From Desulfolithobacter dissulfuricans (lineage in GTDB: Bacteria; Desulfobacterota; Desulfobulbia; Desulfobulbales; Desulfobulbaceae): a stretch of DNA of 64,000 nucleotides. The position numbers were made by a program, and so were the translations under genes. This document shows positions 1 to 64,000 of the stretch, in pieces. How positions within the stretch are numbered: position 1 is the stretch's first letter; every line of letters starts with the position of its first letter. The stretch spans positions 3,496,001-3,560,000 of the forward strand of contig NZ_AP024233.1 of assembly GCF_025998535.1 (NCBI RefSeq), read 5' to 3'. A model generated the notes under the pieces. The model saw only the letters and a program-made list of their open reading frames with translations, had not been told where the DNA came from and searched no databases.

Positions 1-303
1 AAAGGCCGACAGAAGCGAGATGATGATCTTGCCCACCGCGATCATCATGGCCATGATCAGGCTGTTGAAGAGCATAAGTCCCACCGACTGTTCCCGGGCG
101 TTGCCCACGCCCTGGACAAAGGTTTCCCGGAGGTTATGGAAGAACTGGTCACCGGGCCACAGGGGCAGGGGAATCTGGGTCATGCGTACCGCGTCGTGAC
201 TGGCGGCGACAAACGTGACCCAGATGGGGAAGGCGACCACCGCGATACCGAGCAGGAGAACGATATGGCTGAGCCAGCTGATCAGGGGTCGGCGTTCAAT
301 CAT
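1..303 (-). CDS. ugpE: sn-glycerol-3-phosphate ABC transporter permease UgpE (5' part)
   Basis: Partial gene: the first 101 codons are present and the rest lies beyond the left edge. The start is ATG at 303, two bases after the ugpA stop, so the two are translationally linked. The visible protein begins with a basic cytoplasmic tail, a first membrane helix (about residues 12-32) and then a periplasmic stretch that matches the N-terminus of UgpE, an inner-membrane permease of the MalG type. With UgpA it would form the channel for glycerol-3-phosphate delivered by UgpB. The ATPase UgpC is not in view and probably follows to the left. Family call rests on similarity and on its neighbours. Confidence 0.88.
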   Translation of the reverse strand, partial: MIERRPLISWLSHIVLLLGIAVVAFPIWVTFVAASHDAVRMTQIPLPLWPGDQFFHNLRETFVQGVGNAREQSVGLMLFNSLIMAMMIAVGKIIISLLSAF

Positions 304-305
304 GA

Positions 306-1187
306 CTAATACTCCACCTTGCGCTCTATGTAGCGGAACTGGATGACGGTCAGGCCGATGACAATGACCATCAGGATCACTGACTGGGCCGCCGAGCCGC
401 CCAGGTCCAGGCCGATGAACCCGTCATTGTACACCTTGTAGACCAGGATCTCGGTGGCCTTGGCCGGACCGCCCTTGGTCACCGCATGGACAATGCCGAA
501 GGTGTCGAAAAAGGCGTAAACGATGTTCATGACCAGGAGAAAAAAGGTGGTCGGTGAGATCAGGGGAAAGATGATGGTCCAGAACCGCCTGGCCGGGCCG
601 GCCCCGTCGATGGCCGCAGCCTCGATCAGGGACCTGGGGATGGCCTGCATCCCGGCGAGAAAAAAGAGAAAATTATAGCTGATCTGTTTCCAGGACGCGG
701 CCAGCACGATGAGGGCCATGGCCTGGTTGCCGTTTAAGCGGTAATTCCAGTCGTAGCCGATACCGTGCAGCATGTAGGATACGATGCCGAGCGTCGGGTC
801 AAAGAGAAACATCCACAGCGCCCCGGCCACGGCAGGAGCCACGGCATAGGGCCAGATGAGAAGCGTCCGGTAGACCGTGGTGCCGCGGACCACATGATCG
901 GCCATGGCGGCCAGGATCAGGGCGATACTGAGCGAGAGCGCGGCCACCAGCGAGGAAAAGACAATGGTCCGCAGAAACGAGTTGAAATAGATGTCGTCGC
1001 CAAAGAGCTGGACAAAGTTTTCAAACCAGACAAACTCGGTCTTCAGGCCAAAGGGATCTTCCACCAGCATGGACTGGTAGACCGCCTGGCTCGCCGGCCA
1101 GATGAAGAACACCAGGGTAATCAGCACCTGGGGCGCGACGAGCAGATACGGCAGGATAGAGGGTTTGAAATGGGTGCGTTTGATCAT
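306..1187 (-). CDS. ugpA: sn-glycerol-3-phosphate ABC transporter permease UgpA
   Basis: A 293-residue inner-membrane permease with about six helices. It keeps the N-terminal LPYLLVAPQ segment of UgpA/MalF-type proteins and the cytoplasmic EAA loop ([14 protein letters not shown], about residues 189-202) that docks on the ATPase. Residues over the whole length follow the E. coli UgpA pattern, for example PYAVAPAVA and [12 protein letters not shown]. It sits between ugpB (66-bp gap) and ugpE (2-bp gap), all on the minus strand, so one operon ugpB-ugpA-ugpE is likely. Role: half of the transmembrane channel for glycerol-3-phosphate or a glycerophosphodiester. Confidence 0.95.
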
Positions 1188-1253
1188 GGGCAGGGGGCGG
1201 CGATGGAGGAGGAGCAGCCCTCATCCATCGCCGTGTTCCAAGGATTTTCTGAA

Positions 1254-2576
1254 TCAGCGGTTGGCCTTCTCGAATTTGCGCAGCAGTTTGTTGCCGCGGG
1301 CGACCGCGTCATCCATGGCCTGGGAGGCCGTTTTGGTTCCGTTCCAGATCGCCTCCATTTCCTCGTTGATGATGTCGCGTACCTGGACGTAGTTGCCGAA
1401 ACGAAGTCCGCGGGAGTTGGGGGTGGGGGTGTTGAGGCTCAGCTGCTTGATGGCTGTGTCGGTCCCCGGGTTTTTTTCATAGAAGCCCTGCTTCCTGCTC
1501 AGCTCATAGGCCGCGGTGGTGATCGGCACGTAGCCGGTCTCCTGGTGCCACCAGGCCTGGACATCGGGCGAGGAAAGATAGCTCATGAACTTGGCCACAC
1601 CCTTGTAGTCGCCCTTGGGATGTCCTTTGAGGACCCAGAGGGTGGCACCGCCGATGATGGAGTTCTGCGGGGAGTCGATGATGTCGGGGTAATAGGGCAG
1701 CATGGCCTGGCCGAACTCGAACTTGGCCTGCTTCTTGATCCCGCCGTAATAGGCCGAGGAGTTGAGCCACATGCCACACTCGCCGTTGGTGAACATGGGC
1801 AGGGAGTCGCCGCGGCGACCGCCGTACTGAAAGATTCTGCTCTGCTGCCAGCGGCCCACGTCGGCCATCACCCGCTTGACATGCTTGTTGTTGAAGGTGA
1901 ACTCGGTGTCCAGGCCGGCAAAACCGTTTTCCCTGGTACCCATGGGCAGGTTGTGCCAGGCGCTGAAGTTCTCCACCATGACCCAGGACTGCCAGCCAAA
2001 GGAAAATCCGCATTTATAGCCGGCATCGAGCAGTTTCTGCGAGGCGGTTTCCATCTCGGGCCAGGTTCTGGGCGGCTCGGCGATACCAGCTTTTTTGAAG
2101 GCGTCCTTGTTGTACCAGAGCACCGGCGTGGAGCTGTTGAAGGGCATGGAGAGCAGTTCGCCCTCCGGGGTCTGGTAGTAGCTGATCACGGCCGGGAGAA
2201 AGCCGGATTTGTCAAATTTTTCGCCCGCGTCTCTCATCATCTGCTCCACCGGGTAGACCGCGCCCCGGGCCGCCATCATGGTGGCGGTACCGACCTCGAA
2301 GACCTGGACGATATGGGGCTGCTTGTGTGCCCGGAAGGCGGCGATGGCCGCGGTCATGGTCTCGGTGTAATTACCCTTGTAGACCGGCACGACCTTGTAC
2401 TCGTTCTGGGTGGCGTTGAAATCACTGGCTATCTTGTTGACCCGTTCACCGTTGACACCGCCCATGGCGTGCCACCACTGGATCTCGGTCACAGCCCAGC
2501 TGTTTCCTGCCTGTATTCCGGTAACCACCGTGGCCATGGCCAGACTCAGGAAAAAGGTTTTGGCGGGTTTTCGCAT
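1254..2576 (-). CDS. ugpB: sn-glycerol-3-phosphate ABC transporter substrate-binding protein UgpB
   Basis: A 440-residue periplasmic binding protein, nearly the same length as E. coli UgpB. It has a Sec signal peptide with a hydrophobic core and likely cleavage after about residue 28 (NSWA). UgpB-like blocks include VYKGNY, EVGTATMMA, PFNSSTPVLWYNKDAFKKAG, FSAWHNLP and GFYEKNPG. The start is supported by a good ribosome site, AAAGGAG, seven bases upstream. It is the first gene of the ugp unit and lies 236 bp after glpK. High binding-protein output relative to the permeases would be normal; no internal terminator was seen in the 66 bp before ugpA. Confidence 0.96.
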   Translation of the reverse strand: MRKPAKTFFLSLAMATVVTGIQAGNSWAVTEIQWWHAMGGVNGERVNKIASDFNATQNEYKVVPVYKGNYTETMTAAIAAFRAHKQPHIVQVFEVGTATMMAARGAVYPVEQMMRDAGEKFDKSGFLPAVISYYQTPEGELLSMPFNSSTPVLWYNKDAFKKAGIAEPPRTWPEMETASQKLLDAGYKCGFSFGWQSWVMVENFSAWHNLPMGTRENGFAGLDTEFTFNNKHVKRVMADVGRWQQSRIFQYGGRRGDSLPMFTNGECGMWLNSSAYYGGIKKQAKFEFGQAMLPYYPDIIDSPQNSIIGGATLWVLKGHPKGDYKGVAKFMSYLSSPDVQAWWHQETGYVPITTAAYELSRKQGFYEKNPGTDTAIKQLSLNTPTPNSRGLRFGNYVQVRDIINEEMEAIWNGTKTASQAMDDAVARGNKLLRKFEKANR

Positions 2577-2812
2577 GGTTGTCTCCTTTCTGTTGCTGTT
2601 TATCAGGTGGGTTGCATGCCCGCAGCATCCGGTGCTGCGAAAATCATCGGCCCGACACGGAGGGTGAGGCCGTCTGTTGCATGGGCCAGGCCCTGCCGGT
2701 GACCCATGGCAGGACCTTGTTTTCAGCGGCCAGGGTACACGATTTATCGGTTCATTTCATCACAACACCTTGATTCTAATCAAAAAATAATATTTCAGGG
2801 TATTGTGGTATC
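2577..2812 (-). promoter_or_regulatory. glpK-ugpB spacer with a 6-2-6 inverted repeat
   Basis: This AT-richer spacer holds a perfect inverted repeat TTGATT-CT-AATCAA at 2770-2783 just downstream of glpK, next to an A/T run. It could be a weak terminator for glpK or an operator/promoter part for ugpB. No convincing -35/-10 pair was identified, so the promoter assignment is a guess. Confidence 0.3.
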
Positions 2813-4309
2813 TCAGCGGCGGCTCAGCGTTCTCCGGACCGCGTCCTGCCAGCCGCTGTACTTGGTCGCCCGGGTGGCCTCGTCCAGGCCGGGAAGAAAC
2901 CGGTGGTCCTGTTTCCACGAGGCGGCGAACCGGTCCGGAGGCGGGCAGATTCCTGTCTGCAGGCCGGCCAGGTAGGCGGCGCCCAGGGCCGTGGTCTCGA
3001 GGATACGCGGCCGGTCCACCGGGGCGTTGAGGATATCGGCGAGGAACTGCATGGTCCAGTCCGAGGCCACCATGCCGCCATCCACCCGGAGCACGGTTTC
3101 CCGGCCGGGCATCCCGCTCCAGTCGCGGCCCATGGCCTCCAGCAGGTCCCTGGTCTGGTAGCAGACCGATTCCAGGGCGGCCCGGGCAAACTCCGCCGGG
3201 CCGGTGGAGCGGGTCAGTCCGAACATGGCGCCCCGGCTTTCCGCATCCCAGTAGGGCGCCCCCATGCCGGTGAATGCCGGTACCAGGTAAACATTCTGGC
3301 GCTCGTCGGCCTGGCGGGCCAGGGTGCCTGATTCGGCGGCGTTTCTGATGATACCCAGACTGTCGCGCAGCCACTGCACGGCGGCCCCGGCAATGAAGAT
3401 GGATCCCTCCAGGGCATAGGTGGGCCGGCTGCCGAGCTGGATGCCGATGGTGGTCAGCAACCGGTTGGTGGAGCGGACCGGCTGGTCACCGGTATTGAGC
3501 ACGGCAAAGCAGCCGGTGCCGTAGGTCGATTTGAGCATCCCGGGCTCGAAACAGGCCTGGCCCACCAGGGCGGCCTGCTGGTCACCGGCAATACCGCCGA
3601 TGGGGATGGGGTGGCCGAGCAGGTCGGGATCCGTGGTGCCGAAGTCAGCGGCGCTGTCCCGGACTTCGGGGAGAATGTCCTCGGGAATGGTGAACAGGTC
3701 AAGCAGTTCCCGGTCCCAGGCCCCGGTATGGATATTGTACAGCATGGTCCGGGAGGCGTTGGTGGCATCGGTGGCATGCACCCGGCCACCGGTAAGCTTC
3801 CAGAGGAGAAAGGTGTCCACGGTGCCGAAAGCCAGTTGACCCCGGGCAGCCCTGTCCCTGGCACCGTCCACGTGGTCCAGGATCCAGGCCGCCTTGGTGG
3901 CGGAAAAATAGGGATCCAGGAGAAGGCCGCTCCTTGAGACCACCAGCTCTTCATGCCCTTCGTTCTTCAGGGATTCGCAGTGATCGCTGGTCCGGCGGTC
4001 CTGCCAGACGATGGCCCGGTGGATGGGGCGGCCGGTTTCCCGGTCCCAGATGATGGTGGTCTCCCGCTGGTTGGTGATGCCGATGGCGGCGATGTCGGCA
4101 CCGGTCAGCCCGGTCTTCTTCAGGACCTCTCGGCAGGTGGTGATGGTGGTCTGCCAGAGGTCGTCGGGTTCGTGTTCCACCCAGCCCGAAGCGGGATAAT
4201 GCTGCGGAAACTCCTGCTGGGCGACACCGATGATCTCCAGGTTACGGTTAAAGACAATGGCCCGGCCCGATGTGGTCCCCTGGTCAATGGCAAGGATGTG
4301 TGGATTCAT
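2813..4309 (-). CDS. glpK: glycerol kinase
   Basis: A 498-residue FGGY-family sugar kinase that phosphorylates glycerol with ATP to sn-glycerol-3-phosphate in the cytoplasm. Seen: the N-terminal phosphate-binding loop ([13 protein letters not shown]), the [15 protein letters not shown] and IVWQDRRT blocks typical of GlpK, and the C-terminal ATP-site region with GAAVQWLRD and VDGGM. Start chosen at 4309 because the protein from [13 protein letters not shown] aligns with family N-termini; the open frame runs 31 codons further up without family similarity. Placed upstream of ugpB-A-E on the same strand, it joins phosphorylation to uptake of glycerol compounds. Confidence 0.96.
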
Positions 4310-4670
4310 GATATGCGCCCCCGGGTTGGCTCGAGGTCCCGAGCCTGCTTGGTAACGGTCCTGGTGCCCGGTTTCGGCGCCCTGGAGAGGGGGAATGGGC
4401 ACCGAAACCAGACGGGTGACTTGCTTTTTGGAAAAAGGGCGGGGTCAGAATTCAGCAGGCTGGTTTCAAACGAAAGATGCCGAGCTTTCATAACGCCCCT
4501 ATATGAAAACAGTATCGTAGATCAGCAGGATGTGCAACAAAATCACAGCCTGATTTTTCCGATTACCTGTGACCAAAGAGAATGGATTGGTTATGGTGGG
4601 CAAAATTTCTTTTGCTTTAAAGGGTTAGCAAAGGTATCACCCTTTGTGTTCCGATGCTCGTGGTAAAGAG
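4310..4670. other. intergenic region between divergent glpK and bmp operons
   Basis: No gene is supported here. An open frame on the minus strand starts at 4491 and overlaps the glpK start, but has no family similarity and no ribosome site, so I treat it as chance. The region must hold the glpK promoter (minus); I could not pick one with confidence. Confidence 0.5.
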
Positions 4671-4700
4671 TTGACAGAACTCTTTTTCCTGTCCTAATAT
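4671..4700 (+). promoter_or_regulatory. sigma-70 type promoter for the bmp purine-uptake operon
   Basis: TTGACA at 4671-4676 and TAATAT at 4695-4700 with an 18-bp spacer, an almost ideal housekeeping promoter. It lies 105 bp before the first gene, leaving a leader of roughly 95 bases. Confidence 0.75.
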
Positions 4701-4720
4701 GGCGCTTTCCAATGCGGTCT

Positions 4721-4750
4721 CCATGGTCGTGACATGGATGATTTTCCATG
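4721..4750 (+). promoter_or_regulatory. leader with two mutually exclusive short hairpins
   Basis: CCATG (4721-4725) can pair with CATGG (4733-4737), and CATGGA (4733-4738) can instead pair with TCCATG (4745-4750); the middle arm is shared. A further A/T hairpin (GTAG..AAAAA with TTTTT..CTAC) ends just before the ribosome site. Alternative pairing suggests a possible RNA switch or attenuator, but the arms are short and no known purine aptamer core is visible. Confidence 0.3.
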
Positions 4751-4805
4751 CAGAAACACGGAACATGGGTAGCGAAAAAACTGTTTTTCTACTGGAGGGA
4801 GAACA

Positions 4806-5867
4806 ATGCGTAGATTGGTGATGTTGCTGGTTCTGGCTGTGGCCATGCTCTGTGGAGGCCCGGCCCCTGAGGCCAGGGAGATGCAGGTGGGCTTTATTTA
4901 TGTTTCGCCCATCGGTGATGCGGGCTGGTCCTATGCCCACGATCTGGGCCGCCAGGCGGTGGAGAAGCTGCCCGGGGTCACGACCTCCTATGTGGAGGCG
5001 GTAAAAGAGGGCCCGGACGCCGAGCGGGTCATTCTCAACATGGCGCGCAAGGGCTATGATCTGATCTTTGCCACCAGCTACGGCTACATGGACCCCATGC
5101 TCAAAGTGGCCAAACGGTTCCCCAAGACGGTGTTCATGCACTGCTCAGGTTTCAAGACCGCCCCCAACATGGGTAACTATTTCGGCCGGATGTACCAGGC
5201 CCGCTACCTGACCGGCATGGTGGCCGGCGCCATGACCAAATCAAACGTGATCGGCTATGTGGCCGCCTTCCCCATCCCCGAGGTTATCCGCGGCATCAAT
5301 GCCTTTGCCCTTGGTGCCCGGGCTGTCAATCCCAAGGCCCAGGTGCGGGTGGTCTGGACCAAGAGCTGGTATGATCCGGTAACGGAAAAGGAGGCCGCCA
5401 AGAGCCTGCTCGACGTGGGTGCCGACGTGCTGACCCAGCACCAGGATTCCCCTTCTGCCCAGGAAGCGGCCCAGGAAAAGGGGGTCTACTCCATCGGCTA
5501 TAACTCCGACATGTCCAAGTTCGCGCCCAGGGCCCACCTGACCGCGGCCATCTGGAACTGGGCCCCGTTCTACGTGGAGACCGTGAAAAAGGTCCAGAAC
5601 CACACCTGGAAAACCGGTTCCTTCTGGCCCGGCATCGAGACCGGTATTGTCGATATTGCCCCGTTCGCGCCCATGGTCCCGGAAGAGGTCCAGAAACGCG
5701 TTCTGGCCATGAAAGAGGACCTCAAGGCCGGCCGGGCCGATGTCTTTGTCGGTCCCGTCAGGGACCAGAGTGGCAAGATGCGGATTCCGGCGGGCCAGAA
5801 GGCCGCGGACAAGGATCTGCTCGGCATGACCTGGTTTGTCGAGGGCGTCATCGGGACGGTGGAATAA
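4806..5867 (+). CDS. BMP-family ABC transporter substrate-binding protein
   Basis: A 353-residue periplasmic binding protein of the BMP/PnrA (purine nucleoside) family. Signal peptide at about residues 1-23; there is a Cys at 16 but the preceding AML does not fit a lipobox, so a soluble periplasmic form is more likely. Family blocks include FIYVSPIGDAGWSYAHD, IFATSYGYMDPM and NYFGRMYQARYLTG. Ribosome site GGAGGGAGAAC precedes ATG. It heads a plus-strand unit with two permeases, a purine phosphoribosyltransferase and the ATPase; this context supports a purine base or nucleoside as ligand, though the exact ligand cannot be read from sequence. Confidence 0.88.
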   Translation: MRRLVMLLVLAVAMLCGGPAPEAREMQVGFIYVSPIGDAGWSYAHDLGRQAVEKLPGVTTSYVEAVKEGPDAERVILNMARKGYDLIFATSYGYMDPMLKVAKRFPKTVFMHCSGFKTAPNMGNYFGRMYQARYLTGMVAGAMTKSNVIGYVAAFPIPEVIRGINAFALGARAVNPKAQVRVVWTKSWYDPVTEKEAAKSLLDVGADVLTQHQDSPSAQEAAQEKGVYSIGYNSDMSKFAPRAHLTAAIWNWAPFYVETVKKVQNHTWKTGSFWPGIETGIVDIAPFAPMVPEEVQKRVLAMKEDLKAGRADVFVGPVRDQSGKMRIPAGQKAADKDLLGMTWFVEGVIGTVE

Positions 5868-5884
5868 CCAGCCCCGACATCCAT

Positions 5885-6131
5885 CCTGAATCCGTGAAGC
5901 TGGAATTTCGCCGCAGCCGCCAGGTAAGCGTAGACTCCGGGAAGAGGCCCATTGATTAGAGTGACGTTCTATCAATGGGTTGATGACGCAGCGGATGCGG
6001 TGAAAGTACAGCTCCCGGAGGGCGGCTCCATTGCGATGGGTGAAAAGAAACATCTCAGGTTATCTTTCTTTTTTTGTTGTGATTTAAGGCAGATAACAAA
6101 AAAACAATAATTTTTCCGTCACGGATTCAGG
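5885..6131. repeat. spacer bounded by 13-bp inverted repeats, with an internal hairpin
   Basis: CCTGAATCCGTGA at 5885-5897 is repeated inverted as TCACGGATTCAGG at 6119-6131, bracketing nearly the whole gap between the binding protein and the first permease. Inside, CCCATTGAT (5948-5956) pairs with ATCAATGGG (5971-5979), extendable by AGA/TCT. It could be a small non-autonomous mobile element or an RNA structure that lets the binding protein be made in excess over the membrane parts. No target duplication was found. Confidence 0.5.
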
Positions 6132-6134
6132 TCC

Positions 6135-7199
6135 ATGTTAGGCTTTCGTATACAGAGGCGGGATAAGCCGCTGGGCTTCTATTCCGCCTTTGTCGTTCTG
6201 GCGGCAGTGGTGCTGGCCCTGCTCTTTTCCGGTGGTATCCTGGCCCTGCGCGGTACCCCGCCGGTGGAGGGCATGCGGGTGCTGCTGCAGTCCGCCTTCG
6301 GTTCCCGCTGGGCCCTGGAGGATTCCCTGGCCAAGGCGGTACCCATATTTCTCTGTTCGCTGGGGGTGGGGGTTACCTTCCGTCTCCAGATCTGGAACAT
6401 CGGCGCTGAAGGGCAGTACGCCATGGGCGCGGTGGGTGCCACCTGGGCCGCCCTGACCCTGCCTGGCCTGCCATGGTACCTGCTCCTGCCCCTCATGGGG
6501 CTGGTCTCGTTCGGGGCCGGAGCGGTGTGGGGGTTGGTGCCGGCCTTCTTTCGGCTGCGCTGGCAGGTGAACGAGATCATCGTCACCCTGATGTTCAACT
6601 ACATCGCCATTCTGTTTCTGGAATTTCTCGTCTACGGTGCCTGGAAGGATCCGGTCAGTTTCGGCTTCCCCATGACGCCGACCTTTTCCGACAACGCCAT
6701 CATCCCCATGATCGGTATGACCCGGCTGAACTGGGGCATCGTGGTCTGTGTCCTGGCCGGAATCGCGATCTGGGTTTTCTTCCGCTATACCCGGCTGGGA
6801 TTTGAGCTGGCCGCCTGCGGGGAGAACGTCCGCGCGGCCCGCTACGCCGGCATGCCCTATAACCTGCTTGTCTACCTGGTCATGGGCTTTTCCGGCGGCC
6901 TGGCCGGCTGGGCCGCCTGTATCGAGGTCTCGGCCAACCTGAACCGGCTCCAGCCCTCGGTCATGGCCGGCTACGGCTACACGGCCATTGTCGTGGCCTG
7001 GCTGGCCAGGCTCAATCCGCTGGCCATCGCCGTGGCCTCCTTTCTCCTGGCCGGGCTGCGGGTGGGTACCGAAAACCTGCAGCTGGAGTTGCAGGTTCCG
7101 TCCGCCTTCGGCTCGATCATGGAAGGACTGATCCTGCTCACTGTACTGGCGGGCAGTTTCTTTATCGATTACCAGGTGCGCAGACGAGGTCGGTTATGA
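6135..7199 (+). CDS. purine/nucleoside ABC transporter permease (BPD_transp_2 family)
   Basis: A 354-residue inner-membrane permease of the branched-chain/ribose-type family (YufP/NupP branch), with about nine to ten hydrophobic helices. Seen: WNIGAEGQYAMGAVGA, RLRWQVNEIIVTLMFNYIA and VMAGYGYTAIVVAWLARLNP, all characteristic of the BMP-linked permeases. It overlaps the next permease by 4 bp (ATGA), so the two are co-translated and probably form a heterodimeric channel served by the double ATPase encoded at 8765-10300. The ribosome site is weak. Confidence 0.9.
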   Translation: MLGFRIQRRDKPLGFYSAFVVLAAVVLALLFSGGILALRGTPPVEGMRVLLQSAFGSRWALEDSLAKAVPIFLCSLGVGVTFRLQIWNIGAEGQYAMGAVGATWAALTLPGLPWYLLLPLMGLVSFGAGAVWGLVPAFFRLRWQVNEIIVTLMFNYIAILFLEFLVYGAWKDPVSFGFPMTPTFSDNAIIPMIGMTRLNWGIVVCVLAGIAIWVFFRYTRLGFELAACGENVRAARYAGMPYNLLVYLVMGFSGGLAGWAACIEVSANLNRLQPSVMAGYGYTAIVVAWLARLNPLAIAVASFLLAGLRVGTENLQLELQVPSAFGSIMEGLILLTVLAGSFFIDYQVRRRGRL

Positions 7200-8116
7200 A
7201 CATGGAAATTATCATCCCCCTGCTGGCCGCCGCGGTCCAGTCAGGGACCCCGATCCTGTATGCCACCCTGGGCGAAATATTCACCGAACGATCCGGTGTG
7301 CTCAATCTCGGCGTTGAAGGGATCATGTTTGTCGGAGCGCTGGTGGCCTTTATCACCGCCCGGGTGACCGGCGATCCCTGGCTGGGGCTGGTGGCCGGTG
7401 GTGTCTCCGGTGCCCTGCTGGCTGGACTGCATGGCCTGGTGTGCCTGAACTTTCTCGGCAACCAGGTGGTTTCCGGCCTGGCGCTCACCATTCTCGGCAC
7501 CGGCATGGGAAATTATTTCGGTACTTCGTTCGTCGGCCTGCAGGCCCCGGGATTCTATCCTCTGGATGTTCCCGGTCTTGCCGATCTGCCGCTGGTCGGA
7601 CCGGTGTTTTTCCACCAGGACCTGCTGGTCTACTGTTCCTATCTGCTGGTGCCCATGCTGTGGTATTTCTTCCAGTATACCCGCTGGGGCCTGCGGCTGC
7701 GAGCGGCCGGAGAGAATCCAGACGCGGCCGAGGCCGCCGGCATCAGCGTGCTGGGCTACCGGTGGGGGGGTATCCTGGTCGGCGGGTTTCTCGGCGGCCT
7801 GGGCGGCAGCTATCTCTCCCTGGCCTATACCCATCTCTGGGCCACCAACATCACTGCCGGCCGCGGCTGGATCGCCGTAGGCCTGGTGATCTTTGCTTTC
7901 TGGAAGCCCGGCCGGGCCCTGCTGGGAGCCTACCTGTTCGGCGGGGTCATGGCCTTCCAGTTCCGGCTCCAGGCCATGGGCACGGCCCTGCCCTCATCCC
8001 TGCTGCTCATGCTGCCCTACGGACTGACGGTCCTGGTGCTGATCCTGGCCTATGTGCGTGGCCAGGGTACCAAGGCCCCGGCAGCGCTGGGCGTGAACCT
8101 GGAGCCCAGGGAATAG
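7196..8116 (+). CDS. purine/nucleoside ABC transporter permease (second subunit)
   Basis: A 306-residue partner permease of the YufQ/NupQ branch. Family blocks: TLGEIFTERSGVLNLGVEGIM near the N-terminus, RAAGENPDAAEAAGI in the cytoplasmic loop, and GRGWIAVGLVIFAFWKPGRA. Around eight to nine membrane helices. Start overlaps the stop of the first permease. Together they form the membrane channel of the importer; the ATPase and binding protein are in the same operon. Confidence 0.9.
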   Translation: MNMEIIIPLLAAAVQSGTPILYATLGEIFTERSGVLNLGVEGIMFVGALVAFITARVTGDPWLGLVAGGVSGALLAGLHGLVCLNFLGNQVVSGLALTILGTGMGNYFGTSFVGLQAPGFYPLDVPGLADLPLVGPVFFHQDLLVYCSYLLVPMLWYFFQYTRWGLRLRAAGENPDAAEAAGISVLGYRWGGILVGGFLGGLGGSYLSLAYTHLWATNITAGRGWIAVGLVIFAFWKPGRALLGAYLFGGVMAFQFRLQAMGTALPSSLLLMLPYGLTVLVLILAYVRGQGTKAPAALGVNLEPRE

Positions 8117-8187
8117 GGCGGGGACTCCGGGTGGCTGCGGATGGACAGTAACAGCAAAACCAAAAAAATCAGCTTAAGGCACAGCTC

Positions 8188-8673
8188 ATGAGTGAAAAAT
8201 CCCGCTACACCCAGACCTATCCCATCTCCTGGGAACAACTGCACCGTGACTCCAAGGCTCTGGCCTGGAAATTGCTCGAGATGGACTTTTTTGAAGGGAT
8301 CATCGCCATCACCAGGGGAGGCCTGGTGCCGGCGGCCATTATTGCCCGGGAACTGGATATCCGGGTGGTGGACACGGTCTGCGTGGCCTCGTATGACTGG
8401 CAGAACCAGAAGGGCGAGATCGAGATCCACAAGGCCGTGGACCACGGCGGCACCGGGTGGCTTATCGTCGATGACCTGGTGGACACCGGCCGGACCGCCG
8501 ATGTGGTCAGGAAAATGCTGCCCAAGGCGCATTTTTCCTCGGTCTACGCCAAGCCGGCAGGCAAGCCGCTGGTGGACACCTATGTCACCGAAGTGAGCCA
8601 GAACACCTGGATTCTCTTTCCCTGGGATGCGGAATCCCAGTTTGTCAAACCCATTGTCGGACGCCGGGACTGA
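8188..8673 (+). CDS. gpt: xanthine/guanine phosphoribosyltransferase
   Basis: A 161-residue enzyme of the enterobacterial Gpt type, which converts xanthine, guanine or hypoxanthine plus PRPP into the nucleotide. The PRPP-binding motif is [12 protein letters not shown] (about residues 92-103); [16 protein letters not shown] and [14 protein letters not shown] also match Gpt. Start ATG follows an AAGG element. It stands between permease and ATPase genes of the importer, so salvage of the imported purine is directly coupled to uptake. This embedded position is the best clue to the importer's substrate. Confidence 0.92.
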
Positions 8674-8764
8674 GCGTTGACTGCCCGGGCGCGGCTGCGC
8701 TGCAGGTCGGTCTCCGTCCGGGGCGGCAGGGACAGGCAGATGACTATGTTAAGGATGGCATGAC

Positions 8765-10300
8765 ATGACAGATGGACACACTCCATCCATAACGCTCGAA
8801 CATATCTCCAAATCCTTTGGTCGGGTGCAGGCCAATCGCGATATCTCGCTTACGATCAGGCCGGGCCGGATCAAGGCGCTGCTTGGCGAGAACGGGGCTG
8901 GCAAGTCCACCCTGATGTCCATCCTGGCGGGCCGGTTGCAGCCCGATGGTGGCCGGATCCTGGTGGATGGGCAGCCGGTACGCTTTGCCTCGGCCCGGGA
9001 CGCCATCCAGGCCTCCATCGGCATGGTCTATCAGCATTTCATGCTGGTGGATGCCATGACTGTGGCCGAGAATGTCTTTCTGGGACAGGAAGAGTCCTTT
9101 TTTCTGCGTCCGGCGGCCATGTGCGACGTGGTGGCAGAACTGGGCGAGACCGTGGGGCTGCCGGTGGATCCACGGGCCAGGATTTCCGAGCTTTCCATGG
9201 GCGAGCGGCAGCGGGTGGAGATCCTCAAACTGCTCCAGCGCGGCAGCCGGATCCTCATCTTCGACGAGCCCACCGCCGTGCTCACCCCCCAGGAGACCGA
9301 ACAGCTTTTTCACTCCTTTCACCGCCTTGCGGCTCAGGACAGGGCCATTGTCTTTATCAGCCACAAGCTGGACGAGGTGATGTCGGTGGCTGACGAGATC
9401 GCTATCCTCCGCAAGGGCGAGGTGGTGGACGAGGTGCCGGCCAGCGAGATCGCCTCTCCGGCCGAGCTGGCAGGCCGCATGGTGGGCCGCGAGGTCCTGC
9501 TGGAGGTGGAGCGGGAACCCATGGAACTGCACCAGGTGGTGCTCCGGGTCCAGGATCTGGGTGACGACACCCTTGAAGAGATCAGTCTCGAAGTACGGCA
9601 CGGTGAAGTGCTTGGCGTGGTCGGGGTGGCCGGTAACGGTCAGCGGGAACTGGTGGAGACGGTCTGCGGTCTGCGGCGGCCGGGCAGGGGTTCGGTCAGG
9701 ATCCTCGGTCGGAGCTGGGACGAGTTTTACCTGGCCCGGCCCTGGCGCAAGGGGTTATCCTGGATTCCCGAGGACCGGCGGGGTCTGGCCACCTGCATCT
9801 CCATGGACCTGGTGGATAATTTTCTGCTCACCACCCGCCAGGGATTCAGCTCCGGTCCCTGGCTGCACCGGGAACAGGCCAGGAAAAAATGTGAGACTTT
9901 GCTGCGCGAGTTCAATGTCCAGCCGCCCGACGTCACCCTCCGGGCCCGCCAGCTGTCCGGCGGTAACCTGCAGAAGATGGTCCTGGCCCGCGAGTTCTAC
10001 CGTCTGCCGCGGCTCGTTGTCGCCGAACAGCCCACCCAGGGCCTGGATATCGGCGCCATCGAAGAGGTATGGAAGCTCTTGCTGGGCGCCCGGGAGGAGG
10101 CAGGGGTTCTCCTGGTCACCGGCGATCTGGGTGAGGCCCTGGCGCTCTCCGACCGGATTGCGGTCATGTTCGAGGGCAGGATCATGGCCCAGTTCGCGGT
10201 GGACGACCAGGAAATGGTCGACCGGATCGGCGAACTCATGGCCGGGATGCGTGTCAGCCCGGAGGAAGCTGAACAGGCAAAGCTGCTCGCCTTGCCCTGA
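8765..10300 (+). CDS. purine/nucleoside ABC transporter ATP-binding protein (two ATPase domains)
   Basis: A 511-residue tandem ATPase like RbsA/YufO. The first domain has a full Walker A (GENGAGKST, about residues 39-47), signature LSMGERQRVEI and Walker B ILIFDEPTAVL. The second domain has a degenerate Walker A (GVAGNGQREL) and signature LSGGNLQKMVLAREF, which is normal for this family. It energises the two permeases at 6135-8116. It is separated from gpt by 91 bp but no terminator is visible, so it likely belongs to the same transcript. Confidence 0.93.
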   Translation: MTDGHTPSITLEHISKSFGRVQANRDISLTIRPGRIKALLGENGAGKSTLMSILAGRLQPDGGRILVDGQPVRFASARDAIQASIGMVYQHFMLVDAMTVAENVFLGQEESFFLRPAAMCDVVAELGETVGLPVDPRARISELSMGERQRVEILKLLQRGSRILIFDEPTAVLTPQETEQLFHSFHRLAAQDRAIVFISHKLDEVMSVADEIAILRKGEVVDEVPASEIASPAELAGRMVGREVLLEVEREPMELHQVVLRVQDLGDDTLEEISLEVRHGEVLGVVGVAGNGQRELVETVCGLRRPGRGSVRILGRSWDEFYLARPWRKGLSWIPEDRRGLATCISMDLVDNFLLTTRQGFSSGPWLHREQARKKCETLLREFNVQPPDVTLRARQLSGGNLQKMVLAREFYRLPRLVVAEQPTQGLDIGAIEEVWKLLLGAREEAGVLLVTGDLGEALALSDRIAVMFEGRIMAQFAVDDQEMVDRIGELMAGMRVSPEEAEQAKLLALP

Positions 10301-10423
10301 GGTTATATCACCCGGCAGGGCCCGAAGTTTTTCAGTTTCCCGTGTCCCCGCCTTCCCGGTGCTGCCCGGGTCAAGTCGTTGTCGTTGGCCTGCCTGGTGG
10401 TCAGCGCGTAAAAAGAAGAAGCG

Positions 10424-11035
10424 TCAGGCGGCCCGACAGGACAGTTCCCGGGGGCGGACCTGGCGGTAAGTTCCCCGCCTGAGGGCCTGGATGAATTCAG
10501 ATCTTGTGGTGACAGGCGTGAGCAGTTCAGTGGGTACCCGACCCAGCTCGGCAAGTGCATGGGCATCGCTGCCGCCCACCAGGCTCACGCCATAGCGTTG
10601 CTCCCAGCGTATAACGGCCTGGTTTTCAGTAACGCTGTTCCTCCCGTTGACCCCCTCCACAATACGACACCACCTGTGGTGAATGAGATGTTCACTGGTG
10701 GGTCGTCTGGCCCGGAACGGATGGGCTGCCACGGCAACCCCGCCGGTATCGGCAACGTGACGCAACACAAGTCGGGCCGGCAACCCGGGCCTCAATCCCT
10801 CATAGGGACCGAACAGGAGAAAATCTCCTTCAGCAGTGGCATATTCCATGCCGAAAATAACACAGAGACCATTGGCCTGGATACCTTCGTTGAGCTGGTG
10901 GCGAACAGCCATGGTATCGTGATCGGTGATACACACCCCGTCAAGCCCCTGGACTTGTGCCCTGGCAAGGATATCGGCCAGCTCCAATTGACTGCATGGT
11001 GACAGCGTGGTATGAACATGGATATCAAATTTCAT
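10424..11035 (-). CDS. PHP-domain metal-dependent phosphoesterase
   Basis: A 203-residue PHP-family protein. The metal-binding motifs are in order: HVHTTLSPC (residues 6-14), CITDHD (about 35-40), AAHPFRAR (about 104-111) and GGSDAHA (about 154-160). Such proteins hydrolyse phosphate esters, for example nucleotide or histidinol-phosphate-like substrates; the substrate here cannot be told. It is convergent with the ABC operon on its left and divergent from the apgM-like gene on its right, so it stands alone. Confidence 0.82.
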   Translation of the reverse strand: MKFDIHVHTTLSPCSQLELADILARAQVQGLDGVCITDHDTMAVRHQLNEGIQANGLCVIFGMEYATAEGDFLLFGPYEGLRPGLPARLVLRHVADTGGVAVAAHPFRARRPTSEHLIHHRWCRIVEGVNGRNSVTENQAVIRWEQRYGVSLVGGSDAHALAELGRVPTELLTPVTTRSEFIQALRRGTYRQVRPRELSCRAA

Positions 11036-11286
11036 GGGCGAAATCCTGCTCTAATTACAGGCAAAAGTCAAACTGGTAATTGCAATATTTGCCATGGTTC
11101 CCATCGGGTTTTCCGATGGAGAGGACGGCTGCCGGTATGGTCGGACCGACCGTCCGGAGCAAAATGTCGACTTCAGGTTTCAGTCCGCACCCGCAAGCAG
11201 CAATGAAAACTCCACACCCTTTTGCCACCGTCGGCACCGCATCCGGTTGCTTCCCGGCAACAGAGTGGTCGGGAGGAACATAATTC
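11036..11286 (+). promoter_or_regulatory. structured leader upstream of the apgM-nadM pair
   Basis: No gene. The plus strand holds a tight hairpin CCATCGG-GTTTT-CCGATGG (11101-11119), followed by GGTCGG-A-CCGACC (11139-11151) that competes with a GGACGG/CCGTCC pairing (11123-11128 with 11150-11155). A divergent promoter pair is expected here. The clustered, overlapping stems suggest a regulatory RNA leader, but I recognise no known class. Confidence 0.35.
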
Positions 11287-12621
11287 ATGTCCCCGACCAG
11301 TCCTTCCATTGCCCGCCGCTGCGTCCTGATTCTCCTCGATGGCCTGGGTGATCGCGCCCATGGAGAGCTAAACGATGCAACCCCGCTGCAGGCCGCCCGA
11401 ACGCCCAATCTGGACAGTCTTGCCGCCATGGGATCAAGCGGCCTGCTGCATGCCAGCCGTCCTGGACGGGTTCTGCCCAGTGAAAATGCCCACTTTGCCA
11501 TTTTCGGCTACTCGGCCGACGAGTTTCCCGGCCGCGGATTTCTGGAGGCCCTGGGGGCCGAAATAGCTATCGCGCCGGAAGAGGTGGCTCTGCTGGCCCA
11601 CTTTGCCGCCCTGCAGGAAAGCGATAATCTTTTGCTGCTGGAAAAAGACCGGCCGGAGGCGAGCGATGAAGAGGCGGCACTGGTAACCGGAGCGATTGAA
11701 TCGTTTAGCACCGATCAGATCTCGTTTCGCTATGTACAAACCGGCCATCTGGACGGCGTTGTACTGCTCAATGGGCCGGTCTCGCCCCATATAACCGACA
11801 GTCAGTGTTTTGCTGAAGGTGAGCCGCTCGTCGAGGTTCAACCTCTGCGGACAGGAGGACCCCGGGCCGCCCGTACCGCCCGGGCTCTGAAAACGTATCT
11901 GCTGTGGTGCAAGCGTGTTCTTGACGCCCATCCGGTGAATCTGGCCAGGAAAGAGAAAGGACTGGTGCCGGTTAACGGACTGGTGACCCAGCGGGCCGGC
12001 CAGTGGAAGCGGGTGGAACCCTTCTCCCTTCGTTGGGGACTCCGTGGCATTTCCATCGCTTCCGGTCCCATGTACTGGGGCCTGGCGCGATTTATCGGCC
12101 TGGACGTCCACCGGGTAGACGATACGGCCAGGCCCGGGATGGATCTTTGCGCGCGGCTCCAGTGGGTTGCCGGGCATAAAGAGCAGTATTCCTTTTTTCA
12201 CGTCCATACCAAAGCCCCTGATCAGGCCGCGCATACGAAAAACCCCCGCAACAAGGTGGCGGTGATTGAGGCGCTGGACCGGGGGCTTGGCCAGGTGCTG
12301 GACAGGCTTCTCGATGGCGAGACCATGGTGGTGGTAACCGCCGACCACTCCACTCCCAGCGCGGGTCCCCTTATTCATTCCGGTGAACCGGTACCCATCA
12401 TGGCCATCGGCCCCGGGATCCGTCGGGACCGGGTGAAAAGCTTTGATGAAGTGCACTGCGCCGGCGGGGCACTGGGCCAGCTTCAAGGACAAGATTTCAT
12501 GTACTGTGTCCTGAACTGGCTGGACCGGGCCAAGCTGCAGGGCCTGATGGATACCCCGGCAGACCAGCCGTACTGGCCCGGCAATCGAAAACCTTTCAGG
12601 ATCGACGAGGGAGATATCTGA
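11287..12621 (+). CDS. apgM: archaeal-type cofactor-independent phosphoglycerate mutase family protein
   Basis: A 444-residue member of the alkaline phosphatase superfamily, ApgM branch. Metal and catalytic signatures: LLDGLGDRAH (about residues 16-25), LPSENAHFAIFGY with the likely nucleophile Ser (about 64), FHVHTKAPDQAAH (about 305-317) and VTADHSTPS (about 352-360). ApgM proteins interconvert 3- and 2-phosphoglycerate, but some relatives act on other phosphoesters, so the substrate is not certain. Its stop overlaps the start of the next gene by one base. Pairing with an NMN adenylyltransferase-like gene is unusual for a glycolytic enzyme. Confidence 0.78.
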   Translation: MSPTSPSIARRCVLILLDGLGDRAHGELNDATPLQAARTPNLDSLAAMGSSGLLHASRPGRVLPSENAHFAIFGYSADEFPGRGFLEALGAEIAIAPEEVALLAHFAALQESDNLLLLEKDRPEASDEEAALVTGAIESFSTDQISFRYVQTGHLDGVVLLNGPVSPHITDSQCFAEGEPLVEVQPLRTGGPRAARTARALKTYLLWCKRVLDAHPVNLARKEKGLVPVNGLVTQRAGQWKRVEPFSLRWGLRGISIASGPMYWGLARFIGLDVHRVDDTARPGMDLCARLQWVAGHKEQYSFFHVHTKAPDQAAHTKNPRNKVAVIEALDRGLGQVLDRLLDGETMVVVTADHSTPSAGPLIHSGEPVPIMAIGPGIRRDRVKSFDEVHCAGGALGQLQGQDFMYCVLNWLDRAKLQGLMDTPADQPYWPGNRKPFRIDEGDI

Positions 12622-13187
12622 TGGGAAAAAGTACCGTTGTCTCAACCGGCTTCATCCACGGACGTTTTCAGGTGCTGCATAACGATCACCTGGTGTATCT
12701 GCTGGCCGGCAAAGAGCGATGTAACCACCTGGTGGTGGGGATTTCAAACCCTGACCCGACCTTGACCAGAAAAGACGAGGCGGACAGTGCCAGAAGCAGC
12801 CTTGAGGCCAATCCTCTCACCTATTACGAACGCTACCTGATGGTACGGGCTGCCCTGACCGGGGCCGGGTTGCGGGCCGATGAGTATTCAGTGGTGCCGT
12901 TTCCGGTCAATTTTCCGGAACTGTACCGGTACTATGTGCCCATGGATGCGGTTTTTTATCTCACCATCTATGACAGCTGGGGCGAGAAAAAGCTCACCAT
13001 GTTTACGGAACTGGGTCTCAAGACCGAGATCCTCTGGCGTCGCCCCCGGGAAGAAAAAGGTCTGAGCTCAACGGAAATTCGCCGTCGCATGGTGGCCGGA
13101 GAAAAGTGGACCCACCTGGTACCACCGGCTGTCGCCCGGCTGGCCGTTGAATTCAATCTCGGCAACAGGCTGGCAGGCGCTAAATAA
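12621..13187 (+). CDS. nicotinamide-nucleotide adenylyltransferase-like protein
   Basis: A 188-residue nucleotidyltransferase of the NadM/NadR type. The nucleotide-binding motif is HGRFQVLHNDH (about residues 12-22), and the C-terminal SSTEIRRRM (about 150-158) matches the ISSTxxR motif. Expected reaction: NMN (or a related nucleotide) plus ATP gives NAD plus pyrophosphate. It is translationally coupled to the apgM-like gene (TGATG). A mobile repeat is inserted directly at its stop codon: the last two bases of the TAA are part of the repeat's target duplication. Confidence 0.8.
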   Translation: MGKSTVVSTGFIHGRFQVLHNDHLVYLLAGKERCNHLVVGISNPDPTLTRKDEADSARSSLEANPLTYYERYLMVRAALTGAGLRADEYSVVPFPVNFPELYRYYVPMDAVFYLTIYDSWGEKKLTMFTELGLKTEILWRRPREEKGLSSTEIRRRMVAGEKWTHLVPPAVARLAVEFNLGNRLAGAK

Positions 13188-13743
13188 TCCTTTTTCTGAT
13201 TACCATCAATCTTTGGCATTGAAACCGGTGTCGACCTCGTGTGCCAGGCGAAGCTCTGGCGAATCTGGTGGCTGCGATGCCACCCGCGGTAATTGCCTGT
13301 TCACCGCGAAATCGCCGACCCGGCGTGTAGGGGTAACCCGAATCGTCAAGCAGGGTCGGAAAAGGCCGTAAGGTCAGATAGAGTATAGGCCGTAACATCT
13401 GTGAACTCGATTCGGCCTCGTTACACATTTGGCGGCGGCGACCCTCCGAGGTCATGGGGAAGCCAGTCATTGACGCGATGAGACAACAGGAGCGTTGCGT
13501 TGGGCCGCCCGGGGTGTTTGGAGATGGCATGTACTCAAGGGAGCGCCAGGGAACCTGGGAGACCCGGCGGGACGGGCAGGGCAGCAGATAGCCCGAGTCC
13601 AAACGCTGGAGGGGAATGCATAACCCTCTGTGCGGTCCCGGCCGGGAGTCGGACCTGCCCATAGTAGTGTTGAAGCGGGGTAACTCCCGTGGAGCGAAGG
13701 GGCAGGACTTTGATCGTGTTTCTGACAATGGAGGAAGTCCCGC

Positions 13744-15102
13744 TTGGAGTACACATGTTTGTCTCCCACTACGGATAAACGGGCAGGGCAGGAGTTCGGC
13801 CTGAGCCCGAAGGTCTCCCTCTTGCGAAAGAAACTGGGCCACAAGGCCAAGCAGGAACCGGAGTTTCGATTCTATGCCCTGTACGACCGGGTGTATCGCC
13901 TAGATGTACTGCAAAGTGCCTGGAACCGGGTTTACGCCAATCGAGGCGCTGCCGGGGTGGATGGAGTAAGCCTTGCGTCCATCAAGGAGAGTTCGGAAGG
14001 TGTAGCAGGCCTGCTGCAAACAATACAGCAGGAATTGAAGGATAAGACCTACCGGCCCATGCCGGTAAAACGGGTCTATATCCCAAAGGCGAATGGAAAG
14101 ATGCGTCCGCTGGGTATCCCGACCGTCAAGGATCGGGTTGTACAGATGGCGGTCCTGTTGATCCTGGAGCCGATTTTCGAGGCAGACTTTGAGGACTGCT
14201 CGTACGGATTCCGCCCGGGCCTTAAGGCCCATGATGCTCTCGCCGCGATTCGGCAGGCGCTCAAGGCGGGATTTACTGAAGTCCTGGATGCGGATCTGAG
14301 CAGCTACTTTGACACGATTGACCATGGCAAACTGATGCAATGCCTGGAGCGTCGAATAGCTGACCGATCCGTTTTGAAGCTGATCAGGATGTGGTTGAAA
14401 AGCGATATCGTTGAAGAGGATGGGCAGGGCGGTCGCAAGATCACTCGCTCCCGCAAGGGTACGCCACAGGGTGGAGTCATCTCGCCTCTGCTGGCCAACA
14501 TCTTTCTCCATGAATTCGACCAACGCTTTCACAGCCCGGAAGGTCCCCGCAATTTTGCCAACGCAAGGCTGGTACGATATGCCGACGACTGGGTTATCAT
14601 GGCTCGGTACATCGGACCTCGCATTCACGCCTTTGTTGACAAGACGCTGGGGGAACTCGACCTGATCCTGAATCGGAACAAGACAACCATAGTTAACTTG
14701 AAAGATCCCGGCAGTAGTTTTGATTTCCTTGGATTTACGTTCCGCTTTGATCGCAGTCTGTACGGAGCGGGTCGGTATTTGAACATTGTCCCTTCTGCCA
14801 AGAGCCTGAAACGGGCGCGGGAGAGGATACATGCTCTGACGATTCGCAGGATTCAAGAGCCGGTAGAAAAAGTAATTGATCAGGTCAATCGATTTCTGAT
14901 TGGCTGGGGCAACTACTTTTCCTTCGGATACCCGAAGGTGTCGTTCAAGAAGATTGATTGGTACGTGCAGACCCGGTTCAGTCGCTTTATGAGGACACGG
15001 AGCCACCGGCACTGCCGGCACCTTGATGGACCGTCGTTGTACAAGGCGCTTATGTCCAAGGGGCTGGTCTATCTGCATAAAAGAGCCGTCAACTCCCTGT
15101 GA
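13744..15102 (+). CDS. ltrA: group II intron reverse transcriptase/maturase
   Basis: A 452-residue intron-encoded protein that helps splicing and copies the intron RNA into DNA at new sites. Reverse transcriptase blocks are in order: [60 protein letters not shown], and the catalytic VRYADDW (about residues 278-284), then FLGFTF. A maturase (domain X) region follows with [10 protein letters not shown]. No HNH endonuclease domain is present at the C-terminus, so it probably depends on nicked or single-stranded DNA targets. The frame is intact. The exact start is uncertain; an in-frame start further down is possible. Confidence 0.93.
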
Positions 15103-15128
15103 ATGCCTTGAGGCGAGAGATCATCGGA

Positions 15129-15161
15129 GAGCCGGATGCGGTAAAACCGCACGTCCGGTTC
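15129..15161 (+). ncRNA. group II intron domain V
   Basis: A 33-nt hairpin starting GAGCCGGATGCGG, with a TAAAA loop, and closing CCGCACGTCCGGTTC. This is the conserved catalytic domain V of the intron ribozyme, 26 bases after the maturase stop. Confidence 0.92.
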
Positions 15162-15443
15162 GACGAGGGGGCGCTGTCCGCAATGAGACCTCCTCTGATA
15201 TGTAGTAGCCGCGTGCGGCAGGGCATAGTCGTTGAAGATCATTGTTGACAGCGCTCTACTCTACACCCGTTTCACGGGACGCCATAAACCCGTCCCTGGG
15301 GCTTGACTGTGGCCATCCAGGCCACAGACACCCGTGAAACAAGTGAGGCCGACACCTCTAGGTATCGGTGGCTGAATTTCAGTGGTAATCACAATCCTTT
15401 TTGTCCAAGACCCGTCACCGGGACCTGGCACCGCCGGTAAGAC

Positions 15444-18400
15444 TCAGGTGTTCTGCCTGAAAATTTCCTTCACATCTTCAAGGATGAGGAACAGCGAGGG
15501 CACCAGCACCAGGGTGATGGCGGTGGCGAACAGGATGCCGAACCCCAGGGAGATGGCCATGGGGATGAGGAAGCGGGCCTGGCGAGAGGTCTCGAAGATC
15601 ATGGGCAGGAGACCGAAAAAGGTGGTCAGGGTGGTGAGGAGAATGGGACGGAAACGAGAGACCGCCGCATTGATAACCGCGGCGTAGGCAGTCTGTCCCT
15701 GGCGGATTTTGCGGTTGGTCAGGTCGATGAGGACCAGGGAATCGTTGACCACCACCCCGGAGAGGGCTACTACCCCGAAAAAGGAGACAATGGAGAGGCT
15801 GTAGCCCATGAGCAGGTGGCCGGCCACGGCGCCGACAATGCCAAAGGGTATGGCGCTCATGATGATGGCCGGCTGCACATAGCTGCCAAAGACCACGGCC
15901 AGCAGGACGTATACCAGGATAAGGGCCACCACCATGCCCTGACCCAGGGCTCCCATGGATTTTTTCTGGTCGGCCTGTTTGCCCTCAAAGCTGTAGGCCA
16001 GCCCGGGATAGCGCTGGATCAGTCCGGGCAGGATATCCGCCTTCAGGGCTGCACTGATCTGATCGGCCCGGGATACCGGGGTGACATCAGCGGTGACCTG
16101 TATGGTCCGGCGGCCATCACGGCGCTGGATTTCCGTATAACCGCGGCCGGGGGTGAATGAAACTACTTCAAAGAGCGGCACTTCAGCGCCGGAGGGTGTC
16201 CGCAGGATAAGCTGCTCCAGCGAGTGGAGCGATCCACGTTCCATCTCGCTGAGGCGGACCATGATCTTGAGTTCATTCTGGCCCCGGAGTTGGCGGGTCA
16301 CCTCAACCCCCCAGTAGGCCGCGCGGATCTGCCGGGCCACCAGGTCCGGGGTCAGTCCCAGGCGCCAGGCCACCGGCCGCAGCCGGAAATCAAACTGCTC
16401 CCGGCCCGTCTGGAAGCCATCGTCTATATCACTCACCATGGGATAGGTGGCCAGCGCGAGTGCCAGTTCCCTTCCCGCCTGTTCCAGCGCCCTGGTGTCC
16501 CGGTGCTGCAGTTCCACGGTCAGCGCGGCGCCGGAACCAGGTCCGCCGAAATTGGATTTGAACTGGATGGATTCCAGTCCGGCCAGCGGTCCTACGGCCC
16601 GGCGCCATTTTTTGACAAAATCGCTGGTAGAGAGCGGACGGATATCCGGAGGCTGCAGATACACCTTGACCCGGATCCGGTTGCCCTCTACCAGGGAGAG
16701 CATTCCGCGGACAAGCTGGTCGCCGCCGTTGTGGCGCATGACCGTCCGGGCACCATCGGTCAGTCGCTGCAGGACCGCATTGGTGTGCTCCACCGGCACG
16801 CCGACCGGTAAAGTGACCGAGACATAAGCCTTGTCTGACTCCACCCTGGGAAACATGGTCATGCCCATACGGCCACTGCCCACAAGGGCTGCAGTGCACA
16901 TCAGTACGACAATACCGGCGGCCACGCTGACATAGCGGTAGCGCAGGGCCAGGGCAAGCAGAGGGGGAAAACGGCGGGTTATGGCCCGGGAAATGGTCCT
17001 GCTCAACCGCTGCTGCCAGCGGGCCATTTGGTTTGCAAAGGACCAGTGCATGGAATGCGGGTGGGCCAGGTGAGCCGGCAGGACAAAGAGGGCCTCGATC
17101 AGCGAGATGGTAAAGACCACCACAACCACCACCGGAATGGCGCGAAATATCTTGCCCATGACTCCGGGAATAAAATAGAGCGGCATGAAGGTGATGATAT
17201 TGGTGAGCACGGAAAAGGTGACAGGTACGGCCATCTCACGGGCGCCAAGCATGGCCGCCTCCAGAGTGGAGTATCCCTGCTGCCGCAGCCGGTACACGTT
17301 TTCGCCGATGATGATGGTGTCGTCGACCACGATACCGAGCGAAACAATAAAGGCGAACAGCGACACCATGTTGATGGACACATCAAAAAACGGCAGAAAC
17401 AGAAGCGAGCCGAGAAAGGAAACCGGAATGCCCATGGTGACCCAGAAGGCCAGGCGTGGTTCCAGGAAGATCCCCAGGAGGACAAAGACCAGCAGCAAAC
17501 CGAGATAGCCGTTTTTCAGAAGCAGTCTCAGCCGCTGCTTGTACACTTCGGAGCGGTCATCCACCGCGGCTACACGGATGGACTCGGGCAGGACAGCCTG
17601 CAGCCTGGCAACATGCGTCCGGACCGCATCGGCAATCTCGATGGGCCCCTGATCTTCCGCCCGGTAGACCTCAACCCCGATGGCCGGCTGCTGATTATAG
17701 GTCATCCAGGAGTCGGTATCTTCGAAACTGTCGCGAATGGTGGCAATATCGCCAAGGAGCAGCGAGGTGCCATCGGCAGCGGTGCGGATCGGGATGGAAG
17801 CAAATTCCCTCCCGAGCTGCCGCCGCTCCCTGAGCCGGAGCTGTATCTGGCCACCATCGGTCTTGATGGTTCCGCCGGGGAAATCAAGCGAGGTCCGGCG
17901 GATCCTTGTACCGATATCCTCCAGGGTCAGGCCGTAAGCCCGGAGGGTATCCTGGCTGATATCAATGCTTATTTCCAGAGGCCGGGAACCGGTGATCTCT
18001 GTCTGTGAGATGGCCGGGTCCTGGAGGAGCTGGTCCTGCACCATTTCCGCGGTTTCCCGTAATACCCCGTGGTCCAGGTTACCATACAACACCACGGTGA
18101 TGACCGAGCGGCGGCGCAGGGGCACGGTGACCTGCGGCTCTTCGGCTTCTTCGGGAAACGAGGTGATCCGGTCAATTTCGTTTTTAATATCAAGGGCCAG
18201 CTGCTGCACATCGGCATCAAGCAGGGCTTCCACCCGCACAGTGCCCATGCCTTCCATGGCTGAGCTGCGCATCTCGGCTATGCCTTCCACTCCTCCGATG
18301 GCCTCTTCCACCGGGAGGATGATGCCCTGCTCCACCTCTTCCGGACTGGCCCCGGGGTAGGCCACCTGGATGATCACCTCGGGAATGGTGAACTCGGGAA

Positions 18401-18530
18401 AGACTTCCTGCTTGATTTTCGTCCCCCAGAAAAGTCCGCCCAACAGAAAAAACAGCATGAGGCAGTTGGCGGCCACAGGGTTTTCTGCCATCCAGCCAAT
18501 GGGGCCTCTGTTGCGGGTGGTATCAGCCAT
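15444..18530 (-). CDS. RND-family efflux transporter, inner-membrane pump
   Basis: A 1028-residue AcrB/MexF-like proton-driven pump. N-terminal helix NPVAANCLMLFFLLGG, a long periplasmic loop, the helix-4 proton-relay acidic pair in SLGIVVDDTIIIGENVYR, a second periplasmic loop, and a C-terminal GVVALSGVVVNDSLVLIDL block all fit the heavy-RND layout. Start at 18530 (MADTTRNRG) is chosen because it lies 8 bp inside the end of the upstream fusion-protein gene; an in-frame start at 18605 would overlap much more. Substrate unknown. It works with the periplasmic adaptor at 18523-19767 and probably with the outer-membrane protein at 21257-22660. Confidence 0.93.
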   Translation of the reverse strand: MADTTRNRGPIGWMAENPVAANCLMLFFLLGGLFWGTKIKQEVFPEFTIPEVIIQVAYPGASPEEVEQGIILPVEEAIGGVEGIAEMRSSAMEGMGTVRVEALLDADVQQLALDIKNEIDRITSFPEEAEEPQVTVPLRRRSVITVVLYGNLDHGVLRETAEMVQDQLLQDPAISQTEITGSRPLEISIDISQDTLRAYGLTLEDIGTRIRRTSLDFPGGTIKTDGGQIQLRLRERRQLGREFASIPIRTAADGTSLLLGDIATIRDSFEDTDSWMTYNQQPAIGVEVYRAEDQGPIEIADAVRTHVARLQAVLPESIRVAAVDDRSEVYKQRLRLLLKNGYLGLLLVFVLLGIFLEPRLAFWVTMGIPVSFLGSLLFLPFFDVSINMVSLFAFIVSLGIVVDDTIIIGENVYRLRQQGYSTLEAAMLGAREMAVPVTFSVLTNIITFMPLYFIPGVMGKIFRAIPVVVVVVFTISLIEALFVLPAHLAHPHSMHWSFANQMARWQQRLSRTISRAITRRFPPLLALALRYRYVSVAAGIVVLMCTAALVGSGRMGMTMFPRVESDKAYVSVTLPVGVPVEHTNAVLQRLTDGARTVMRHNGGDQLVRGMLSLVEGNRIRVKVYLQPPDIRPLSTSDFVKKWRRAVGPLAGLESIQFKSNFGGPGSGAALTVELQHRDTRALEQAGRELALALATYPMVSDIDDGFQTGREQFDFRLRPVAWRLGLTPDLVARQIRAAYWGVEVTRQLRGQNELKIMVRLSEMERGSLHSLEQLILRTPSGAEVPLFEVVSFTPGRGYTEIQRRDGRRTIQVTADVTPVSRADQISAALKADILPGLIQRYPGLAYSFEGKQADQKKSMGALGQGMVVALILVYVLLAVVFGSYVQPAIIMSAIPFGIVGAVAGHLLMGYSLSIVSFFGVVALSGVVVNDSLVLIDLTNRKIRQGQTAYAAVINAAVSRFRPILLTTLTTFFGLLPMIFETSRQARFLIPMAISLGFGILFATAITLVLVPSLFLILEDVKEIFRQNT

Positions 18531-19767
18531 TGGTACGGGGAGCGGGTTTCTCCGGGATAATGGAAAGAGGCATGCCGGCCACAGGGGCGGCCACCGGCGA
18601 AACAATCAACCGATCACCCTCGTTCAGGCCATCCTGTACATAAATCCAGTCTGCATCCTTCCAGACCGGTTCGAGATGGCGGATGATGAGCCGGTCGTCC
18701 GGGTCGGCGAGCAGTACCGTGTTGTCGAGGCGGACAGCGGTTCTGGGCAGGCGGAAACAGTTTTTCAGGATCCTGCCGGTGATCGACGCCTTGACCGGTT
18801 GTTCGAGCAGCAGGGGCGGGGTGCGTTGCAGGGGGGCGGCAACTTCCACCACCAGTCTGGCCATGATTCCTGCCGGATCAATGTCGCCCAGTAGCCTGAG
18901 GATGCGTCCAGGAATTGGCGGTCCATCGGGGTCGGTGGCATCCCGTAATTCTACAGGTGCGCCGGGTTCGTTGCCATCAGGTAGATCGATGGCCTCAAGT
19001 GCCGAATGCGGCACTGCCAGCCTGACCCAGAATGCATCGGTGGCAGCCAGGATGGCCACGGTGGTCTGGGGTGAGACCAAACTGCCCACGGTCACATTTC
19101 GTTCCCGGACCACGGAGTTGAACGGCGCCCTGATCCGGGTCCGCTCCAGGTCCAGCCGGGCCCGGGCCACCTCGGTCTCGGCCGCGGCCAGGGCAGCCCG
19201 GGCCTTGTTGAGCTGCGGTTTGCGGAGGGCCAGATCCGCGGGTGCCTTGGTCAAGGCAGGAGAATCGTATTCCCGGATAAGTTCGAATTCCCGTCTGGCA
19301 ACCGCCTGGCTCCCTTCTTCCAGGCGCAGGTCCATGCGAACCTTTTCCAGGTTATGGGTGCTCCGTTCCAGGGTCAGCTGGTAATCGCGGTCATCAAGGG
19401 TCACGAGAATATCGCCGGCCTGAACCCTGCCGCCCGGTACCAGGTTGGGATGCACAGCCTGGACAATACCAGTGACCTGGGGCATCACTGCCAGTTCCCT
19501 GGCAGGAATGACCGTGCCCATGGCCTGGATAAGCGGCTGCGCATCCATCCTGTACAGGGGTCGTACCTGTACAGGAAGCTGCATTTTGCCGGGAAGTTCC
19601 CGCTTTATGGCAGGCCGGGAGTGAAGAATGTATCTGGATGCCATAAAACCGGCGGTAAGCAGGCCGATGATAACGCAAAACGCCAGAATTTTCTGGAGGA
19701 TATGGCGCCTGGGCGTCGGGGTATCCGGCGCAACCGGCTCTGTGCTGTTAACGGATGTATCGGTCAT
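18523..19767 (-). CDS. RND efflux periplasmic adaptor (membrane fusion protein)
   Basis: A 414-residue HlyD/AcrA-family adaptor. One N-terminal membrane anchor (about residues 25-45), a lipoyl/barrel half with PQVTGIVQAVHPNLVPGGRVQAG cut into two halves by a coiled-coil hairpin (about residues 125-205, rich in E, R, A and L), then RTRIRAPFNSVVRE and GSLVSPQ. It bridges the pump and the outer-membrane channel in the periplasm. It is the first gene of the adaptor-pump pair and overlaps the pump gene by 8 bp. Confidence 0.92.
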   Translation of the reverse strand: MTDTSVNSTEPVAPDTPTPRRHILQKILAFCVIIGLLTAGFMASRYILHSRPAIKRELPGKMQLPVQVRPLYRMDAQPLIQAMGTVIPARELAVMPQVTGIVQAVHPNLVPGGRVQAGDILVTLDDRDYQLTLERSTHNLEKVRMDLRLEEGSQAVARREFELIREYDSPALTKAPADLALRKPQLNKARAALAAAETEVARARLDLERTRIRAPFNSVVRERNVTVGSLVSPQTTVAILAATDAFWVRLAVPHSALEAIDLPDGNEPGAPVELRDATDPDGPPIPGRILRLLGDIDPAGIMARLVVEVAAPLQRTPPLLLEQPVKASITGRILKNCFRLPRTAVRLDNTVLLADPDDRLIIRHLEPVWKDADWIYVQDGLNEGDRLIVSPVAAPVAGMPLSIIPEKPAPRTNG

Positions 19768-19860
19768 CGCTGTTCCCGATTTTTTATTTTCCTATTGGTT
19801 TTTTCCACTATACCATACATGATGGCGTCGCAAAAAGTTCGATATACTGCGTTGTAGCGG

Positions 19861-20995
19861 GTGCGGCCAATGCAGGCGTACCACATGTGCGCCTCCGCCT
19901 GGCCGACACCGCTACGCCTCGGAGTCTCATTCCGTTCGTTCATCTGGATCACCGATCTCGGCGTTCCACTGGTCGTCGGACCATTGCTGGTGGTTACCTG
20001 CGTGATACTCTGGCTTTTGCGTCGCCAATGGCTGATCCCCACTGTTGACATCCAGCCTGGGAGCCTCGGCATCCTGCGTGCCTGGCAAGCTCGCCTTTCA
20101 TCGGCCGCGACCGGATGAGGCCGTCCTGCTCGAATCGTCCTATTTTTTTCCCAGCGGTCACGCCACTATGGCGGTAGCCTTTTACGGCTTCCTGGGTTAT
20201 CTGTTGATCCGTTCCGCCAAGCAGTGGAAGATCCGGGTCAATCTGTTTTTTCTGACCTGCATCCCGATTCTGTTGATCGGCCTGAGCCGCATCGTTCTGG
20301 GTGTGCACTATCTGAGTGACGTCTGGTCCGGCTATCTGGTCGGGACGCTATGGCTGATTATCGGGATCAGCCTGAGCGAATGGCTGACTGCCAGAGGTCG
20401 GCTTGACTGGCAGTACCGGACCGAACCTGGAAGGCGCTGGTTGGCGCTCGGACTGGGCGTTGCCGCGGCGATCTGGTATCTTGCCTTCGCTATATTGGCA
20501 AGAGATTCCGAAGCGCTGTTGTCCAGCCTGCGGGAGGCCGGCTGGTACGCCGCCGACAAAGTCAACCTGGAAAACATGATACGGCTGGTAAAACAGGGCA
20601 TGGATTGTGCCACCGCGCCGCTGGCGCCGGCCTTTTGGAACGGGCGCATCAATGATTTTGCCCTGGAAAGACCCATACAGCGCGGAAACAGCAAGGTTGT
20701 CGCCACTATCCGGCTCTGGCAGACATCGTATCGAATGGCCGGGAGTCAGATACTCGTGGGTATAGCCAGGGGATATGATGGCATCCAGTGGGGATTGCTG
20801 CATCATATCCTGCCCGATGTCGATGCCGCTGCCGATCTGTTTATCGAAGCACTGAAAAATGGCAGGAAGGGACGACGCAGCTGCCGGTTACCCCTGGTAG
20901 AGCCGGTGATAGGCAGGTATTTGATGGGCGGCCGTTTTTTCGCCCGCGGGGAGTTGTGGCCGTTGCCGTGTTTGCGCCAGCACGACCAGCAATGA
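19861..20995 (+). pseudogene. PAP2 phosphatase-LssY_C protein, frameshifted and 5'-truncated
   Basis: The first part (about 19915-20040) reads FIWITDLGVPLVVGPLL, a PAP2 N-terminus. A shift of frame near 20040-20045 is needed to continue into AFHRPRP, PSGHATMAVAFYGFLGYLL and SRIVLGVHYLSDVWSG, the three phosphatase motifs. A C-terminal LssY domain follows (FWNGRINDFALERP, LLHHILPDVDAAADLF, GGRFFARGELW). Intact relatives often carry a DedA-type domain in front; here that is missing. It lies on the strand opposite to the efflux genes between adaptor and outer-membrane genes. I judge it decayed. Confidence 0.75.
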
Positions 20996-21046
20996 TCTGG
21001 GTGCTCATCACACTCGGCATCACCCTGGTGCTGGCTGCCGAACTGG

Positions 21047-21196
21047 CCAACGGAACAAAAGCTTACCTTCGGTGACCGGTTGGCGGTCCGGGTCGCCGTA
21101 TTTGATGGCAGATGGCGATTTATCGTCTGGTTCAGCCTGTTCCTCTGGATAACCATCAATTCGCTGGTATTGCTCTGGCGACCACGGCCGAAATGA
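21047..21196 (+). pseudogene. DUF1003-family membrane protein fragment
   Basis: A 49-codon open stretch reads LTFGDRLAVRVAVFDGRW, then a hydrophobic helix ending NSLVLLWRPRPK and a stop. The order LTxGxR.. DxVAxFxGxW.. helix.. NSLVLL resembles the start of DUF1003 proteins, which normally continue with a second helix. Start codon and second half are missing, so this is a remnant. It follows directly after the LssY pseudogene and adds to the rubble at this locus. Confidence 0.5.
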
Positions 21197-21256
21197 CCTG
21201 CGATTTGCCGGACGAAACTTTCTGGTCCATGCGCAGCAACGGACGTCTCCAGCTGA

Positions 21257-22660
21257 TCAATTACGGCCGGTCCTATCGTTCAGGCTGTCTGTCCATGTGC
21301 CGCCCAGGGCTTTGTACAGGGTGATGCGTGTTTTGAGCAGGTCGGCCCGGACCTTGATCAGCTCACGGCTCAGGTTGAGGGTGTCTGTCTGCGCCCGCAG
21401 CACGGACAGCACATCTTCCCGGCCGTTGAGATAGCGCCAGACAGTTTCTTTGCCGGTCATATCCGAGAGTTGTATCTGTGCTTCAAGGTTCAGCACGGTC
21501 TGGTTGAGCTCATGTTCCCTGCTCAGCGCATCTTCCACTTCCCGGATTGCCTTCAGCACGGTGCCCCGGTAGGCGGCAAGCTGTTCATCGATCAAGGCTC
21601 TGGTTCTCTCCACTTCGGCCTGGCGCCGGGAACCATCAAAGAGGGGGGCCGTAAGGTCGGCCGCCAGGTTGAGGAGCCAGGAGTCAAGCAGGGCATGAAT
21701 GGCCTGGGAATTCAGGTTCAGGGAGGTGTTGAGTCGCAGCTGCGGCAACCGCTCGGCCCTGGCGGCAACATTACTTAAGGACGCACTTTGCAGACGCAAC
21801 GCTGCCGCTCGCACGTCGGGACGCCGGGAAAGAAGATCAGCCGGGAGGCCTGGATCCGGGATGGGCGGGGTATCAGGAAACTGTTTCTGTTCAAGCTCCG
21901 GTTTGTTGCCGGGCGGTTGCCCCATGAGCAGGGCCAGTTGACTTTGGAGGAGTTCTTTTCTGCCTTGCAGGGCGATCTGTGCTCCGGCAACGGATCTGAT
22001 GTTCCGGCTCTGCAGGAAGATATCCCGGGCCGATGCCTGACCCGCGGCAAAGCGCAGTCTGGTTGCCTCGAGCAGCTGCCGGTTGACATTCAGCTGTCTT
22101 TCAAAAAGCTCCTCCTGCTGCAGCACTGCAAGCAGGTCAATCCACAGCTCACCGATCCGGCCGCTCAGGCTGAGGGCCATGGCATCCATCTCGGCCCGGC
22201 CGGCCTGGATGTCCAGCCGGCCCCGGGCCACGTCGGCCCGTACCCGTCCCCACAGATCAACTTCATATCCTGCGGTAAGTCCCAGGGAAAAAGAATCCGA
22301 AGTCCAGGTGTCTCCGGTCTGATCCCTTCCCTGGTTCCGGGCCGCGCCTGCCGACGCCTGCAGTTCGGGATACAGGGGTGATTGTGCAGCTTTGGCAAGG
22401 GCTTTTGCCTGGTTCAGCCGGGCCCAGGCACCCTGGAGGTCGAGATTTTCGGCCAGTCCGGCCTGGATGAAACGGGCAAGCTCCGGGCTTTTGAAATCCG
22501 TCCACCAGGGAGAGCCCGGCGGGTGGTTGCCGCCGGAACGGGAAAAATGTTCAGGCAGGGATTCTATCAGTGGCTCCAGCGGAACCGGTCTGCGGTCCTG
22601 GCAACCGGTGGTCAGAATCAGGCAGAGGAAAATCAGAGAGATAGGCCGAAAGACAGGCAT
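21257..22660 (-). CDS. outer-membrane efflux lipoprotein (NodT/TolC family)
   Basis: A 467-residue outer-membrane factor. The signal peptide ends in the lipobox LTTGC (Cys about residue 20). Two repeated OEP regions are visible, with LAENLDLQGAWARLNQAKALAKAAQSP-type helices in the first half and DLLSRRPDVRAAALRLQSAS starting the second, both hallmarks of NodT-type channels. It would form the trimeric exit duct for the RND pump. It is separated from the adaptor gene by about 1.5 kb of opposite-strand remnants, so it needs its own promoter upstream of 22660. Confidence 0.92.
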   Translation of the reverse strand: MPVFRPISLIFLCLILTTGCQDRRPVPLEPLIESLPEHFSRSGGNHPPGSPWWTDFKSPELARFIQAGLAENLDLQGAWARLNQAKALAKAAQSPLYPELQASAGAARNQGRDQTGDTWTSDSFSLGLTAGYEVDLWGRVRADVARGRLDIQAGRAEMDAMALSLSGRIGELWIDLLAVLQQEELFERQLNVNRQLLEATRLRFAAGQASARDIFLQSRNIRSVAGAQIALQGRKELLQSQLALLMGQPPGNKPELEQKQFPDTPPIPDPGLPADLLSRRPDVRAAALRLQSASLSNVAARAERLPQLRLNTSLNLNSQAIHALLDSWLLNLAADLTAPLFDGSRRQAEVERTRALIDEQLAAYRGTVLKAIREVEDALSREHELNQTVLNLEAQIQLSDMTGKETVWRYLNGREDVLSVLRAQTDTLNLSRELIKVRADLLKTRITLYKALGGTWTDSLNDRTGRN

Positions 22661-22737
22661 GAATTCAGGTGGCGGTGTGCCAGCGCATCAGCGTGACGGG
22701 AAGGGGCACGGTGTGGGGAGGTCCTGGAATTTGACAA

Positions 22738-22766
22738 TTGACAACTGCGCTAAAATACGATAAATT
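22738..22766 (+). promoter_or_regulatory. promoter of the AcsE-like methyltransferase gene
   Basis: TTGACA at 22738-22743 and TAAATT at 22761-22766 with a 17-bp spacer. A second TTGACA lies at 22731-22736. The gene starts 80 bp downstream after a good ribosome site (AAAGGAG). Confidence 0.65.
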
Positions 22767-22845
22767 ATCACGTTCCAAATACCTGCCGAGACAGAGCATC
22801 CATTGGATAGTATACATGTAATGATTCTAACAAAGGAGAAAACAA

Positions 22846-23742
22846 ATGGCAATGACGGTTAAGGCTATTGCAGAAAGTATCAATATCATGGGCAAGAGAA
22901 GCGGTGGAGCCATGAAGGAACGTAATCCCGGCCCCATTCAGGAGATGGCCAGGGAGGAGACCGATGCCGGTGCCAGCTATCTTGACCTCAATATCGGACC
23001 GGCCCGCAAGGACGGCACCGATCTGATGCCGTGGGTGGTGGAGACGGTCCAGGAAGCAGTCGATACGCCGCTCTGCCTCGACACCACCAATACCGATGCC
23101 ATGGCTGCAGGTTTCAAGGTGGTCAAGAACAAGACCCAGGCCATCATGAACTCCATCTCGGTCCAGCCCGAGCGGATGGAGGCCCTGATTCCGGTGGCCG
23201 CCGAGGCCGGTTGCGACGTCATTGCCCTGCTCTGGGGACCCGATGGCATGCCCCGCGATTCCAACGAGCGCGCCGCCATGGCTGTGGACCTGATGATGGC
23301 CCTCAACGAGGCCGGTATCCCCAATGAGAAGATCCTCTTTGATCCCATCGGCACGCCCATTACCCTGGGTGCTGACCAGATCGCCTCCGGGCTCGAGTTC
23401 ATGATGATGCTTCCCGACATTGCCCCGGGTGCCGGATCCACGGTCGGACTCTCCAATGTATCCAACGGTGTGGCCGAGCATCTGCGCAAGTACCTGGACC
23501 GGACCTACCTGATCATGCTGATGAAGTATGGTATCACCACCGCCATTGTCAACTCCTATGACGAGGAGCTGATGGCCATCTGCCGCGGAGAGCGTCAGGA
23601 ACTGGTGGACCTGGTCCATGGCATGATGGACGGTAACGATCCGGATCCGTCCACCCTGGAGGGTACAGCCCTTGAGCATTACAAGACCTACAAGGCCCTG
23701 TCCGGCCAGACCGTGTTCTCCGAGTCGTGGCTTGAGCTGTAA
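22846..23742 (+). CDS. acsE: methyltetrahydrofolate:corrinoid methyltransferase (AcsE-like)
   Basis: A 298-residue cytoplasmic TIM-barrel enzyme of the pterin-binding (DHPS-like) family. It moves a methyl group from methyl-tetrahydrofolate to a corrinoid protein, as in the Wood-Ljungdahl pathway. Seen: GASYLDLNIGPARKDG, the pterin-site DTTNTDAM, NSISVQPERM, LFDPIGTPITLG and GLSNVSNG, matching AcsE rather than folate-pathway DHPS or MetH alone. No other acs gene is nearby, so the corrinoid partner must be encoded elsewhere. Strong ribosome site AAAGGAG, nine bases before ATG. Confidence 0.88.
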   Translation: MAMTVKAIAESINIMGKRSGGAMKERNPGPIQEMAREETDAGASYLDLNIGPARKDGTDLMPWVVETVQEAVDTPLCLDTTNTDAMAAGFKVVKNKTQAIMNSISVQPERMEALIPVAAEAGCDVIALLWGPDGMPRDSNERAAMAVDLMMALNEAGIPNEKILFDPIGTPITLGADQIASGLEFMMMLPDIAPGAGSTVGLSNVSNGVAEHLRKYLDRTYLIMLMKYGITTAIVNSYDEELMAICRGERQELVDLVHGMMDGNDPDPSTLEGTALEHYKTYKALSGQTVFSESWLEL

Positions 23743-23835
23743 CTTGCTTTTTGCAGGCAGATATCGCCAGCGCTTGACAAAAGGGGATGCCGGCTCTCTT
23801 GGGGAGATGGTATCCCTTTACCTGATTTCCTGGCC

Positions 23836-24411
23836 ATGAACGATATTCCCGGCCATCATCTTGTATATGGGACCCTTACCGATTATCTGACCGGGGAGGA
23901 GTTGACCGATACCGATGATGAACGGTTCCGGCAGCAGCTGGCCCGGTTCATGGTCGAGGAAAAGGGCTATGAACCAGGCGAGCTGGAGCCACGGTTGTGT
24001 CTGGAGACGGTCTTTAACAAGACCTATGTCAAATCGACCATTGATCTGACGATTCGGCTTGACGGGAAAAGGGTCATGATTCTGCGCTATGGACCGGGCT
24101 CCCTGGTCACCCGGGAACGCTCTGCCGTGGCGGCGGCCCGGCTGCTGGAGCCGGCCTGCCGGATACCGCTGGCGGTGGTGACAAACGGTCGCGATGCCGA
24201 GCTCCTGGACACGGCCACCGGTGGTGTGCTGGCCAGGGGCATGGAAGGGATTCCGACCCGGGATCAATTGCTGGCCATGCTGCCGGAGCTGCTTTTTGAA
24301 CCCTTTACCGATCCGAAGCGGCGGGAAAAGGAAGAGCGGATCCTCAATGCCTTTGACCTGCAGGTCTGCTGCCGGGGCATGTCCTGTCCGACACCGCAGG
24401 CCGGGAAATGA
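23836..24411 (+). CDS. type I restriction R-subunit N-terminal-like domain protein
   Basis: A 191-residue protein resembling the stand-alone HSDR_N_2-type domain found in many sulfate-reducer and Geobacter-type genomes. Seen: VFNKTYVKSTIDLTIRLDGKRVMILRYGPGSL, fitting a PD-(D/E)xK-like nuclease core, followed by the AAARLLEP..PLAVVTNGRDAELLDTATG block typical of the family. The C-terminus has three Cys (CC, C). No helicase or methylase gene is adjacent, so it is not a complete restriction system. The start lacks a clear ribosome site. Function unknown. Confidence 0.65.
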   Translation: MNDIPGHHLVYGTLTDYLTGEELTDTDDERFRQQLARFMVEEKGYEPGELEPRLCLETVFNKTYVKSTIDLTIRLDGKRVMILRYGPGSLVTRERSAVAAARLLEPACRIPLAVVTNGRDAELLDTATGGVLARGMEGIPTRDQLLAMLPELLFEPFTDPKRREKEERILNAFDLQVCCRGMSCPTPQAGK

Positions 24412-24451
24412 GCGGCTACCTTCCGGCGACAATGAAACAGTGTTACGATGA

Positions 24452-24494
24452 ACACGAAGGGCACGAAGAAAAAAGCTGTTCGTGCCCTTCGTGT
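24452..24494. repeat. 16-bp perfect hairpin with CACGAAGG-type repeats
   Basis: ACACGAAGGGCACGAA (24452-24467) pairs perfectly with TTCGTGCCCTTCGTGT (24479-24494) across an 11-base loop. A third related unit CCTTCGTGG follows. This tandem CACGAAGG motif recalls dispersed intergenic repeats in related genomes; it may also end the upstream transcript. Confidence 0.55.
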
Positions 24495-24587
24495 CCTTCG
24501 TGGTTCTAAGCGAGTTGCTAAACGGATGTATCGAAAACCTCGACACTCATTCAAACAAAACAACGTTGACAATAAAGAGTACGTGAA

Positions 24588-25934
24588 ATGACAGAGAAAA
24601 CTGACTGGACTAAATCAAGCTGGCGCAACTTCACCGCCCTGCAGCAGCCCAACTGGCCCGACGAGGCCAAGGTGGACGAGGTGCTGCAGACCATCTCCAA
24701 CCTGCCGCCGCTGGTCTTTGCCGGCGAGATCCGCGATCTGAAGCTGCAGTTGGCCAAGGCCTCGGCCGGTGAGGCGTTTCTGCTCCAGGGGGGCGACTGT
24801 TCCGAAGAGTTTGCCCGCTGTACGGCGCCCAATATCCGCGAGACCTTGAAGGTGCTTCTGCAGATGGCCGTTATTCTGACCTATGCCGGCGGCAAGCCGG
24901 TGGTCAAGGTGGGGCGTATCGCCGGGCAGTATGCCAAGCCGCGCTCCAGCGACACCGAGATGGTCAACGGCATGGAGATCCCCTCCTACCGGGGTGACAT
25001 GGTCAACTCGGTGGAGCCGACCCCCGAGGCCCGGATTCCCAACCCGGAAAACATGCTCAAGGGCTACTACCTGGCCGCCTCGACACTGAATCTGCTGCGG
25101 GCTTTTACCCGGGGAGGTTTCGCCGCCCTGCACAGGGTCCAGGCCTGGAACCAGGAGTTTGTCAAACAGTCGCCCATGGGCCGTTCCTACGAGCGGCTGG
25201 CCAAACAGATCAGCCAGGCCATCAACTTCATGCAGACCATCGGTATCCCCACCGACACCCCGCAGTTTCGCCAGGCCCAGTTTTTCACCTCCCACGAGGC
25301 CCTGCTGCTGGGCTACGAGGAGGCCCTTACCAGGGAAGACTCCACCACCGGCGGCTGGTACGACTGCTCTGCCCACATGCTGTGGATCGGCGACCGGACC
25401 AGGCAGATCGACGGGGCCCACATCGAGTTTCTCCGCGGGGTCCTCAATCCCGTCGGCATGAAGGTCGGACCCAGGCATGATATCGACGAGATCCTGGCCA
25501 TCATCGAAAAGCTCAATCCGGACAACGAGCCCGGGCGCATGACACTTATCACCCGTTTCGGTGCCAGGGAGATCGAAAAGTATCTGCCGCCGCTCCTGCG
25601 GGCCATCAAGAAGGAGGGGATCAATGTGGTTTGGAGCTGCGATCCCATGCACGCCAACATCCGCAAAACCAGGTCGGGCCATAAGACCCGGAGTTTTGAC
25701 GATATCCTCTCCGAGCTGCGCTGTTTCTTCGAGCTCCACTGGGCCGAGGGCACGGTTCCCGGCGGGGTCCATTTCGAGCTGACCGGTGACGATGTCACCG
25801 AGTGCACCGGTGGTGCCCGCCAGCTCCTGGATGACCAGCTGGGCGAGAACTATCTCACCACCTGTGATCCGCGTCTCAATGCGGAGCAGTCCCTGGAGAT
25901 GGCCTTCCAGATCGCGGAAATGATCCGCAGCTGA
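24588..25934 (+). CDS. aroG: class II 3-deoxy-7-phosphoheptulonate (DAHP) synthase
   Basis: A 448-residue class II (plant/mycobacterial type) DAHP synthase, first enzyme of the shikimate pathway: PEP plus erythrose-4-phosphate gives DAHP. Characteristic blocks: FLLQGGDCSEEF with the metal-binding Cys (about residue 66), VGRIAGQYAKPRSSD, YRGDMVN, SHEALLLGYEEALTR, SAHMLWIGDRTRQ and WSCDPMHAN, plus GGVHFELTGDDVTECTGG with metal ligands. The N-terminus starts SWRNFTALQQPNWPD as in the family. Monocistronic: a hairpin precedes it and a terminator follows. The symbol is used inconsistently for class II enzymes. Confidence 0.94.
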   Translation: MTEKTDWTKSSWRNFTALQQPNWPDEAKVDEVLQTISNLPPLVFAGEIRDLKLQLAKASAGEAFLLQGGDCSEEFARCTAPNIRETLKVLLQMAVILTYAGGKPVVKVGRIAGQYAKPRSSDTEMVNGMEIPSYRGDMVNSVEPTPEARIPNPENMLKGYYLAASTLNLLRAFTRGGFAALHRVQAWNQEFVKQSPMGRSYERLAKQISQAINFMQTIGIPTDTPQFRQAQFFTSHEALLLGYEEALTREDSTTGGWYDCSAHMLWIGDRTRQIDGAHIEFLRGVLNPVGMKVGPRHDIDEILAIIEKLNPDNEPGRMTLITRFGAREIEKYLPPLLRAIKKEGINVVWSCDPMHANIRKTRSGHKTRSFDDILSELRCFFELHWAEGTVPGGVHFELTGDDVTECTGGARQLLDDQLGENYLTTCDPRLNAEQSLEMAFQIAEMIRS

Positions 25935-25941
25935 TGTTTGC

Positions 25942-25980
25942 GGCCGCCCGGTGAAATAATGCCGGGCGGCCTTTCTCTTT
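25942..25980 (+). terminator. rho-independent terminator of the DAHP synthase gene
   Basis: GGCCGCCCGG (25942-25951) pairs with CCGGGCGGCC (25962-25971), a 10-bp perfect stem with a 10-base loop, followed by TTTCTCTTT. Confidence 0.88.
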
Positions 25981-26179
25981 CAAGGGTCAACGTCCTGGTA
26001 CCGGACGGTCCAACGGGTGGCGGAAAAATCTATCTCCCCATTTTACCTGCTGGAGCAATGGATTTGAGGGATCTTCTCTCGATGTCCAGCCGTTCTTTAC
26101 CCGAGAAAAATGTTGTCGGACAACTAATCCGGGACGGCTTGGTTCTTGATTTTCTCTTTCGAGGTGCTATGCTTCGGGT

Positions 26180-28585
26180 ATGGAGAGCAACCACCGCAAA
26201 CCCGTCAATCTCTTTCTGATCCTTGCCCTTGTTGTCTGTGTCTTCCTGGCGGCCAAGATCTACGCCGAGTATCGCCACATCAGCATGCTGGAAGAAGAAA
26301 TTCATCTGGACAGCGCCCGGGGCTTACGTGATCTGCTCCTTGCCTACCAGGAGACCTATCAAAAGATCGTTCTCGACTCCAAACTGCCGCTGGATGACCA
26401 GGTACTGCCGTTTGTCCCGGCGATCGGCACCCGGCATATCTCCGAAAAGTTCAACCAGTGGACCGGGCACGAGATAAGCGTGTCCATGGTCAGTGACCAT
26501 CCCCGCAACCCGGCCAACATGGCCAAGGGATATGAACTTGAGGCCATCGATTATTTTCGCCGTAATCCAGAGGCCGACGAGCTGTACAAAACCCTTCCTG
26601 GGCCGGCTGATGCCAGGGAGGACGAGGGGGATGATGGCGTGTTTTTTTACGCGGCTCCGCTCCGGGCAAAGGCCATGTGCATGCCGTGTCACGGCAGAAA
26701 AGAGGATGCTCCGGCTGTTGTCGGGCAGAAATACACCGCCGGTTTCAACTACAGGCAAGGAGATCTGCTCGGCATCACCGCCATTACCATCATGCGCCAT
26801 AAGGCCCGGGACGAGCTGGTCCGGGGATTTTTCCTGCAGGCCGCCGGTTCGACCCTGCTGCTTGGCCTGCTGGCCATGGGCGCGGCTGCCATTCTCCTGT
26901 GCCAGATCCGCCGCAGGGACAAGGAGTATACCAGCGCCCTCCAGGAGGAAGTGGACAGGAAGACCGCTGAGCTCAGGGACAAGGTCAATCTTCTTGAGGA
27001 GTACAGGAAGGTTCTCGATGAAAGCGCCATTGTTTCGAAAAGCGACCTTGAAGGCAATATCACCTATGTCAACGACAAGTTGTGCGAGACGACCGGCTAC
27101 AGCCGCGAGGAGCTGCTTGGCAAACCCCATTCCATTCTCCGGCATCCCGATGTACCGAAGAAGGTCTTTGCCGACATGTGGAAGACCATCCAGAGCGGCC
27201 GGGTGTGGAGGGGTGTGTTTCCCAACCGGTGCAAGGACGGCTCCACCAGCTGGAATTCCGCCACTATCTGCCCGATTTTCGACGTGAACGGCAATATCGT
27301 CGAATATATCGGCGCCCGGGTCAATGTCAACGAACTGATCGAGAAACGGCAGCAACTGCAGCGGCTGCTGACCATTGACAGCCTCACCGGCCTGCCCAAT
27401 CGCCATAACCTGATTCAGGATGTGTCCATGATGGACCGGCCGTCCCTGCTCATGGTCGATATCCATGACTTCAGCGATATCAATGATTTTTACGGAATTG
27501 AAGTGGGAGACAAGGTGGTCAGGGAACTGGCTGCCCGGGTCGGCCAGGTGGTGGAGAAGCATCCCGATCTGGTTATGTACCGGTTCTATGGGGATCAGCT
27601 GGCCATTCTCCACCAGGGCTATTGCCGGCCCGAAGATCTGGAGCAGCTTTGCTACCGGATCATGGAGGCGGTCAGTGGCCAGCCTTTTTCGGTCGATGGC
27701 CACGAGATCACGGTCCAGGTCACCTGCGGTATAGCCTATCGGCAGAAGAATCCGCTCATCGAGGCCGATATCGCCCTCAAGCAGGCCAAGCGCAAGCGGA
27801 GTTTCGTCGAGATCATCGAGGAGAGCGGTGATATCAAGAAGGAGCTGGCCAAGAACTATTCATGGGGCCGCAAACTGCAGGAAGCCCTGCATGAGGGCAG
27901 GATCGTGCCCTATTACCAAGGTATCGTCGAAGCCCGTACCTGCAAAATCAGCAAGTACGAATGTCTTGTCCGGCTCATAGAGCGCGACGGGACCGTGGTG
28001 TCACCCTATTTCTTCCTCGATATCGCCAAGAAGGCCCGTATCTATCCCAAGATTACCCGGGCGGTCATCGATCATGCGGCCAATGTCTTTGCCCGCAACG
28101 AGTTTGATTTTTCCATCAACCTGTCCAGTGAAGACATCATGGACATCTCGGTGGTGGAGTATATCCGGGAAAAACTGCTCGATACGCCGCTTGCCAGGCG
28201 GGTGATCTTTGAGATCCTGGAAACCGAAGGAATGGAGAATTTCGAACAGATCAAGGAGTTTATCCATGAAGTCAAGCGGTTCGGCAGCCGAATCGCCATT
28301 GATGATTTCGGCACCGGCTATTCCAATTACGAGCGGCTCCTCAATCTGCACGTGGATTTCCTCAAGATCGACGGTTCCATTATCCGAAGGATATGTGAAG
28401 ACGAGGTTTCGGCGACCATAGCCCAGACCATTGTCATGGTGGCCAGGGAGATCAGAATTCAGACAGTGGCGGAATTTGTCTTTGACGAGAAGACAGCCAG
28501 GGTCGCCCGGGAAATGGGCATTGACTACCTGCAGGGATTCTACTTCAGCGAGCCGCTGCCCGCCATTGACATCCTCTCCGGCTGA
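26180..28585 (+). CDS. c-type heme sensor (DUF3365-like)-PAS-GGDEF-EAL signalling protein
   Basis: An 801-residue membrane protein for cyclic-di-GMP signalling. Order: helix 1 (10-30), periplasmic DUF3365/Tll0287-like domain with heme motif CMPCH (167-171), helix 2 (217-242), coiled coil, PAS (about 278-390), GGDEF-like domain (390-545), EAL domain (560-795). The GGDEF signature is degenerate (FYGDQ, 469-473), so cyclase activity is unlikely. The EAL signature is ECL (594-596) with its Glu kept, and NLSSED, IDDFGTGYS (707-715) and LKIDGS (729-734) are intact, so phosphodiesterase activity is plausible. Expected role: redox or ligand-dependent breakdown of cyclic-di-GMP. No ribosome site is obvious at the chosen start. 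Confidence 0.85.
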   Translation: MESNHRKPVNLFLILALVVCVFLAAKIYAEYRHISMLEEEIHLDSARGLRDLLLAYQETYQKIVLDSKLPLDDQVLPFVPAIGTRHISEKFNQWTGHEISVSMVSDHPRNPANMAKGYELEAIDYFRRNPEADELYKTLPGPADAREDEGDDGVFFYAAPLRAKAMCMPCHGRKEDAPAVVGQKYTAGFNYRQGDLLGITAITIMRHKARDELVRGFFLQAAGSTLLLGLLAMGAAAILLCQIRRRDKEYTSALQEEVDRKTAELRDKVNLLEEYRKVLDESAIVSKSDLEGNITYVNDKLCETTGYSREELLGKPHSILRHPDVPKKVFADMWKTIQSGRVWRGVFPNRCKDGSTSWNSATICPIFDVNGNIVEYIGARVNVNELIEKRQQLQRLLTIDSLTGLPNRHNLIQDVSMMDRPSLLMVDIHDFSDINDFYGIEVGDKVVRELAARVGQVVEKHPDLVMYRFYGDQLAILHQGYCRPEDLEQLCYRIMEAVSGQPFSVDGHEITVQVTCGIAYRQKNPLIEADIALKQAKRKRSFVEIIEESGDIKKELAKNYSWGRKLQEALHEGRIVPYYQGIVEARTCKISKYECLVRLIERDGTVVSPYFFLDIAKKARIYPKITRAVIDHAANVFARNEFDFSINLSSEDIMDISVVEYIREKLLDTPLARRVIFEILETEGMENFEQIKEFIHEVKRFGSRIAIDDFGTGYSNYERLLNLHVDFLKIDGSIIRRICEDEVSATIAQTIVMVAREIRIQTVAEFVFDEKTARVAREMGIDYLQGFYFSEPLPAIDILSG

Positions 28586-28602
28586 GGCCGGTCGGACTCC
28601 TT

Positions 28603-29055
28603 TCAGCGTTCCCGCAAGTCCTGCGAGAAGATCTGTTGTATGGCCCGGCAGTCCTCGGCCCGCATGAGTCGGCTGCGGGTCTCCGGGTTTTTCAGCAGCC
28701 TGCTGACCTGGCCCAGGGTCCGCAGATACTCCTCGGCCATGGTTTCCGGCGACAGAATCATCACAAAGAGGTAGACCGGCTGGTTGTCCACCGCATCGAA
28801 GCTGATACCACTGCGGCTGCTGCCGAAGCAGAGCAGGATGTCGTCCAGGTCCGGTACCTTGCCATGGGGAATGGCCACCCCGTTACCCACGCCCGTGGAT
28901 CCCACATGTTCCCGCTCCAGCAGAATATCCAGCAGGGTTGCCTGATCGACACCGGGGCACCACTCCTGCACGGCAGCGGTCAGCTCCCGGAGCACTCCTT
29001 CCTTGCTGGTGGCCTCAAGGTCGAGGAGCACGCATTGTTCCTGTATCTCCAGCAT
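28603..29055 (-). CDS. ptsN: PTS IIA-like nitrogen regulatory protein
   Basis: A 150-residue PTS EIIA domain of the fructose/mannitol class. The phosphorylatable His is in GVAIPHGKVP (His 64), preceded by LLEREHVGSTGVGNG, a PtsN hallmark. It takes phosphate from a HPr-like protein and tunes nitrogen, potassium and membrane-stress regulation rather than sugar transport. It follows rpoN by 11 bp on the same strand, a placement conserved in many proteobacteria; the hpf gene usually between them is absent here. Confidence 0.9.
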   Translation of the reverse strand: MLEIQEQCVLLDLEATSKEGVLRELTAAVQEWCPGVDQATLLDILLEREHVGSTGVGNGVAIPHGKVPDLDDILLCFGSSRSGISFDAVDNQPVYLFVMILSPETMAEEYLRTLGQVSRLLKNPETRSRLMRAEDCRAIQQIFSQDLRER

Positions 29056-29066
29056 GGATCCTCCTC

Positions 29067-30530
29067 TCAGCCGGTACGCGCCTTGCGCCGGTGCTTGACC
29101 GGCAGGATTTTGAGCTGATCACGGTATTTGGCCACGGTTCGGCGGGCAACTTTGATTCCCTCCTCGGCCAGGAGCTGGGAAATCTTGTTGTCGCTGAGCG
29201 GTTTGGCCGGATCCTCGTTCTGGATGAGCTGCCGGATCCGGTTCTTGATCGACTCGGCGGCCACGGTGTCGCCGTTGGTGGTGGACACGGCCGTGGAAAA
29301 GAAATACTTCAGTTCATAGATGCCCTGGGGGGTATGGGCGTACTTGTTGGACGTCACCCGGCTGACCGTGGATTCGTGCATGCCGATATCCTCGGCCACA
29401 TCCCGAAGGATAAGCGGCTTGAGATGGCCCGGTCCTTTTTCGAAAAAGTCCCGCTGGAAACGCAGCAGGCTCTCCATGACCTTGTAGATGGTCCGCTGGC
29501 GCTGCTGGATGGACTTGATGAACCATTCGGCATTTCGTTTCTTTTCGCGCAGGTAGCCGCGAGACTCGGCATTGAGCGCTTTTTTCTCGGCCAGCAGTTT
29601 CTGGTATTCGGCCGAGAGCTGCAGGTGGGGCAGTCCCTCGTCGTTGAGCTGGATGACAAATTCGTCGTCGATCTTGTAGACATAGACGTCCGGGACCACG
29701 TAGTTGGTCTGGTCATTAGCGAATTCATTGCCCGGGTAGGGGGTCAGGCGGGTGATGACCTTGACGGCGGCCTCGACCTTGCGCACCGGCTGGCCCACCT
29801 TTCTGGCCAGGACGGAATAATTCCTGGTCTGGAGCAGGTTGAGGTGGTCCCGGACAATGACGCAGGGCAGGTCGTCCTCCTCGTAATCCTCGTATTCCAG
29901 CTGCAGAAGAAGCGATTCCCTGATGTCGCGGGCCGCGACACCCGGCGGGTCCAGGTGCTGGATCAGGTTGAGAACGCCCTGGGCGGTTTCCTCGTCGCAG
30001 TGGGCGTAGCGGCAGATGTCCTCGATGTCGGCTTCCAGGAAGCCGTGGTGGTTGAGACTGCCGATGATGAACTGGGCGATCTCCATGTCCTTTTCCGTCA
30101 GATCCAGGTGGGTGAGCTGCCACTGCAGATGGGCCTCCAGGCCTGGCTTGGCGGAGATGAAGTCGAACTGGGACGGGGCATCGGCCGGCGGGGTTTCGCG
30201 GGCAAAGGAAAAATCAGCGGTATCGAAGTTGTTGGCATAGTCTTCCCAGTTGATCTCCGCCACCGTGGCCGGATTGTCACCGGCCACCTGTTCGGTGACC
30301 ACGGACTCGGGCACCTCCTTGACCTCCTCGGCCGAAAGGGCCTCGGGGTTCTGTACCTTCTCCTCAACGTCCAGGGCCTCTTCCAGCAGCGGGTTCTGTT
30401 CAATTTCCGCCTGCAGAGCATCGGTCAGTTCCATGCGGTTGAGCTGCAGCAGCTTGATGGCCTGGCGCAACTGGGGCGTCATGACCAGTTTCTGGGCGAG
30501 TTTGAGTTGCTGTCTGAGCTCGAGTACCAT
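29067..30530 (-). CDS. rpoN: RNA polymerase sigma-54 factor
   Basis: A 487-residue RpoN. Activator-interacting N-terminus LKLAQKLVMTPQLRQAIKLLQ (about residues 9-29), an acidic region II, a core-binding domain, and the C-terminal RpoN box ARRTVAKYR (about 467-475) that contacts the -24 element. It directs core polymerase to TGGCAC-N5-TTGC promoters which need an AAA+ activator. A consensus target promoter and an NtrC-type activator gene are present in this same window at 55989-56004 and 56219-57592. Located between lptB and ptsN. Confidence 0.97.
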   Translation of the reverse strand: MVLELRQQLKLAQKLVMTPQLRQAIKLLQLNRMELTDALQAEIEQNPLLEEALDVEEKVQNPEALSAEEVKEVPESVVTEQVAGDNPATVAEINWEDYANNFDTADFSFARETPPADAPSQFDFISAKPGLEAHLQWQLTHLDLTEKDMEIAQFIIGSLNHHGFLEADIEDICRYAHCDEETAQGVLNLIQHLDPPGVAARDIRESLLLQLEYEDYEEDDLPCVIVRDHLNLLQTRNYSVLARKVGQPVRKVEAAVKVITRLTPYPGNEFANDQTNYVVPDVYVYKIDDEFVIQLNDEGLPHLQLSAEYQKLLAEKKALNAESRGYLREKKRNAEWFIKSIQQRQRTIYKVMESLLRFQRDFFEKGPGHLKPLILRDVAEDIGMHESTVSRVTSNKYAHTPQGIYELKYFFSTAVSTTNGDTVAAESIKNRIRQLIQNEDPAKPLSDNKISQLLAEEGIKVARRTVAKYRDQLKILPVKHRRKARTG

Positions 30531-30565
30531 GGTTAACCGTTTATCGTCTTCGTTTCCTGAGGTTG

Positions 30566-31294
30566 CTACATGCGGAAATGTTCGCCGAGATACATCTTCC
30601 TGGCCACTTCACTTTCAATGATATCCTCCGCCACTCCGCTGGTCAGAATCTGACCGGCATTCATGATATAGGCAAAATCACAGACCTGGAGGGTCTCGCG
30701 GACATTGTGGTCTGAAATCAACACCCCGAGGCCCTTTTCCTTGAGGCCGCGGATGATCTGCTGCAGATCGGCCACCGAGAGCGGATCTACCCCGGCAAAG
30801 GGCTCGTCCAGGAGGATGAAGCGCGGCCTGGTGGCCAGGGCCCGCATGATTTCCACCCGGCGCCGTTCCCCGCCGGACAGGGCATGGCCCTTGTTGTCCC
30901 TGAGATACTCGATCTTCAGCTCGGCCAGCAGTTCGTTGATCCGGCCGGAGACCTCGTGGGGCGGCAATCCCAGGGCCTCGAGCACGATGCGGACGTTTTC
31001 CTCTACCGTCAGTTTCCTGAACACCGATGGTTCCTGGGCCAGGTAGGTGATCCCGCGCCGGGCCCGCTGGTGGATGGGAAGATGGGTTATCTCCTCGCTG
31101 TCCAGGAAGATGGCACCTTCGGTGGGACGGATAAAGCCGACCAGGGAGTAGAAGGTGGTTGTCTTGCCGGCCCCGTTGGGTCCGAGCAGGCCCACGATCG
31201 AGGAACTTCGGACCTGCAGGTTCACCCGGTCCACCACCCTCCGGTCGCGGTACTGCTTGACCAGTCCCCTGGTTTCAAGGATTGCTACGCCCAT
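30566..31294 (-). CDS. lptB: lipopolysaccharide export ABC transporter ATPase
   Basis: A 242-residue ABC ATPase. Walker [10 protein letters not shown] (about residues 35-43), signature [15 protein letters not shown] and Walker [14 protein letters not shown], plus the LptB-type [18 protein letters not shown]-loop region. It powers extraction of LPS from the inner membrane with LptFG and LptC. Its ATG overlaps the lptA stop (TGATG), and rpoN follows after 35 bp, the standard lptA-lptB-rpoN order. Confidence 0.96.
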
Positions 31295-31848
31295 CAGGGT
31301 GTTTTCTTCTTCTTTTTCTTGGTTGCTTCCGGGTGGATGACCGCTTTGACCCGGCCGCCGGTCTTTGTCTTGTCCTGCTCGACGATGGAACGGCCCTCGT
31401 CGAGATAATAGGTGATGGTCTTGCCTGCCACCATGTTCCGGCCCTGCCAGGCTTTGGCGTCGCCGGTGAGCACCACCTTGCGTTCATCGGCAAGGTAATC
31501 CATCCGTCTGCCGGTGCCGAGCCAGTCGTCCCTGGTGATTTCCACGTTACCCCGGCAGACCAGCCTGTGTACCTGGCTCGAACCGGGGTTCTCCCGGTCC
31601 TTGCCCGGGGTGTAGAAGACGGTCATCTCGTCGGCCCGGATAACCAGGTCGCCCTGGCGCGCCTCCACGTTCCCCATGAAGACCACGGAACTGTCCTTTT
31701 CCTGGGAGACCATGCGGTCCGCCTCCACGTGGATGGGCTCTGGTGCCGGTGGCTTTGCCGCCGGAAGAGTGGTCGCCATGCCCAGGGTAAAACAGCTGAT
31801 GACTATGGCCTGCAGGAGTTTTTGCGCAGGCCGTGGCAACGTCAACAT
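31294..31848 (-). CDS. lptA: lipopolysaccharide transport periplasmic protein LptA
   Basis: A 184-residue periplasmic OstA-domain protein. Signal peptide from [13 protein letters not shown] to about ATTLPA (residue 27), then a beta-jellyroll with [31 protein letters not shown] and [18 protein letters not shown] repeats. It forms the bridge that carries LPS across the periplasm. Start at 31848 is chosen for the signal peptide; the frame is open 45 codons further but without family match. Odd: a run of six lysines near the C-terminus (KKKKKKTP). lptC is not next to it. Confidence 0.88.
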
Positions 31849-31986
31849 GATTGCGCTCCAGGAAAAAAGAGAACGGCCGTGGGGCCGGTTTGTTTTTTGC
31901 AAGCATCCAGGGAATAGTACCTGCTGGCTGGGAAAATGTAAAGAGCTTCCACTTTCTCCCGGTTGCCCGGTGTTGGCAGACAATTG

Positions 31987-32015
31987 TTTACAGGCCCTTG
32001 TGGCGGGGTTAGTAT
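31987..32015 (+). promoter_or_regulatory. putative promoter of the argB operon
   Basis: TTTACA at 31987-31992 and TAGTAT at 32010-32015 with a 17-bp spacer. Directly downstream is a repeated GTACTATTTTGTACTA segment (about 32025-32040) that, with the TTAGTA at the -10, makes an inverted TTAGTA/TACTAA pair, a possible operator. Confidence 0.5.
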
Positions 32016-32117
32016 GGTTTGTTTGTACTATTTTGTACTAAAGAAAACAAAAAGTGTTTGTGCGAAATGGCTGTGCAGTGCACGGCAATACGATCCTTTC
32101 TGTCTTGGAGTTCAGGT

Positions 32118-33002
32118 ATGCAGCAGTCCCTTGCCCGGGCCAAGGTCCTTATCGAGGCCCTGCCCTATATCCGTGAGTTCAACCAGAAGACCGTGGTCAT
32201 CAAGTATGGCGGCCACGCAATGGTCGACGAGGAATTGAAAAAGAACTTCGCCCTGGATGTGATCCTGATGAAGTACATCGGTCTCAACCCGGTGATCGTC
32301 CACGGCGGTGGCCCGCAGATCAACCGTTTCCTGGAAAAGATGCGGATCAAGCCAAGCTACATCCAGGGCATGCGGGTGACCGATGGCGAAACCATGGATG
32401 TGGTGGAGATGGTCCTGGTGGGTAAGGTGAACAAGGAGATTGTCGGCCTGATCAATCACTGCGGTGGCCGGGCCGTAGGGCTTTCGGGCCGGGACGGCGA
32501 TCTGGTGCAGGCCCGGAAGATGACCCTGCTCTCCAGGCCCGAGGTGGAAAACGCCCCGCCCGAACTCATCGATCTTGGCCGGGTGGGCGAGGTGACCCGG
32601 GTCAATCCCGAGGTTCTGCGGACCCTGGACGAGAAGGATTTCATACCGGTGATCGCGCCGGTGGGGGTCGGCGAGGACGGCCAGGCCTACAACATCAACG
32701 CCGACCTGGTGGCCGGCGCCATTGCCGCCAGGCTGAACGCCGTCAAGCTGATCCTGCTCACCGACGTGGAAGGGGTCAAGGACGCGGACGGCCGGCTGCT
32801 CTCCTCCATTGCCAAGGATTCGGTGGAGCAGCTCATCGAGGACGGGGTGATCCAGGGCGGGATGATTCCCAAGGTACGTTGCTGCCGGGCGGCTCTGGAA
32901 GGAGGGGTCACCAAGGCGCATATTGTCGATGGCCGGCAGGAACATGCCATCCTGCTGGAAATGTTCACCCACGAGGGAATTGGCACGGAGATAGTACAGT
33001 GA
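32118..33002 (+). CDS. argB: acetylglutamate kinase
   Basis: A 294-residue amino-acid kinase, second step of arginine synthesis: phosphorylates N-acetylglutamate. Seen: [29 protein letters not shown], the [10 protein letters not shown] loop and [20 protein letters not shown]. The N-terminal helix [17 protein letters not shown] fits the arginine-inhibited hexameric type. Start at 32118 has GGAG seven bases upstream; an open frame extends further up without similarity. argD follows with a 4-bp GTGA overlap. Confidence 0.95.
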
Positions 33003-34195
33003 CAGGCAACGCGGAATGGATCAAACGGGGAGAGCAGGTGTTTGTAGGTACATACAGCCGGTTTCCGGCGGCAATGGTCAAGGGCAGGGGCTGCCGGCTC
33101 TGGGACGCGGACGGCAGGGAATATCTGGATTTCCTGGCCGGAATCGCGGTCTGTTCGCTGGGACACTGCCATCCGGCGGTGACCGAGGCGGTCTGCCGCC
33201 AGGCCGGAGAGCTGATGCACGTCTCCAACCTCTTTCATACCCGGCCCCAGATAGAGCTGGCCGAGCTGCTCACGCAAAACTCCTTTGCCGACCGGGTGTT
33301 CATGGCCAACTCCGGGGCCGAGGCCAACGAGGCGGCCATCAAGCTGGCCCGAATCCACGCCGGCGAGGGGCGCTTTGAGATCATCTCCCTGTCCGGCTCC
33401 TTCCATGGCCGGACCCTGGCCACGGTGGCGGCCACCGGCCAGCCGAAATTTCACCAGGGCTTCGAGCCGCTGCCGGAAGGGTTCATCCATGCCGGGTTCG
33501 GCGATCCCGCAGCCCTGGAGGAGCTGATAAGCGACAAAACCTGCGCTATCCTCTGCGAACCGCTCCAGGGGGAATCCGGGGTCCGGCCGCTGGAGCCCGA
33601 ATACCTTCAGGCCATCCGTAACCTCTGCGACAAACACAACCTGCTGCTTATCTTCGACGAGGTCCAGACCGGACTGGGTCGGACAGGGACCCTGTTTGCC
33701 CATGAGCAACTCGGGGTCACCCCGGATATCATGACCCTGGCCAAGGCCCTGGGCAATGGCCTGCCCATCGGTGCCATGCTGACCACCGATGATATCGCCG
33801 CCTCGCTGGGCGTGGGCACCCATGCCTCCACCTTCGGCGGCAACCCGGTGGCCGCCGCCGGCGCGGTGGCCGTACTCAAGACCATGCTGGCGCCAGGTTT
33901 TCTGGACCAGGTCCGCGAGCGCTCGGCCTACTTCATGGAGCGGCTTGAAGAGGTCGCCGCCCGCTTTCCGCATCTGGCCACCGGGGTCCGGGGCCGGGGA
34001 TTGCTGCTGGGGCTGGTACTGACCGAGAAGGGATGCGATCTGGGCATGGACATAGTCAACCAGCTCTTTGCCCGCGGTGTGCTGATCAACTTTGCCGGTG
34101 GCCGGGTGCTGCGTTTTATCCCGCCCCTGATCGTTGAGGCCGAAGACATCGATCTGCTCATCGACCGCCTGGTCGAGGTGCTGAACGGTTGCTGA
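32999..34195 (+). CDS. argD: acetylornithine aminotransferase
   Basis: A 398-residue class III aminotransferase using PLP, converting N-acetylglutamate semialdehyde to N-acetylornithine. Seen: [22 protein letters not shown], GLSxLFHTRPQ-like [54 protein letters not shown] and the PLP-Lys region [19 protein letters not shown] start at 32999 inside the argB stop gives the expected family N-terminus. It overlaps mntP by one base. Confidence 0.94.
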
Positions 34196-34758
34196 TGGGC
34201 TGGTTCTCGCTCCTGGCCCTGGCCACGGCCCTGGCCATGGACGCCTTTGCCGTGTCCATGGCCGCCGGAGCGCTCCTGCGGCCTGTTTCCCGGCGCCAAC
34301 TGTTCCGACTTTCGTTCCATTTCGGCCTGTTCCAGGGACTGATGCCCATCGGCGGCTACCTGGCCGGACTGTCCATCGCCCGGTTTATCGCCCACTGGGA
34401 TCACTGGATCGCTTTCGGGCTTCTGCTGATCATCGGCGGCCGGATGATCCTGGAAGCCCTGCGGCCCGGCGAGGACGAGGCCGCAACCACCGATCCCAGC
34501 CGCGGCCTGACCCTGGTCATGCTGGCGCTTGCCACCTCCATCGATGCCTTTGCCGTGGGGCTGACCCTGGCCCTGCTCTCGGTCACCATCTGGATTCCCG
34601 CCCTGGTAATCGGTGTGGTCACCTCAGCCTGGTGCGTGGCCGGGGTGCTCCTGGGGGCCCGTTTCGGCTCGATCTGCGGCCGGAAGGTGGAGGTCCTGGG
34701 CGGGGTGATTCTGGTCGGGATCGGGATCAAGATCCTCTTTTCCCATCTCTGCGCATAG
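34195..34758 (+). CDS. mntP: manganese efflux pump MntP
   Basis: A 187-residue inner-membrane protein with six helices and the two-fold repeat of the MntP (formerly DUF204) family: ALAMDAFAVSMAAGAL in the first half and ATSIDAFAVGLTLALL in the second, each with the conserved Asp. It exports Mn(II). The ATG at 34195 overlaps the argD stop (TGATG); a TTG two codons earlier is also possible. Its coupling to arginine genes is unusual and may reflect Mn use by arginine or ornithine enzymes, or simple convenience. Confidence 0.92.
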   Translation: MGWFSLLALATALAMDAFAVSMAAGALLRPVSRRQLFRLSFHFGLFQGLMPIGGYLAGLSIARFIAHWDHWIAFGLLLIIGGRMILEALRPGEDEAATTDPSRGLTLVMLALATSIDAFAVGLTLALLSVTIWIPALVIGVVTSAWCVAGVLLGARFGSICGRKVEVLGGVILVGIGIKILFSHLCA

Positions 34759-35005
34759 ATTTATTCGAAAATCACCTCCATGCGCGGTGTCGCCAGGATG
34801 GTTTTCATGGCCCGTTGTGGCTGGACAGTGCCGCAATATGATCCAGCCATGCTGGTTTCGTTGCCCCTGGCGATGAAATTTCTTTGCAAAATCATCCTTT
34901 TTTTGTATCAATTGTAGTTTTCGGCCCAGCAGAAAATGCGTCAGGCAGTGATCCGTGCCAGCGCAGGTTCAGGCTGGGCTTGACCTGGTAAAAGGGAAAG
35001 ACATC
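34759..35005. other. mntP-argF intergenic region
   Basis: No gene or strong hairpin seen in 247 bp. AT-rich stretch at about 34880-34920 could hold an argF promoter, but I see no clear -35/-10 pair. Confidence 0.4.
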
Positions 35006-35917
35006 ATGAACAATCATCTGTTGGCACTTAAGGATTTTGACGCCGCCAGGCTGCGGGCGTTCATCGACCGGGCCCTGGTTCTCAAAGAGGAAGCGGCCCG
35101 GGGCATACACCATGACCATCTGGCAGGCAAGATCGTCTGCCTGCTCTTTGAAAAACCTTCCACCCGCACCAGGGTCTCCTTCGAGGCGGCCATGTACGGC
35201 CTGGGCGGCCAGGTGATCTTCATGTCCGCCGCCGATTCCCAGCTCGGACGGGGCGAGCCCCTCAAGGACACGGCCAGAGTGCTGGCCCGCTACGTTGACG
35301 GTCTCGTTGTCCGGACCTTCGGCCAGGAAGTGGTCGAGGAACTGGCCAGGTATTCCGATGTACCGGTGATCAACGCCCTGACCGACAAACACCATCCCTG
35401 CCAGATCCTGAGCGATATCATGACGGTGATCGAAAAAAAGGGCGAGCCGGAGAAGTTGAAGATCGCCTGGGTGGGGGATGGCAACAACATGGCCAACTCC
35501 TGGATCGAGGCGGCCTCGGTGCTCGGTTTTTCCCTGACCCTGGCCTGCCCGGAAGGGTATGAGCCGGATCAGGAAATCCTGGCCGCGGCCACGGCCCGGG
35601 CCTCGCAGCCCATCACCGTGGTCCGTGATCCGGCGGAGGCGGTCCGCGATGCCGATGTGATCAACGTGGATGTCTGGGCCTCCATGGGCCAGGAAGCGGA
35701 ACAGGACGCCCGGCTGGCGGTCTTTCAGCCATACCAGCTCAACCGTACTCTCCTGGCGCTGGCCGCCGATGACGCCATAGTGCTGCACTGCCTGCCCGCC
35801 CATCGGGGCGAGGAGATCACCGAAGAGGTCCTGGAGGGGGAACAGAGCGTGGCCTTTGACCAGGCGGAAAACAAGATGCATATCCACAAGGCCATACTGG
35901 AGGCCTTTCTCGCCTGA
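35006..35917 (+). CDS. argF: ornithine carbamoyltransferase
   Basis: A 303-residue transcarbamylase: carbamoyl phosphate plus ornithine gives citrulline. Carbamoyl-phosphate site FEKPSTRTRVSFE (about residues 49-61), DKHHPCQ (about 129-135), ornithine-site DVWASMG (about 222-228) and HCLPAHRGEEI (about 261-271). Start at 35006 follows AAAGGGAAAG; the frame is open 17 codons upstream without similarity. Confidence 0.95.
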   Translation: MNNHLLALKDFDAARLRAFIDRALVLKEEAARGIHHDHLAGKIVCLLFEKPSTRTRVSFEAAMYGLGGQVIFMSAADSQLGRGEPLKDTARVLARYVDGLVVRTFGQEVVEELARYSDVPVINALTDKHHPCQILSDIMTVIEKKGEPEKLKIAWVGDGNNMANSWIEAASVLGFSLTLACPEGYEPDQEILAAATARASQPITVVRDPAEAVRDADVINVDVWASMGQEAEQDARLAVFQPYQLNRTLLALAADDAIVLHCLPAHRGEEITEEVLEGEQSVAFDQAENKMHIHKAILEAFLA

Positions 35918-35989
35918 ACCGCTTTTTTCCACTCCGCATCCCGGGCCACGGGCGGACCGGCGGAGGACTCTGTTTAGGCGACAGCATAA

Positions 35990-36045
35990 CAGGCTGTTGA
36001 AAAACGTAGCGAGCGAAAATGGGCGCAGTAGTTTTGCAACGGCCT
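35990..36045. repeat. short palindromic repeat, CAGGC(T/C)GTTG family
   Basis: CAGGCTGTTGAAAAACGTAG (35990-36009) is mirrored by the inverted TAGTTTTGCAACGGCCTG (36028-36045), making a 56-bp imperfect palindrome between argF and argG. A longer element with the same ends lies at 49696-49889. Confidence 0.65.
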
Positions 36046-36079
36046 GGTAAACACCAACCTTGGAATCTAAAAAAAAGAC

Positions 36080-37276
36080 ATGGCAGTAAACAAGATAGTT
36101 TTAGCATATTCCGGCGGCCTGGATACCTCGGTCATCCTCAAGTGGCTGGAAGAGGAATACCAGTGTCCGGTCATCGCCTTTGCCGCCGACGTGGGCCAGC
36201 ACGAGGACTGGGACGCGGTCCGGGAAAAGGGTCTGGCCACAGGGGCGGAAAAGGTCGTCATCTCGGACCTGCGCGAGGAGTTTGTCCGCGATTACATTTT
36301 CCCCGCTTTCAGGGCCAATGCCATCTATGAAGGCTCCTATCTGCTGGGCACCTCCCTGGCCCGGCCGGTGATCGCCAAGGAACAGGTACGGATCGCCGAG
36401 GCCGAGGGCGCTGACGCGGTCAGCCACGGGGCCACTGGCAAGGGCAACGACCAGGTCCGGTTCGAGCTCACCTACCTGGCCCTCAATCCCAGGCTGACCA
36501 TCATCGCCCCCTGGCGGATCTGGGACCTGGATTCCCGCAACAAGCTGCTGGCCTTTGCCGAAAAGCACCATATTCCGGTGCCGGTGACCAAGGAGAAACC
36601 CTACAGCTCGGATGAGAACCTGCTTCATATCAGCTTCGAGGGCGGTATTCTGGAGGATCCCTGGAACGAGCCCGAGGAGGACATGTTCAAACTCACTGTT
36701 TCGCCGGAAAAGGCACCGGACAAGCCCACCTACGTGGAGATTGAGTTCGAGCAGGGCAACCCGGTGGCCATCGACGGCGAGCGGCTGGGGCCGGTGGAGA
36801 TGATGACCCGGCTCAACGAGCTCGGCGGGGCCAACGGTATCGGCCGGCTGGACATGGTGGAGAACCGCTTTGTCGGCATGAAGTCCCGCGGCGTGTACGA
36901 GACCCCGGGCGGGACCATTCTCCGGGCGGCCCATCGCGACCTGGAGACCATCACCCTGGACCGGGAGGTCATGCACATTCGCGATTCCCTGGTTCCGCGC
37001 TATTCCGAGCTGATCTACAACGGGTTCTGGTTCTCCCCGGAGATGCGGCTCCTGCAGGCCACCATGGACGAGGCCCAGAAAACGGTGAACGGCGTGGTCA
37101 GGCTCAAGCTCTACAAGGGCAATTGCATGCCTGTTGGCCGCAAGTCGGACAACTCCCTCTACCACGAGGCCTTTGCCACCTTTGAAGAGGACGAGGTCTA
37201 CAACCAGGCGGATGCGGCCGGCTTCATCAAGCTCAATTCGCTTCGGCTGCAGATCCAGGCCCTGAGCAGGAAGTAA
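36080..37276 (+). CDS. argG: argininosuccinate synthase
   Basis: A 398-residue N-type ATP pyrophosphatase joining citrulline and aspartate with ATP. The PP-loop [15 protein letters not shown] is at residues 9-23; also [35 protein letters not shown], and [11 protein letters not shown]-like [13 protein letters not shown]. Full length for the type. It lies 162 bp after argF with a palindromic repeat between them, so it may be transcribed separately or through the repeat. Confidence 0.96.
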
Positions 37277-37336
37277 CCCCGTTCCGGAGATTTCTGGCCG
37301 GCTCATCCGGTAGCCGGACGTAACATGAATATCTCT

Positions 37337-37354
37337 CCCCCGGCATGCCGGGGG
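37337..37354 (+). promoter_or_regulatory. 18-bp perfect palindrome just before argH
   Basis: CCCCCGGCATGCCGGGGG, a very stable hairpin 16 bp before the argH ATG. No T-run follows, so it is not a classical terminator. It sits where the ribosome site should be and may lower argH translation or mark an RNA processing point. Confidence 0.5.
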
Positions 37355-37370
37355 CTTGAAAAAGACAGAC

Positions 37371-38795
37371 ATGGCACAGGATAACGGGCAACCAGGCTCG
37401 ACAGATAAAAATAAGAACAAAAAGCTCTGGGGCGGACGGTTTGCCGGGACCACGGCGGCGTCGGTGGAGGCCTTCACCGAGTCGATCAGCTACGACTGGC
37501 GTCTCTATCGCCATGACATCCAGGGTTCCATGGCCCATGCCCGGATGCTGGCCAGGCAGGGACTGATCAGCGAGCAGGAACGGGACGCCATCCTGAAGGG
37601 GCTGGCCGAGATCGAGTCCGAGATCGAGCAGGACCGTTTCACCTTCCGGCCGGAGCTTGAAGATATTCACATGAATATCGAGAAGGCCCTGACCGAGAAG
37701 GTCGGCGCTGCCGGTGAAAAGCTGCACACGGCCAGGAGCCGCAACGATCAGGTGGCCCTGGATATCCGTCTCTACCTGCGCGACGAGGGCCGGGTTCTGG
37801 ACGAACTGCTGGCCGGGGTCCAGAAAAGCTTTGTCCGGTTGGCACGCAGGTATCTTGGCGCGGTCATGCCCGGCTACACCCATCTGCAGCGGGCCCAGCC
37901 GGTATTGCTCTCCCATCACCTGCTGGCCTACTATGAAATGTTTGGCCGTGACCGCGGCCGGGTGGCCGACTGCGTCCGGCGTCTTGCTGTCATGCCGCTG
38001 GGTGCCGCGGCCATGGCCGGAACCGGTCTGCCCATCGACCGGCGTTTCGTAGCCAGGGAGCTCGGTTTTGACGAAATCACCGCCAACTCCATGGATACCT
38101 CCGGCGATCGGGATTTTGCCATGGAAATGCTGTTCTGTCTCACCGTGATCCAGCTGCACCTGAGCCGGCTGGCCGAGGAGCTGGTGCTCTGGTCGAGCAA
38201 GGAGTTCGAGTTCATTGATATCGGCGACCGCTACTGTACCGGTTCGTCGATCATGCCGCAGAAGAAAAATCCTGACATCCCCGAGCTTATCCGCGGCAAG
38301 ACCGGCCGGGTGGCCGGGGCCCTGGTGGCGCTGCTGATGACGGTCAAGGGGTTGCCCATGACCTACAACCGGGATCTGCAGGAAGACAAGGAACAGCTCT
38401 TCGATGCCCTGGACACGGTCAAGGCCAGTCTGTCGATTACCGCGGAACTGCTCGACAATACCACCTTCCGGACTGACCGGCTGGCGGAAGCCACCCGGGG
38501 CGGTTTCATGACCGCCACCGACCTGGCGGATTATTTGGTAAAGAAAAATATGCCGTTTCGCCAGGCCCATGGCGTGGTCGGGCGGATCGTGGCCCACTGC
38601 CAGGAGCGGGATGTGGAGATCGACGAGCTGGAGTTGGATGAGCTCAGGCAGTTCTCCGACCTGATCGAAGAGGATGTGTTTGAGGTGCTCTCGGTGGAAG
38701 GCTCGGTCAACAGCCGGGTCTCCGAAGGGGGCACGGCCCGGGTGCGGGTGGAAGAGGCCCTGGAAAGGGCTGAGCGGCAACTGGGAATGACGTGA
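37371..38795 (+). CDS. argH: argininosuccinate lyase
   Basis: A 474-residue fumarase/aspartase-superfamily lyase, last step of arginine synthesis: argininosuccinate to arginine plus fumarate. Seen: KLWGGRFAGTT, HTARSRNDQVALDIRLYLRD, GYTHLQRAQPVLLSHHLLAY and the catalytic loop GSSIMPQKKNPDIPELIRGK (about residues 287-306). ATG at 37371 gives a normal N-terminus; a TTG five codons upstream is possible. The ribosome site is poor and a strong palindrome lies just upstream. Its stop overlaps the next gene's start. Confidence 0.95.
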   Translation: MAQDNGQPGSTDKNKNKKLWGGRFAGTTAASVEAFTESISYDWRLYRHDIQGSMAHARMLARQGLISEQERDAILKGLAEIESEIEQDRFTFRPELEDIHMNIEKALTEKVGAAGEKLHTARSRNDQVALDIRLYLRDEGRVLDELLAGVQKSFVRLARRYLGAVMPGYTHLQRAQPVLLSHHLLAYYEMFGRDRGRVADCVRRLAVMPLGAAAMAGTGLPIDRRFVARELGFDEITANSMDTSGDRDFAMEMLFCLTVIQLHLSRLAEELVLWSSKEFEFIDIGDRYCTGSSIMPQKKNPDIPELIRGKTGRVAGALVALLMTVKGLPMTYNRDLQEDKEQLFDALDTVKASLSITAELLDNTTFRTDRLAEATRGGFMTATDLADYLVKKNMPFRQAHGVVGRIVAHCQERDVEIDELELDELRQFSDLIEEDVFEVLSVEGSVNSRVSEGGTARVRVEEALERAERQLGMT

Positions 38796-39853
38796 TGAAT
38801 ACAACCAGGCGATCAGGCATGGTACTGGGGGCGGTGCTGCTTCTGCTGGCCCTGCTGTCCGGATGCGGTTACAAGACAGATCCGGTACCGCCTGGAAAGG
38901 TGATGCCGGAGCCGGTGCGTGATCTGCGCTATCAGCTCAGCGAAAGGGGCGTCACCCTGACCTGGTCCTATCCCACCAGGACCGTCACCGGCGATCGTCT
39001 GGAGCAGATTGATTCCTTTGCCATCTATCGAGCCGTGGTACCGGCAAAGGACTATTGCGACACCTGTCCGATTCCCTTTGGCCAGCCCATCCTTGTTCCC
39101 GGCGGCACGGTCCCGCCCGAGGGCGGCAGAACCGGTCGCTTCGAGTCCACCCTGCTGCGGCCCGGCCATCTCTATTTTTTCAAGGTCCGCGCCCGCAGCG
39201 GCTGGTGGGCCGAGTCCGCCGATTCCAACATCGTGTCCTTTCTCTGGCATATCCCGCTCAAGGCTCCGGCCGGTCTGCGGGCAAGGGCTGAGGACAGCCG
39301 TATTGTCCTGGCCTGGCAGCCGGTGGTCTCCCACCTCGACTCCAGCCCGGTCACCGGACCGGTGGAGTACCAGGTATACCGGTCCACCGACGGTGGAACC
39401 TTTGAACCCCTGGACGGGCCGGTGCAGGAGACCCGGTTTGTCGATACGGCGGTGGTCAATGGCCGCAAGTATTTCTATCACGTCCAGGCCCTGGAACGGT
39501 TTGAACGCGGCATCGTGGGCGGCGGCACCAGTGCAGACGTGGCGGTCAGCCCGGTGGACCGAACTCCGCCTGCCCCGCCGACCGGGGTGCGGGCCATCCG
39601 CACCGGCAAGGGTATCAAGGTGTTCTGGGAGCCGGTGCCGGACCGGGATCTCAAGGGCTACCGGGTCTACAGGCGTCTGTCCGGCGACCGGGCCCCGGAG
39701 CTGGTGGGCGAGGTCAATGCCCCCTACACCATGTTCATCGACCGAACTCCGCCCCACCGGGGACAGCGGCTGTATTACTCGGTATCAAGTATTGACGGGG
39801 CCAGGCCGGCCAATGAGAGCATGAGCTCACCAGAAGTGATGATCAGGAACTGA
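38795..39853 (+). CDS. fibronectin type III-like lipoprotein
   Basis: A 352-residue predicted lipoprotein: signal peptide with lipobox LSGC (Cys 24), then CGYKTDPVPPGKV, which looks like the LptM/YifL N-terminal motif. The remainder shows two to three fibronectin-III-like repeats, with ITLTWSYP-type and VLAWQPV / VFWEPVPD strand starts and YQVYRS, YRVYRR strands. Genes of this kind sit between argH and lysA in several relatives; the role is unknown, perhaps outer-membrane or LPS-assembly related. ATG overlaps the argH stop; lysA follows after 3 bp. Confidence 0.75.
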   Translation: MNTTRRSGMVLGAVLLLLALLSGCGYKTDPVPPGKVMPEPVRDLRYQLSERGVTLTWSYPTRTVTGDRLEQIDSFAIYRAVVPAKDYCDTCPIPFGQPILVPGGTVPPEGGRTGRFESTLLRPGHLYFFKVRARSGWWAESADSNIVSFLWHIPLKAPAGLRARAEDSRIVLAWQPVVSHLDSSPVTGPVEYQVYRSTDGGTFEPLDGPVQETRFVDTAVVNGRKYFYHVQALERFERGIVGGGTSADVAVSPVDRTPPAPPTGVRAIRTGKGIKVFWEPVPDRDLKGYRVYRRLSGDRAPELVGEVNAPYTMFIDRTPPHRGQRLYYSVSSIDGARPANESMSSPEVMIRN

Positions 39854-39856
39854 CAA

Positions 39857-41125
39857 ATGCACCATTTTGAATACAGGGACGACACATTATACTGCGAAGA
39901 CATCGCGGTGCCCCGGATCGCCAGGGCGGTCGGCACCCCTTTCTATCTCTACAGCCATGCCACTCTTGAGCGGCATTTCAAGGCCTTTGACTCGGGATTC
40001 GAGGGCTTTCCGCATCTGACCTGTTTCGCGGTCAAGGCCTGCTCCAACATCTCCATCCTCAGGCTGTTCGGTCACCTTGGCGGTGGGGCGGATATTGTCT
40101 CGGGCGGCGAACTGTTCCGTTGCCTCAAGGCCGGGATCGATCCGGCCAGGATCATCTATTCCGGCGTGGGAAAGACCAGGGCCGAGATGCGAGAGGCCCT
40201 GCTGGCCCGCATCCTGATGTTCAACGTCGAATCGGCCCAGGAGCTGGACCGGCTACAGGAGGTCGCCGCGGAACTGGGCACCAGGGCACCGGTGGCCTTC
40301 CGAGTCAACCCGGACGTGGACCCGAAGACCCACGCCTATATCTCCACCGGTCTGGCAAAGAACAAGTTCGGTATCCCGGTGGACGAGGCTCTGGCCGAGT
40401 ATGAGCGGGCCCGGGACATGGATAACATCGAGATCCTTGGCGTGAGTTGCCATATCGGCTCTCAGCTGACGCAGATTGATCCGTTTATTGAAGCGCTTCG
40501 TAAACTCAAGAGGTTTGTCGCCCGGCTGGAAGAGAGGGGAATAGCGATCAGGTATCTTGATCTGGGTGGCGGGGTCGGCATCACTTATGACGATGAGCAG
40601 CCCCCCCATCCCCATGACTATGCGGCGGCGGTCCGATCCGAGCTTGGAGATATGGATGTGACTCTGATTCTGGAGCCGGGCCGGGTGATTACCGGCAATG
40701 CCGGCATCCTGGTCACCGAGGTCCAGTACACCAAGGTCAATGCCGGCGGAGAGGAGGAGAAGCGGTTTGTTATCGTCGACGCGGCCATGAACGACCTGAC
40801 CCGACCGAGCCTGTACGGGGCCTATCACGAAATCCAGCCGGTGGTCCGGCGCAATGATGGCGGCGAAGAGGTGGTGGATATAGTCGGGCCCATCTGCGAA
40901 ACCGGGGACTTCATGGCCCGGGACAGGTGCCTGCCAAGGGTTGCTCAGGGCGATCTGCTGGCGATCATGAGCAGTGGGGCCTATGGCTTTTCCATGGCTT
41001 CCAACTACAACTCCCGGCCCCGGGCAGCCGAGGTTATGGTCTGCGGTGACCGGTACCACGTGATCCGGCGGCGGGAGGAGTATGATGATCTGATCGTCGG
41101 GGAAATTAATGTGGAGTGCAGCTGA
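39857..41125 (+). CDS. lysA: diaminopimelate decarboxylase
   Basis: A 422-residue fold III PLP enzyme: meso-diaminopimelate to lysine plus CO2. PLP-Lys in CFAVKACSN (about residue 61), SGGELFRCLKAG, VSCHIGSQLTQIDPF, DLGGGVGITYD, and the substrate-site GPICETGDFMARDR plus SSGAYGFSMASNYNSRPRAA near the end. First gene of a lysA-dapF-dapA-dapB lysine block. Its stop overlaps dapF by one base. Confidence 0.96.
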   Translation: MHHFEYRDDTLYCEDIAVPRIARAVGTPFYLYSHATLERHFKAFDSGFEGFPHLTCFAVKACSNISILRLFGHLGGGADIVSGGELFRCLKAGIDPARIIYSGVGKTRAEMREALLARILMFNVESAQELDRLQEVAAELGTRAPVAFRVNPDVDPKTHAYISTGLAKNKFGIPVDEALAEYERARDMDNIEILGVSCHIGSQLTQIDPFIEALRKLKRFVARLEERGIAIRYLDLGGGVGITYDDEQPPHPHDYAAAVRSELGDMDVTLILEPGRVITGNAGILVTEVQYTKVNAGGEEEKRFVIVDAAMNDLTRPSLYGAYHEIQPVVRRNDGGEEVVDIVGPICETGDFMARDRCLPRVAQGDLLAIMSSGAYGFSMASNYNSRPRAAEVMVCGDRYHVIRRREEYDDLIVGEINVECS

Positions 41126-41982
41126 TGGAGTATGGAATGGATGGCGGGATGGCCGGGCGGCCTTTGCCCTTTGTCAAGATGAGCGGTACGGGCAATGATT
41201 TCATCATCATTGATCACCGCAAACCGCTGATCGAACCCGAGGCCCAGTCCGCCTTTGCCCGGCTGGTCTGCCGCCGCAAATTTTCCGTGGGTGCTGACGG
41301 TCTGATCCTGATCGAGGACTCCGAGGTGGCGGATTTCCGCTGGCAGTTCTACAATGCCGACGGGTCCCTGGCCGAGATGTGCGGCAACGGGGCCCGCTGC
41401 GCGGCCCGTTATGCGTATATTCACTCCATTGCCCCGGCCCGGATGCGGTTCGAAACCCTGGCCGGAATCATCGAGGCCACGGTGTCGGATATCAATGTGT
41501 CGGTGAAGATGACTGAACCGGGACGGGCCATCCTCCACCGGAGCCTGGAGGTGGAGGACGAAAAAATCCTGGTCCACTCCATTGACACCGGAGTGCCGCA
41601 CGCGGTGGTCTTTGTCGATGATATCGAGTCCATGGACGTCTGCTGGCTTGGTTCGCTCATCCGCCACCATCCCGAGTTCGCCCCGGCCGGGACCAACGTC
41701 AACTTCGTCCACCGGGAGGCCGACGGAGCCTTCAAGGTCCGGACCTACGAACGTGGAGTGGAGGACGAGACCATGGCCTGTGGAACCGGGGCTGCGGCCG
41801 CAGCACTGGTCAGCGCCATGCTGGGCGAGGCCGAGTCGCCGGTGGAGATTATCACCTCGGGCGGTGACCGACTGACCATTGTTTTCGATCTTCAGAGCGG
41901 TAACCAGGCCACAAACGTTTTTCTCAAAGGCCCGGCCCATGTTATATACAAGGGAGAGCTGAGCGCCGAGGCGCTTCTCTAA
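41125..41982 (+). CDS. dapF: diaminopimelate epimerase
   Basis: A 285-residue PLP-independent epimerase converting LL- to meso-diaminopimelate. The two catalytic Cys are in EMCGNGARC (about residue 88) and MACGTGAAAAA (about 228); the N-terminus FVKMSGTGNDFIIID is also typical. Start options: ATG 41125 overlapping the lysA stop, or ATG 41137; I keep the first for coupling. dapA follows after 45 bp. Confidence 0.95.
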   Translation: MEYGMDGGMAGRPLPFVKMSGTGNDFIIIDHRKPLIEPEAQSAFARLVCRRKFSVGADGLILIEDSEVADFRWQFYNADGSLAEMCGNGARCAARYAYIHSIAPARMRFETLAGIIEATVSDINVSVKMTEPGRAILHRSLEVEDEKILVHSIDTGVPHAVVFVDDIESMDVCWLGSLIRHHPEFAPAGTNVNFVHREADGAFKVRTYERGVEDETMACGTGAAAAALVSAMLGEAESPVEIITSGGDRLTIVFDLQSGNQATNVFLKGPAHVIYKGELSAEALL

Positions 41983-42027
41983 CCTCTTATTTTCCCCCCA
42001 GAGTTTTTGATTTTCAGGAGGAAGCAG

Positions 42028-42912
42028 ATGAAAAAGAATATCCAGGGAGCCATTACCGCCATTGTCACCCCCATGCGGGACGGCAAGGTCGATGAACAGG
42101 GACTGGCCGACCTTATCGAGTTTCAGATTGAAAGCGGCATCCACGGTATCGTCCCGTGCGGAACCACCGGTGAGTCAGCCACACTGGATTTCGACGAACA
42201 TAAACGGGTGATCGAGCTTACGGTCAAGACTGTCAACGGCCGGGTACCGGTCATTGCCGGGACCGGGGCCAACAACACCCTGGAGGCCATCGACCTGACC
42301 GAGTCGGCCAAGGCCAGCGGTGCCGATGCCGTGCTGTCGGTGGTACCCTATTACAACAAGCCGAGCCAGGAAGGGTTGTACCAGCATTTCAAGGCCATCA
42401 CCGAGGCGGTGGACATCCCCATGGTGCTCTACAACGTGCCCGGCCGCACGGTGACCAACATGGCCCCGGCCACCGTGGCCCGGCTGGCCGAGTTGCCAAA
42501 CGTCATCGGCATCAAGGAGGCCTGCGGCAGCCTCAATCAGATATCCGAGGTGATCCGCCTCTGTCCAAAGGACTTCATTGTCCTCTCCGGCGATGATTTC
42601 ACCGCCATGCCCACGGTCCTGATCGGCGGCAAGGGGGTTATTTCCGTGACCTCCAACGTCATGCCGGCGGCCATGGCCGAGCTCATGGAAGCAGCCCTTG
42701 CCGGTGATCTCAGGAAGGCCAATGAGCTCCATTACCATCTCTTTCCGCTCATGGGCGCCATGTTTTGCTACCCGAGTCCGGCGCCGGCGAAAAAGGCCCT
42801 GGAGATACTGGGCCGGATCAAGTCCGGTGAGGTCCGCCTGCCCATGACCTCCATGGACGAGGGCTCCATCGAGGTGCTGAAGAAGGCCATGCAGGGCGTG
42901 GGCCTGCTGTAG
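42028..42912 (+). CDS. dapA: 4-hydroxy-tetrahydrodipicolinate synthase
   Basis: A 294-residue class I aldolase-type enzyme: pyruvate plus aspartate semialdehyde. GTTGESATL near residue 45, the YNVPGRT tyrosine block (about 134-140) and the Schiff-base Lys in IGIKEACG (about 163) are present. Start at 42028 follows a strong ribosome site CAGGAGG, and the seven codons open upstream lack similarity. Confidence 0.96.
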   Translation: MKKNIQGAITAIVTPMRDGKVDEQGLADLIEFQIESGIHGIVPCGTTGESATLDFDEHKRVIELTVKTVNGRVPVIAGTGANNTLEAIDLTESAKASGADAVLSVVPYYNKPSQEGLYQHFKAITEAVDIPMVLYNVPGRTVTNMAPATVARLAELPNVIGIKEACGSLNQISEVIRLCPKDFIVLSGDDFTAMPTVLIGGKGVISVTSNVMPAAMAELMEAALAGDLRKANELHYHLFPLMGAMFCYPSPAPAKKALEILGRIKSGEVRLPMTSMDEGSIEVLKKAMQGVGLL

Positions 42913-43008
42913 AAAGGGGCGAAAACAGAGGTACAGGCTGCGGGTTGTCTGTGGCGGCACGGGCAACCGGTGGCCTGAAGATTATCAGGTACGAACAAGA
43001 GAGACGGT

Positions 43009-43821
43009 ATGACAAAAGTAATCGTTGCCGGAGCAGCCGGCCGCATGGGCCAGCGGATCAGCTACATGGTGACCCGGAACCCGGACCTTGAACTGGCGGC
43101 AGCCTTCGAGCACCCCGACAATCCGGCCGTGGGCCGGGATGTGGGCGAGAATGGCGGGTTCGGCACCACCGGGGTTACTATCGAACCCGGCCTGGATGCG
43201 GTCATCGACAAGGGTGATGTGATCATCGACTTTACCTTCCACAAGGCCACCATGGGTTTTGCCCGCACGGCGGCCGAGCACGGCCGGGCCATGGTCATCG
43301 GCACCACCGGGTTGTCGGCCGAGGACCTGGCCACCCTCAGGGAGCTGGCCGAGGCGCACTTTCCCTGTGTCCAGGCGCCCAACATGGCGGTGGGGGTCAA
43401 TGTTTTGTTCAAGCTGGTGGAAAAGGCGGCCTCCATCCTGGGTGACGCCTATGACGTGGAGATCGTCGAGGCTCACCACCGGATGAAGAAAGATGCCCCC
43501 TCGGGCACGGCCCTGAAGCTCGGAGAAATGGCTGCCGGGGCCCTGGGTCGCGATCTTGCCAAAGTGGGCGTTTTTGAGCGCAACGGCATCATCGGTGAGC
43601 GGACCGATGAGGAGATCGGCATTCAGACCATCCGGGCCGGGGATATTGTCGGTGAACATACGGTCTATTTTGCCGGGGCCGGTGAGCGGATCGAGATCAC
43701 CCACCGGGCCCACAGTCGCGACAACTTCGCCCGCGGTGCGGCCCTGGCCGCCGCCTGGGTGGCCGGCCGGCCCAATGGCATGTACACCATGTTCGATGTC
43801 CTGGGTCTCAACGAGTTTTAA
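43009..43821 (+). CDS. dapB: 4-hydroxy-tetrahydrodipicolinate reductase
   Basis: A 270-residue NAD(P)H-dependent reductase. Nucleotide loop VAGAAGRMGQRI (about residues 5-16), DFTFHKATM, GTTGLS, and the substrate motif EAHHRMKKDAPSGTAL (about 157-172) are clear. Completes the lysine block (lysA, dapF, dapA, dapB) and is followed by a terminator, which ends the operon. Confidence 0.96.
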   Translation: MTKVIVAGAAGRMGQRISYMVTRNPDLELAAAFEHPDNPAVGRDVGENGGFGTTGVTIEPGLDAVIDKGDVIIDFTFHKATMGFARTAAEHGRAMVIGTTGLSAEDLATLRELAEAHFPCVQAPNMAVGVNVLFKLVEKAASILGDAYDVEIVEAHHRMKKDAPSGTALKLGEMAAGALGRDLAKVGVFERNGIIGERTDEEIGIQTIRAGDIVGEHTVYFAGAGERIEITHRAHSRDNFARGAALAAAWVAGRPNGMYTMFDVLGLNEF

Positions 43822-43839
43822 TCCGTTTTCCCGGCGAGA

Positions 43840-43868
43840 AAGCCTGCCCACTGCGGCGGGCTTTTTTT
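43840..43868 (+). terminator. rho-independent terminator after dapB
   Basis: AAGCCTGCC (43840-43848) pairs with GGCGGGCTT (43855-43863) with one G-T pair, six-base loop, followed by a run of seven T. Confidence 0.9.
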
Positions 43869-43964
43869 GTTGACGGGATCCGTGATGCTGTTATTTCCTT
43901 TGTAATTGTACGCTGAGGCAGAGCAGATAATGGATCCAGATATTCTTTTTCCACGGACCCGGGG

Positions 43965-44486
43965 ATGATCACAGCCTGCATAGGACTCGGCTCCAACCTG
44001 GGTGATTCCCGGCAGATCCTCCAGGACGCCTGGGACGACCTGGCCTCCCGGGACGGTATCGAGCCGCTGGTCCTGTCCTCGCCTTTTCGGAGCGAGCCGG
44101 TGGACATGGAGAGCGAGCACTGGTTTGTCAATGCGGCCGCCCAGATCCGGACGTCGCTGTCCGCCCATGAGCTGCTCCTGCTCCTGCTGGATATCGAGGC
44201 CCTCTTCGGGCGCCGGCGGGACGGCTCGGCCGGGCACCAGGATCGTACCCTGGATCTGGATCTCCTACTCTATGGTGATCTGGTCCTCTCCACGGACCGG
44301 CTGACCCTGCCCCATCCGCAGATGCATGGCCGCGGTTTTGTCCTGGAGCCCCTGGCCGAGATCGCACCAGGGACAGTCCATCCGCTCCTGGGCCTGGATA
44401 TCCGCACCCTTTGCGAGCGGTTGCGGTCCAGGCCGGACCAGCCCCTGGTCGAGCGGATTTCCTGGCAAAGGTTGCCGGACCATTGA
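43965..44486 (+). CDS. folK: 2-amino-4-hydroxy-6-hydroxymethyldihydropteridine pyrophosphokinase
   Basis: A 173-residue HPPK of the folate pathway. Seen: ACIGLGSNLGDSRQIL at the N-terminus, the SPFRSEPVD block, and the signature RTLDLDLLLYGDLV (HPPK consensus RxxDLDxLLY), then LPHPQMHGRGFVLEPLAEIAP. It transfers pyrophosphate from ATP to the pterin. Isolated here, with a terminator before it and about 200 bp of non-coding DNA after. Confidence 0.94.
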   Translation: MITACIGLGSNLGDSRQILQDAWDDLASRDGIEPLVLSSPFRSEPVDMESEHWFVNAAAQIRTSLSAHELLLLLLDIEALFGRRRDGSAGHQDRTLDLDLLLYGDLVLSTDRLTLPHPQMHGRGFVLEPLAEIAPGTVHPLLGLDIRTLCERLRSRPDQPLVERISWQRLPDH

Positions 44487-44686
44487 AAGGGGGAAGGCGG
44501 CGCTCTGGACAAAACGAGGCTTTTTCAAGGTAGCCTTTTATGATTTGGCGGCTATAATGATCTTATGTGTGAGAGGATGATACCAGGCACTGAAGAAGCC
44601 GGGCCAGGACCCGCCGGTCCGGGAGGATTCTGCCGGAAACCGGGCCCCGGGGAGGGTCTGGCGGTACGAGCCGGGGGGGCGGCCAT

Positions 44687-44977
44687 ATGAGTCCGGTACG
44701 GCTTGTTATTCTGGCCATCCTTTTCTACATCGGGTATCGCATGCTGCGCGGTCTGGGCAGCTCCGGTTCAGGCCAGGTCGAGGAAGAGAAGAAAGATCGG
44801 GCAGGAAAGGAGCCCGGTGTCCAGGACGTGCTGGTGGAGGACCCGGTCTGTCACACCCTGATTCCCAGGCACCAGGCCGTCCGACTGCGGCAGCAGGGCA
44901 AAACCTGGTATTTCTGCAGCGAGGATTGCTGCGACAGGTTCATCGAGGGGGGTGAAACACCCCGGGACGATGTATAG
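44687..44977 (+). CDS. small membrane-anchored YHS/TRASH-like metal-binding protein
   Basis: A 96-residue protein: one N-terminal membrane helix (about 4-22), a charged linker (EEEKKDRAGKE), then a Cys-containing domain DPVCHTLIPRHQAV..KTWYFCSEDCCDRF (about 55-84). DPVC..FCSxxC is the YHS-type heavy-metal-binding pattern. A TATAAT box at 44553-44558 may be its -10. Probably a metal sensor or carrier at the inner membrane; function not established. Confidence 0.75.
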   Translation: MSPVRLVILAILFYIGYRMLRGLGSSGSGQVEEEKKDRAGKEPGVQDVLVEDPVCHTLIPRHQAVRLRQQGKTWYFCSEDCCDRFIEGGETPRDDV

Positions 44978-45082
44978 GGAAATCAGCCCCAGGGGCGGAT
45001 AAATTTTCTTTCCAGAACAAAAAAAGCTGGTCCGGCCCCGGCGCGGGGCTGGATATTTGACAAGGAAGTGCGGAGGAACAAC

Positions 45083-45727
45083 GTGAAATTTTTTATAGAT
45101 ACAGCCAATATCGACGAGATCAAAAAAGCCATGGATCTCGGCATGGTGGACGGTGTGACAACCAACCCCTCGCTGGTGGCCAAGGAACAGCGTCCCTTCG
45201 AGGAGATTCTCAAGGATATCTGTGAGCTGGTGGACGGGCCCATCAGCGCCGAAGTGATCAGTCTCGATGCCGAAGGCATGGTTGCCGAGGCCCGGGAGCT
45301 GGCCCGGCTCAGTGACAACATCGTCATCAAGATCCCGATGATCGAAGAGGGCCTCAAGGCGGTCAAGATTCTGAGCGCCGAAGATATCAAGACCAACGTG
45401 ACCCTGGTCTTCTCCTCTTCACAGGCCCTGCTGGCTGCCAAGGCGGGAGCCACATATGTCAGTCCCTTTGTTGGCCGGCTCGATGATATTTCCCAGACCG
45501 GTATGGACCTGATCAGCGACATTCTGACCATCTTCAGGAATTACGGGTTCACCACCGAGATTATTGTCGCCTCCATCCGCAGCCCGATGCATGTGGTGGA
45601 ATCGGCCCTGATCGGCGCTGACATCGCCACCATTCCTTACAAGGTCATTGCCCAGCTGGCCAAGCATCCGCTGACCGACATCGGAATGGAGAAATTCCTG
45701 GCTGACTGGGAAAAGAGGCAGAAGTAA
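45083..45727 (+). CDS. tal: transaldolase / fructose-6-phosphate aldolase family protein
   Basis: A 214-residue short transaldolase. Seen: [27 protein letters not shown], the Schiff-base Lys in NIVIKIPM (about residue 83), [31 protein letters not shown]. This short class includes true transaldolases and fructose-6-phosphate aldolases; sequence alone does not separate them here. GTG start at 45083 follows CGGAGGAAC at good spacing and gives the family N-terminus. A GC-rich hairpin (about 45031-45050) precedes it. Confidence 0.92.
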
Positions 45728-45729
45728 GG

Positions 45730-46428
45730 GTGACTTACATTTTTCGATTCTTCGCGCTGAGCAGCTGTTTTCTTACTCTGCTGGCTGCACCGGCCATGGG
45801 GGACATCTACGGCTACGTAGATGACAACGGTGTCTGGCACTATACCAATGTGCCGGCAGACAGCCGCTATCGGTTCGTGCAGCGCGAAGAATCGGTGACC
45901 CGGCCATCCGTGGCCGTGTCCGGGAAACGGTCCCTGGGCCAGTCAGCCCTGGACAGAATTCAGCCGCGCAAACGTAAGATTACGGTCTCGGGCGGTGAGC
46001 TGGAGCGATATATCCGGCGGGCCGCCTTTGAACACCAGGTCGATCCCCATCTGATCAAAGCCATTATCAAGGCAGAGTCCAACTTCGATCCCTATGCGGT
46101 GTCCCCCAACGGCGCCCAGGGGCTCATGCAGCTCATGCCGGATACGGCGCGGGAGCTCGAGGTGGAGAATCCCTTTGACGCGGCCCAGAATATTCGGGGC
46201 GGCACCCGGTATTTCCGCAAGCTGCTGGATGCCTATCACGGCGACCTGGCGCTGAGCCTGGCAGCCTACAACGCGGGCCCGGGCCGGGTTTCCCGTCACG
46301 GGGATGTTCCCCGTATCCCGGAAACCAGGGCCTATGTCCGCAAGGTGATAAAGTTGTACCGGTCCTATCAGAAGGGAGCGGTACTTTCCACGTCCATCAA
46401 CGTCCGCCGACTGGTAACGGTCAACTGA
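45730..46428 (+). CDS. lytic transglycosylase (DUF4124-SLT)
   Basis: A 232-residue secreted protein: signal peptide (about 1-24), DUF4124-like segment DIYGYVDDNGVWHYTNVP, linker, then a soluble lytic transglycosylase domain (about 95-215) with catalytic Glu in IIKAESNFDPYAVS, PNGAQGLMQLMPDTA and LSLAAYNAGPGRV. It cleaves peptidoglycan glycan strands in the periplasm. GTG start two bases after the transaldolase stop; likely co-transcribed with transaldolase and pgsA. Confidence 0.93.
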   Translation: MTYIFRFFALSSCFLTLLAAPAMGDIYGYVDDNGVWHYTNVPADSRYRFVQREESVTRPSVAVSGKRSLGQSALDRIQPRKRKITVSGGELERYIRRAAFEHQVDPHLIKAIIKAESNFDPYAVSPNGAQGLMQLMPDTARELEVENPFDAAQNIRGGTRYFRKLLDAYHGDLALSLAAYNAGPGRVSRHGDVPRIPETRAYVRKVIKLYRSYQKGAVLSTSINVRRLVTVN

Positions 46429-46432
46429 GCCC

Positions 46433-46996
46433 GTGAATCAGGTAGTCAATATACCCAATGTTGTTACGGCGCTTCGTTTTTTTCTCTCCGGCGTGCTGGC
46501 TGTGATGCTGATGCCGGAGCAGACCCCAGGGCTTGCCTTCTGGTCCTTTCTGGTCTTTATCATCGCCGCCGCCTCGGACTGGGTGGATGGCTTTGTCGCC
46601 CGCCGTACCAAGGCGGAAACCGTGCTGGGCAAACTCATGGATCCGCTGGCCGACAAAGTGCTGGTGGCCACGGCACTCATCATGCTCATTCCCCTGGGAC
46701 GGCTGCCGGCCTGGCTGGCCCTGGTCATTCTCTGCCGGGAAATGATCATCACCGGCCTGCGGGGAATCGCCGCCTCGGCCGGTATCGTGGTCTCGGCCTC
46801 CGGCCTTGGCAAGGCCAAGTCGGTGACCCAGTATGTGGGCCTCGCCACCCTGATCTTCCCCGCCGACATGCTGCCCATCCCGGCCCTGCATCAGATCGGG
46901 CTGGGTATCCTCTATGTGGCCCTGCTGCTGACCATCTGGTCCGGCGTCGACTATTTCCTCAAGCTGAAAAATATCTTCCTCGCCCCGGCCGAATGA
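46433..46996 (+). CDS. pgsA: CDP-diacylglycerol-glycerol-3-phosphate 3-phosphatidyltransferase
   Basis: A 187-residue inner-membrane CDP-alcohol phosphatidyltransferase, making phosphatidylglycerol phosphate. The family motif with DG..AR..G..D...D is present as DGFVARRTKAETVLGKLMD then PLAD (about residues 44-67). N-terminus VNIPNVVTALRFFLSG is typical of PgsA. GTG start 4 bp after the transglycosylase stop. Confidence 0.94.
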   Translation: MNQVVNIPNVVTALRFFLSGVLAVMLMPEQTPGLAFWSFLVFIIAAASDWVDGFVARRTKAETVLGKLMDPLADKVLVATALIMLIPLGRLPAWLALVILCREMIITGLRGIAASAGIVVSASGLGKAKSVTQYVGLATLIFPADMLPIPALHQIGLGILYVALLLTIWSGVDYFLKLKNIFLAPAE

Positions 46997-47046
46997 GGGA
47001 TTACCAGGCCGTTGACCCATGACCACTTTCCGCCCTCTTTGTCGGC

Positions 47047-47763
47047 TCAGCCGGCTACCAGCATAATACCCATCGCGATCAGGAACCAGTAGATCAGCCG
47101 GATGTAGGTATCCCGCCGGATTCTGCCATACACCCGCGAGCCCAGCATGGTGCCGGCGAGCACGCAGGGTGCGGCCACAGCAAAATAACCGAGAACCGTG
47201 GAGGTGGTGATGCCGCTTGTCGCATGGACCGTCACCGTCACCACGCCATTGAGGACAAAGAAACCGGTGAGGGTGGCTTTGATCACATCCTTTTTCCAGC
47301 TGGTCATGGAGGTATAAATGATGACCGGCGGTCCGCCGGCGCTGAAAGCGGCGCCAATGGCCCCGGTGAGAAAACCGGCCAGGATGGCCCAGAATCGTCC
47401 CGGGTTCACTGGCCTGGGCCGCACCAGCAGGTTGTAGGTGGAGTAGGTGATCAGCAGCACTCCGATACCGCTACGGATGACGTCGGAATCCACCTTCTTG
47501 AGCAGGGTCACTCCGGCCAGGACACCGGGAATGGAGCCCAGCAGCAGAGGCCGGATCCGGTGCCAGTGGAGATGGTCCCGCAGCTGCCAGCCGAGATAGG
47601 AGGTGATGACCATTCCGCTCAGGGTACAGAGCGGTACCGCGGTCTTGACGTCCATCAGCAGGCTGAGCAGGGGGATGGCCACCAGGGCGGAACCAAAGCC
47701 GGTCAGCCCCTGGACAAAGCCGGCGGCCAGAAAAACAGTACCTGTAAGAAGGGCGGTTACCAT
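47047..47763 (-). CDS. TauE/SafE-family membrane transporter
   Basis: A 238-residue protein with about eight helices and the family repeat GFVQGLTGFGSALVAIPLL (N-terminal half) and GFLTGAIGAAFSAGGPPVIIY (second half). Family members export sulfite, sulfoacetate or other organic anions; this one has no clear substrate. ATG at 47763 is preferred over a TTG seven codons earlier, but neither has a good ribosome site. Convergent with pgsA and divergent from tRNA-Leu. Confidence 0.85.
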   Translation of the reverse strand: MVTALLTGTVFLAAGFVQGLTGFGSALVAIPLLSLLMDVKTAVPLCTLSGMVITSYLGWQLRDHLHWHRIRPLLLGSIPGVLAGVTLLKKVDSDVIRSGIGVLLITYSTYNLLVRPRPVNPGRFWAILAGFLTGAIGAAFSAGGPPVIIYTSMTSWKKDVIKATLTGFFVLNGVVTVTVHATSGITTSTVLGYFAVAAPCVLAGTMLGSRVYGRIRRDTYIRLIYWFLIAMGIMLVAG

Positions 47764-47885
47764 GGAAAGTGGACCTGTGGGCAAAGGGAATATCAGGGGG
47801 ACACAGGCCGGCCATTCTATCGCAGGTCAGGTGGGGTTGTCAATTGTCCGGGCCAGAGCTGAGCCTTGCCGGCCTTGAATTATCC

Positions 47886-47915
47886 TTGACAGCAAAAAGC
47901 CAGGTGCAGTAAAAC
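47886..47915 (+). promoter_or_regulatory. tRNA-Leu promoter
   Basis: TTGACA at 47886-47891 and TAAAAC at 47910-47915 with an 18-bp spacer, 10 bp before the mature tRNA 5' end. Confidence 0.6.
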
Positions 47916-47925
47916 GGGACCACGT

Positions 47926-48012
47926 GCCGGAGTGGTGAAACTGGTAGACGCACCGGACTCAAAATCCGGCGGAGGTAACTCCGTGACGGTTCGACTCCGT
48001 CCTCCGGCACCA
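47926..48012 (+). tRNA. tRNA-Leu (CAA)
   Basis: An 87-nt class II tRNA with encoded CCA. Acceptor GCCGGAG (47926-47932) pairs with CTCCGGC (48002-48008). Anticodon stem CCGGA/TCCGG encloses loop CTCAAAA, anticodon CAA (reads UUG). A long variable arm (GGAGG..CTCC) and the TTCGACT T-loop are present. Followed at once by a terminator. Confidence 0.97.
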
Positions 48013-48023
48013 CCAAAAAAATC

Positions 48024-48062
48024 AGGCTTTATCCCGGTAATAGCGGGGTAAAGCCTTTTTTG
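48024..48062 (+). terminator. rho-independent terminator of tRNA-Leu
   Basis: AGGCTTTA (48024-48031) pairs with TAAAGCCT (48049-48056), with inner CCC/GGG pairing, followed by six T. Confidence 0.9.
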
Positions 48063-48391
48063 TTGTCTTCCCTGTTCAGGCAAATTGTCCCAATCGTCCG
48101 CTGGCGCCGGCACCAACGCTGAGCCTGATAATTTTCTGGCAGTTGTCCAACCCACCCGCCGTTGCCCGAGCAGTGCAGTCGCTTACCAAAACACCAACCA
48201 GATTGTTGAAAAATCCACGGTTAGATGAACAACTCTTTGAGCTTGAAGAGCACGAAGTGCGGGGCATCAGTGTTGGCAAATATGAGATTGGTTTCCAAAT
48301 GCAGAATTCTGTTTTTATATCCTGGGGTTGTGGCACACAAGAAAGAATCGATAGAAAAACAGACTATGACCCGGCTCAAAGCAGTACAGCC
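48063..48391. other. unrecognised stretch downstream of tRNA-Leu
   Basis: An open frame on the plus strand (48143-48421, 92 codons) contains TRLLKNPRLDEQLFELEEHEVRG-like text but runs into the repeat at 48392 and has no family I recognise. Likely a gene remnant. Codon use is AT-richer than the neighbours, which suggests acquired DNA next to the tRNA. Confidence 0.35.
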
Positions 48392-48438
48392 AGGCCGACA
48401 CCTTCATCCATCGAAGGCTGAATTTCAGTGGTAATCAG
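48392..48438. repeat. half copy of the GATTACCA palindromic element
   Basis: About 47 bp match one arm of the full copies at 62544-62715 and 13196-15392, ending in TGGTAATCAG. The other arm is missing or deleted. Confidence 0.75.
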
Positions 48439-48441
48439 AAA

Positions 48442-48600
48442 ATATAAAGGCAGGTTGATCGCAGGAATTCGTTGCACTTCATCTATGATTACCGCTTCCC
48501 TGCACTCAGGCGGAATGAACTGGACAAGTCGCTCCGGCGCGGCCAGCAGCATCGTGTAGGAGTGATGAACGTGTTTTCGACAAAATACTTTGATCAGTGG
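48442..48600 (-). pseudogene. remnant of an AAA ATPase (DUF4143-type)
   Basis: On the minus strand about 50 codons read from KVFCRKHVHHSYTMLLAAPERL to the Walker B region AVIIDEVQRIPAINLPLYF, as in AAA/DUF4143 ATPases where IDEVQRxP is diagnostic. The upstream Walker A part and all of the rest are gone; the palindromic repeat at 48392-48438 begins exactly where similarity stops, so it interrupted the gene or replaced its end. Confidence 0.55.
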
Positions 48601-48609
48601 GATCCCGGT

Positions 48610-48640
48610 CCCGGCCAGGGAGGAGTCTCTCCTGGCCGGG
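48610..48640. repeat. strong hairpin
   Basis: CCCGGCCAGG (48610-48619) with CCTGGCCGGG (48631-48640), 10-bp perfect stem, in the non-coding rubble. No T-run. Confidence 0.5.
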
Positions 48641-48761
48641 GCGGGAGGTTGCAAGGTGTGTGGCATGGAGTCGGGGAGGGAAATGACACCATGCCACGGG
48701 GAGGGAAATCGTATCAAAGTACAGGGTACGCACTCGATCGCTCTAACAGCGAAGCGATGTC

Positions 48762-48800
48762 ACCCTCTATGCGGACGGGAGCGACCGCATAGAGGAGGGT
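48762..48800 (-). terminator. hairpin after the universal stress protein gene
   Basis: CCTCTATGCGG (48764-48774) pairs with CCGCATAGAGG (48785-48795), extendable through ACCC/GGGT. It lies 26 bp beyond the stop of the minus-strand Usp gene and may end the long stress operon. There is no clear T-run, so termination is inferred. Confidence 0.45.
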
Positions 48801-48825
48801 GCCTGTAACGATGACTTACGTGAAA

Positions 48826-49671
48826 TCAGCGGAGGATAAGCACCGAAGACCGTGTGTTTTCCAGCAGTTTGTCCACCAGGCTCTGGGAAAAGAGTTTCTT
48901 GATCAGTGATTTTTTCCCCATCCACAGGGCGACAATGGCTTCCCTGGACGAGGTGGCCACATAGTCTTTCAGGGCCGTGCTGTCCAGCAGCTTGACCCAG
49001 GCGCTTATCTCCCGGTCATTGTAGTACTTGAGCAGTTCGACGATTTTCTTTTCCTCGTCGCCCTTGCTGCCCTTGCTGTCTTTCAGGCCGACAATCTTGA
49101 GCCCGGCCTCGTGCAGGGTGACCAGCTGATTGATCAGCTCCAGAGAATCCTGGCTGATCTTGCTCTGGTCCAGGATGGAAACGATCTGTTTGGGGCTGCG
49201 CGGCTCCTTGATCACCAGGACCGAGCAGGGCGCATCCTCGGCCACCCGCAGGGGCACGCTCATCTCTCCTTCCCACTCGCAGCCGAGCTTGCCGCTGCAG
49301 CCCATGACGATCAGGTCGCAGGCCGTATCGGTGGCCGCCGCAACAATCTGTTTGGCGATGTTGCTGCTGCCGATGCGGATGGTGAAGCTCTTCATGCCCT
49401 TGGACGATGCCGACCAGATGCCCTTTCCCGCCGGCTCCAGCGTCCGGGTTTCAAAGGATTTGTAGGGCAGGTCCTCGGGACCGAAGTAGTTGAAGACGTC
49501 CTGCTGGTACTTGAACAGGGTATTGACGAGTTCCGAGTCCGGTTTCTTGCTCTTTTTCCCCTGAATCCCGAGAAAGACGAGATCGGCCCAGGTGTTCTTG
49601 GCCAGTCGGGCCACATCCTTGAGTATATTTTTGCTGTATTCTTTCGTGTCCAGCGCTACCAGTATTTTCAT
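48826..49671 (-). CDS. universal stress protein (tandem UspA domains)
   Basis: A 281-residue two-domain Usp. First domain begins MKILVALDTKEYSKNIL and holds the nucleotide-loop block VMGCSGKLG..SVPLRVAEDAPCSVLVIK (about residues 121-154). The second half (about 158-281) keeps the fold but its loop is degenerate, ending SSVLIL. Strong ribosome site AGGAGG before the ATG. Last member of a same-strand series with a second Usp, a response regulator and the PEP-synthase-like gene; a palindromic repeat lies between it and that second Usp gene. Confidence 0.85.
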   Translation of the reverse strand: MKILVALDTKEYSKNILKDVARLAKNTWADLVFLGIQGKKSKKPDSELVNTLFKYQQDVFNYFGPEDLPYKSFETRTLEPAGKGIWSASSKGMKSFTIRIGSSNIAKQIVAAATDTACDLIVMGCSGKLGCEWEGEMSVPLRVAEDAPCSVLVIKEPRSPKQIVSILDQSKISQDSLELINQLVTLHEAGLKIVGLKDSKGSKGDEEKKIVELLKYYNDREISAWVKLLDSTALKDYVATSSREAIVALWMGKKSLIKKLFSQSLVDKLLENTRSSVLILR

Positions 49672-49695
49672 GGTTTCCTCCTGATCATGCTCTAT

Positions 49696-49889
49696 CAGGC
49701 CGTTGAAAAAGATGATACGGCGTCAAAATTCGGCTCAGGTAAGCGACCGAAGGGAGACTACGGGTAAGCGAGCTCGAAGTCTGCACGTATCTGCGTAACT
49801 CCGAAATGCTCATGTACTCCTGTACACTGCGCTTTTTCGCCTTATTTTTCCTGGTCTCATCCTTGCTCGTTACGTTTTTCAACAGCCTG
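49696..49889. repeat. 194-bp palindromic-end element, CAGGC(T/C)GTTG family
   Basis: CAGGCCGTTGAAAAAG at 49696 and inverted CGTTTTTCAACAGCCTG ending 49889 form the ends. No gene inside. It occupies almost the whole gap between the two Usp genes. The ends match the 56-bp element at 35990-36045, so this is a dispersed family. Confidence 0.7.
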
Positions 49890-49949
49890 CTGTTCTTGTC
49901 CTTTGGTTGCAATTGCGCACCGGTCAGTGTGTCGAAGTCAGACGACCAC

Positions 49950-50744
49950 TCAGCGGACCAGCATGACCGTGGACAGGGTGTTGGCAAGCGCTTCCATGCG
50001 CATGCTCTTCCTGGTCGGCAGGGTGGACGAGACAAAGACATAGTCCTTGAGATGGTCTCCCACCTGTTCCGGGGTTCCCAGAAGGACCGTGACATTCTCC
50101 GGCGTCTTGCCCGCCTCTTCCAGGAGCTTTTCCGCCTGCTGCAGGGAGGAGCCGGCCTCTCTCTTTTCCAGAAACGTCAGGGACTCGCTCTCCCTGAACT
50201 TGAAGTAGACTAGGTCCACACTGAGCGTGGAGTCGCCGATGATAGCCATGGTTTTCTCCACCAGGACCTGCGGATCCACGCTGTCGGCGCAGAGCAGGGC
50301 GCAACGGGTGCTCAGCGAGAGGTTTTTCACCACCATCACCGGACAGGGCGCCTTGGTGTATACCGGCGAGGAAATCAACTGGTAAAAGGCTTCGCTGTCG
50401 GCGGTGTTCAGGTAGCCTTCCATATAGAGGTTGTAGCCACCGGAACGCAGTTCATAGGAGATCTCCTTGGCCTTGTCGCCGACAAAGACCTTGGGGCGGC
50501 CGGCCAGGGGACAGTGTATCTTTTCGGTCCGGAGCATCCGTTCGATGAGCTGCCTGCCCGAAGAGGCCACTCCGTTTTCCCAGGTGCGGCGAACCCATCC
50601 GGTTCCTGCCTGCTCGTTGGGATCGGGCTCTTCCACATGGGTTACATACAGCTCCATATCAATGAGTTTGTACAGGTAGGCCGCATATCTCAGGGCAATG
50701 CTCGACGATAGATCCTCATCTATGTACAGTAACGTCTTTATCAT
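49950..50744 (-). CDS. universal stress protein-like, second copy
   Basis: A 264-residue Usp-type protein with start MIKTLLYIDEDLSSSIALRYAA and a first domain ending APCPVMVVKNLS, then a shorter second half ending STVMLVR. The canonical ATP loop GxxG is not clear in either half, so nucleotide binding is uncertain. Start at 50744 has GAGGTGAG upstream; the frame is open 28 codons further without similarity. It follows the response regulator by 109 bp. Confidence 0.78.
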   Translation of the reverse strand: MIKTLLYIDEDLSSSIALRYAAYLYKLIDMELYVTHVEEPDPNEQAGTGWVRRTWENGVASSGRQLIERMLRTEKIHCPLAGRPKVFVGDKAKEISYELRSGGYNLYMEGYLNTADSEAFYQLISSPVYTKAPCPVMVVKNLSLSTRCALLCADSVDPQVLVEKTMAIIGDSTLSVDLVYFKFRESESLTFLEKREAGSSLQQAEKLLEEAGKTPENVTVLLGTPEQVGDHLKDYVFVSSTLPTRKSMRMEALANTLSTVMLVR

Positions 50745-50853
50745 GAATCTCACCTCACTTTCACGGTCTGTGGTACCAGACGGTTTTCGTCTGTCTTCGA
50801 TACACCGTCTGTCTTCGACACACTGCATACCTCTTGCGGTATGGTGCGTGCGT

Positions 50854-51237
50854 TTATCTGTTTTTAATGTTGGCTTCAGCCTTTTTGATCACCTCGGTGA
50901 TCTCGCCGAGCTTGAATGGTTTGGCCAGGAAGTCGAACACGCCCTTGCGGAAGGATTCCTTGGCCGTGTCCATGGTCGCAAACCCGGTAATGACGATGAC
51001 TTCGGTGCCAGGGTACAGCTTCTTGACCTCGGTCAGGAACTCCATGCCGTCGATTCCTTCCATCTTGAGATCGGTTATCACGATATCGAACCGTTTTTCC
51101 CGGATCCGGGCCAGGGCATCACGGCTTCTGGTAAAGGTTTCAACTTCATAACCCTTTCTTTCCAGGGATGGTTTCAGTCGTTTGCTGACGATGGGTTCAT
51201 CGTCTAAAATCAGTATATTGGTCTTGTTGTTGTCCAT
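50854..51237 (-). CDS. single-domain response regulator (CheY-like)
   Basis: A 127-residue receiver domain: acidic pocket LDDE (11-14), phospho-acceptor Asp 56 in VITDLKMEG, Thr in VITGFA and Lys in FLAKPF. No output domain. Start at 51237 lies 41 bp inside the end of the PEP-synthase-like gene, after AGGAGG. Probably passes phosphate or blocks a partner by contact; the sensor kinase at 57589-59043 or an unlinked one could be its donor. Confidence 0.9.
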   Translation of the reverse strand: MDNNKTNILILDDEPIVSKRLKPSLERKGYEVETFTRSRDALARIREKRFDIVITDLKMEGIDGMEFLTEVKKLYPGTEVIVITGFATMDTAKESFRKGVFDFLAKPFKLGEITEVIKKAEANIKNR

Positions 51238-53809
51238 CGTTCTCCTCCATAATGGATAGGATTTTCCGGTAGTAGAAATCGATCTTCTGATCGTCCACCA
51301 TGCGGACGTCAAGCTGCCTGGTAAAGCCCACCAGCAATCCCAGCAGATAGAGCCGCTTGATCATTCCTTTTTTATCCAGCCGTTTCAGCCGTGCCACCAG
51401 CATATCTCCCTGGTGTTGGGTCACAAAATCATAATGGGTCAGGACCCTGTCGAGCAGTCTGGTCCTCCGTTTCCGACGCACCGTGTCGGTCACCCCGCCG
51501 GAAAAGCGGAAGTAGGCGTGGTTGTTTTTGATGTTCTCCGTCACATAGGCGTCAATGATGGTGAAATGGTATCCCAGCCGCAGGCTGAGGTTGACGTACT
51601 CGGCCGAAACAACCGCCAGGTTCTGGCCCACCTCCTGGGGGTTGCTCAGCTCGGCGGAAAAGGTCCTGGTCAGGCTGGACATGAAGCTGCCCATGTCCAC
51701 CGGGGCCGGCGTCATGTCCCAGGCTCCGGGAAAGGACATTCCGGTCAGCAGGGCCTGCATGGGGTCTGAGATGATCTGCTCGGGAAGCACGAAATGATCC
51801 TCGGTTCCGGAGATCCCGCCGCCGATATCGATCAGGATCAGGTCCAGGGGAAAGTCCCATTTCAGCCGGCCGGCCACCGTGTCCGGATCATGGGAATGGT
51901 AGTAGTTGCGGTCGATCAGGGTTGCCACCGCCTTTTCATGGATGAACCGGGTGATGTCGTGATAGGTCTGGCAGTATTGCGGTTTGAAGGTCTCCGCATT
52001 GGGATCCAGCAGGTTGAGAGGCTCGATTTTCTTGAGAATCCTCCGCAGCAGCCGGTACTCGTAGGTCTCTTCGATATGTTCTTCGCACAGGGCAAAGAGC
52101 TCCAGCTCCCTGACCGTGCCGCGGTAGACCACCCGCTCTTCGGTGTCCAGGGTGATTTCCTCGCCTTCGTGCAACAGGCTGGTGGCCTCGTCGGTGTTGA
52201 AAAGCGCTGGAATTCGAAATTCGCGGGCCACGGTGGCCAGGTGGCCGGTGGCGGCGCCCACGTCGGTGATAAAGCCGACCGCCCTGGGGATCACGCGTGC
52301 CAGCATGGGCGAGGCATACCTTGCCACACCAATGGCGCCATCGGGAAAGTTGTCCAGGTCGCTGTCGGTGCGGATGAAATGAACCGGGCCCACGGCCACT
52401 CCTTCCATGGCAGCCACGCCCCTGTCCCTGAAGATGACCGGGTATCTCTCGGGCAGGTCGGCCAGTTCCGAGGCCCGGGGCGCGTTCTTTCTTTTCAGAC
52501 GCAGGGGCCGGGCCTGGAGGATCACTATCTCGTCCTTGTGATCGATGGCAAATTCGATGTCCTGGGGCGTCTTGAAATATTTTTCCAGCTGCATGGCGAT
52601 CTCGGCCAGGCGGTGTCGCTGGTCCGCGGTCAGGGAGGGCCGGGTCCGGTAGTACTGGGGAACCGGTTCCAGGTTGGTCCCCTGCTCGCCGCAGGCCACC
52701 AGATTGAGGTCCTTGCGGACCACGTTGAGCTCCCGCTCCACATGGGGTGACCGGCGGTCGAGGACAAAGGTGTCGGTGGCTGTCTGACCGGAGACCACCG
52801 GTTCACCCAGGCCCCAGCTGGAGTTGATGACCAGGGTCTCTTTCTCCGGATGGACCGGATCGATACTGTAGATGATGCCGCTGGCCTTGGCCGGGATCAT
52901 CAGCTGGCAGGCCACGGACATCAGAACCTCGTTTTCCCGGAAATCCTTCTGCTGCCGGTACTCCATGGCCCGAATGGTGTAGGCCGAGGCCACCACGTCC
53001 CGGTAGTTGGACACCAGTTCGTCCAGGGCTACGTTGAGCCGGCTCAGGTACTGGCCGGCAAAGGAGGAGGAGCTGTCCTCCCCGTAGGCGCTGGAACGCA
53101 CGGCAAAGCGTGGCGAGCTCTCGCCCGAGAGGTTGGCGATATGCCGGGCGGCAAAGATCATTCTCTGTTCCAGTTTGGGTGGAATGGCAGCAGACAGGAT
53201 CAGTCTCCGGATGGTCTGGGAGGCCTCATCCACCTGGATCTCTCCCCGGTGCCAGCTATCGGTTATCGCCGCTATCTGGGGCTGGAGCTTGTTGTAGTCG
53301 AGAAAATACTGATAGGCCGTGATGCTGATGGCAAAACCGAGCGGAATCTTGAGTCCGAGCACATTGCCTATCTCGGCGATATGAGCATTTTTACCGCCCA
53401 CCGCATCCATAAGGTCGCGGTCGATCATGGGATAGGGGAGGATGAAATCCGGTCGGGGGGCGATGATCTTTCCCTCCAGCATGGCCTGGATGTCGCCCTC
53501 GATCCGCTCGAAGGCGTCATAGAGCCCGGGATACTGCTGCTGGGTCATCTTGTTGATGAGATAGATCAGATCCTTGACCATGGCCGATATCTTGCTGCAG
53601 GTTGTCTCGATGTAGTTGGAATCAAATATGTAGTCGCCGCTGAGCTTGTCGTTGGCCTCGGCAACATGGTGCAGGATCCGGTTGTTCAGGTCGATGAGTT
53701 CCTGGAAATTGGCAAACAGGGTCCTGAAGGAGTCTGTCGCAGACAGACGAGCCGTTTCAGGGTGTCTCCGCAGGAGGTTTTGTTTGATCCAGTCAAGAAT
53801 TTTTCTCAT
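51197..53809 (-). CDS. PEP synthase-like protein: ATP-grasp plus swivelling His domain, novel C-terminus
   Basis: An 870-residue protein. Residues 1-125 helical, unknown. Residues about 130-437 form a PEP/pyruvate-dikinase ATP-grasp domain with GGKNAHIAEIG (138-148), RSSAYGEDSSSSFAGQY (238-254), GLGEPVVSG and LQARPLR. Residues about 460-565 form the swivelling phospho-His domain, His 523 in GAATGHLATVARE. The usual C-terminal PEP-binding TIM barrel is not seen; instead about 300 residues (570-870) of unknown fold follow, with LILIDIGGGISG. It may phosphorylate a small molecule or protein by the ATP-to-His route, as rifampin phosphotransferase does, rather than make PEP. Confidence 0.8.
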   Translation of the reverse strand: MRKILDWIKQNLLRRHPETARLSATDSFRTLFANFQELIDLNNRILHHVAEANDKLSGDYIFDSNYIETTCSKISAMVKDLIYLINKMTQQQYPGLYDAFERIEGDIQAMLEGKIIAPRPDFILPYPMIDRDLMDAVGGKNAHIAEIGNVLGLKIPLGFAISITAYQYFLDYNKLQPQIAAITDSWHRGEIQVDEASQTIRRLILSAAIPPKLEQRMIFAARHIANLSGESSPRFAVRSSAYGEDSSSSFAGQYLSRLNVALDELVSNYRDVVASAYTIRAMEYRQQKDFRENEVLMSVACQLMIPAKASGIIYSIDPVHPEKETLVINSSWGLGEPVVSGQTATDTFVLDRRSPHVERELNVVRKDLNLVACGEQGTNLEPVPQYYRTRPSLTADQRHRLAEIAMQLEKYFKTPQDIEFAIDHKDEIVILQARPLRLKRKNAPRASELADLPERYPVIFRDRGVAAMEGVAVGPVHFIRTDSDLDNFPDGAIGVARYASPMLARVIPRAVGFITDVGAATGHLATVAREFRIPALFNTDEATSLLHEGEEITLDTEERVVYRGTVRELELFALCEEHIEETYEYRLLRRILKKIEPLNLLDPNAETFKPQYCQTYHDITRFIHEKAVATLIDRNYYHSHDPDTVAGRLKWDFPLDLILIDIGGGISGTEDHFVLPEQIISDPMQALLTGMSFPGAWDMTPAPVDMGSFMSSLTRTFSAELSNPQEVGQNLAVVSAEYVNLSLRLGYHFTIIDAYVTENIKNNHAYFRFSGGVTDTVRRKRRTRLLDRVLTHYDFVTQHQGDMLVARLKRLDKKGMIKRLYLLGLLVGFTRQLDVRMVDDQKIDFYYRKILSIMEENDGQQQDQYTDFRR

Positions 53810-53890
53810 TACCTGATAATCCTGTCATCCAAAGGGGGTAGCTGCGTAACCCTGCGTCGTAAAACTCATATTAGGCAGTCTTCACTTGTG

Positions 53891-53924
53891 GGTACCTTGC
53901 AAAAAGGCAATTTTGCAGGATACC
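53891..53924 (-). promoter_or_regulatory. inverted repeat between the TIGR02186-like and PEP-synthase-like genes
   Basis: GGTACCTTGCAAAA (53891-53904) and TTTTGCAGGATACC (53911-53924) form an imperfect 14-bp stem with a six-base loop in a 218-bp gap. It may be a partial terminator that sets lower expression of the downstream genes, or an RNA processing site. Confidence 0.45.
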
Positions 53925-54027
53925 CCTGGTTATACCTTTATCATCAAACGGGCGGTTGCCTTGAAAAAGTTGTTTTTTCCTTCCTGGCAGGCGTTCGGTT
54001 GTTCAGGGCAACCGCCCCCGGAGGTGC

Positions 54028-54813
54028 TCAGTGGGCGCCGCCCTTGCCCTTGAACAGCATGCCCATCAGGAGTCCGGCCGCAATGGCGATGCAGACCGCG
54101 ATGATGCCGTACATCAGGGCGTGGTTGTAGGCCATGTTGGCGATCAGGGCCGGCATGCCGGTGAGCTCGATGGTCAGGGTCTCACCGGTCTGTCCACTGA
54201 CCCTGCCGTCACGTACCGCGTAGCACTGGACCTGATACTGGCCCGGTTTCATCTTCGGCGGTATGGTCAGGGTGGTGGAGAAGTGGCGCTCGCCGGCAGG
54301 GGTGTCGGTGTACCTGACCGTACCGGCATGGTCGTCATAGACCCCATATTTCTCCATCAGCTTGACATACTCGCCAAGGACAAAGGGTTTGTCCTCCGAG
54401 GCCGGTTCCAGGGTCACCTCCTGCTCCAGGGCCTGGTAGCCCAGCCCCAGTTCCGGTGACAGCAGTTCGCTGCCCCTGTTTTCCGGGACATAGAGCATGT
54501 ACACCGCCGGGGTGTTGCCCAGGGTGACATCGGTTTTATTCATCCACAGAAAGCCGAAGACCTTGCCCTTTTCCTTGAGATGGACGTCTTCCCTCGGGCC
54601 CATGACCCGGATCACCACGTCGGCGTCAGCCGGTACCGTGCCGCTGGCCTCAAGGGTGGTGCCGTTGTAGAATGCCGGTATCCGGATCACACTGGTCGAG
54701 AGCTCCATCTGCACCTGGTCCGCTGCCAGCACCGTGGTGGCGGAGGCCAGCAGCAGCACCAGCGCAGCGACCAGGAGAGTCGGTTTCATATAGAACAGGT
54801 TCTTTTCTTCCAT
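54028..54813 (-). CDS. TIGR02186-like (Alph_Pro_TM) membrane protein
   Basis: A 261-residue protein with an N-terminal signal sequence (about 9-30), an extracytoplasmic beta-rich region (VQMELSTSVIRIPAFYNGTTLEASGTVP) and one C-terminal membrane helix (about 232-255). This layout and the VIRVMGPRED block fit the TIGR02186/Alph_Pro_TM family, whose members are commonly next to TauE/SafE genes, as here (2-bp gap). Function unknown; probably a partner of the exporter. Strong ribosome site AAAGGAGG is inside the end of the tauE-like gene. Confidence 0.78.
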   Translation of the reverse strand: MEEKNLFYMKPTLLVAALVLLLASATTVLAADQVQMELSTSVIRIPAFYNGTTLEASGTVPADADVVIRVMGPREDVHLKEKGKVFGFLWMNKTDVTLGNTPAVYMLYVPENRGSELLSPELGLGYQALEQEVTLEPASEDKPFVLGEYVKLMEKYGVYDDHAGTVRYTDTPAGERHFSTTLTIPPKMKPGQYQVQCYAVRDGRVSGQTGETLTIELTGMPALIANMAYNHALMYGIIAVCIAIAAGLLMGMLFKGKGGAH

Positions 54814-54815
54814 GA

Positions 54816-55748
54816 TTAATGTCCTCCTTTTAAGGCAACCATGATGGACGGGGTCATCAGCAACCCGGCCATCATCTTCACGCAGACGAGCAGTACCAGA
54901 CTGGCCAGCAGGATTTTGAGCTGGTCGCCCTTGAGTACCTTGCTGATACCGGTGCCTATCTGGGCTCCGACCGTGGAGCCGAGCAGCAGCAGAACCGCGA
55001 GGACAAAGTCCACGGTATGGTTGCTGTAGGACTGCATGATAGTGACGTTGACACAGGTAAAGAGGATCTGGAAAAGGCTGGTTCCCACCACCACATGCAT
55101 GGGCATCCGCAGCAGGTAGACCATCACCGGTACCATGATGAAACCGCCGCCCACGCCCATGATGGCTGCCAGGATGCCGACCATGATGCCGAATCCCAGG
55201 GGCAGGAGGACAGATATTTCGGCTCCTGATTTCTCGAACCGGTACTGGAACGGCAGTTTTTTGAGAAAGCTGCCGCTGGAGGCCGGTTTTTCCTTCCCCG
55301 GTGTCCCGGCCGCGGCTTCCTTTCTGGCCCGGCGCAAGCCCTGCAGGCTTTCAACAAACATATAGCTGCCGACGCCGCCGAGCATGAGGACATAGGTGAT
55401 GGCAATGAGAAAATCGGCGTTGCCCATGGCCCGCAGCAGCTTGATAATCTGGACTCCCAGGGTGCCTCCGGCAATACCGCCGATCAGGAGCATGAGGCCC
55501 ATGGGGATATCCACGTTACCAAGCCGCATATGGGCCAGGGTGCCCGAAGTGGAGGCGCCGACGATCTGGTTGGAGTCCGAGGCGGCCGCCACTGTCGGCG
55601 GAATACCAAACATCATCAGCAGCGGTGTCATCAAAAAGCCGCCGCCAACGCCAAAAATTCCCGACAGCAGGCCGACAAAGCCACCCAGGCCTAAAATGAT
55701 CAGAATGTTCACACTGTTGCCGGCAATAGGTAAGTACATGTGTATCAT
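54816..55748 (-). CDS. TauE/SafE-family sulfite/organic anion exporter
   Basis: A 310-residue membrane protein with about eight helices. Family repeats: LSGIFGVGGGFLMTPLLMMFGIPP in the first half and AAIMGVGGGFIMVPVMVYLLRMP in the second. A cytoplasmic loop of about 40 residues lies between. Start at 55748 is chosen because GGAG lies 12 bases upstream; other in-frame starts are at 55739 and 55766. First recognised gene downstream of a sigma-54 promoter. Substrate may be sulfite or a sulfonate; not proven. Confidence 0.87.
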   Translation of the reverse strand: MIHMYLPIAGNSVNILIILGLGGFVGLLSGIFGVGGGFLMTPLLMMFGIPPTVAAASDSNQIVGASTSGTLAHMRLGNVDIPMGLMLLIGGIAGGTLGVQIIKLLRAMGNADFLIAITYVLMLGGVGSYMFVESLQGLRRARKEAAAGTPGKEKPASSGSFLKKLPFQYRFEKSGAEISVLLPLGFGIMVGILAAIMGVGGGFIMVPVMVYLLRMPMHVVVGTSLFQILFTCVNVTIMQSYSNHTVDFVLAVLLLLGSTVGAQIGTGISKVLKGDQLKILLASLVLLVCVKMMAGLLMTPSIMVALKGGH

Positions 55749-55861
55749 GACAAATTGAATCTCCAATACATAAGTTTGATTTCACGTGAGCAATGTCCCC
55801 TTCCTGTGGAGCCAGAGAGGAGGCCATCGCGCTGACAACCTTGTTGCGTCGCCGGCTGACG

Positions 55862-55894
55862 CTACGTGAAGTGGTCTGTTTTCTCTGCTTCCAT
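55862..55894 (-). CDS. possible 10-residue leader peptide
   Basis: A very short frame (MEAEKTDHFT) with a near-perfect ribosome site AAGGAGG six bases upstream, inside the leader between the sigma-54 promoter and the tauE-like gene. It could be a regulatory leader peptide or the residue of a lost gene. No similarity can be judged at this size. Confidence 0.3.
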   Translation of the reverse strand: MEAEKTDHFT

Positions 55895-55988
55895 TTGCTT
55901 CCTCCTTGGGGTGATATGGATAATACGTAATGTGGTGACACAACCTGGGCTGCACACTTGATGCCGGTGGGCTCTGGATAAGGCAAAT

Positions 55989-56004
55989 AGCAACCGTCGT
56001 GCCA
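55989..56004 (-). promoter_or_regulatory. sigma-54 (-24/-12) promoter
   Basis: Read on the minus strand: TGGCACG-ACGG-TTGCT, an exact match to the TGGCACG-N4-TTGCW consensus. It points toward the tauE-like gene, about 240 bp away, and lies about 140 bp from a palindromic activator site. The activator gene is directly upstream and rpoN is in the window. Confidence 0.88.
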
Positions 56005-56127
56005 TGTGGTACAGGAGGGATGGAAAAGAAGGGAGATTTCCTTGAAGTTTAATAAAAACAGTAAATTGCGAGAAAAGAAATATTGGCTGGTAATTTGGAA
56101 AACAAGGGAGGATGGGGGAGAGGGGGA

Positions 56128-56154
56128 GTTCATGTTTCAGGTTGAAACATGAAC
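56128..56154. promoter_or_regulatory. 27-bp palindrome, likely upstream activator site
   Basis: GTTCATGTTTCA (56128-56139) and TGAAACATGAAC (56143-56154) are perfect inverted repeats around GGT. Position about 140 bp upstream of the sigma-54 promoter and just after the NtrC-type gene is that of an enhancer for a dimeric activator. A TGTTTCA half site recurs at 56215-56221. Confidence 0.8.
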
Positions 56155-56218
56155 GGATTTTTCACGTTATCTTATTGGTATTATGTTGTTTTATCAGGTG
56201 CTGAGCTTGAGAGGTGTT

Positions 56219-57592
56219 TCAATGTGAACTGTCCTGGTCCGCGTTGGCGCCGGAGGCCAACCCATATTTTTTCATCCTCCGCCACAGGGTGGTGCGGGAC
56301 ATCTTGAGTATCTTGCTGGCCGCTTTCATGTTGTAGCCGGTTTTTTTGAGCACTTTCCTGATATAGCGCTTTTCCATCTCGTCCAGGGGGAGCATCTCCT
56401 GGACCAGGATATCGTCCCAGGCCAGTTCCAGCAGATGGGGTGGCAGGTCCCTGGCCGTCAGCTTGTCCGATTCGGTCAGGGCCACCGCATGCTGGATGAT
56501 GTTTTCCAGTTCACGGATGTTGCCGGGAAAATGATACTGCATCAGCAGGTTCAGGGCCTCCGGGGTGATACCCTTGATTTTCTTTTCAAAGGCCCGGTTG
56601 GATTTTTCGATGAAATGCTGCACCAGCAGGGGGATATCCTCGCGTCGTTCCACCAGGCGGGGCAGGTGGATGGAGACCACGTTGAGGCGATAGTAGAGAT
56701 CTTCCCGGAAAAGGCCTTCGCGGATCTGTTCCTGCAGGTCGCGGTTGGTGGCGGCGATGATCCGGATATTGAGATCAATGGGCCTGGTGCCGCCTACCCG
56801 CAGGACCTGGCGTTCCTGGAGGACATGGAGCAGTTTGACCTGCATGGACAGGGACATTTCACCGATTTCGTCCAGGAGTACCGTGCCGCCGGCGGCCGAT
56901 TCAAAGAGGCCGACCTTGGTCGACACCGCGCCGGTGAACGAGCCCTTTTCATGGCCGAACAGTTCGCTGCAGATGAGTTCCTCGGTGAACCCGCCGCAGT
57001 TGAAATAGACAAAGGGATGTTTTTTTCTCGGTCCCAGTTCGTGGATGGCCCGGGCGGTGAGCTGCTTGCCGGTGCCGGTCTCGGCTTCCAGCAGGACATT
57101 GCAGTTGACCTGGGCCACCTTGCGGATGGTCTCGAAGATGGCTCGCATGGACTTGGAGTTGCCGATGAAACCCGGGATCAGACAGTGCTGGTCCATCGAA
57201 CCGCGCAGGGTCCTGTTTTCCTGCCGCAGCCGGACCTTTTCCGCCGCCCGCTCGGCCATCAGGCAGATGTCATGCTTGCGGCACGGCTTGGTCAGGTAAT
57301 AAAAGGCGCCTTCCTTGGTGGCCTCCACCGCATTTTCGATGCTGCCATGGCCGGTGACGATGATAGCCTCGGTTTCCGGGCTGGTGAGCCGCAGCTGGTG
57401 CAGCACGTCCATGCCGCTGATCCCCGGGAGCTGCATGTCGATGAAGACGATATCAAAGGGATTCTCCTGCATCCGGGCGAGAAAGGGTTCACCGGCGTTG
57501 AACACTTCCACCTCGAAACCGGCCTGCTCGAGAAACCGTTTGATCATGCGCCGGGCCGTGGCCTCGTCATCGATGACAGCAATACGAATCAT
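56219..57592 (-). CDS. NtrC-family sigma-54-dependent response regulator
   Basis: A 457-residue activator: receiver (1-120, phospho-Asp 52 in FIDMQLPG), AAA+ domain (about 140-370) with Walker A ETGTGKQL, the sigma-54-contact loop GSFTGA (a common variant of GAFTGA), Walker B GGTVLLDEIGEM, and a Fis-type helix-turn-helix at the end (MKAASKILKMSRTTLWRRM). It overlaps the kinase gene by 4 bp. Predicted target: the palindrome and -24/-12 promoter right after it. Confidence 0.94.
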   Translation of the reverse strand: MIRIAVIDDEATARRMIKRFLEQAGFEVEVFNAGEPFLARMQENPFDIVFIDMQLPGISGMDVLHQLRLTSPETEAIIVTGHGSIENAVEATKEGAFYYLTKPCRKHDICLMAERAAEKVRLRQENRTLRGSMDQHCLIPGFIGNSKSMRAIFETIRKVAQVNCNVLLEAETGTGKQLTARAIHELGPRKKHPFVYFNCGGFTEELICSELFGHEKGSFTGAVSTKVGLFESAAGGTVLLDEIGEMSLSMQVKLLHVLQERQVLRVGGTRPIDLNIRIIAATNRDLQEQIREGLFREDLYYRLNVVSIHLPRLVERREDIPLLVQHFIEKSNRAFEKKIKGITPEALNLLMQYHFPGNIRELENIIQHAVALTESDKLTARDLPPHLLELAWDDILVQEMLPLDEMEKRYIRKVLKKTGYNMKAASKILKMSRTTLWRRMKKYGLASGANADQDSSH

Positions 57593-59043
57593 GCTTTGTT
57601 GTCCTGTTCTTCCCTGTAACAGGGCAGGTAGACTGAAAAAGTGGTGCCCTTGCCCTGCTTGCTGGAGACCTCGATATAGCCGCCATGCCGTTTGACAATG
57701 CCATAGACAATGGCCAGTCCCAGCCCGGTACCCTTGCCGGCCTCCTTGGTGGTGAAGAAGGGGTCGAAAATCTGGTCGATGGCCTCCGGCGGGATGCCGG
57801 GTCCGGTGTCTGTCACGTCCACCCGGATCATGTCGTTATCCGCCCGCCTGGCCCGCAGGGTGATGGAGCCGTTTTCGTCCATGGCCTGTTCGGCGTTGAT
57901 CAGCAGGTTGAGGAAGACCTGCTGCAGCTTGTTGATGTCGCCCTTGATCCGGGGCAGCATGTCCTCGATGTCCTTGGTCAGGGTGATGTTGTGGATGCGC
58001 AGTTCGTTGTCGATGAGATCAACGGTCTTGTGGAGCACATAATCCAGGTGGAGGGGCTGCATCTCCGGCGGCTGGACCCGGGAGAAGTCGAGCAGGTTCT
58101 TGACGATCTTGCTGGCCCGCTCGGTCTGGGCCATGATGTCCTCCAGGATCTCCATCTGCTCTTCCCTGTCCAGGGCGTCATACTCTTCCAGCAGGGTATC
58201 CGTTGACAGGGAGATGTTGTTGAGCGGGTTGTTGAGCTCATGGGCGATACCCGAGGAAAAGGTCCCGATGGAGGCCAGCTTCTTGGACTGGAGCAACTCC
58301 TCCTGCTTTTCCTCCAGAGCCACGGCCATCCTGTTGAAGCCTTCGATCAGCTCGGAGATCTCATCCCTTTCGTCCTGAACTTCCTTGATGGGGGTGAAGT
58401 TGCCCTTCTGCAACTCGGCCGTGGCCTTCTGGACAGAGGAGAGACGGTTGAGGACGTTTCTGGTCTGAAAATACATGGTCAGAACACTGCCCAGCACCAG
58501 GGCGGCCGGGACAAAGGTGTACCAGAACAGCAGTTCCCGCAACCCCCGGGAGAGGTTCTCCCGCTTGATGCCGACCAGCTCCGAGGCGGTGTCGGCCAGG
58601 GCCTTGCCGTGCATGCGCAGGACTTCGCTTTCGCTTTTGGCCAGCACCATGCTCTTGTCCTCTTCCTTGGGCCAGTGCTTGAATATCTTTTCATAGTCCA
58701 GATAATGCTGCCGGAACTGCCTGTACCTCTCCATGCCGATCAGCTTCGTAATCTTCGGTCCCAGCACGGCGATGTTTTCTTCTATCTTGTCCAGGTAGAG
58801 GCCGGCATTTTCCACGTTGTCGCTGCCCACCCCCAGCAGGATATCCTTTTCATAGCGGCGCAGTTCCAGGATGTCGCGCAGCAGGTCGTCGAACTGCTCC
58901 ATGGTGATCAGCTTGTTCTCCAGGGAGACAATCTGGAACGAGTAGAGGGAGATCAGCATGAGAATGAAGGTAAAGGCAAGATAGTTGAGCAGGATCAACC
59001 GCTGTCGTATGGTGCATTTGCTGATCAGGCATCGAAGTTTCAT
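57589..59043 (-). CDS. membrane sensor histidine kinase
   Basis: A 484-residue kinase: helix 1 (about 16-38), extracytoplasmic sensor (about 39-172, helical, 4HB-like), helix 2 (about 173-193), HAMP, then HisKA with His 268 in [12 protein letters not shown] and an ATPase domain with [32 protein letters not shown]. This is the NtrB/ZraS-type arrangement. Signal unknown. It pairs with the adjacent NtrC-type regulator. Confidence 0.92.
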
Positions 59044-59291
59044 CGGAATACTCCTGGTTAAGCCCCTGCCGGGGATTTATGGCCGGTACATGAAGGATGG
59101 ACAGAAGGTCCTGCCGCCACGGACATGGTCCCTGCGCCCGTGGCCCGCTCCGCCTGCAGGAAAGACATAGTAGCACAGAGTGGAGGCCAGGGCAAATCAC
59201 CCTCATGCAGGAACCCGGCGATGCGGTCCCTCGCAGGAATATCATTGTCAGGCGCCGTCCCTCACAAATCGCTGTCAGGGCGTCGGGGCAC

Positions 59292-59338
59292 AAAAAAAAA
59301 GCAGTGGTACCGCCAGAAGCGATCGCACCGCTTTTTTC
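59292..59338. terminator. possible bidirectional terminator
   Basis: A run of nine A then GCAGTGG is mirrored by GCACCGC then six T, about 11 of 13 positions pairing. It could stop transcripts from either side. Confidence 0.4.
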
Positions 59339-59476
59339 TTAACCCGCCGAACAACAACCACTCAAGATACGCGTCTGCAGGCCACAGGTAATAAACCTCG
59401 TGCTTGCGGCATCACGCAGGTGACCGGGCAAGCGGTACCAGGGGGAAACGTTCATCGCAGGAGCGGAGGAACGAGA

Positions 59477-59545
59477 ATGTTCGGGCTGTTTTTATTGCTG
59501 CCAGGCTCCGTGGCGCCAGGCGTTGCTATCTTCTCATCAAGCTGA
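59477..59545 (+). CDS. possible 22-residue hydrophobic peptide
   Basis: MFGLFLLLPGSVAPGVAIFSSS with ribosome site GGAGGAACGAGA before ATG. Could be a small membrane peptide; no partner gene, no similarity judged. Confidence 0.25.
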   Translation: MFGLFLLLPGSVAPGVAIFSSS

Positions 59546-59669
59546 GATTCGGTGACAACCAGAAACCGGGGAGGACGTGATCCAGGATTTTATTGTGGAC
59601 TGGTCGTAATCCCCTCTGATCGGGGCATTGTCCAGAACATAAGGAAAAATAAATCTGATCCCTTTTTCT

Positions 59670-59957
59670 CTATTCTTTTGCAAAATACTTCACTCCTCGA
59701 ATACCTTTGAAATCTGAATCCATCGTCCAGAGGGTCGCCTCATACTTTCTGGCTGTTGCCAGAATAATGCTGTCCGCCATCGGCAGGTTATGAGTCATGC
59801 CAAGTTTTGAAGCAGTCATAGCGAGTGAAGTAGTAAGATCAATGACATTGCCTTTCTGCATTGCGGCGACAGCCAGCAGGGCTTCATTTTCTGTAGATTC
59901 ACGCAATACAACCTTGAAAACCCCATAAATTGATATTGTCGGAACGACCAGGGTGGA
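59670..59957 (-). pseudogene. VapC-like PIN-domain toxin, N-terminus lost
   Basis: About 95 codons match the C-terminal two thirds of VapC: TLVVPTISIYGVFKVVLRE, NVIDLTTSLAMTASKLG, LPMADSIILATARKYEATLWTMDSDFKGIRGVKYF. The last two acidic PIN residues (ADS, TMDSDF) are present but the first (N-terminal VDSS-type) Asp is missing because a transposase tail replaces the beginning. No antitoxin gene is upstream. The frame is open from the transposase part right through. Confidence 0.7.
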
Positions 59958-60203
59958 GGGTACGCAGAAGAACCTCTTTATACTCAGATCTTGCTTGATC
60001 CATTTGAAAAACAGCTCGACCTGCCATCGACTGCGATACAATACTTTTCGTCCCAATTCAAAGCAGAAGTTGATGGAGCAGGTGCGCGAGGTATGGTAAC
60101 TCGTCACAGGCCCCCATCTTCGAAGTCTCCGCTTATCTGATCGGTCGCGTCTGCCCGCATAGGGGGCTATAGCGGACAGCCACGACTGCACAAATCTTGG
60201 CAC
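59958..60203 (-). pseudogene. IS4-family transposase C-terminal remnant
   Basis: Codons for LYRSRWQVELFFKWIKQDL-IKRFF are the diagnostic YREK-region of IS4/ISDvu-type transposases (Y..R..E......K). The rest of the transposase upstream is unrecognisable. It runs in frame into the PIN domain fragment. Confidence 0.65.
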
Positions 60204-60217
60204 CTGAGACGAGTTAC
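60096..60217. repeat. 122-bp segment with 10-bp inverted ends
   Basis: GTAACTCGTC at 60096-60105 and GACGAGTTAC at 60208-60217. It overlaps the transposase-remnant part of the frame. Possibly a small palindromic element inserted in the decayed IS. Confidence 0.4.
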
Positions 60218-60482
60218 ATTTTTTCCCTGGAAATATCGGCCTGGTGCGTACCCTGTGATCAGTAACGAGAGATCAGGCCGACGAAGATAGCTGTTCATGT
60301 TCAGGGCGGGTATTGCGGGGTTGCTTTTTTTCTCTTTTGCCATGATACTTTCAAGTAAATTAGATTTGAGGCTCCGTTGCAAGGCTATCGTCTTGATTTA
60401 GCAGGTCTTTTTCTTCTGTTTATTCCGGTTTGGGAGAGGTCGGCTCCAAAATGATTGGGGCCCAAAGGTTTGAGGGGAATCT
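60218..60482. other. decayed DNA upstream of radA
   Basis: A minus-strand frame (about 60167-60382) reads MAKEKKSNPAIPALNMNSYLR and has no recognised family. Probably debris of the IS insertion. The radA promoter should lie in 60350-60470 but no clear box was found. Confidence 0.35.
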
Positions 60483-61847
60483 GTGGCATCTGGAAAAGAG
60501 CAGCTGGTGTTTATCTGCGGGCAGTGCGGGTACGAGAGCCGCAAATGGCTGGGGCGCTGTCCTGACTGCGGGGAGTGGGGGTCGCTTGCCGAGGAGCGGC
60601 GGCCGGGCAAGGTCCGGAAGACACAGCGGAGCCAGGCATCCGTGCAGCCTCTCACCGAGGCCGTGCCCGGCGAGCAGGGGCGGCTGGTGACCGGGATCGG
60701 CGAGCTGGACCGGGTTCTGGGCGGCGGGATCGTCCCCGGTTCTCTGGTGCTCATCGGTGGTGATCCGGGTATCGGCAAGTCGACGCTTATCCTGCAGCTC
60801 CTGTCCGCCCTGGCCCGGGTGGGGAGGGTGCTGTACGTGACCGGCGAGGAATCGGCCCGCCAGATCCGCATGCGGGCCGACCGGCTGCGTATATGCGACG
60901 AGACCATTTTGCTGGCCACGGAAAACTGCGTCGAATCGATCACCGACATGGCCCGGGACACCAGGCCTCTGCTGCTGGCGGTGGATTCCATCCAGACCAT
61001 GTACTCCGAGGAGGTGGGGTCGGCCCCGGGCTCGGTGACCCAGGTGCGCGAATCCACGGCCCGGCTGCTCACCCTGGCCAAGTCTTCCGGCCTGCCGGTG
61101 ATCCTCATTGGCCACGTGACCAAGGACGGATCGCTTGCCGGCCCCCGAGTGCTCGAGCACATGGTGGACACGGTGCTCTATTTCGAGGGGGACCGGGGCC
61201 AGGTGTTCCGGATTCTGCGCACGGTCAAGAACCGGTTCGGGTCCACCAACGAGATCGGGGTGTTCGAGATGAAGGAGAGCGGCCTGGCCGAAGTGGACAA
61301 TCCCTCGGCCCTGTTCCTGGCCGAGCGGCCGGTGAATGTGCCCGGATCGGTGGTACTGCCGTCGGTGGAAGGCACCCGGCCCATCCTGGTGGAGGTCCAG
61401 GCGCTGGTCAGTCCGTCCAGCCTGGGTACGGCCCGGCGGACAGCCATCGGCGCCGATCCCCAGCGCCTCGCCCTGCTGACGGCGGTGCTGGAAAAGAAAA
61501 TAGGCGTCACCCTGTTTGACCATGACATCTTTCTGAACATTGCCGGCGGGATCCGCATCGACGAGCCGGCCCTGGATCTCGGCATGGTGGTGGCCCTGCT
61601 GTCCAGTTTCTATGAAAAGACCATTGACCCGGCCACCGTGGTCTGTGGCGAGGTGGGGCTGGCCGGAGAGATCCGGGCCGTGGGTCAGATGGACCTCCGG
61701 CTGCGCGAGGCCGAGCGGCTGGGCTTCAAGACCTTTCTCCTGCCCGCCTCCTCCACCCGTCAACTGGAGGGCAAGGTGGTGGATGGTATCGATCTGGTCG
61801 GGGTGCGAACCGTCCAGGATATTGTCAGCGAGCTGTTCACCGGGTAG
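60483..61847 (+). CDS. radA: DNA repair protein RadA
   Basis: A 454-residue RecA-like ATPase that helps branch migration in recombination repair. C4 zinc finger CGQCGYESRKWLGRCPDCG (about 12-30), Walker A GDPGIGKST (about 93-101), the RadA-specific KNRFGSTNEIG (about 249-259), and a C-terminal Lon-like domain with DLGMVVALLSS, GEVGLAGEIRAV. GTG start at 60483 follows GAGGGG. Complete length. Confidence 0.96.
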   Translation: MASGKEQLVFICGQCGYESRKWLGRCPDCGEWGSLAEERRPGKVRKTQRSQASVQPLTEAVPGEQGRLVTGIGELDRVLGGGIVPGSLVLIGGDPGIGKSTLILQLLSALARVGRVLYVTGEESARQIRMRADRLRICDETILLATENCVESITDMARDTRPLLLAVDSIQTMYSEEVGSAPGSVTQVRESTARLLTLAKSSGLPVILIGHVTKDGSLAGPRVLEHMVDTVLYFEGDRGQVFRILRTVKNRFGSTNEIGVFEMKESGLAEVDNPSALFLAERPVNVPGSVVLPSVEGTRPILVEVQALVSPSSLGTARRTAIGADPQRLALLTAVLEKKIGVTLFDHDIFLNIAGGIRIDEPALDLGMVVALLSSFYEKTIDPATVVCGEVGLAGEIRAVGQMDLRLREAERLGFKTFLLPASSTRQLEGKVVDGIDLVGVRTVQDIVSELFTG

Positions 61848-61945
61848 AGAAGAGAAGAATGCGTTGCGGGTCCAGCCACCTCTTTCTTGTTGCCCGTCCA
61901 CCCCTGATCCGATACAGTTGCAAAAATTCTTATTTGAGGAGATCA

Positions 61946-62533
61946 ATGGATTTCGGCTATCACATGGAGCGGGCCTGGCAGGTGTTTGCCCGCTTTCTCC
62001 CCTCGGTGCTGCTCCTGACCCTGGCGCTCATCGGGATGAGCATGATCACCCTTGGTATCATGGCCCCGGTATGCACGGCCGGGTACATGCAGTCGCTGCT
62101 GCTGGCCCTGCGCGAGGACCGCAGGCCCGAGGTCCGGGATCTTTTTTCCCAGATGCGTCTCTTCTTTCCCCTGCTCGGGTTCGGTATTCTGGTGACCCTG
62201 GTCCTTCTGACCAGTTTTGCCCTGCTGGTTCTGCTCGGTCTGCTGGCCATGGTGGCGGTGAGTTTTGCCTGTCTTTACCTGGTCCCCCTGATGACCGACC
62301 GGAACATGGGGCTTTTCGAGGCCCTGGCCGAATCCTGGCGCATGGCGGTGCAGAAGCCGCTGGCCGAGCAGTTTGCCGTGGTGGCTGTCTACGTGGTTCT
62401 GACCTCCATCGGCAACTCCACCGGCCTGGGCGCGCTTTTTACCCAGCCCTTTGCCACCCTGTTTGTCCTGTCCGTGTACGAGGTCAAGCGGCGGCGTCTA
62501 CTGCCGGAGCCGCCCCCACCTCCGATCCCCTGA
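61946..62533 (+). CDS. hypothetical membrane protein
   Basis: A 195-residue inner-membrane protein with about five hydrophobic segments (LLLTLALIGMSMITLGIM, GFGILVTLVLLTSFALLVLL and others) and a proline-rich tail (LPEPPPPPIP). The central DLFSQMRLFFPLLGFGIL stretch resembles proteins loosely called DUF4013/Yip1-like, but I do not assign a family. Start at 61946 has TTGAGGAG upstream. It follows radA by 98 bp. Confidence 0.65.
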   Translation: MDFGYHMERAWQVFARFLPSVLLLTLALIGMSMITLGIMAPVCTAGYMQSLLLALREDRRPEVRDLFSQMRLFFPLLGFGILVTLVLLTSFALLVLLGLLAMVAVSFACLYLVPLMTDRNMGLFEALAESWRMAVQKPLAEQFAVVAVYVVLTSIGNSTGLGALFTQPFATLFVLSVYEVKRRRLLPEPPPPPIP

Positions 62534-62543
62534 ATATTTTTTT

Positions 62544-62715
62544 ATGATTACCACTGAAATTCAGCCACCGATGGATGAAGGTGTCGGCCTCACTTGTTGC
62601 ACGGGTGTCTGTGGCCTGGATGGCCACAGTCAAGCCCCCAGGGACGGGTTTATGGCGTCCCGTGAAACAAGTGAGACCGACACCGATTTCAATGCTGAAG
62701 ATTGATGGTAATCAG
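62544..62715. repeat. palindromic mobile repeat, intact copy
   Basis: Core 62546-62713 begins GATTACCA and ends TGGTAATC, and the halves pair over most of their length (GGTGTCGG..CTCACTTGTT..CACGGG with its complement). Flanks ATATTTTTTT (62534-62543) and ATACGTTTTT (62716-62725) are 8/10 matching direct repeats, a decayed target duplication of the same length and spacing as at copy 1. No coding capacity. Confidence 0.85.
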
Positions 62716-62739
62716 ATACGTTTTTGAACTGGTACCACT

Positions 62740-64000
62740 ATGATAGACTGGTCAGCCCGTCTGCACCGGCTGGAGCAGGACGGTATCCCCATTTATGTGA
62801 ACCCTGAAACCCCTGACTGGTTTGTCCCCTCTACCCGGGGCGACCGTTTACTGACGGCGGCCGCGGGTTGCCAGACGATCGAACAGGCGGTGTTGAGGTA
62901 TCGGGCGTTGTATGGCGAGGATGCGCAGCAGCTCGGGCGCGACTACCAGCGGTTGGCCATGGTTCTGGATACCCCTGAACCGGAGCCTTACCTGGGCCGC
63001 AAGGCCCATCTTCGTCTGGGGCGGCTGCGGGAGATCTGGTACCATCTGACCGACGCCTGCAACCTGGCCTGCCGCCACTGCCTCTTTGGCTCCTCTCCGG
63101 CCCGAAGCCAGGCCCTGGAACGGGATCTGCTTGACCGGAGCCTGGTGGAGGGATGGAGGCGGGCTGCCGGCTCTTCTATTTCACCGGTGGCGAACCCTTT
63201 GTCTATCCCGGTTTTGTCGAGATCCTGGCCCGGGTGCAGGAGTTGCATCCCCGGGCACATGCGGTGGTGCTGACCAATGGGTTGCTGCTTGAGCGGTGGC
63301 TTTCGGAATTGGCAGGATTGGACCGGGAGCGGCTGCACCTGCAGGTGAGCCTGGATGGGCTGGAACGGGAGCATGATCACCTGCGGGGCAGGGGCAGTTT
63401 CGCGGCCCTGGCTGCCAGCATGCGGTCCGTCCGCTCCGCCGGTCTGCCGGTGACCGTGTCGGTGGCTGTCAACCGGGTCAATGTCGATCAGCTGCCCGCG
63501 CTGGCCAGGCTGGCGGCCAGCTGGGGGGCCGCCGGCCTGCATGTGATGTATCATTTTGTCCGCGGTCGGGGGACCGATGCCCAGTTTGTCCCGCCGGAGC
63601 ATATCGCGGCCAGGATGGTGGAGACCGGGGCGGTCTGCGCCGAGCTGGGGCTGAGGTTCGATAACCTGGAGGCCCTGCAGGCCCAGGTTTTCACCATGCC
63701 CGGAACCCGCCATGACCTGAGCGGCATGGGGTGGGAGTCACTGGCCATTGGTCCTGACGGGCGGGTCTATCCGTCACCGGCGCTGGTCCGGGTCGCAGCC
63801 CTGGACTGCGGTGGCCTGGACCAGGGTCTCACCTCGGTCTGGCGCCAGAGCCCGGTGCTGGCAGAGGCCCGCCGGGCCTCGCTGGCGGACGACCCGGACC
63901 TGGCGGCTGATCCGCTCCGTTTCCTCACCGGTGGCGGTGACCCGGATCACAGTTTTGTGCGCGGGGCCAGCTTTGTCGGCCACGATCCCTACCTGGAACT
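62740..64000 (+). pseudogene. radical SAM protein with PqqD-like N-terminus, apparent frameshift, cut by window end
   Basis: Residues 1-85 resemble a PqqD-type winged domain (IPIYVNPETPDWF, TIEQAVLRYRALYGED). Then the 4Fe-4S motif CNLACRHC (C-x3-C-x2-C, about 107-114) of radical SAM enzymes. Near 63150-63152 (GGG run) one missing base would restore the reading frame: upstream it is LVEG, downstream it continues CRLFYFTGGEPFVYPGF (GGEP motif), VVLTNG, LQVSLDGLERE and VSVAVNRVN, open to the right edge. Such proteins often modify peptides and end with a SPASM domain. The shift may be real or a sequencing error. Confidence 0.75.

Follow-up and report, generated by a model that had tools for sequence, protein, structure and literature searches.

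The window, a stretch of 64,000 nucleotides from Desulfolithobacter dissulfuricans (contig NZ_AP024233.1), contains a minus-strand block of six genes encoding, from 5' to 3', a TauE transporter, a PF09608 protein, a dikinase-like protein (PPSL), a standalone receiver and two Usp proteins, Usp1 and Usp2. The ORF list returned all six at 48826-55766, confirming the one-strand block and the coordinates of an earlier note on this DNA. The close spacing described there was reproduced with defined start codons: the TauE and PF09608 genes are separated by 2 bp, the PPSL and receiver genes overlap by 41 bp given a receiver start at the ATG at 51237, and the receiver-Usp1 gap is 109 bp given a Usp1 start at the ATG at 50744, common to relatives. 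Wider gaps precede PPSL (218 bp) and Usp2 (278 bp), the latter containing a repeat with matches of at least 87 bases at 13 other places in the genome. A terminator scan lists no terminator-like site on the minus strand in any of the gaps within the block, and sigma-70 promoter hits in the same scan are at chance level (5 versus 5.1 expected). The genes directly upstream, on the same strand, encode a histidine kinase and, between it and tauE, an NtrC-type activator of sigma-54 promoters; the earlier finding on the six genes does not mention either.

Table 1. Features of the six-gene block and its upstream region (window positions)
Feature	Position	Strand	Basis or remark
Histidine kinase (HAMP, HisKA, HATPase_c)	57589..59043	-	ORF and Pfam; probably the unit's sensor
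NtrC-type response regulator (receiver, sigma-54 AAA+, Fis HTH)	56219..57592	-	ORF and Pfam
Palindrome TGTTTCA-N3-TGAAACA	56133..56149		Probable enhancer site of the NtrC-type activator
Sigma-54 promoter TGGCACGACGGTTGCT	55989..56004	-	Exact -24/-12 match
Candidate leader ORF, 10 codons	55862..55894	-	Strong ribosome site
TauE/TSUP transporter	54816..55748	-	ORF, Pfam, comparison with relatives
PF09608 protein	54028..54813	-	Pfam; signal peptide probable
PPSL, dikinase-like	51197..53809	-	PPDK_N and mobile His domain
PPSL C-terminal domain	51200..52090	-	Without Pfam or PDB match
Standalone receiver	50854..51237	-	Response_reg; overlaps PPSL
Usp1, borderline Usp	49950..50744	-	ORF, Pfam
Dispersed repeat, Usp1-Usp2 gap	49693..49889		Genome self-matches
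Usp2	48826..49671	-	ORF, Pfam

The transporter scores 160 bits against PF01925 (Pfam cut-off 32.6), which places it in the TSUP family. Its listed start is a TTG at 55766, and relatives point to an ATG at 55748 or 55739. The second protein carries a PF09608 (Alph_Pro_TM) domain (151 bits, cut-off 24.5); its earlier label, TIGR02186, does not hold, the score being 81 against an NCBI cut-off of 255, so the protein is safely PF09608 only. It is modelled with a probable signal peptide, a putative beta-sandwich and a predicted C-terminal membrane helix; the model is weak (pLDDT 58), and the folds it matches, often Ig-like beta-sandwiches, come with low TM-scores and carry little weight. TauE ends in GGH and the PF09608 protein in His. 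GGH tails were considered as a mark of PPSL-linked transporters and rejected because PPSL-less pairs carry them too.

PPSL is composed of an N-terminal region of ~120 residues, a PPDK_N domain (residues 135-444; PF01326, 273 bits), a mobile His domain (residues 488-557, including H523; PF00391, 59 bits) and a C-terminal domain (residues ~574-870). The ATP-grasp and catalytic His residues are kept among PPSL proteins, with H523 present in 105/105, consistent with the ATP-to-His phosphotransfer proposed earlier. The C-terminal domain, which finds no match in Pfam or PDB, has eight invariant residues (H617, D618, H624, H748, G771, G772, R782 and D834). The PEP/pyruvate-binding domain PF02896 is absent from PPSL and present in PpsA of the same genome, and hhalign comparison of the PPSL C-terminal domain with the C-terminal part of this PpsA gives a probability of 0.1 percent. 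PPSL was therefore rejected as a PEP synthase: the PEP-binding domain is missing, and a conserved domain of another kind stands in its place. The NCBIfam models for rifamycin phosphotransferase and prodigiosin ligase match PPSL with scores far below their cut-offs. A structure prediction from three sequences reached a mean pLDDT of 37 and was not used as evidence.

The receiver matches Response_reg at 103 bits. In an alignment whose rows were chosen with the profile of the window's own receiver, the phosphorylation residues D37, D38, D81 and K131 are present in 56/56 sequences and T109 in 55/56, with Ser in the remaining one; the lone receiver named earlier thus appears to be of a working type. 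Usp2 scores 46.9 bits against PF00582 (cut-off 24) and Usp1 23.6 bits, just under the same cut-off, making Usp1 a borderline Usp. The remaining family labels of the earlier note (TauE, PEP-synthase-like domains, receiver and Usp2) stand.

An exact sigma-54 -24/-12 site upstream of tauE bears out the promoter claimed ahead of the block. At a match of at least 9/11, such a site is found in 40 of 60 modules, whereas the opposite strand yields one in 7 of 60. The palindrome lies 128 bp further upstream and recurs (match of at least 12/14) in 50 of 60 modules, a count that includes the module of the window, versus ~10% of random windows. Its perfect form occurs once in the 3.6-Mb genome; the palindrome search found no second perfect copy that would mark a wider activator regulon. 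Two further sites have one mismatch, and 45 have two or fewer, 33 of which fall in one repeated sequence resembling a mobile element. The palindrome also appears in the terminator scan, on the plus strand, where it resembles a terminator stem and has a T run. We prefer the operator reading because the palindrome recurs upstream of promoters, and a double role is possible. The locus thus combines the conserved -24/-12 element and the upstream activator site of a sigma-54 operon, the palindrome being the predicted site. Ten-residue ORFs are also found in L005, L036, L037 and L039, and the candidate leader ORF in the window may be a chance occurrence.

Many loci have the NtrC-type activator close to the module; in L005 and L042 it lies, together with the kinase, downstream of Usp2. 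The histidine kinase likewise neighbours the module in many relatives, though the order varies. In the PF09608-centred sample, 43 of 51 PPSL genes have a kinase no more than 6 kb away. This proximity, along with the usual-type sequence of the receiver, would suit a scheme in which the lone receiver is a second target of the upstream kinase, with PPSL acting as phosphatase or sink for that receiver. Kinases of this kind usually pair with an adjacent NtrC-type regulator, which argues against this scheme, and we judge it improbable.

A scan of genome contigs gave only two relatives, and a wider genome set was then used. The earlier note had proposed comparing PPSL neighbourhoods and had named absence of the order from other genomes as evidence against the module; the order recurs. 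The TauE-PPSL-receiver order follows at 37 of the 56 PF09608 places of the phylum, and at 17 of the 56 TauE is followed by no PPSL. G180, a PF09608 genome with a listed completeness of 100%, lacks PPSL. Together, these 17 places and this genome indicate that the TauE-PF09608 pair does not depend on the relay to work. A tree of 155 PPSL sequences reveals that the nearby-TauE type is clustered (19 label changes versus 71 shuffled), with strong clustering of the PF09608-linked type (5 versus 49) and weak clustering of the DUF4881-linked type (8 versus 13). Usp genes recur beside such transporters, and many loci have a small Usp-like gene ahead of tauE.

Receiver placement bears on an alternative in which PPSL is a metabolic enzyme: its C-terminal domain would bind and phosphorylate a small acceptor, much as rifampicin phosphotransferase acts on the antibiotic; the acceptor might be the substrate of TauE or come from sulfate activation. 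The receiver would then be a separate regulator, served by the histidine kinase. The invariant C-terminal residues look catalytic, and small molecules are the targets of other proteins of the dikinase type, such as rifamycin phosphotransferase and prodigiosin ligase (both sub-cut-off matches). A receiver, however, lies within 600 bp downstream of PPSL in 37 of 39 TauE-PF09608-PPSL loci, and no catabolic enzyme was seen fixed in the unit in the loci examined, making this alternative somewhat unlikely. In other PPSL clades, the receiver is directly 3' of PPSL in just 1 of 31.

Both families are nearly confined to genomes with dsrA, which supports a probable link to sulfur anions, as suggested earlier: 102 of 107 PPSL genomes carry dsrA (the exceptions are at most 80% complete), as do 50 of 51 PF09608 genomes. 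Hypergeometric tests at the genome level treat genomes as independent, and the family-level count is therefore the better guide; there, dsrA co-occurs with PPSL in 37/37 families and with PF09608 in 27/27 (93 families in total, as read from family codes). Sulfur respiration as such does not require PPSL, because 42 of 144 dsrA genomes lack it.

Our preferred reading, which we hold as plausible rather than probable, is a dedicated operon, found in sulfur respirers, that moves a sulfur oxyanion, most likely sulfite or thiosulfate, across the inner membrane and ties this movement to the phosphate-energy state. The upstream kinase and NtrC-type activator would switch on the sigma-54 promoter via the palindrome, a step well supported by sequence. 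Judging from their families, TauE would carry the anion, and the PF09608 protein would assist it, anchored in the membrane and with its beta domain on the outer side. PPSL would phosphorylate its own mobile His from ATP, as PEP synthase does, and pass the phosphoryl group to the adjoining receiver rather than to pyruvate, aided by its C-terminal domain; the phosphorylated receiver would then open or close TauE. The Usp proteins might, more weakly, be nucleotide-reading or adaptor subunits. Gene order, promoter and operator are conserved, the perfect operator is unique in the genome, the type of nearby TauE is clustered on the PPSL tree, and further support comes from the gaps free of minus-strand terminator-like sites, the kept ATP-grasp, His and receiver residues, the missing PEP-binding domain, the dsrA confinement and the Desulfovibrio mutants described below. 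Counting against this reading are the PPSL-less pairs, the rarity of a 3' receiver in other clades, the dsrA genomes without PPSL, the terminator-like character of the palindrome, and a Desulfovibrio cluster of other order and partners whose mutant results are partly at odds. A bolder version, which we consider doubtful, makes PPSL a new class of signalling kinase that would read the ATP/AMP/pyrophosphate state from sulfate activation, charge its His from ATP, transfer His-to-Asp to the receiver without a classical histidine kinase, and gate a sulfur-anion transporter with two His-tailed subunits.

Little is known of the ways in which bacteria that respire sulfur compounds regulate uptake and release of sulfite, thiosulfate and sulfate. 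The gene block is real and kept together in many such bacteria; this conservation is observed, and the unit's substrate, shared transcript and relay are what we infer. What looks like a dedicated switch stands ahead of the block, which probably controls sulfur-anion traffic across the membrane. PPSL, a family nearly confined to dsrA genomes of the phylum and bearing a new conserved domain, forms with the receiver a concrete protein pair, and the conserved promoter gives a concrete handle beside it.

The closest published system is the Desulfovibrio 'nitrate cluster' (DVU0251-DVU0245 / Dde_0597-0605; PMC4001038), whose related make-up and mutant data render the earlier term 'undescribed' too strong. 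By published annotation, it shares with the window a TauE-family permease, a histidine kinase, a lone receiver and a PPDK_N/mobile His protein. It differs in order and in having PtxB-like and phosphatase genes, and the published table names neither PF09608 nor Usp. Several single mutants share a phenotype: nitrate resistance follows alike from loss of the TauE gene, the receiver gene or the dikinase-like gene. For G20 mutants, mild sickness on thiosulfate is reported, as unpublished data of the authors (PMC4001038). Pooled and single-mutant results are at odds for DVU0250 and DVU0248, and DVU0245 mutants are still sensitive; the authors suggest that oil-field souring control by nitrate dosing may be escaped via cluster mutations (PMC4001038). 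The dikinase-like gene is 2235 bp in the nitrate cluster versus 2613 in the window; the likeness between the two clusters is one of annotated composition. In the loci examined from genome family f54 (L131, L132, L151-L158, L168 and L186-L200; 149 genomes searched), which may be the family of Desulfovibrio, the nitrate-cluster order was not seen, and DUF4881-TauE-PPSL arrangements were found instead.

A second Desulfovibrio cluster, DVU0539-DVU0545, has in common with the window a kinase, a regulator, two Usp proteins and a putative anion transporter, the kinase and regulator controlling the others. The Desulfovibrio cluster has molybdate phenotypes; its transporter is of the PSE family, and PPSL is not among the named genes (PMC10102598). 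This cluster and the recurrence of Usp genes beside transporters favour an envelope or oxyanion stress system, in which TauE would export toxic anions (sulfite, nitrate-like) and Usp and PPSL would tune the response. Loss of the nitrate cluster, however, protects from nitrate rather than sensitising to it (PMC4001038), a result that suits import or leak better than export, and we regard a stress system as unlikely. The earlier words 'stress' and 'redox' had the Usp name as their sole basis.

Among the open-licence papers listed by literature searches, none was recognised as a description of the TauE-PF09608-PPSL-receiver unit. PPSL itself resembles PEP synthase (PpsA) in its ATP-grasp and mobile His domains, and differs in that the place of PF02896 is taken by a domain showing no detectable similarity to it. 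Rifampicin phosphotransferase and prodigiosin ligase likewise share dikinase modules with PPSL, at sub-cut-off matches, and in both the acceptor domain has been exchanged.

The six open reading frames lie on the minus strand exactly where the earlier note placed them. Their Pfam matches (TauE, PF09608, PPDK_N plus mobile His domain, receiver and Usp) uphold its gene labels, except that two were too firm: the PF09608 protein scores 81 against the NCBI cut-off of 255 for TIGR02186, and Usp1 falls 0.4 bits below the Pfam Usp cut-off. The 41-bp overlap and the 109-bp gap are reproduced with the receiver and Usp1 read from the start codons tabulated here, the Usp1 start being common to relatives. 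The terminator scan lists no minus-strand terminator-like site between any two neighbours of the six, and the 278-bp Usp1-Usp2 gap contains a dispersed repeat. The earlier note omitted two members of the unit, which lie immediately upstream in the same orientation: a histidine kinase and a sigma-54 activator of the NtrC type. In two loci from relatives (L005, L042), this pair sits downstream of Usp2, not upstream; its association with the unit therefore survives rearrangement. A further TauE-family gene of ~245 aa lies a short way downstream of the unit, beside a tRNA-Leu gene.

Coordinates of the unit and associated features (window positions unless stated; own genome of 3,596,428 bases in a single contig)
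Feature	Position	Strand	Remark
Six-gene unit	48826-55766	minus	tauE, PF09608 gene, PPSL, receiver, Usp1, Usp2
PPSL (dikinase-like protein)	51197-53809	minus	
Receiver start	51237	minus	ATG
Usp1 start	50744	minus	ATG
Sigma-54 activator	56219-57592	minus	NtrC-type
Histidine kinase	57589-59043	minus	
Exact -24/-12 site	56004-55989		TGGCACGACGGTTGCT
Palindrome	56133-56149		TGTTTCA-N3-TGAAACA
10-codon ORF	55862-55894		lies between promoter and tauE, with a strong ribosome site
Dispersed repeat	49693-49889		Usp1-Usp2 gap; matches of at least 87 bases at 13 other genome places; 62 matches listed in all
Further TauE-family gene	47047-47784		
tRNA-Leu	47926-48012		
Gene run with the second PPSL	L055:6789-15104		own genome 1136788-1145103
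TGTTTCA(A/G)TATGAAGGA	2476169, 2478260, 2480351 (own genome)		examples of 33 copies

The promoter call was also correct: an exact sigma-54 -24/-12 site precedes the unit and recurs in modules of relatives. Sixty modules, the window included, were compared, in each of which PPSL follows TauE in the same orientation. A site agreeing with sigma-54 at 9 or more of 11 positions lies upstream in 40 of them, and 20 lack a good site; the control values are 7/60 when these stretches are read on the other strand and ~9% for random windows in the same loci. The palindrome, a pattern derived from the window itself, stands 128 bp ahead of the promoter there, and at least 12 of its 14 positions are matched in 50/60 modules vs ~10% of random windows, some overlapping true sites. 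Its perfect form occurs once in the whole own genome, at the unit, and is also listed as a plus-strand terminator-like stem. We read it as the putative site of a dedicated NtrC-type switch. Several of the genomic TGTTTCA(A/G)TATGAAGGA copies are spaced 2.09 kb, like tandem copies of a mobile element. Ten-residue ORFs are also present upstream in L005, L036 and L037 (all with a TAG stop) and in L039; the window's ORF may be a chance occurrence, since permissive scanning of 76 upstream stretches yields 28 ORFs of 8-12 codons in total.

The gene order recurs in other genomes. Of the genomes in the order and family that carry a PPSL relative, 20 of the 21 distinct top scorers were compared (G020 omitted). 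TauE-PF09608-PPSL is found in 19 of the 20, the exception being a 6.4-kb contig, and all six genes stand in the window's order in 10. Named relatives comprise one Desulfobulbaceae and one Desulfocapsa genome (two in all), which makes the Desulfobulbales the probable order of the host. A PF09608-centred search of 297 genomes of the phylum, meant to avoid selection by PPSL, detected the family in 51, and in 0 of 14 control genomes. Order counts cover 56 of 59 listed places, the window being among the remaining three: a TauE gene is present at all 56, followed on the same strand by PPSL at 39, with a receiver within 600 bp in 37 of these. No PPSL follows at the remaining 17, in a few cases owing to a contig end or a PPSL on the other strand. 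Many loci carry a small gene ahead of tauE; of 27 small candidate ORFs, 21 have a relative among the others, and two of three scanned match Usp.

A second sample of 20 loci from the PPSL list, about one per family and excluding places fetched around PF09608, contains 31 full PPSL genes, with a TauE-family gene within 6 kb of 26 and a receiver directly 3' of only one. Judged by the TauE count of the own genome, where four places score above the family cut-off, chance proximity looks unlikely. A sister arrangement in the phylum (parts of L131, L136, L153-L169 and L186-L199) often comprises a Usp-like gene, a TauE of ~350 aa, DUF4881 and an unknown 266-aa protein. In many loci it is divergent from a large sigma-54 activator, with a weak Cache match in L131, and with PPSL adjoining; PPSL is present in 39/39 DUF4881 genomes among the 297.

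A FastTree phylogeny was built from 155 PPSL, of which 59 have no TauE within 2.5 kb. On it, the neighbouring TauE type requires 19 changes vs 71 with shuffled labels (PF09608-linked, 5 vs 49; second type, 7 vs 18; DUF4881-linked, 8 vs 13), contrasts that near-copies inflate. PF09608-linked PPSL thus largely form lines of their own; the link between PPSL line and TauE type is looser for the other two types.

By gene content, the unit is, within this phylum, nearly confined to genomes with dsrA. Of the 297 genomes, 107 have the PPSL C-terminal domain and 144 have dsrA (143 above its cut-off); the own genome carries dsrA. dsrA accompanies PPSL in 102/107 genomes, the five misses being 62 to 80% complete, and PF09608 in 50/51, the miss being 62% complete; PPSL accompanies PF09608 in 50/51, the miss (G180) having a listed completeness of 100%. 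Counted by family, at least one dsrA genome occurs in 37/37 families with PPSL and 27/27 with PF09608, against a background of 50 of about 93. As 42 dsrA genomes lack PPSL, the unit is accessory to sulfur respiration. A transporter and phosphorelay operon of sulfur respirers is a better description than the general stress module of the earlier note.

PPSL retains an intact ATP-grasp motif and mobile His domain. In an unthinned 105-row alignment, chosen by C-terminal-domain profile, H523, R529 and E530 are identical throughout, as are H617, D618, H624, H748, G771, G772, R782 and D834, while R238 and E244 are kept in 102 and 103 rows. The PEP-binding domain PF02896, present in PpsA (PEP synthase) of the same genome, is absent from PPSL, which carries a different domain of ~290 residues in that position. 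In the window protein, no Pfam family matches this domain with an E value of 1 or below; across 51 members, eight different families match one member each (best E 0.013). Profile comparison with the PDB gave no relative, the single match being at E 0.71, and hhalign detected no similarity to the C-terminal part of PpsA. The receiver has the full phosphorylation residue set (D37, D38, D81 and K131 in 56/56). TauE is, by eye, the most conserved of the six proteins, and a C-terminal His ends TauE (mostly GGH) in 70/72 and the PF09608 protein in 72/73, counted over the window and relatives, whether PPSL adjoins or not.

The unit is real and widely conserved; as judged from sequence, its promoter and putative operator are conserved too, the phosphotransfer residues are intact and the PEP domain is lost. 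TauE would carry a sulfur oxyanion, and PPSL would pass phosphate to the receiver, which would act on TauE. The strongest alternative has PPSL phosphorylating a small molecule instead. The second PPSL gene of the own genome lies in a run of HPr, PTS enzyme I, an AIRS-family protein, PPSL, a dual-specificity phosphatase and an NtrC-type regulator, and a role in phosphotransfer would suit this setting among PTS phosphocarriers. Sulfate activation and reduction yield AMP and pyrophosphate; that the unit senses energy state is only an idea. The dikinase-like PPSL with its new domain is the part deserving specialist attention.

No description of the TauE-PF09608-PPSL-receiver unit was found in the open-licence literature searched, but "undescribed" goes too far, a related cluster having been published. 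Sulfate reducers are known to have TSUP/TauE transporters of unproven substrate; some are encoded in sigma-54 operons, and some are candidates for sulfate or sulfite transport (PMC4641369, PMC5840216, PMC3949148). A Desulfovibrio cluster that combines a kinase and a regulator with two Usp and an anion transporter has molybdate phenotypes (PMC10102598). The related cluster, likened to the unit by published annotation, is the "nitrate cluster" of two Desulfovibrio strains (Korte et al. 2014, PMC4001038), encoding a TauE-like permease, a hypothetical protein, a PtxB-like protein, a histidine kinase, a receiver, a PPDK_N plus mobile His protein and a phosphatase. Single mutants of DVU0246, DVU0247, DVU0250 and DVU0251 grow equally with and without 100 mM nitrate, none gaining on nitrite; pooled and single-mutant results conflict for DVU0250 and DVU0248, and DVU0245 mutants are still nitrate-sensitive, yet the G20 homologue shows high fitness. 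Its authors propose a leaky thiosulfate transporter. Since receiver, dikinase-like protein and permease are needed for one phenotype, and the paper's table lists no DNA-binding domain for the first two, this cluster gives, by analogy, the strongest external support to the idea of a relay that may act on transport.
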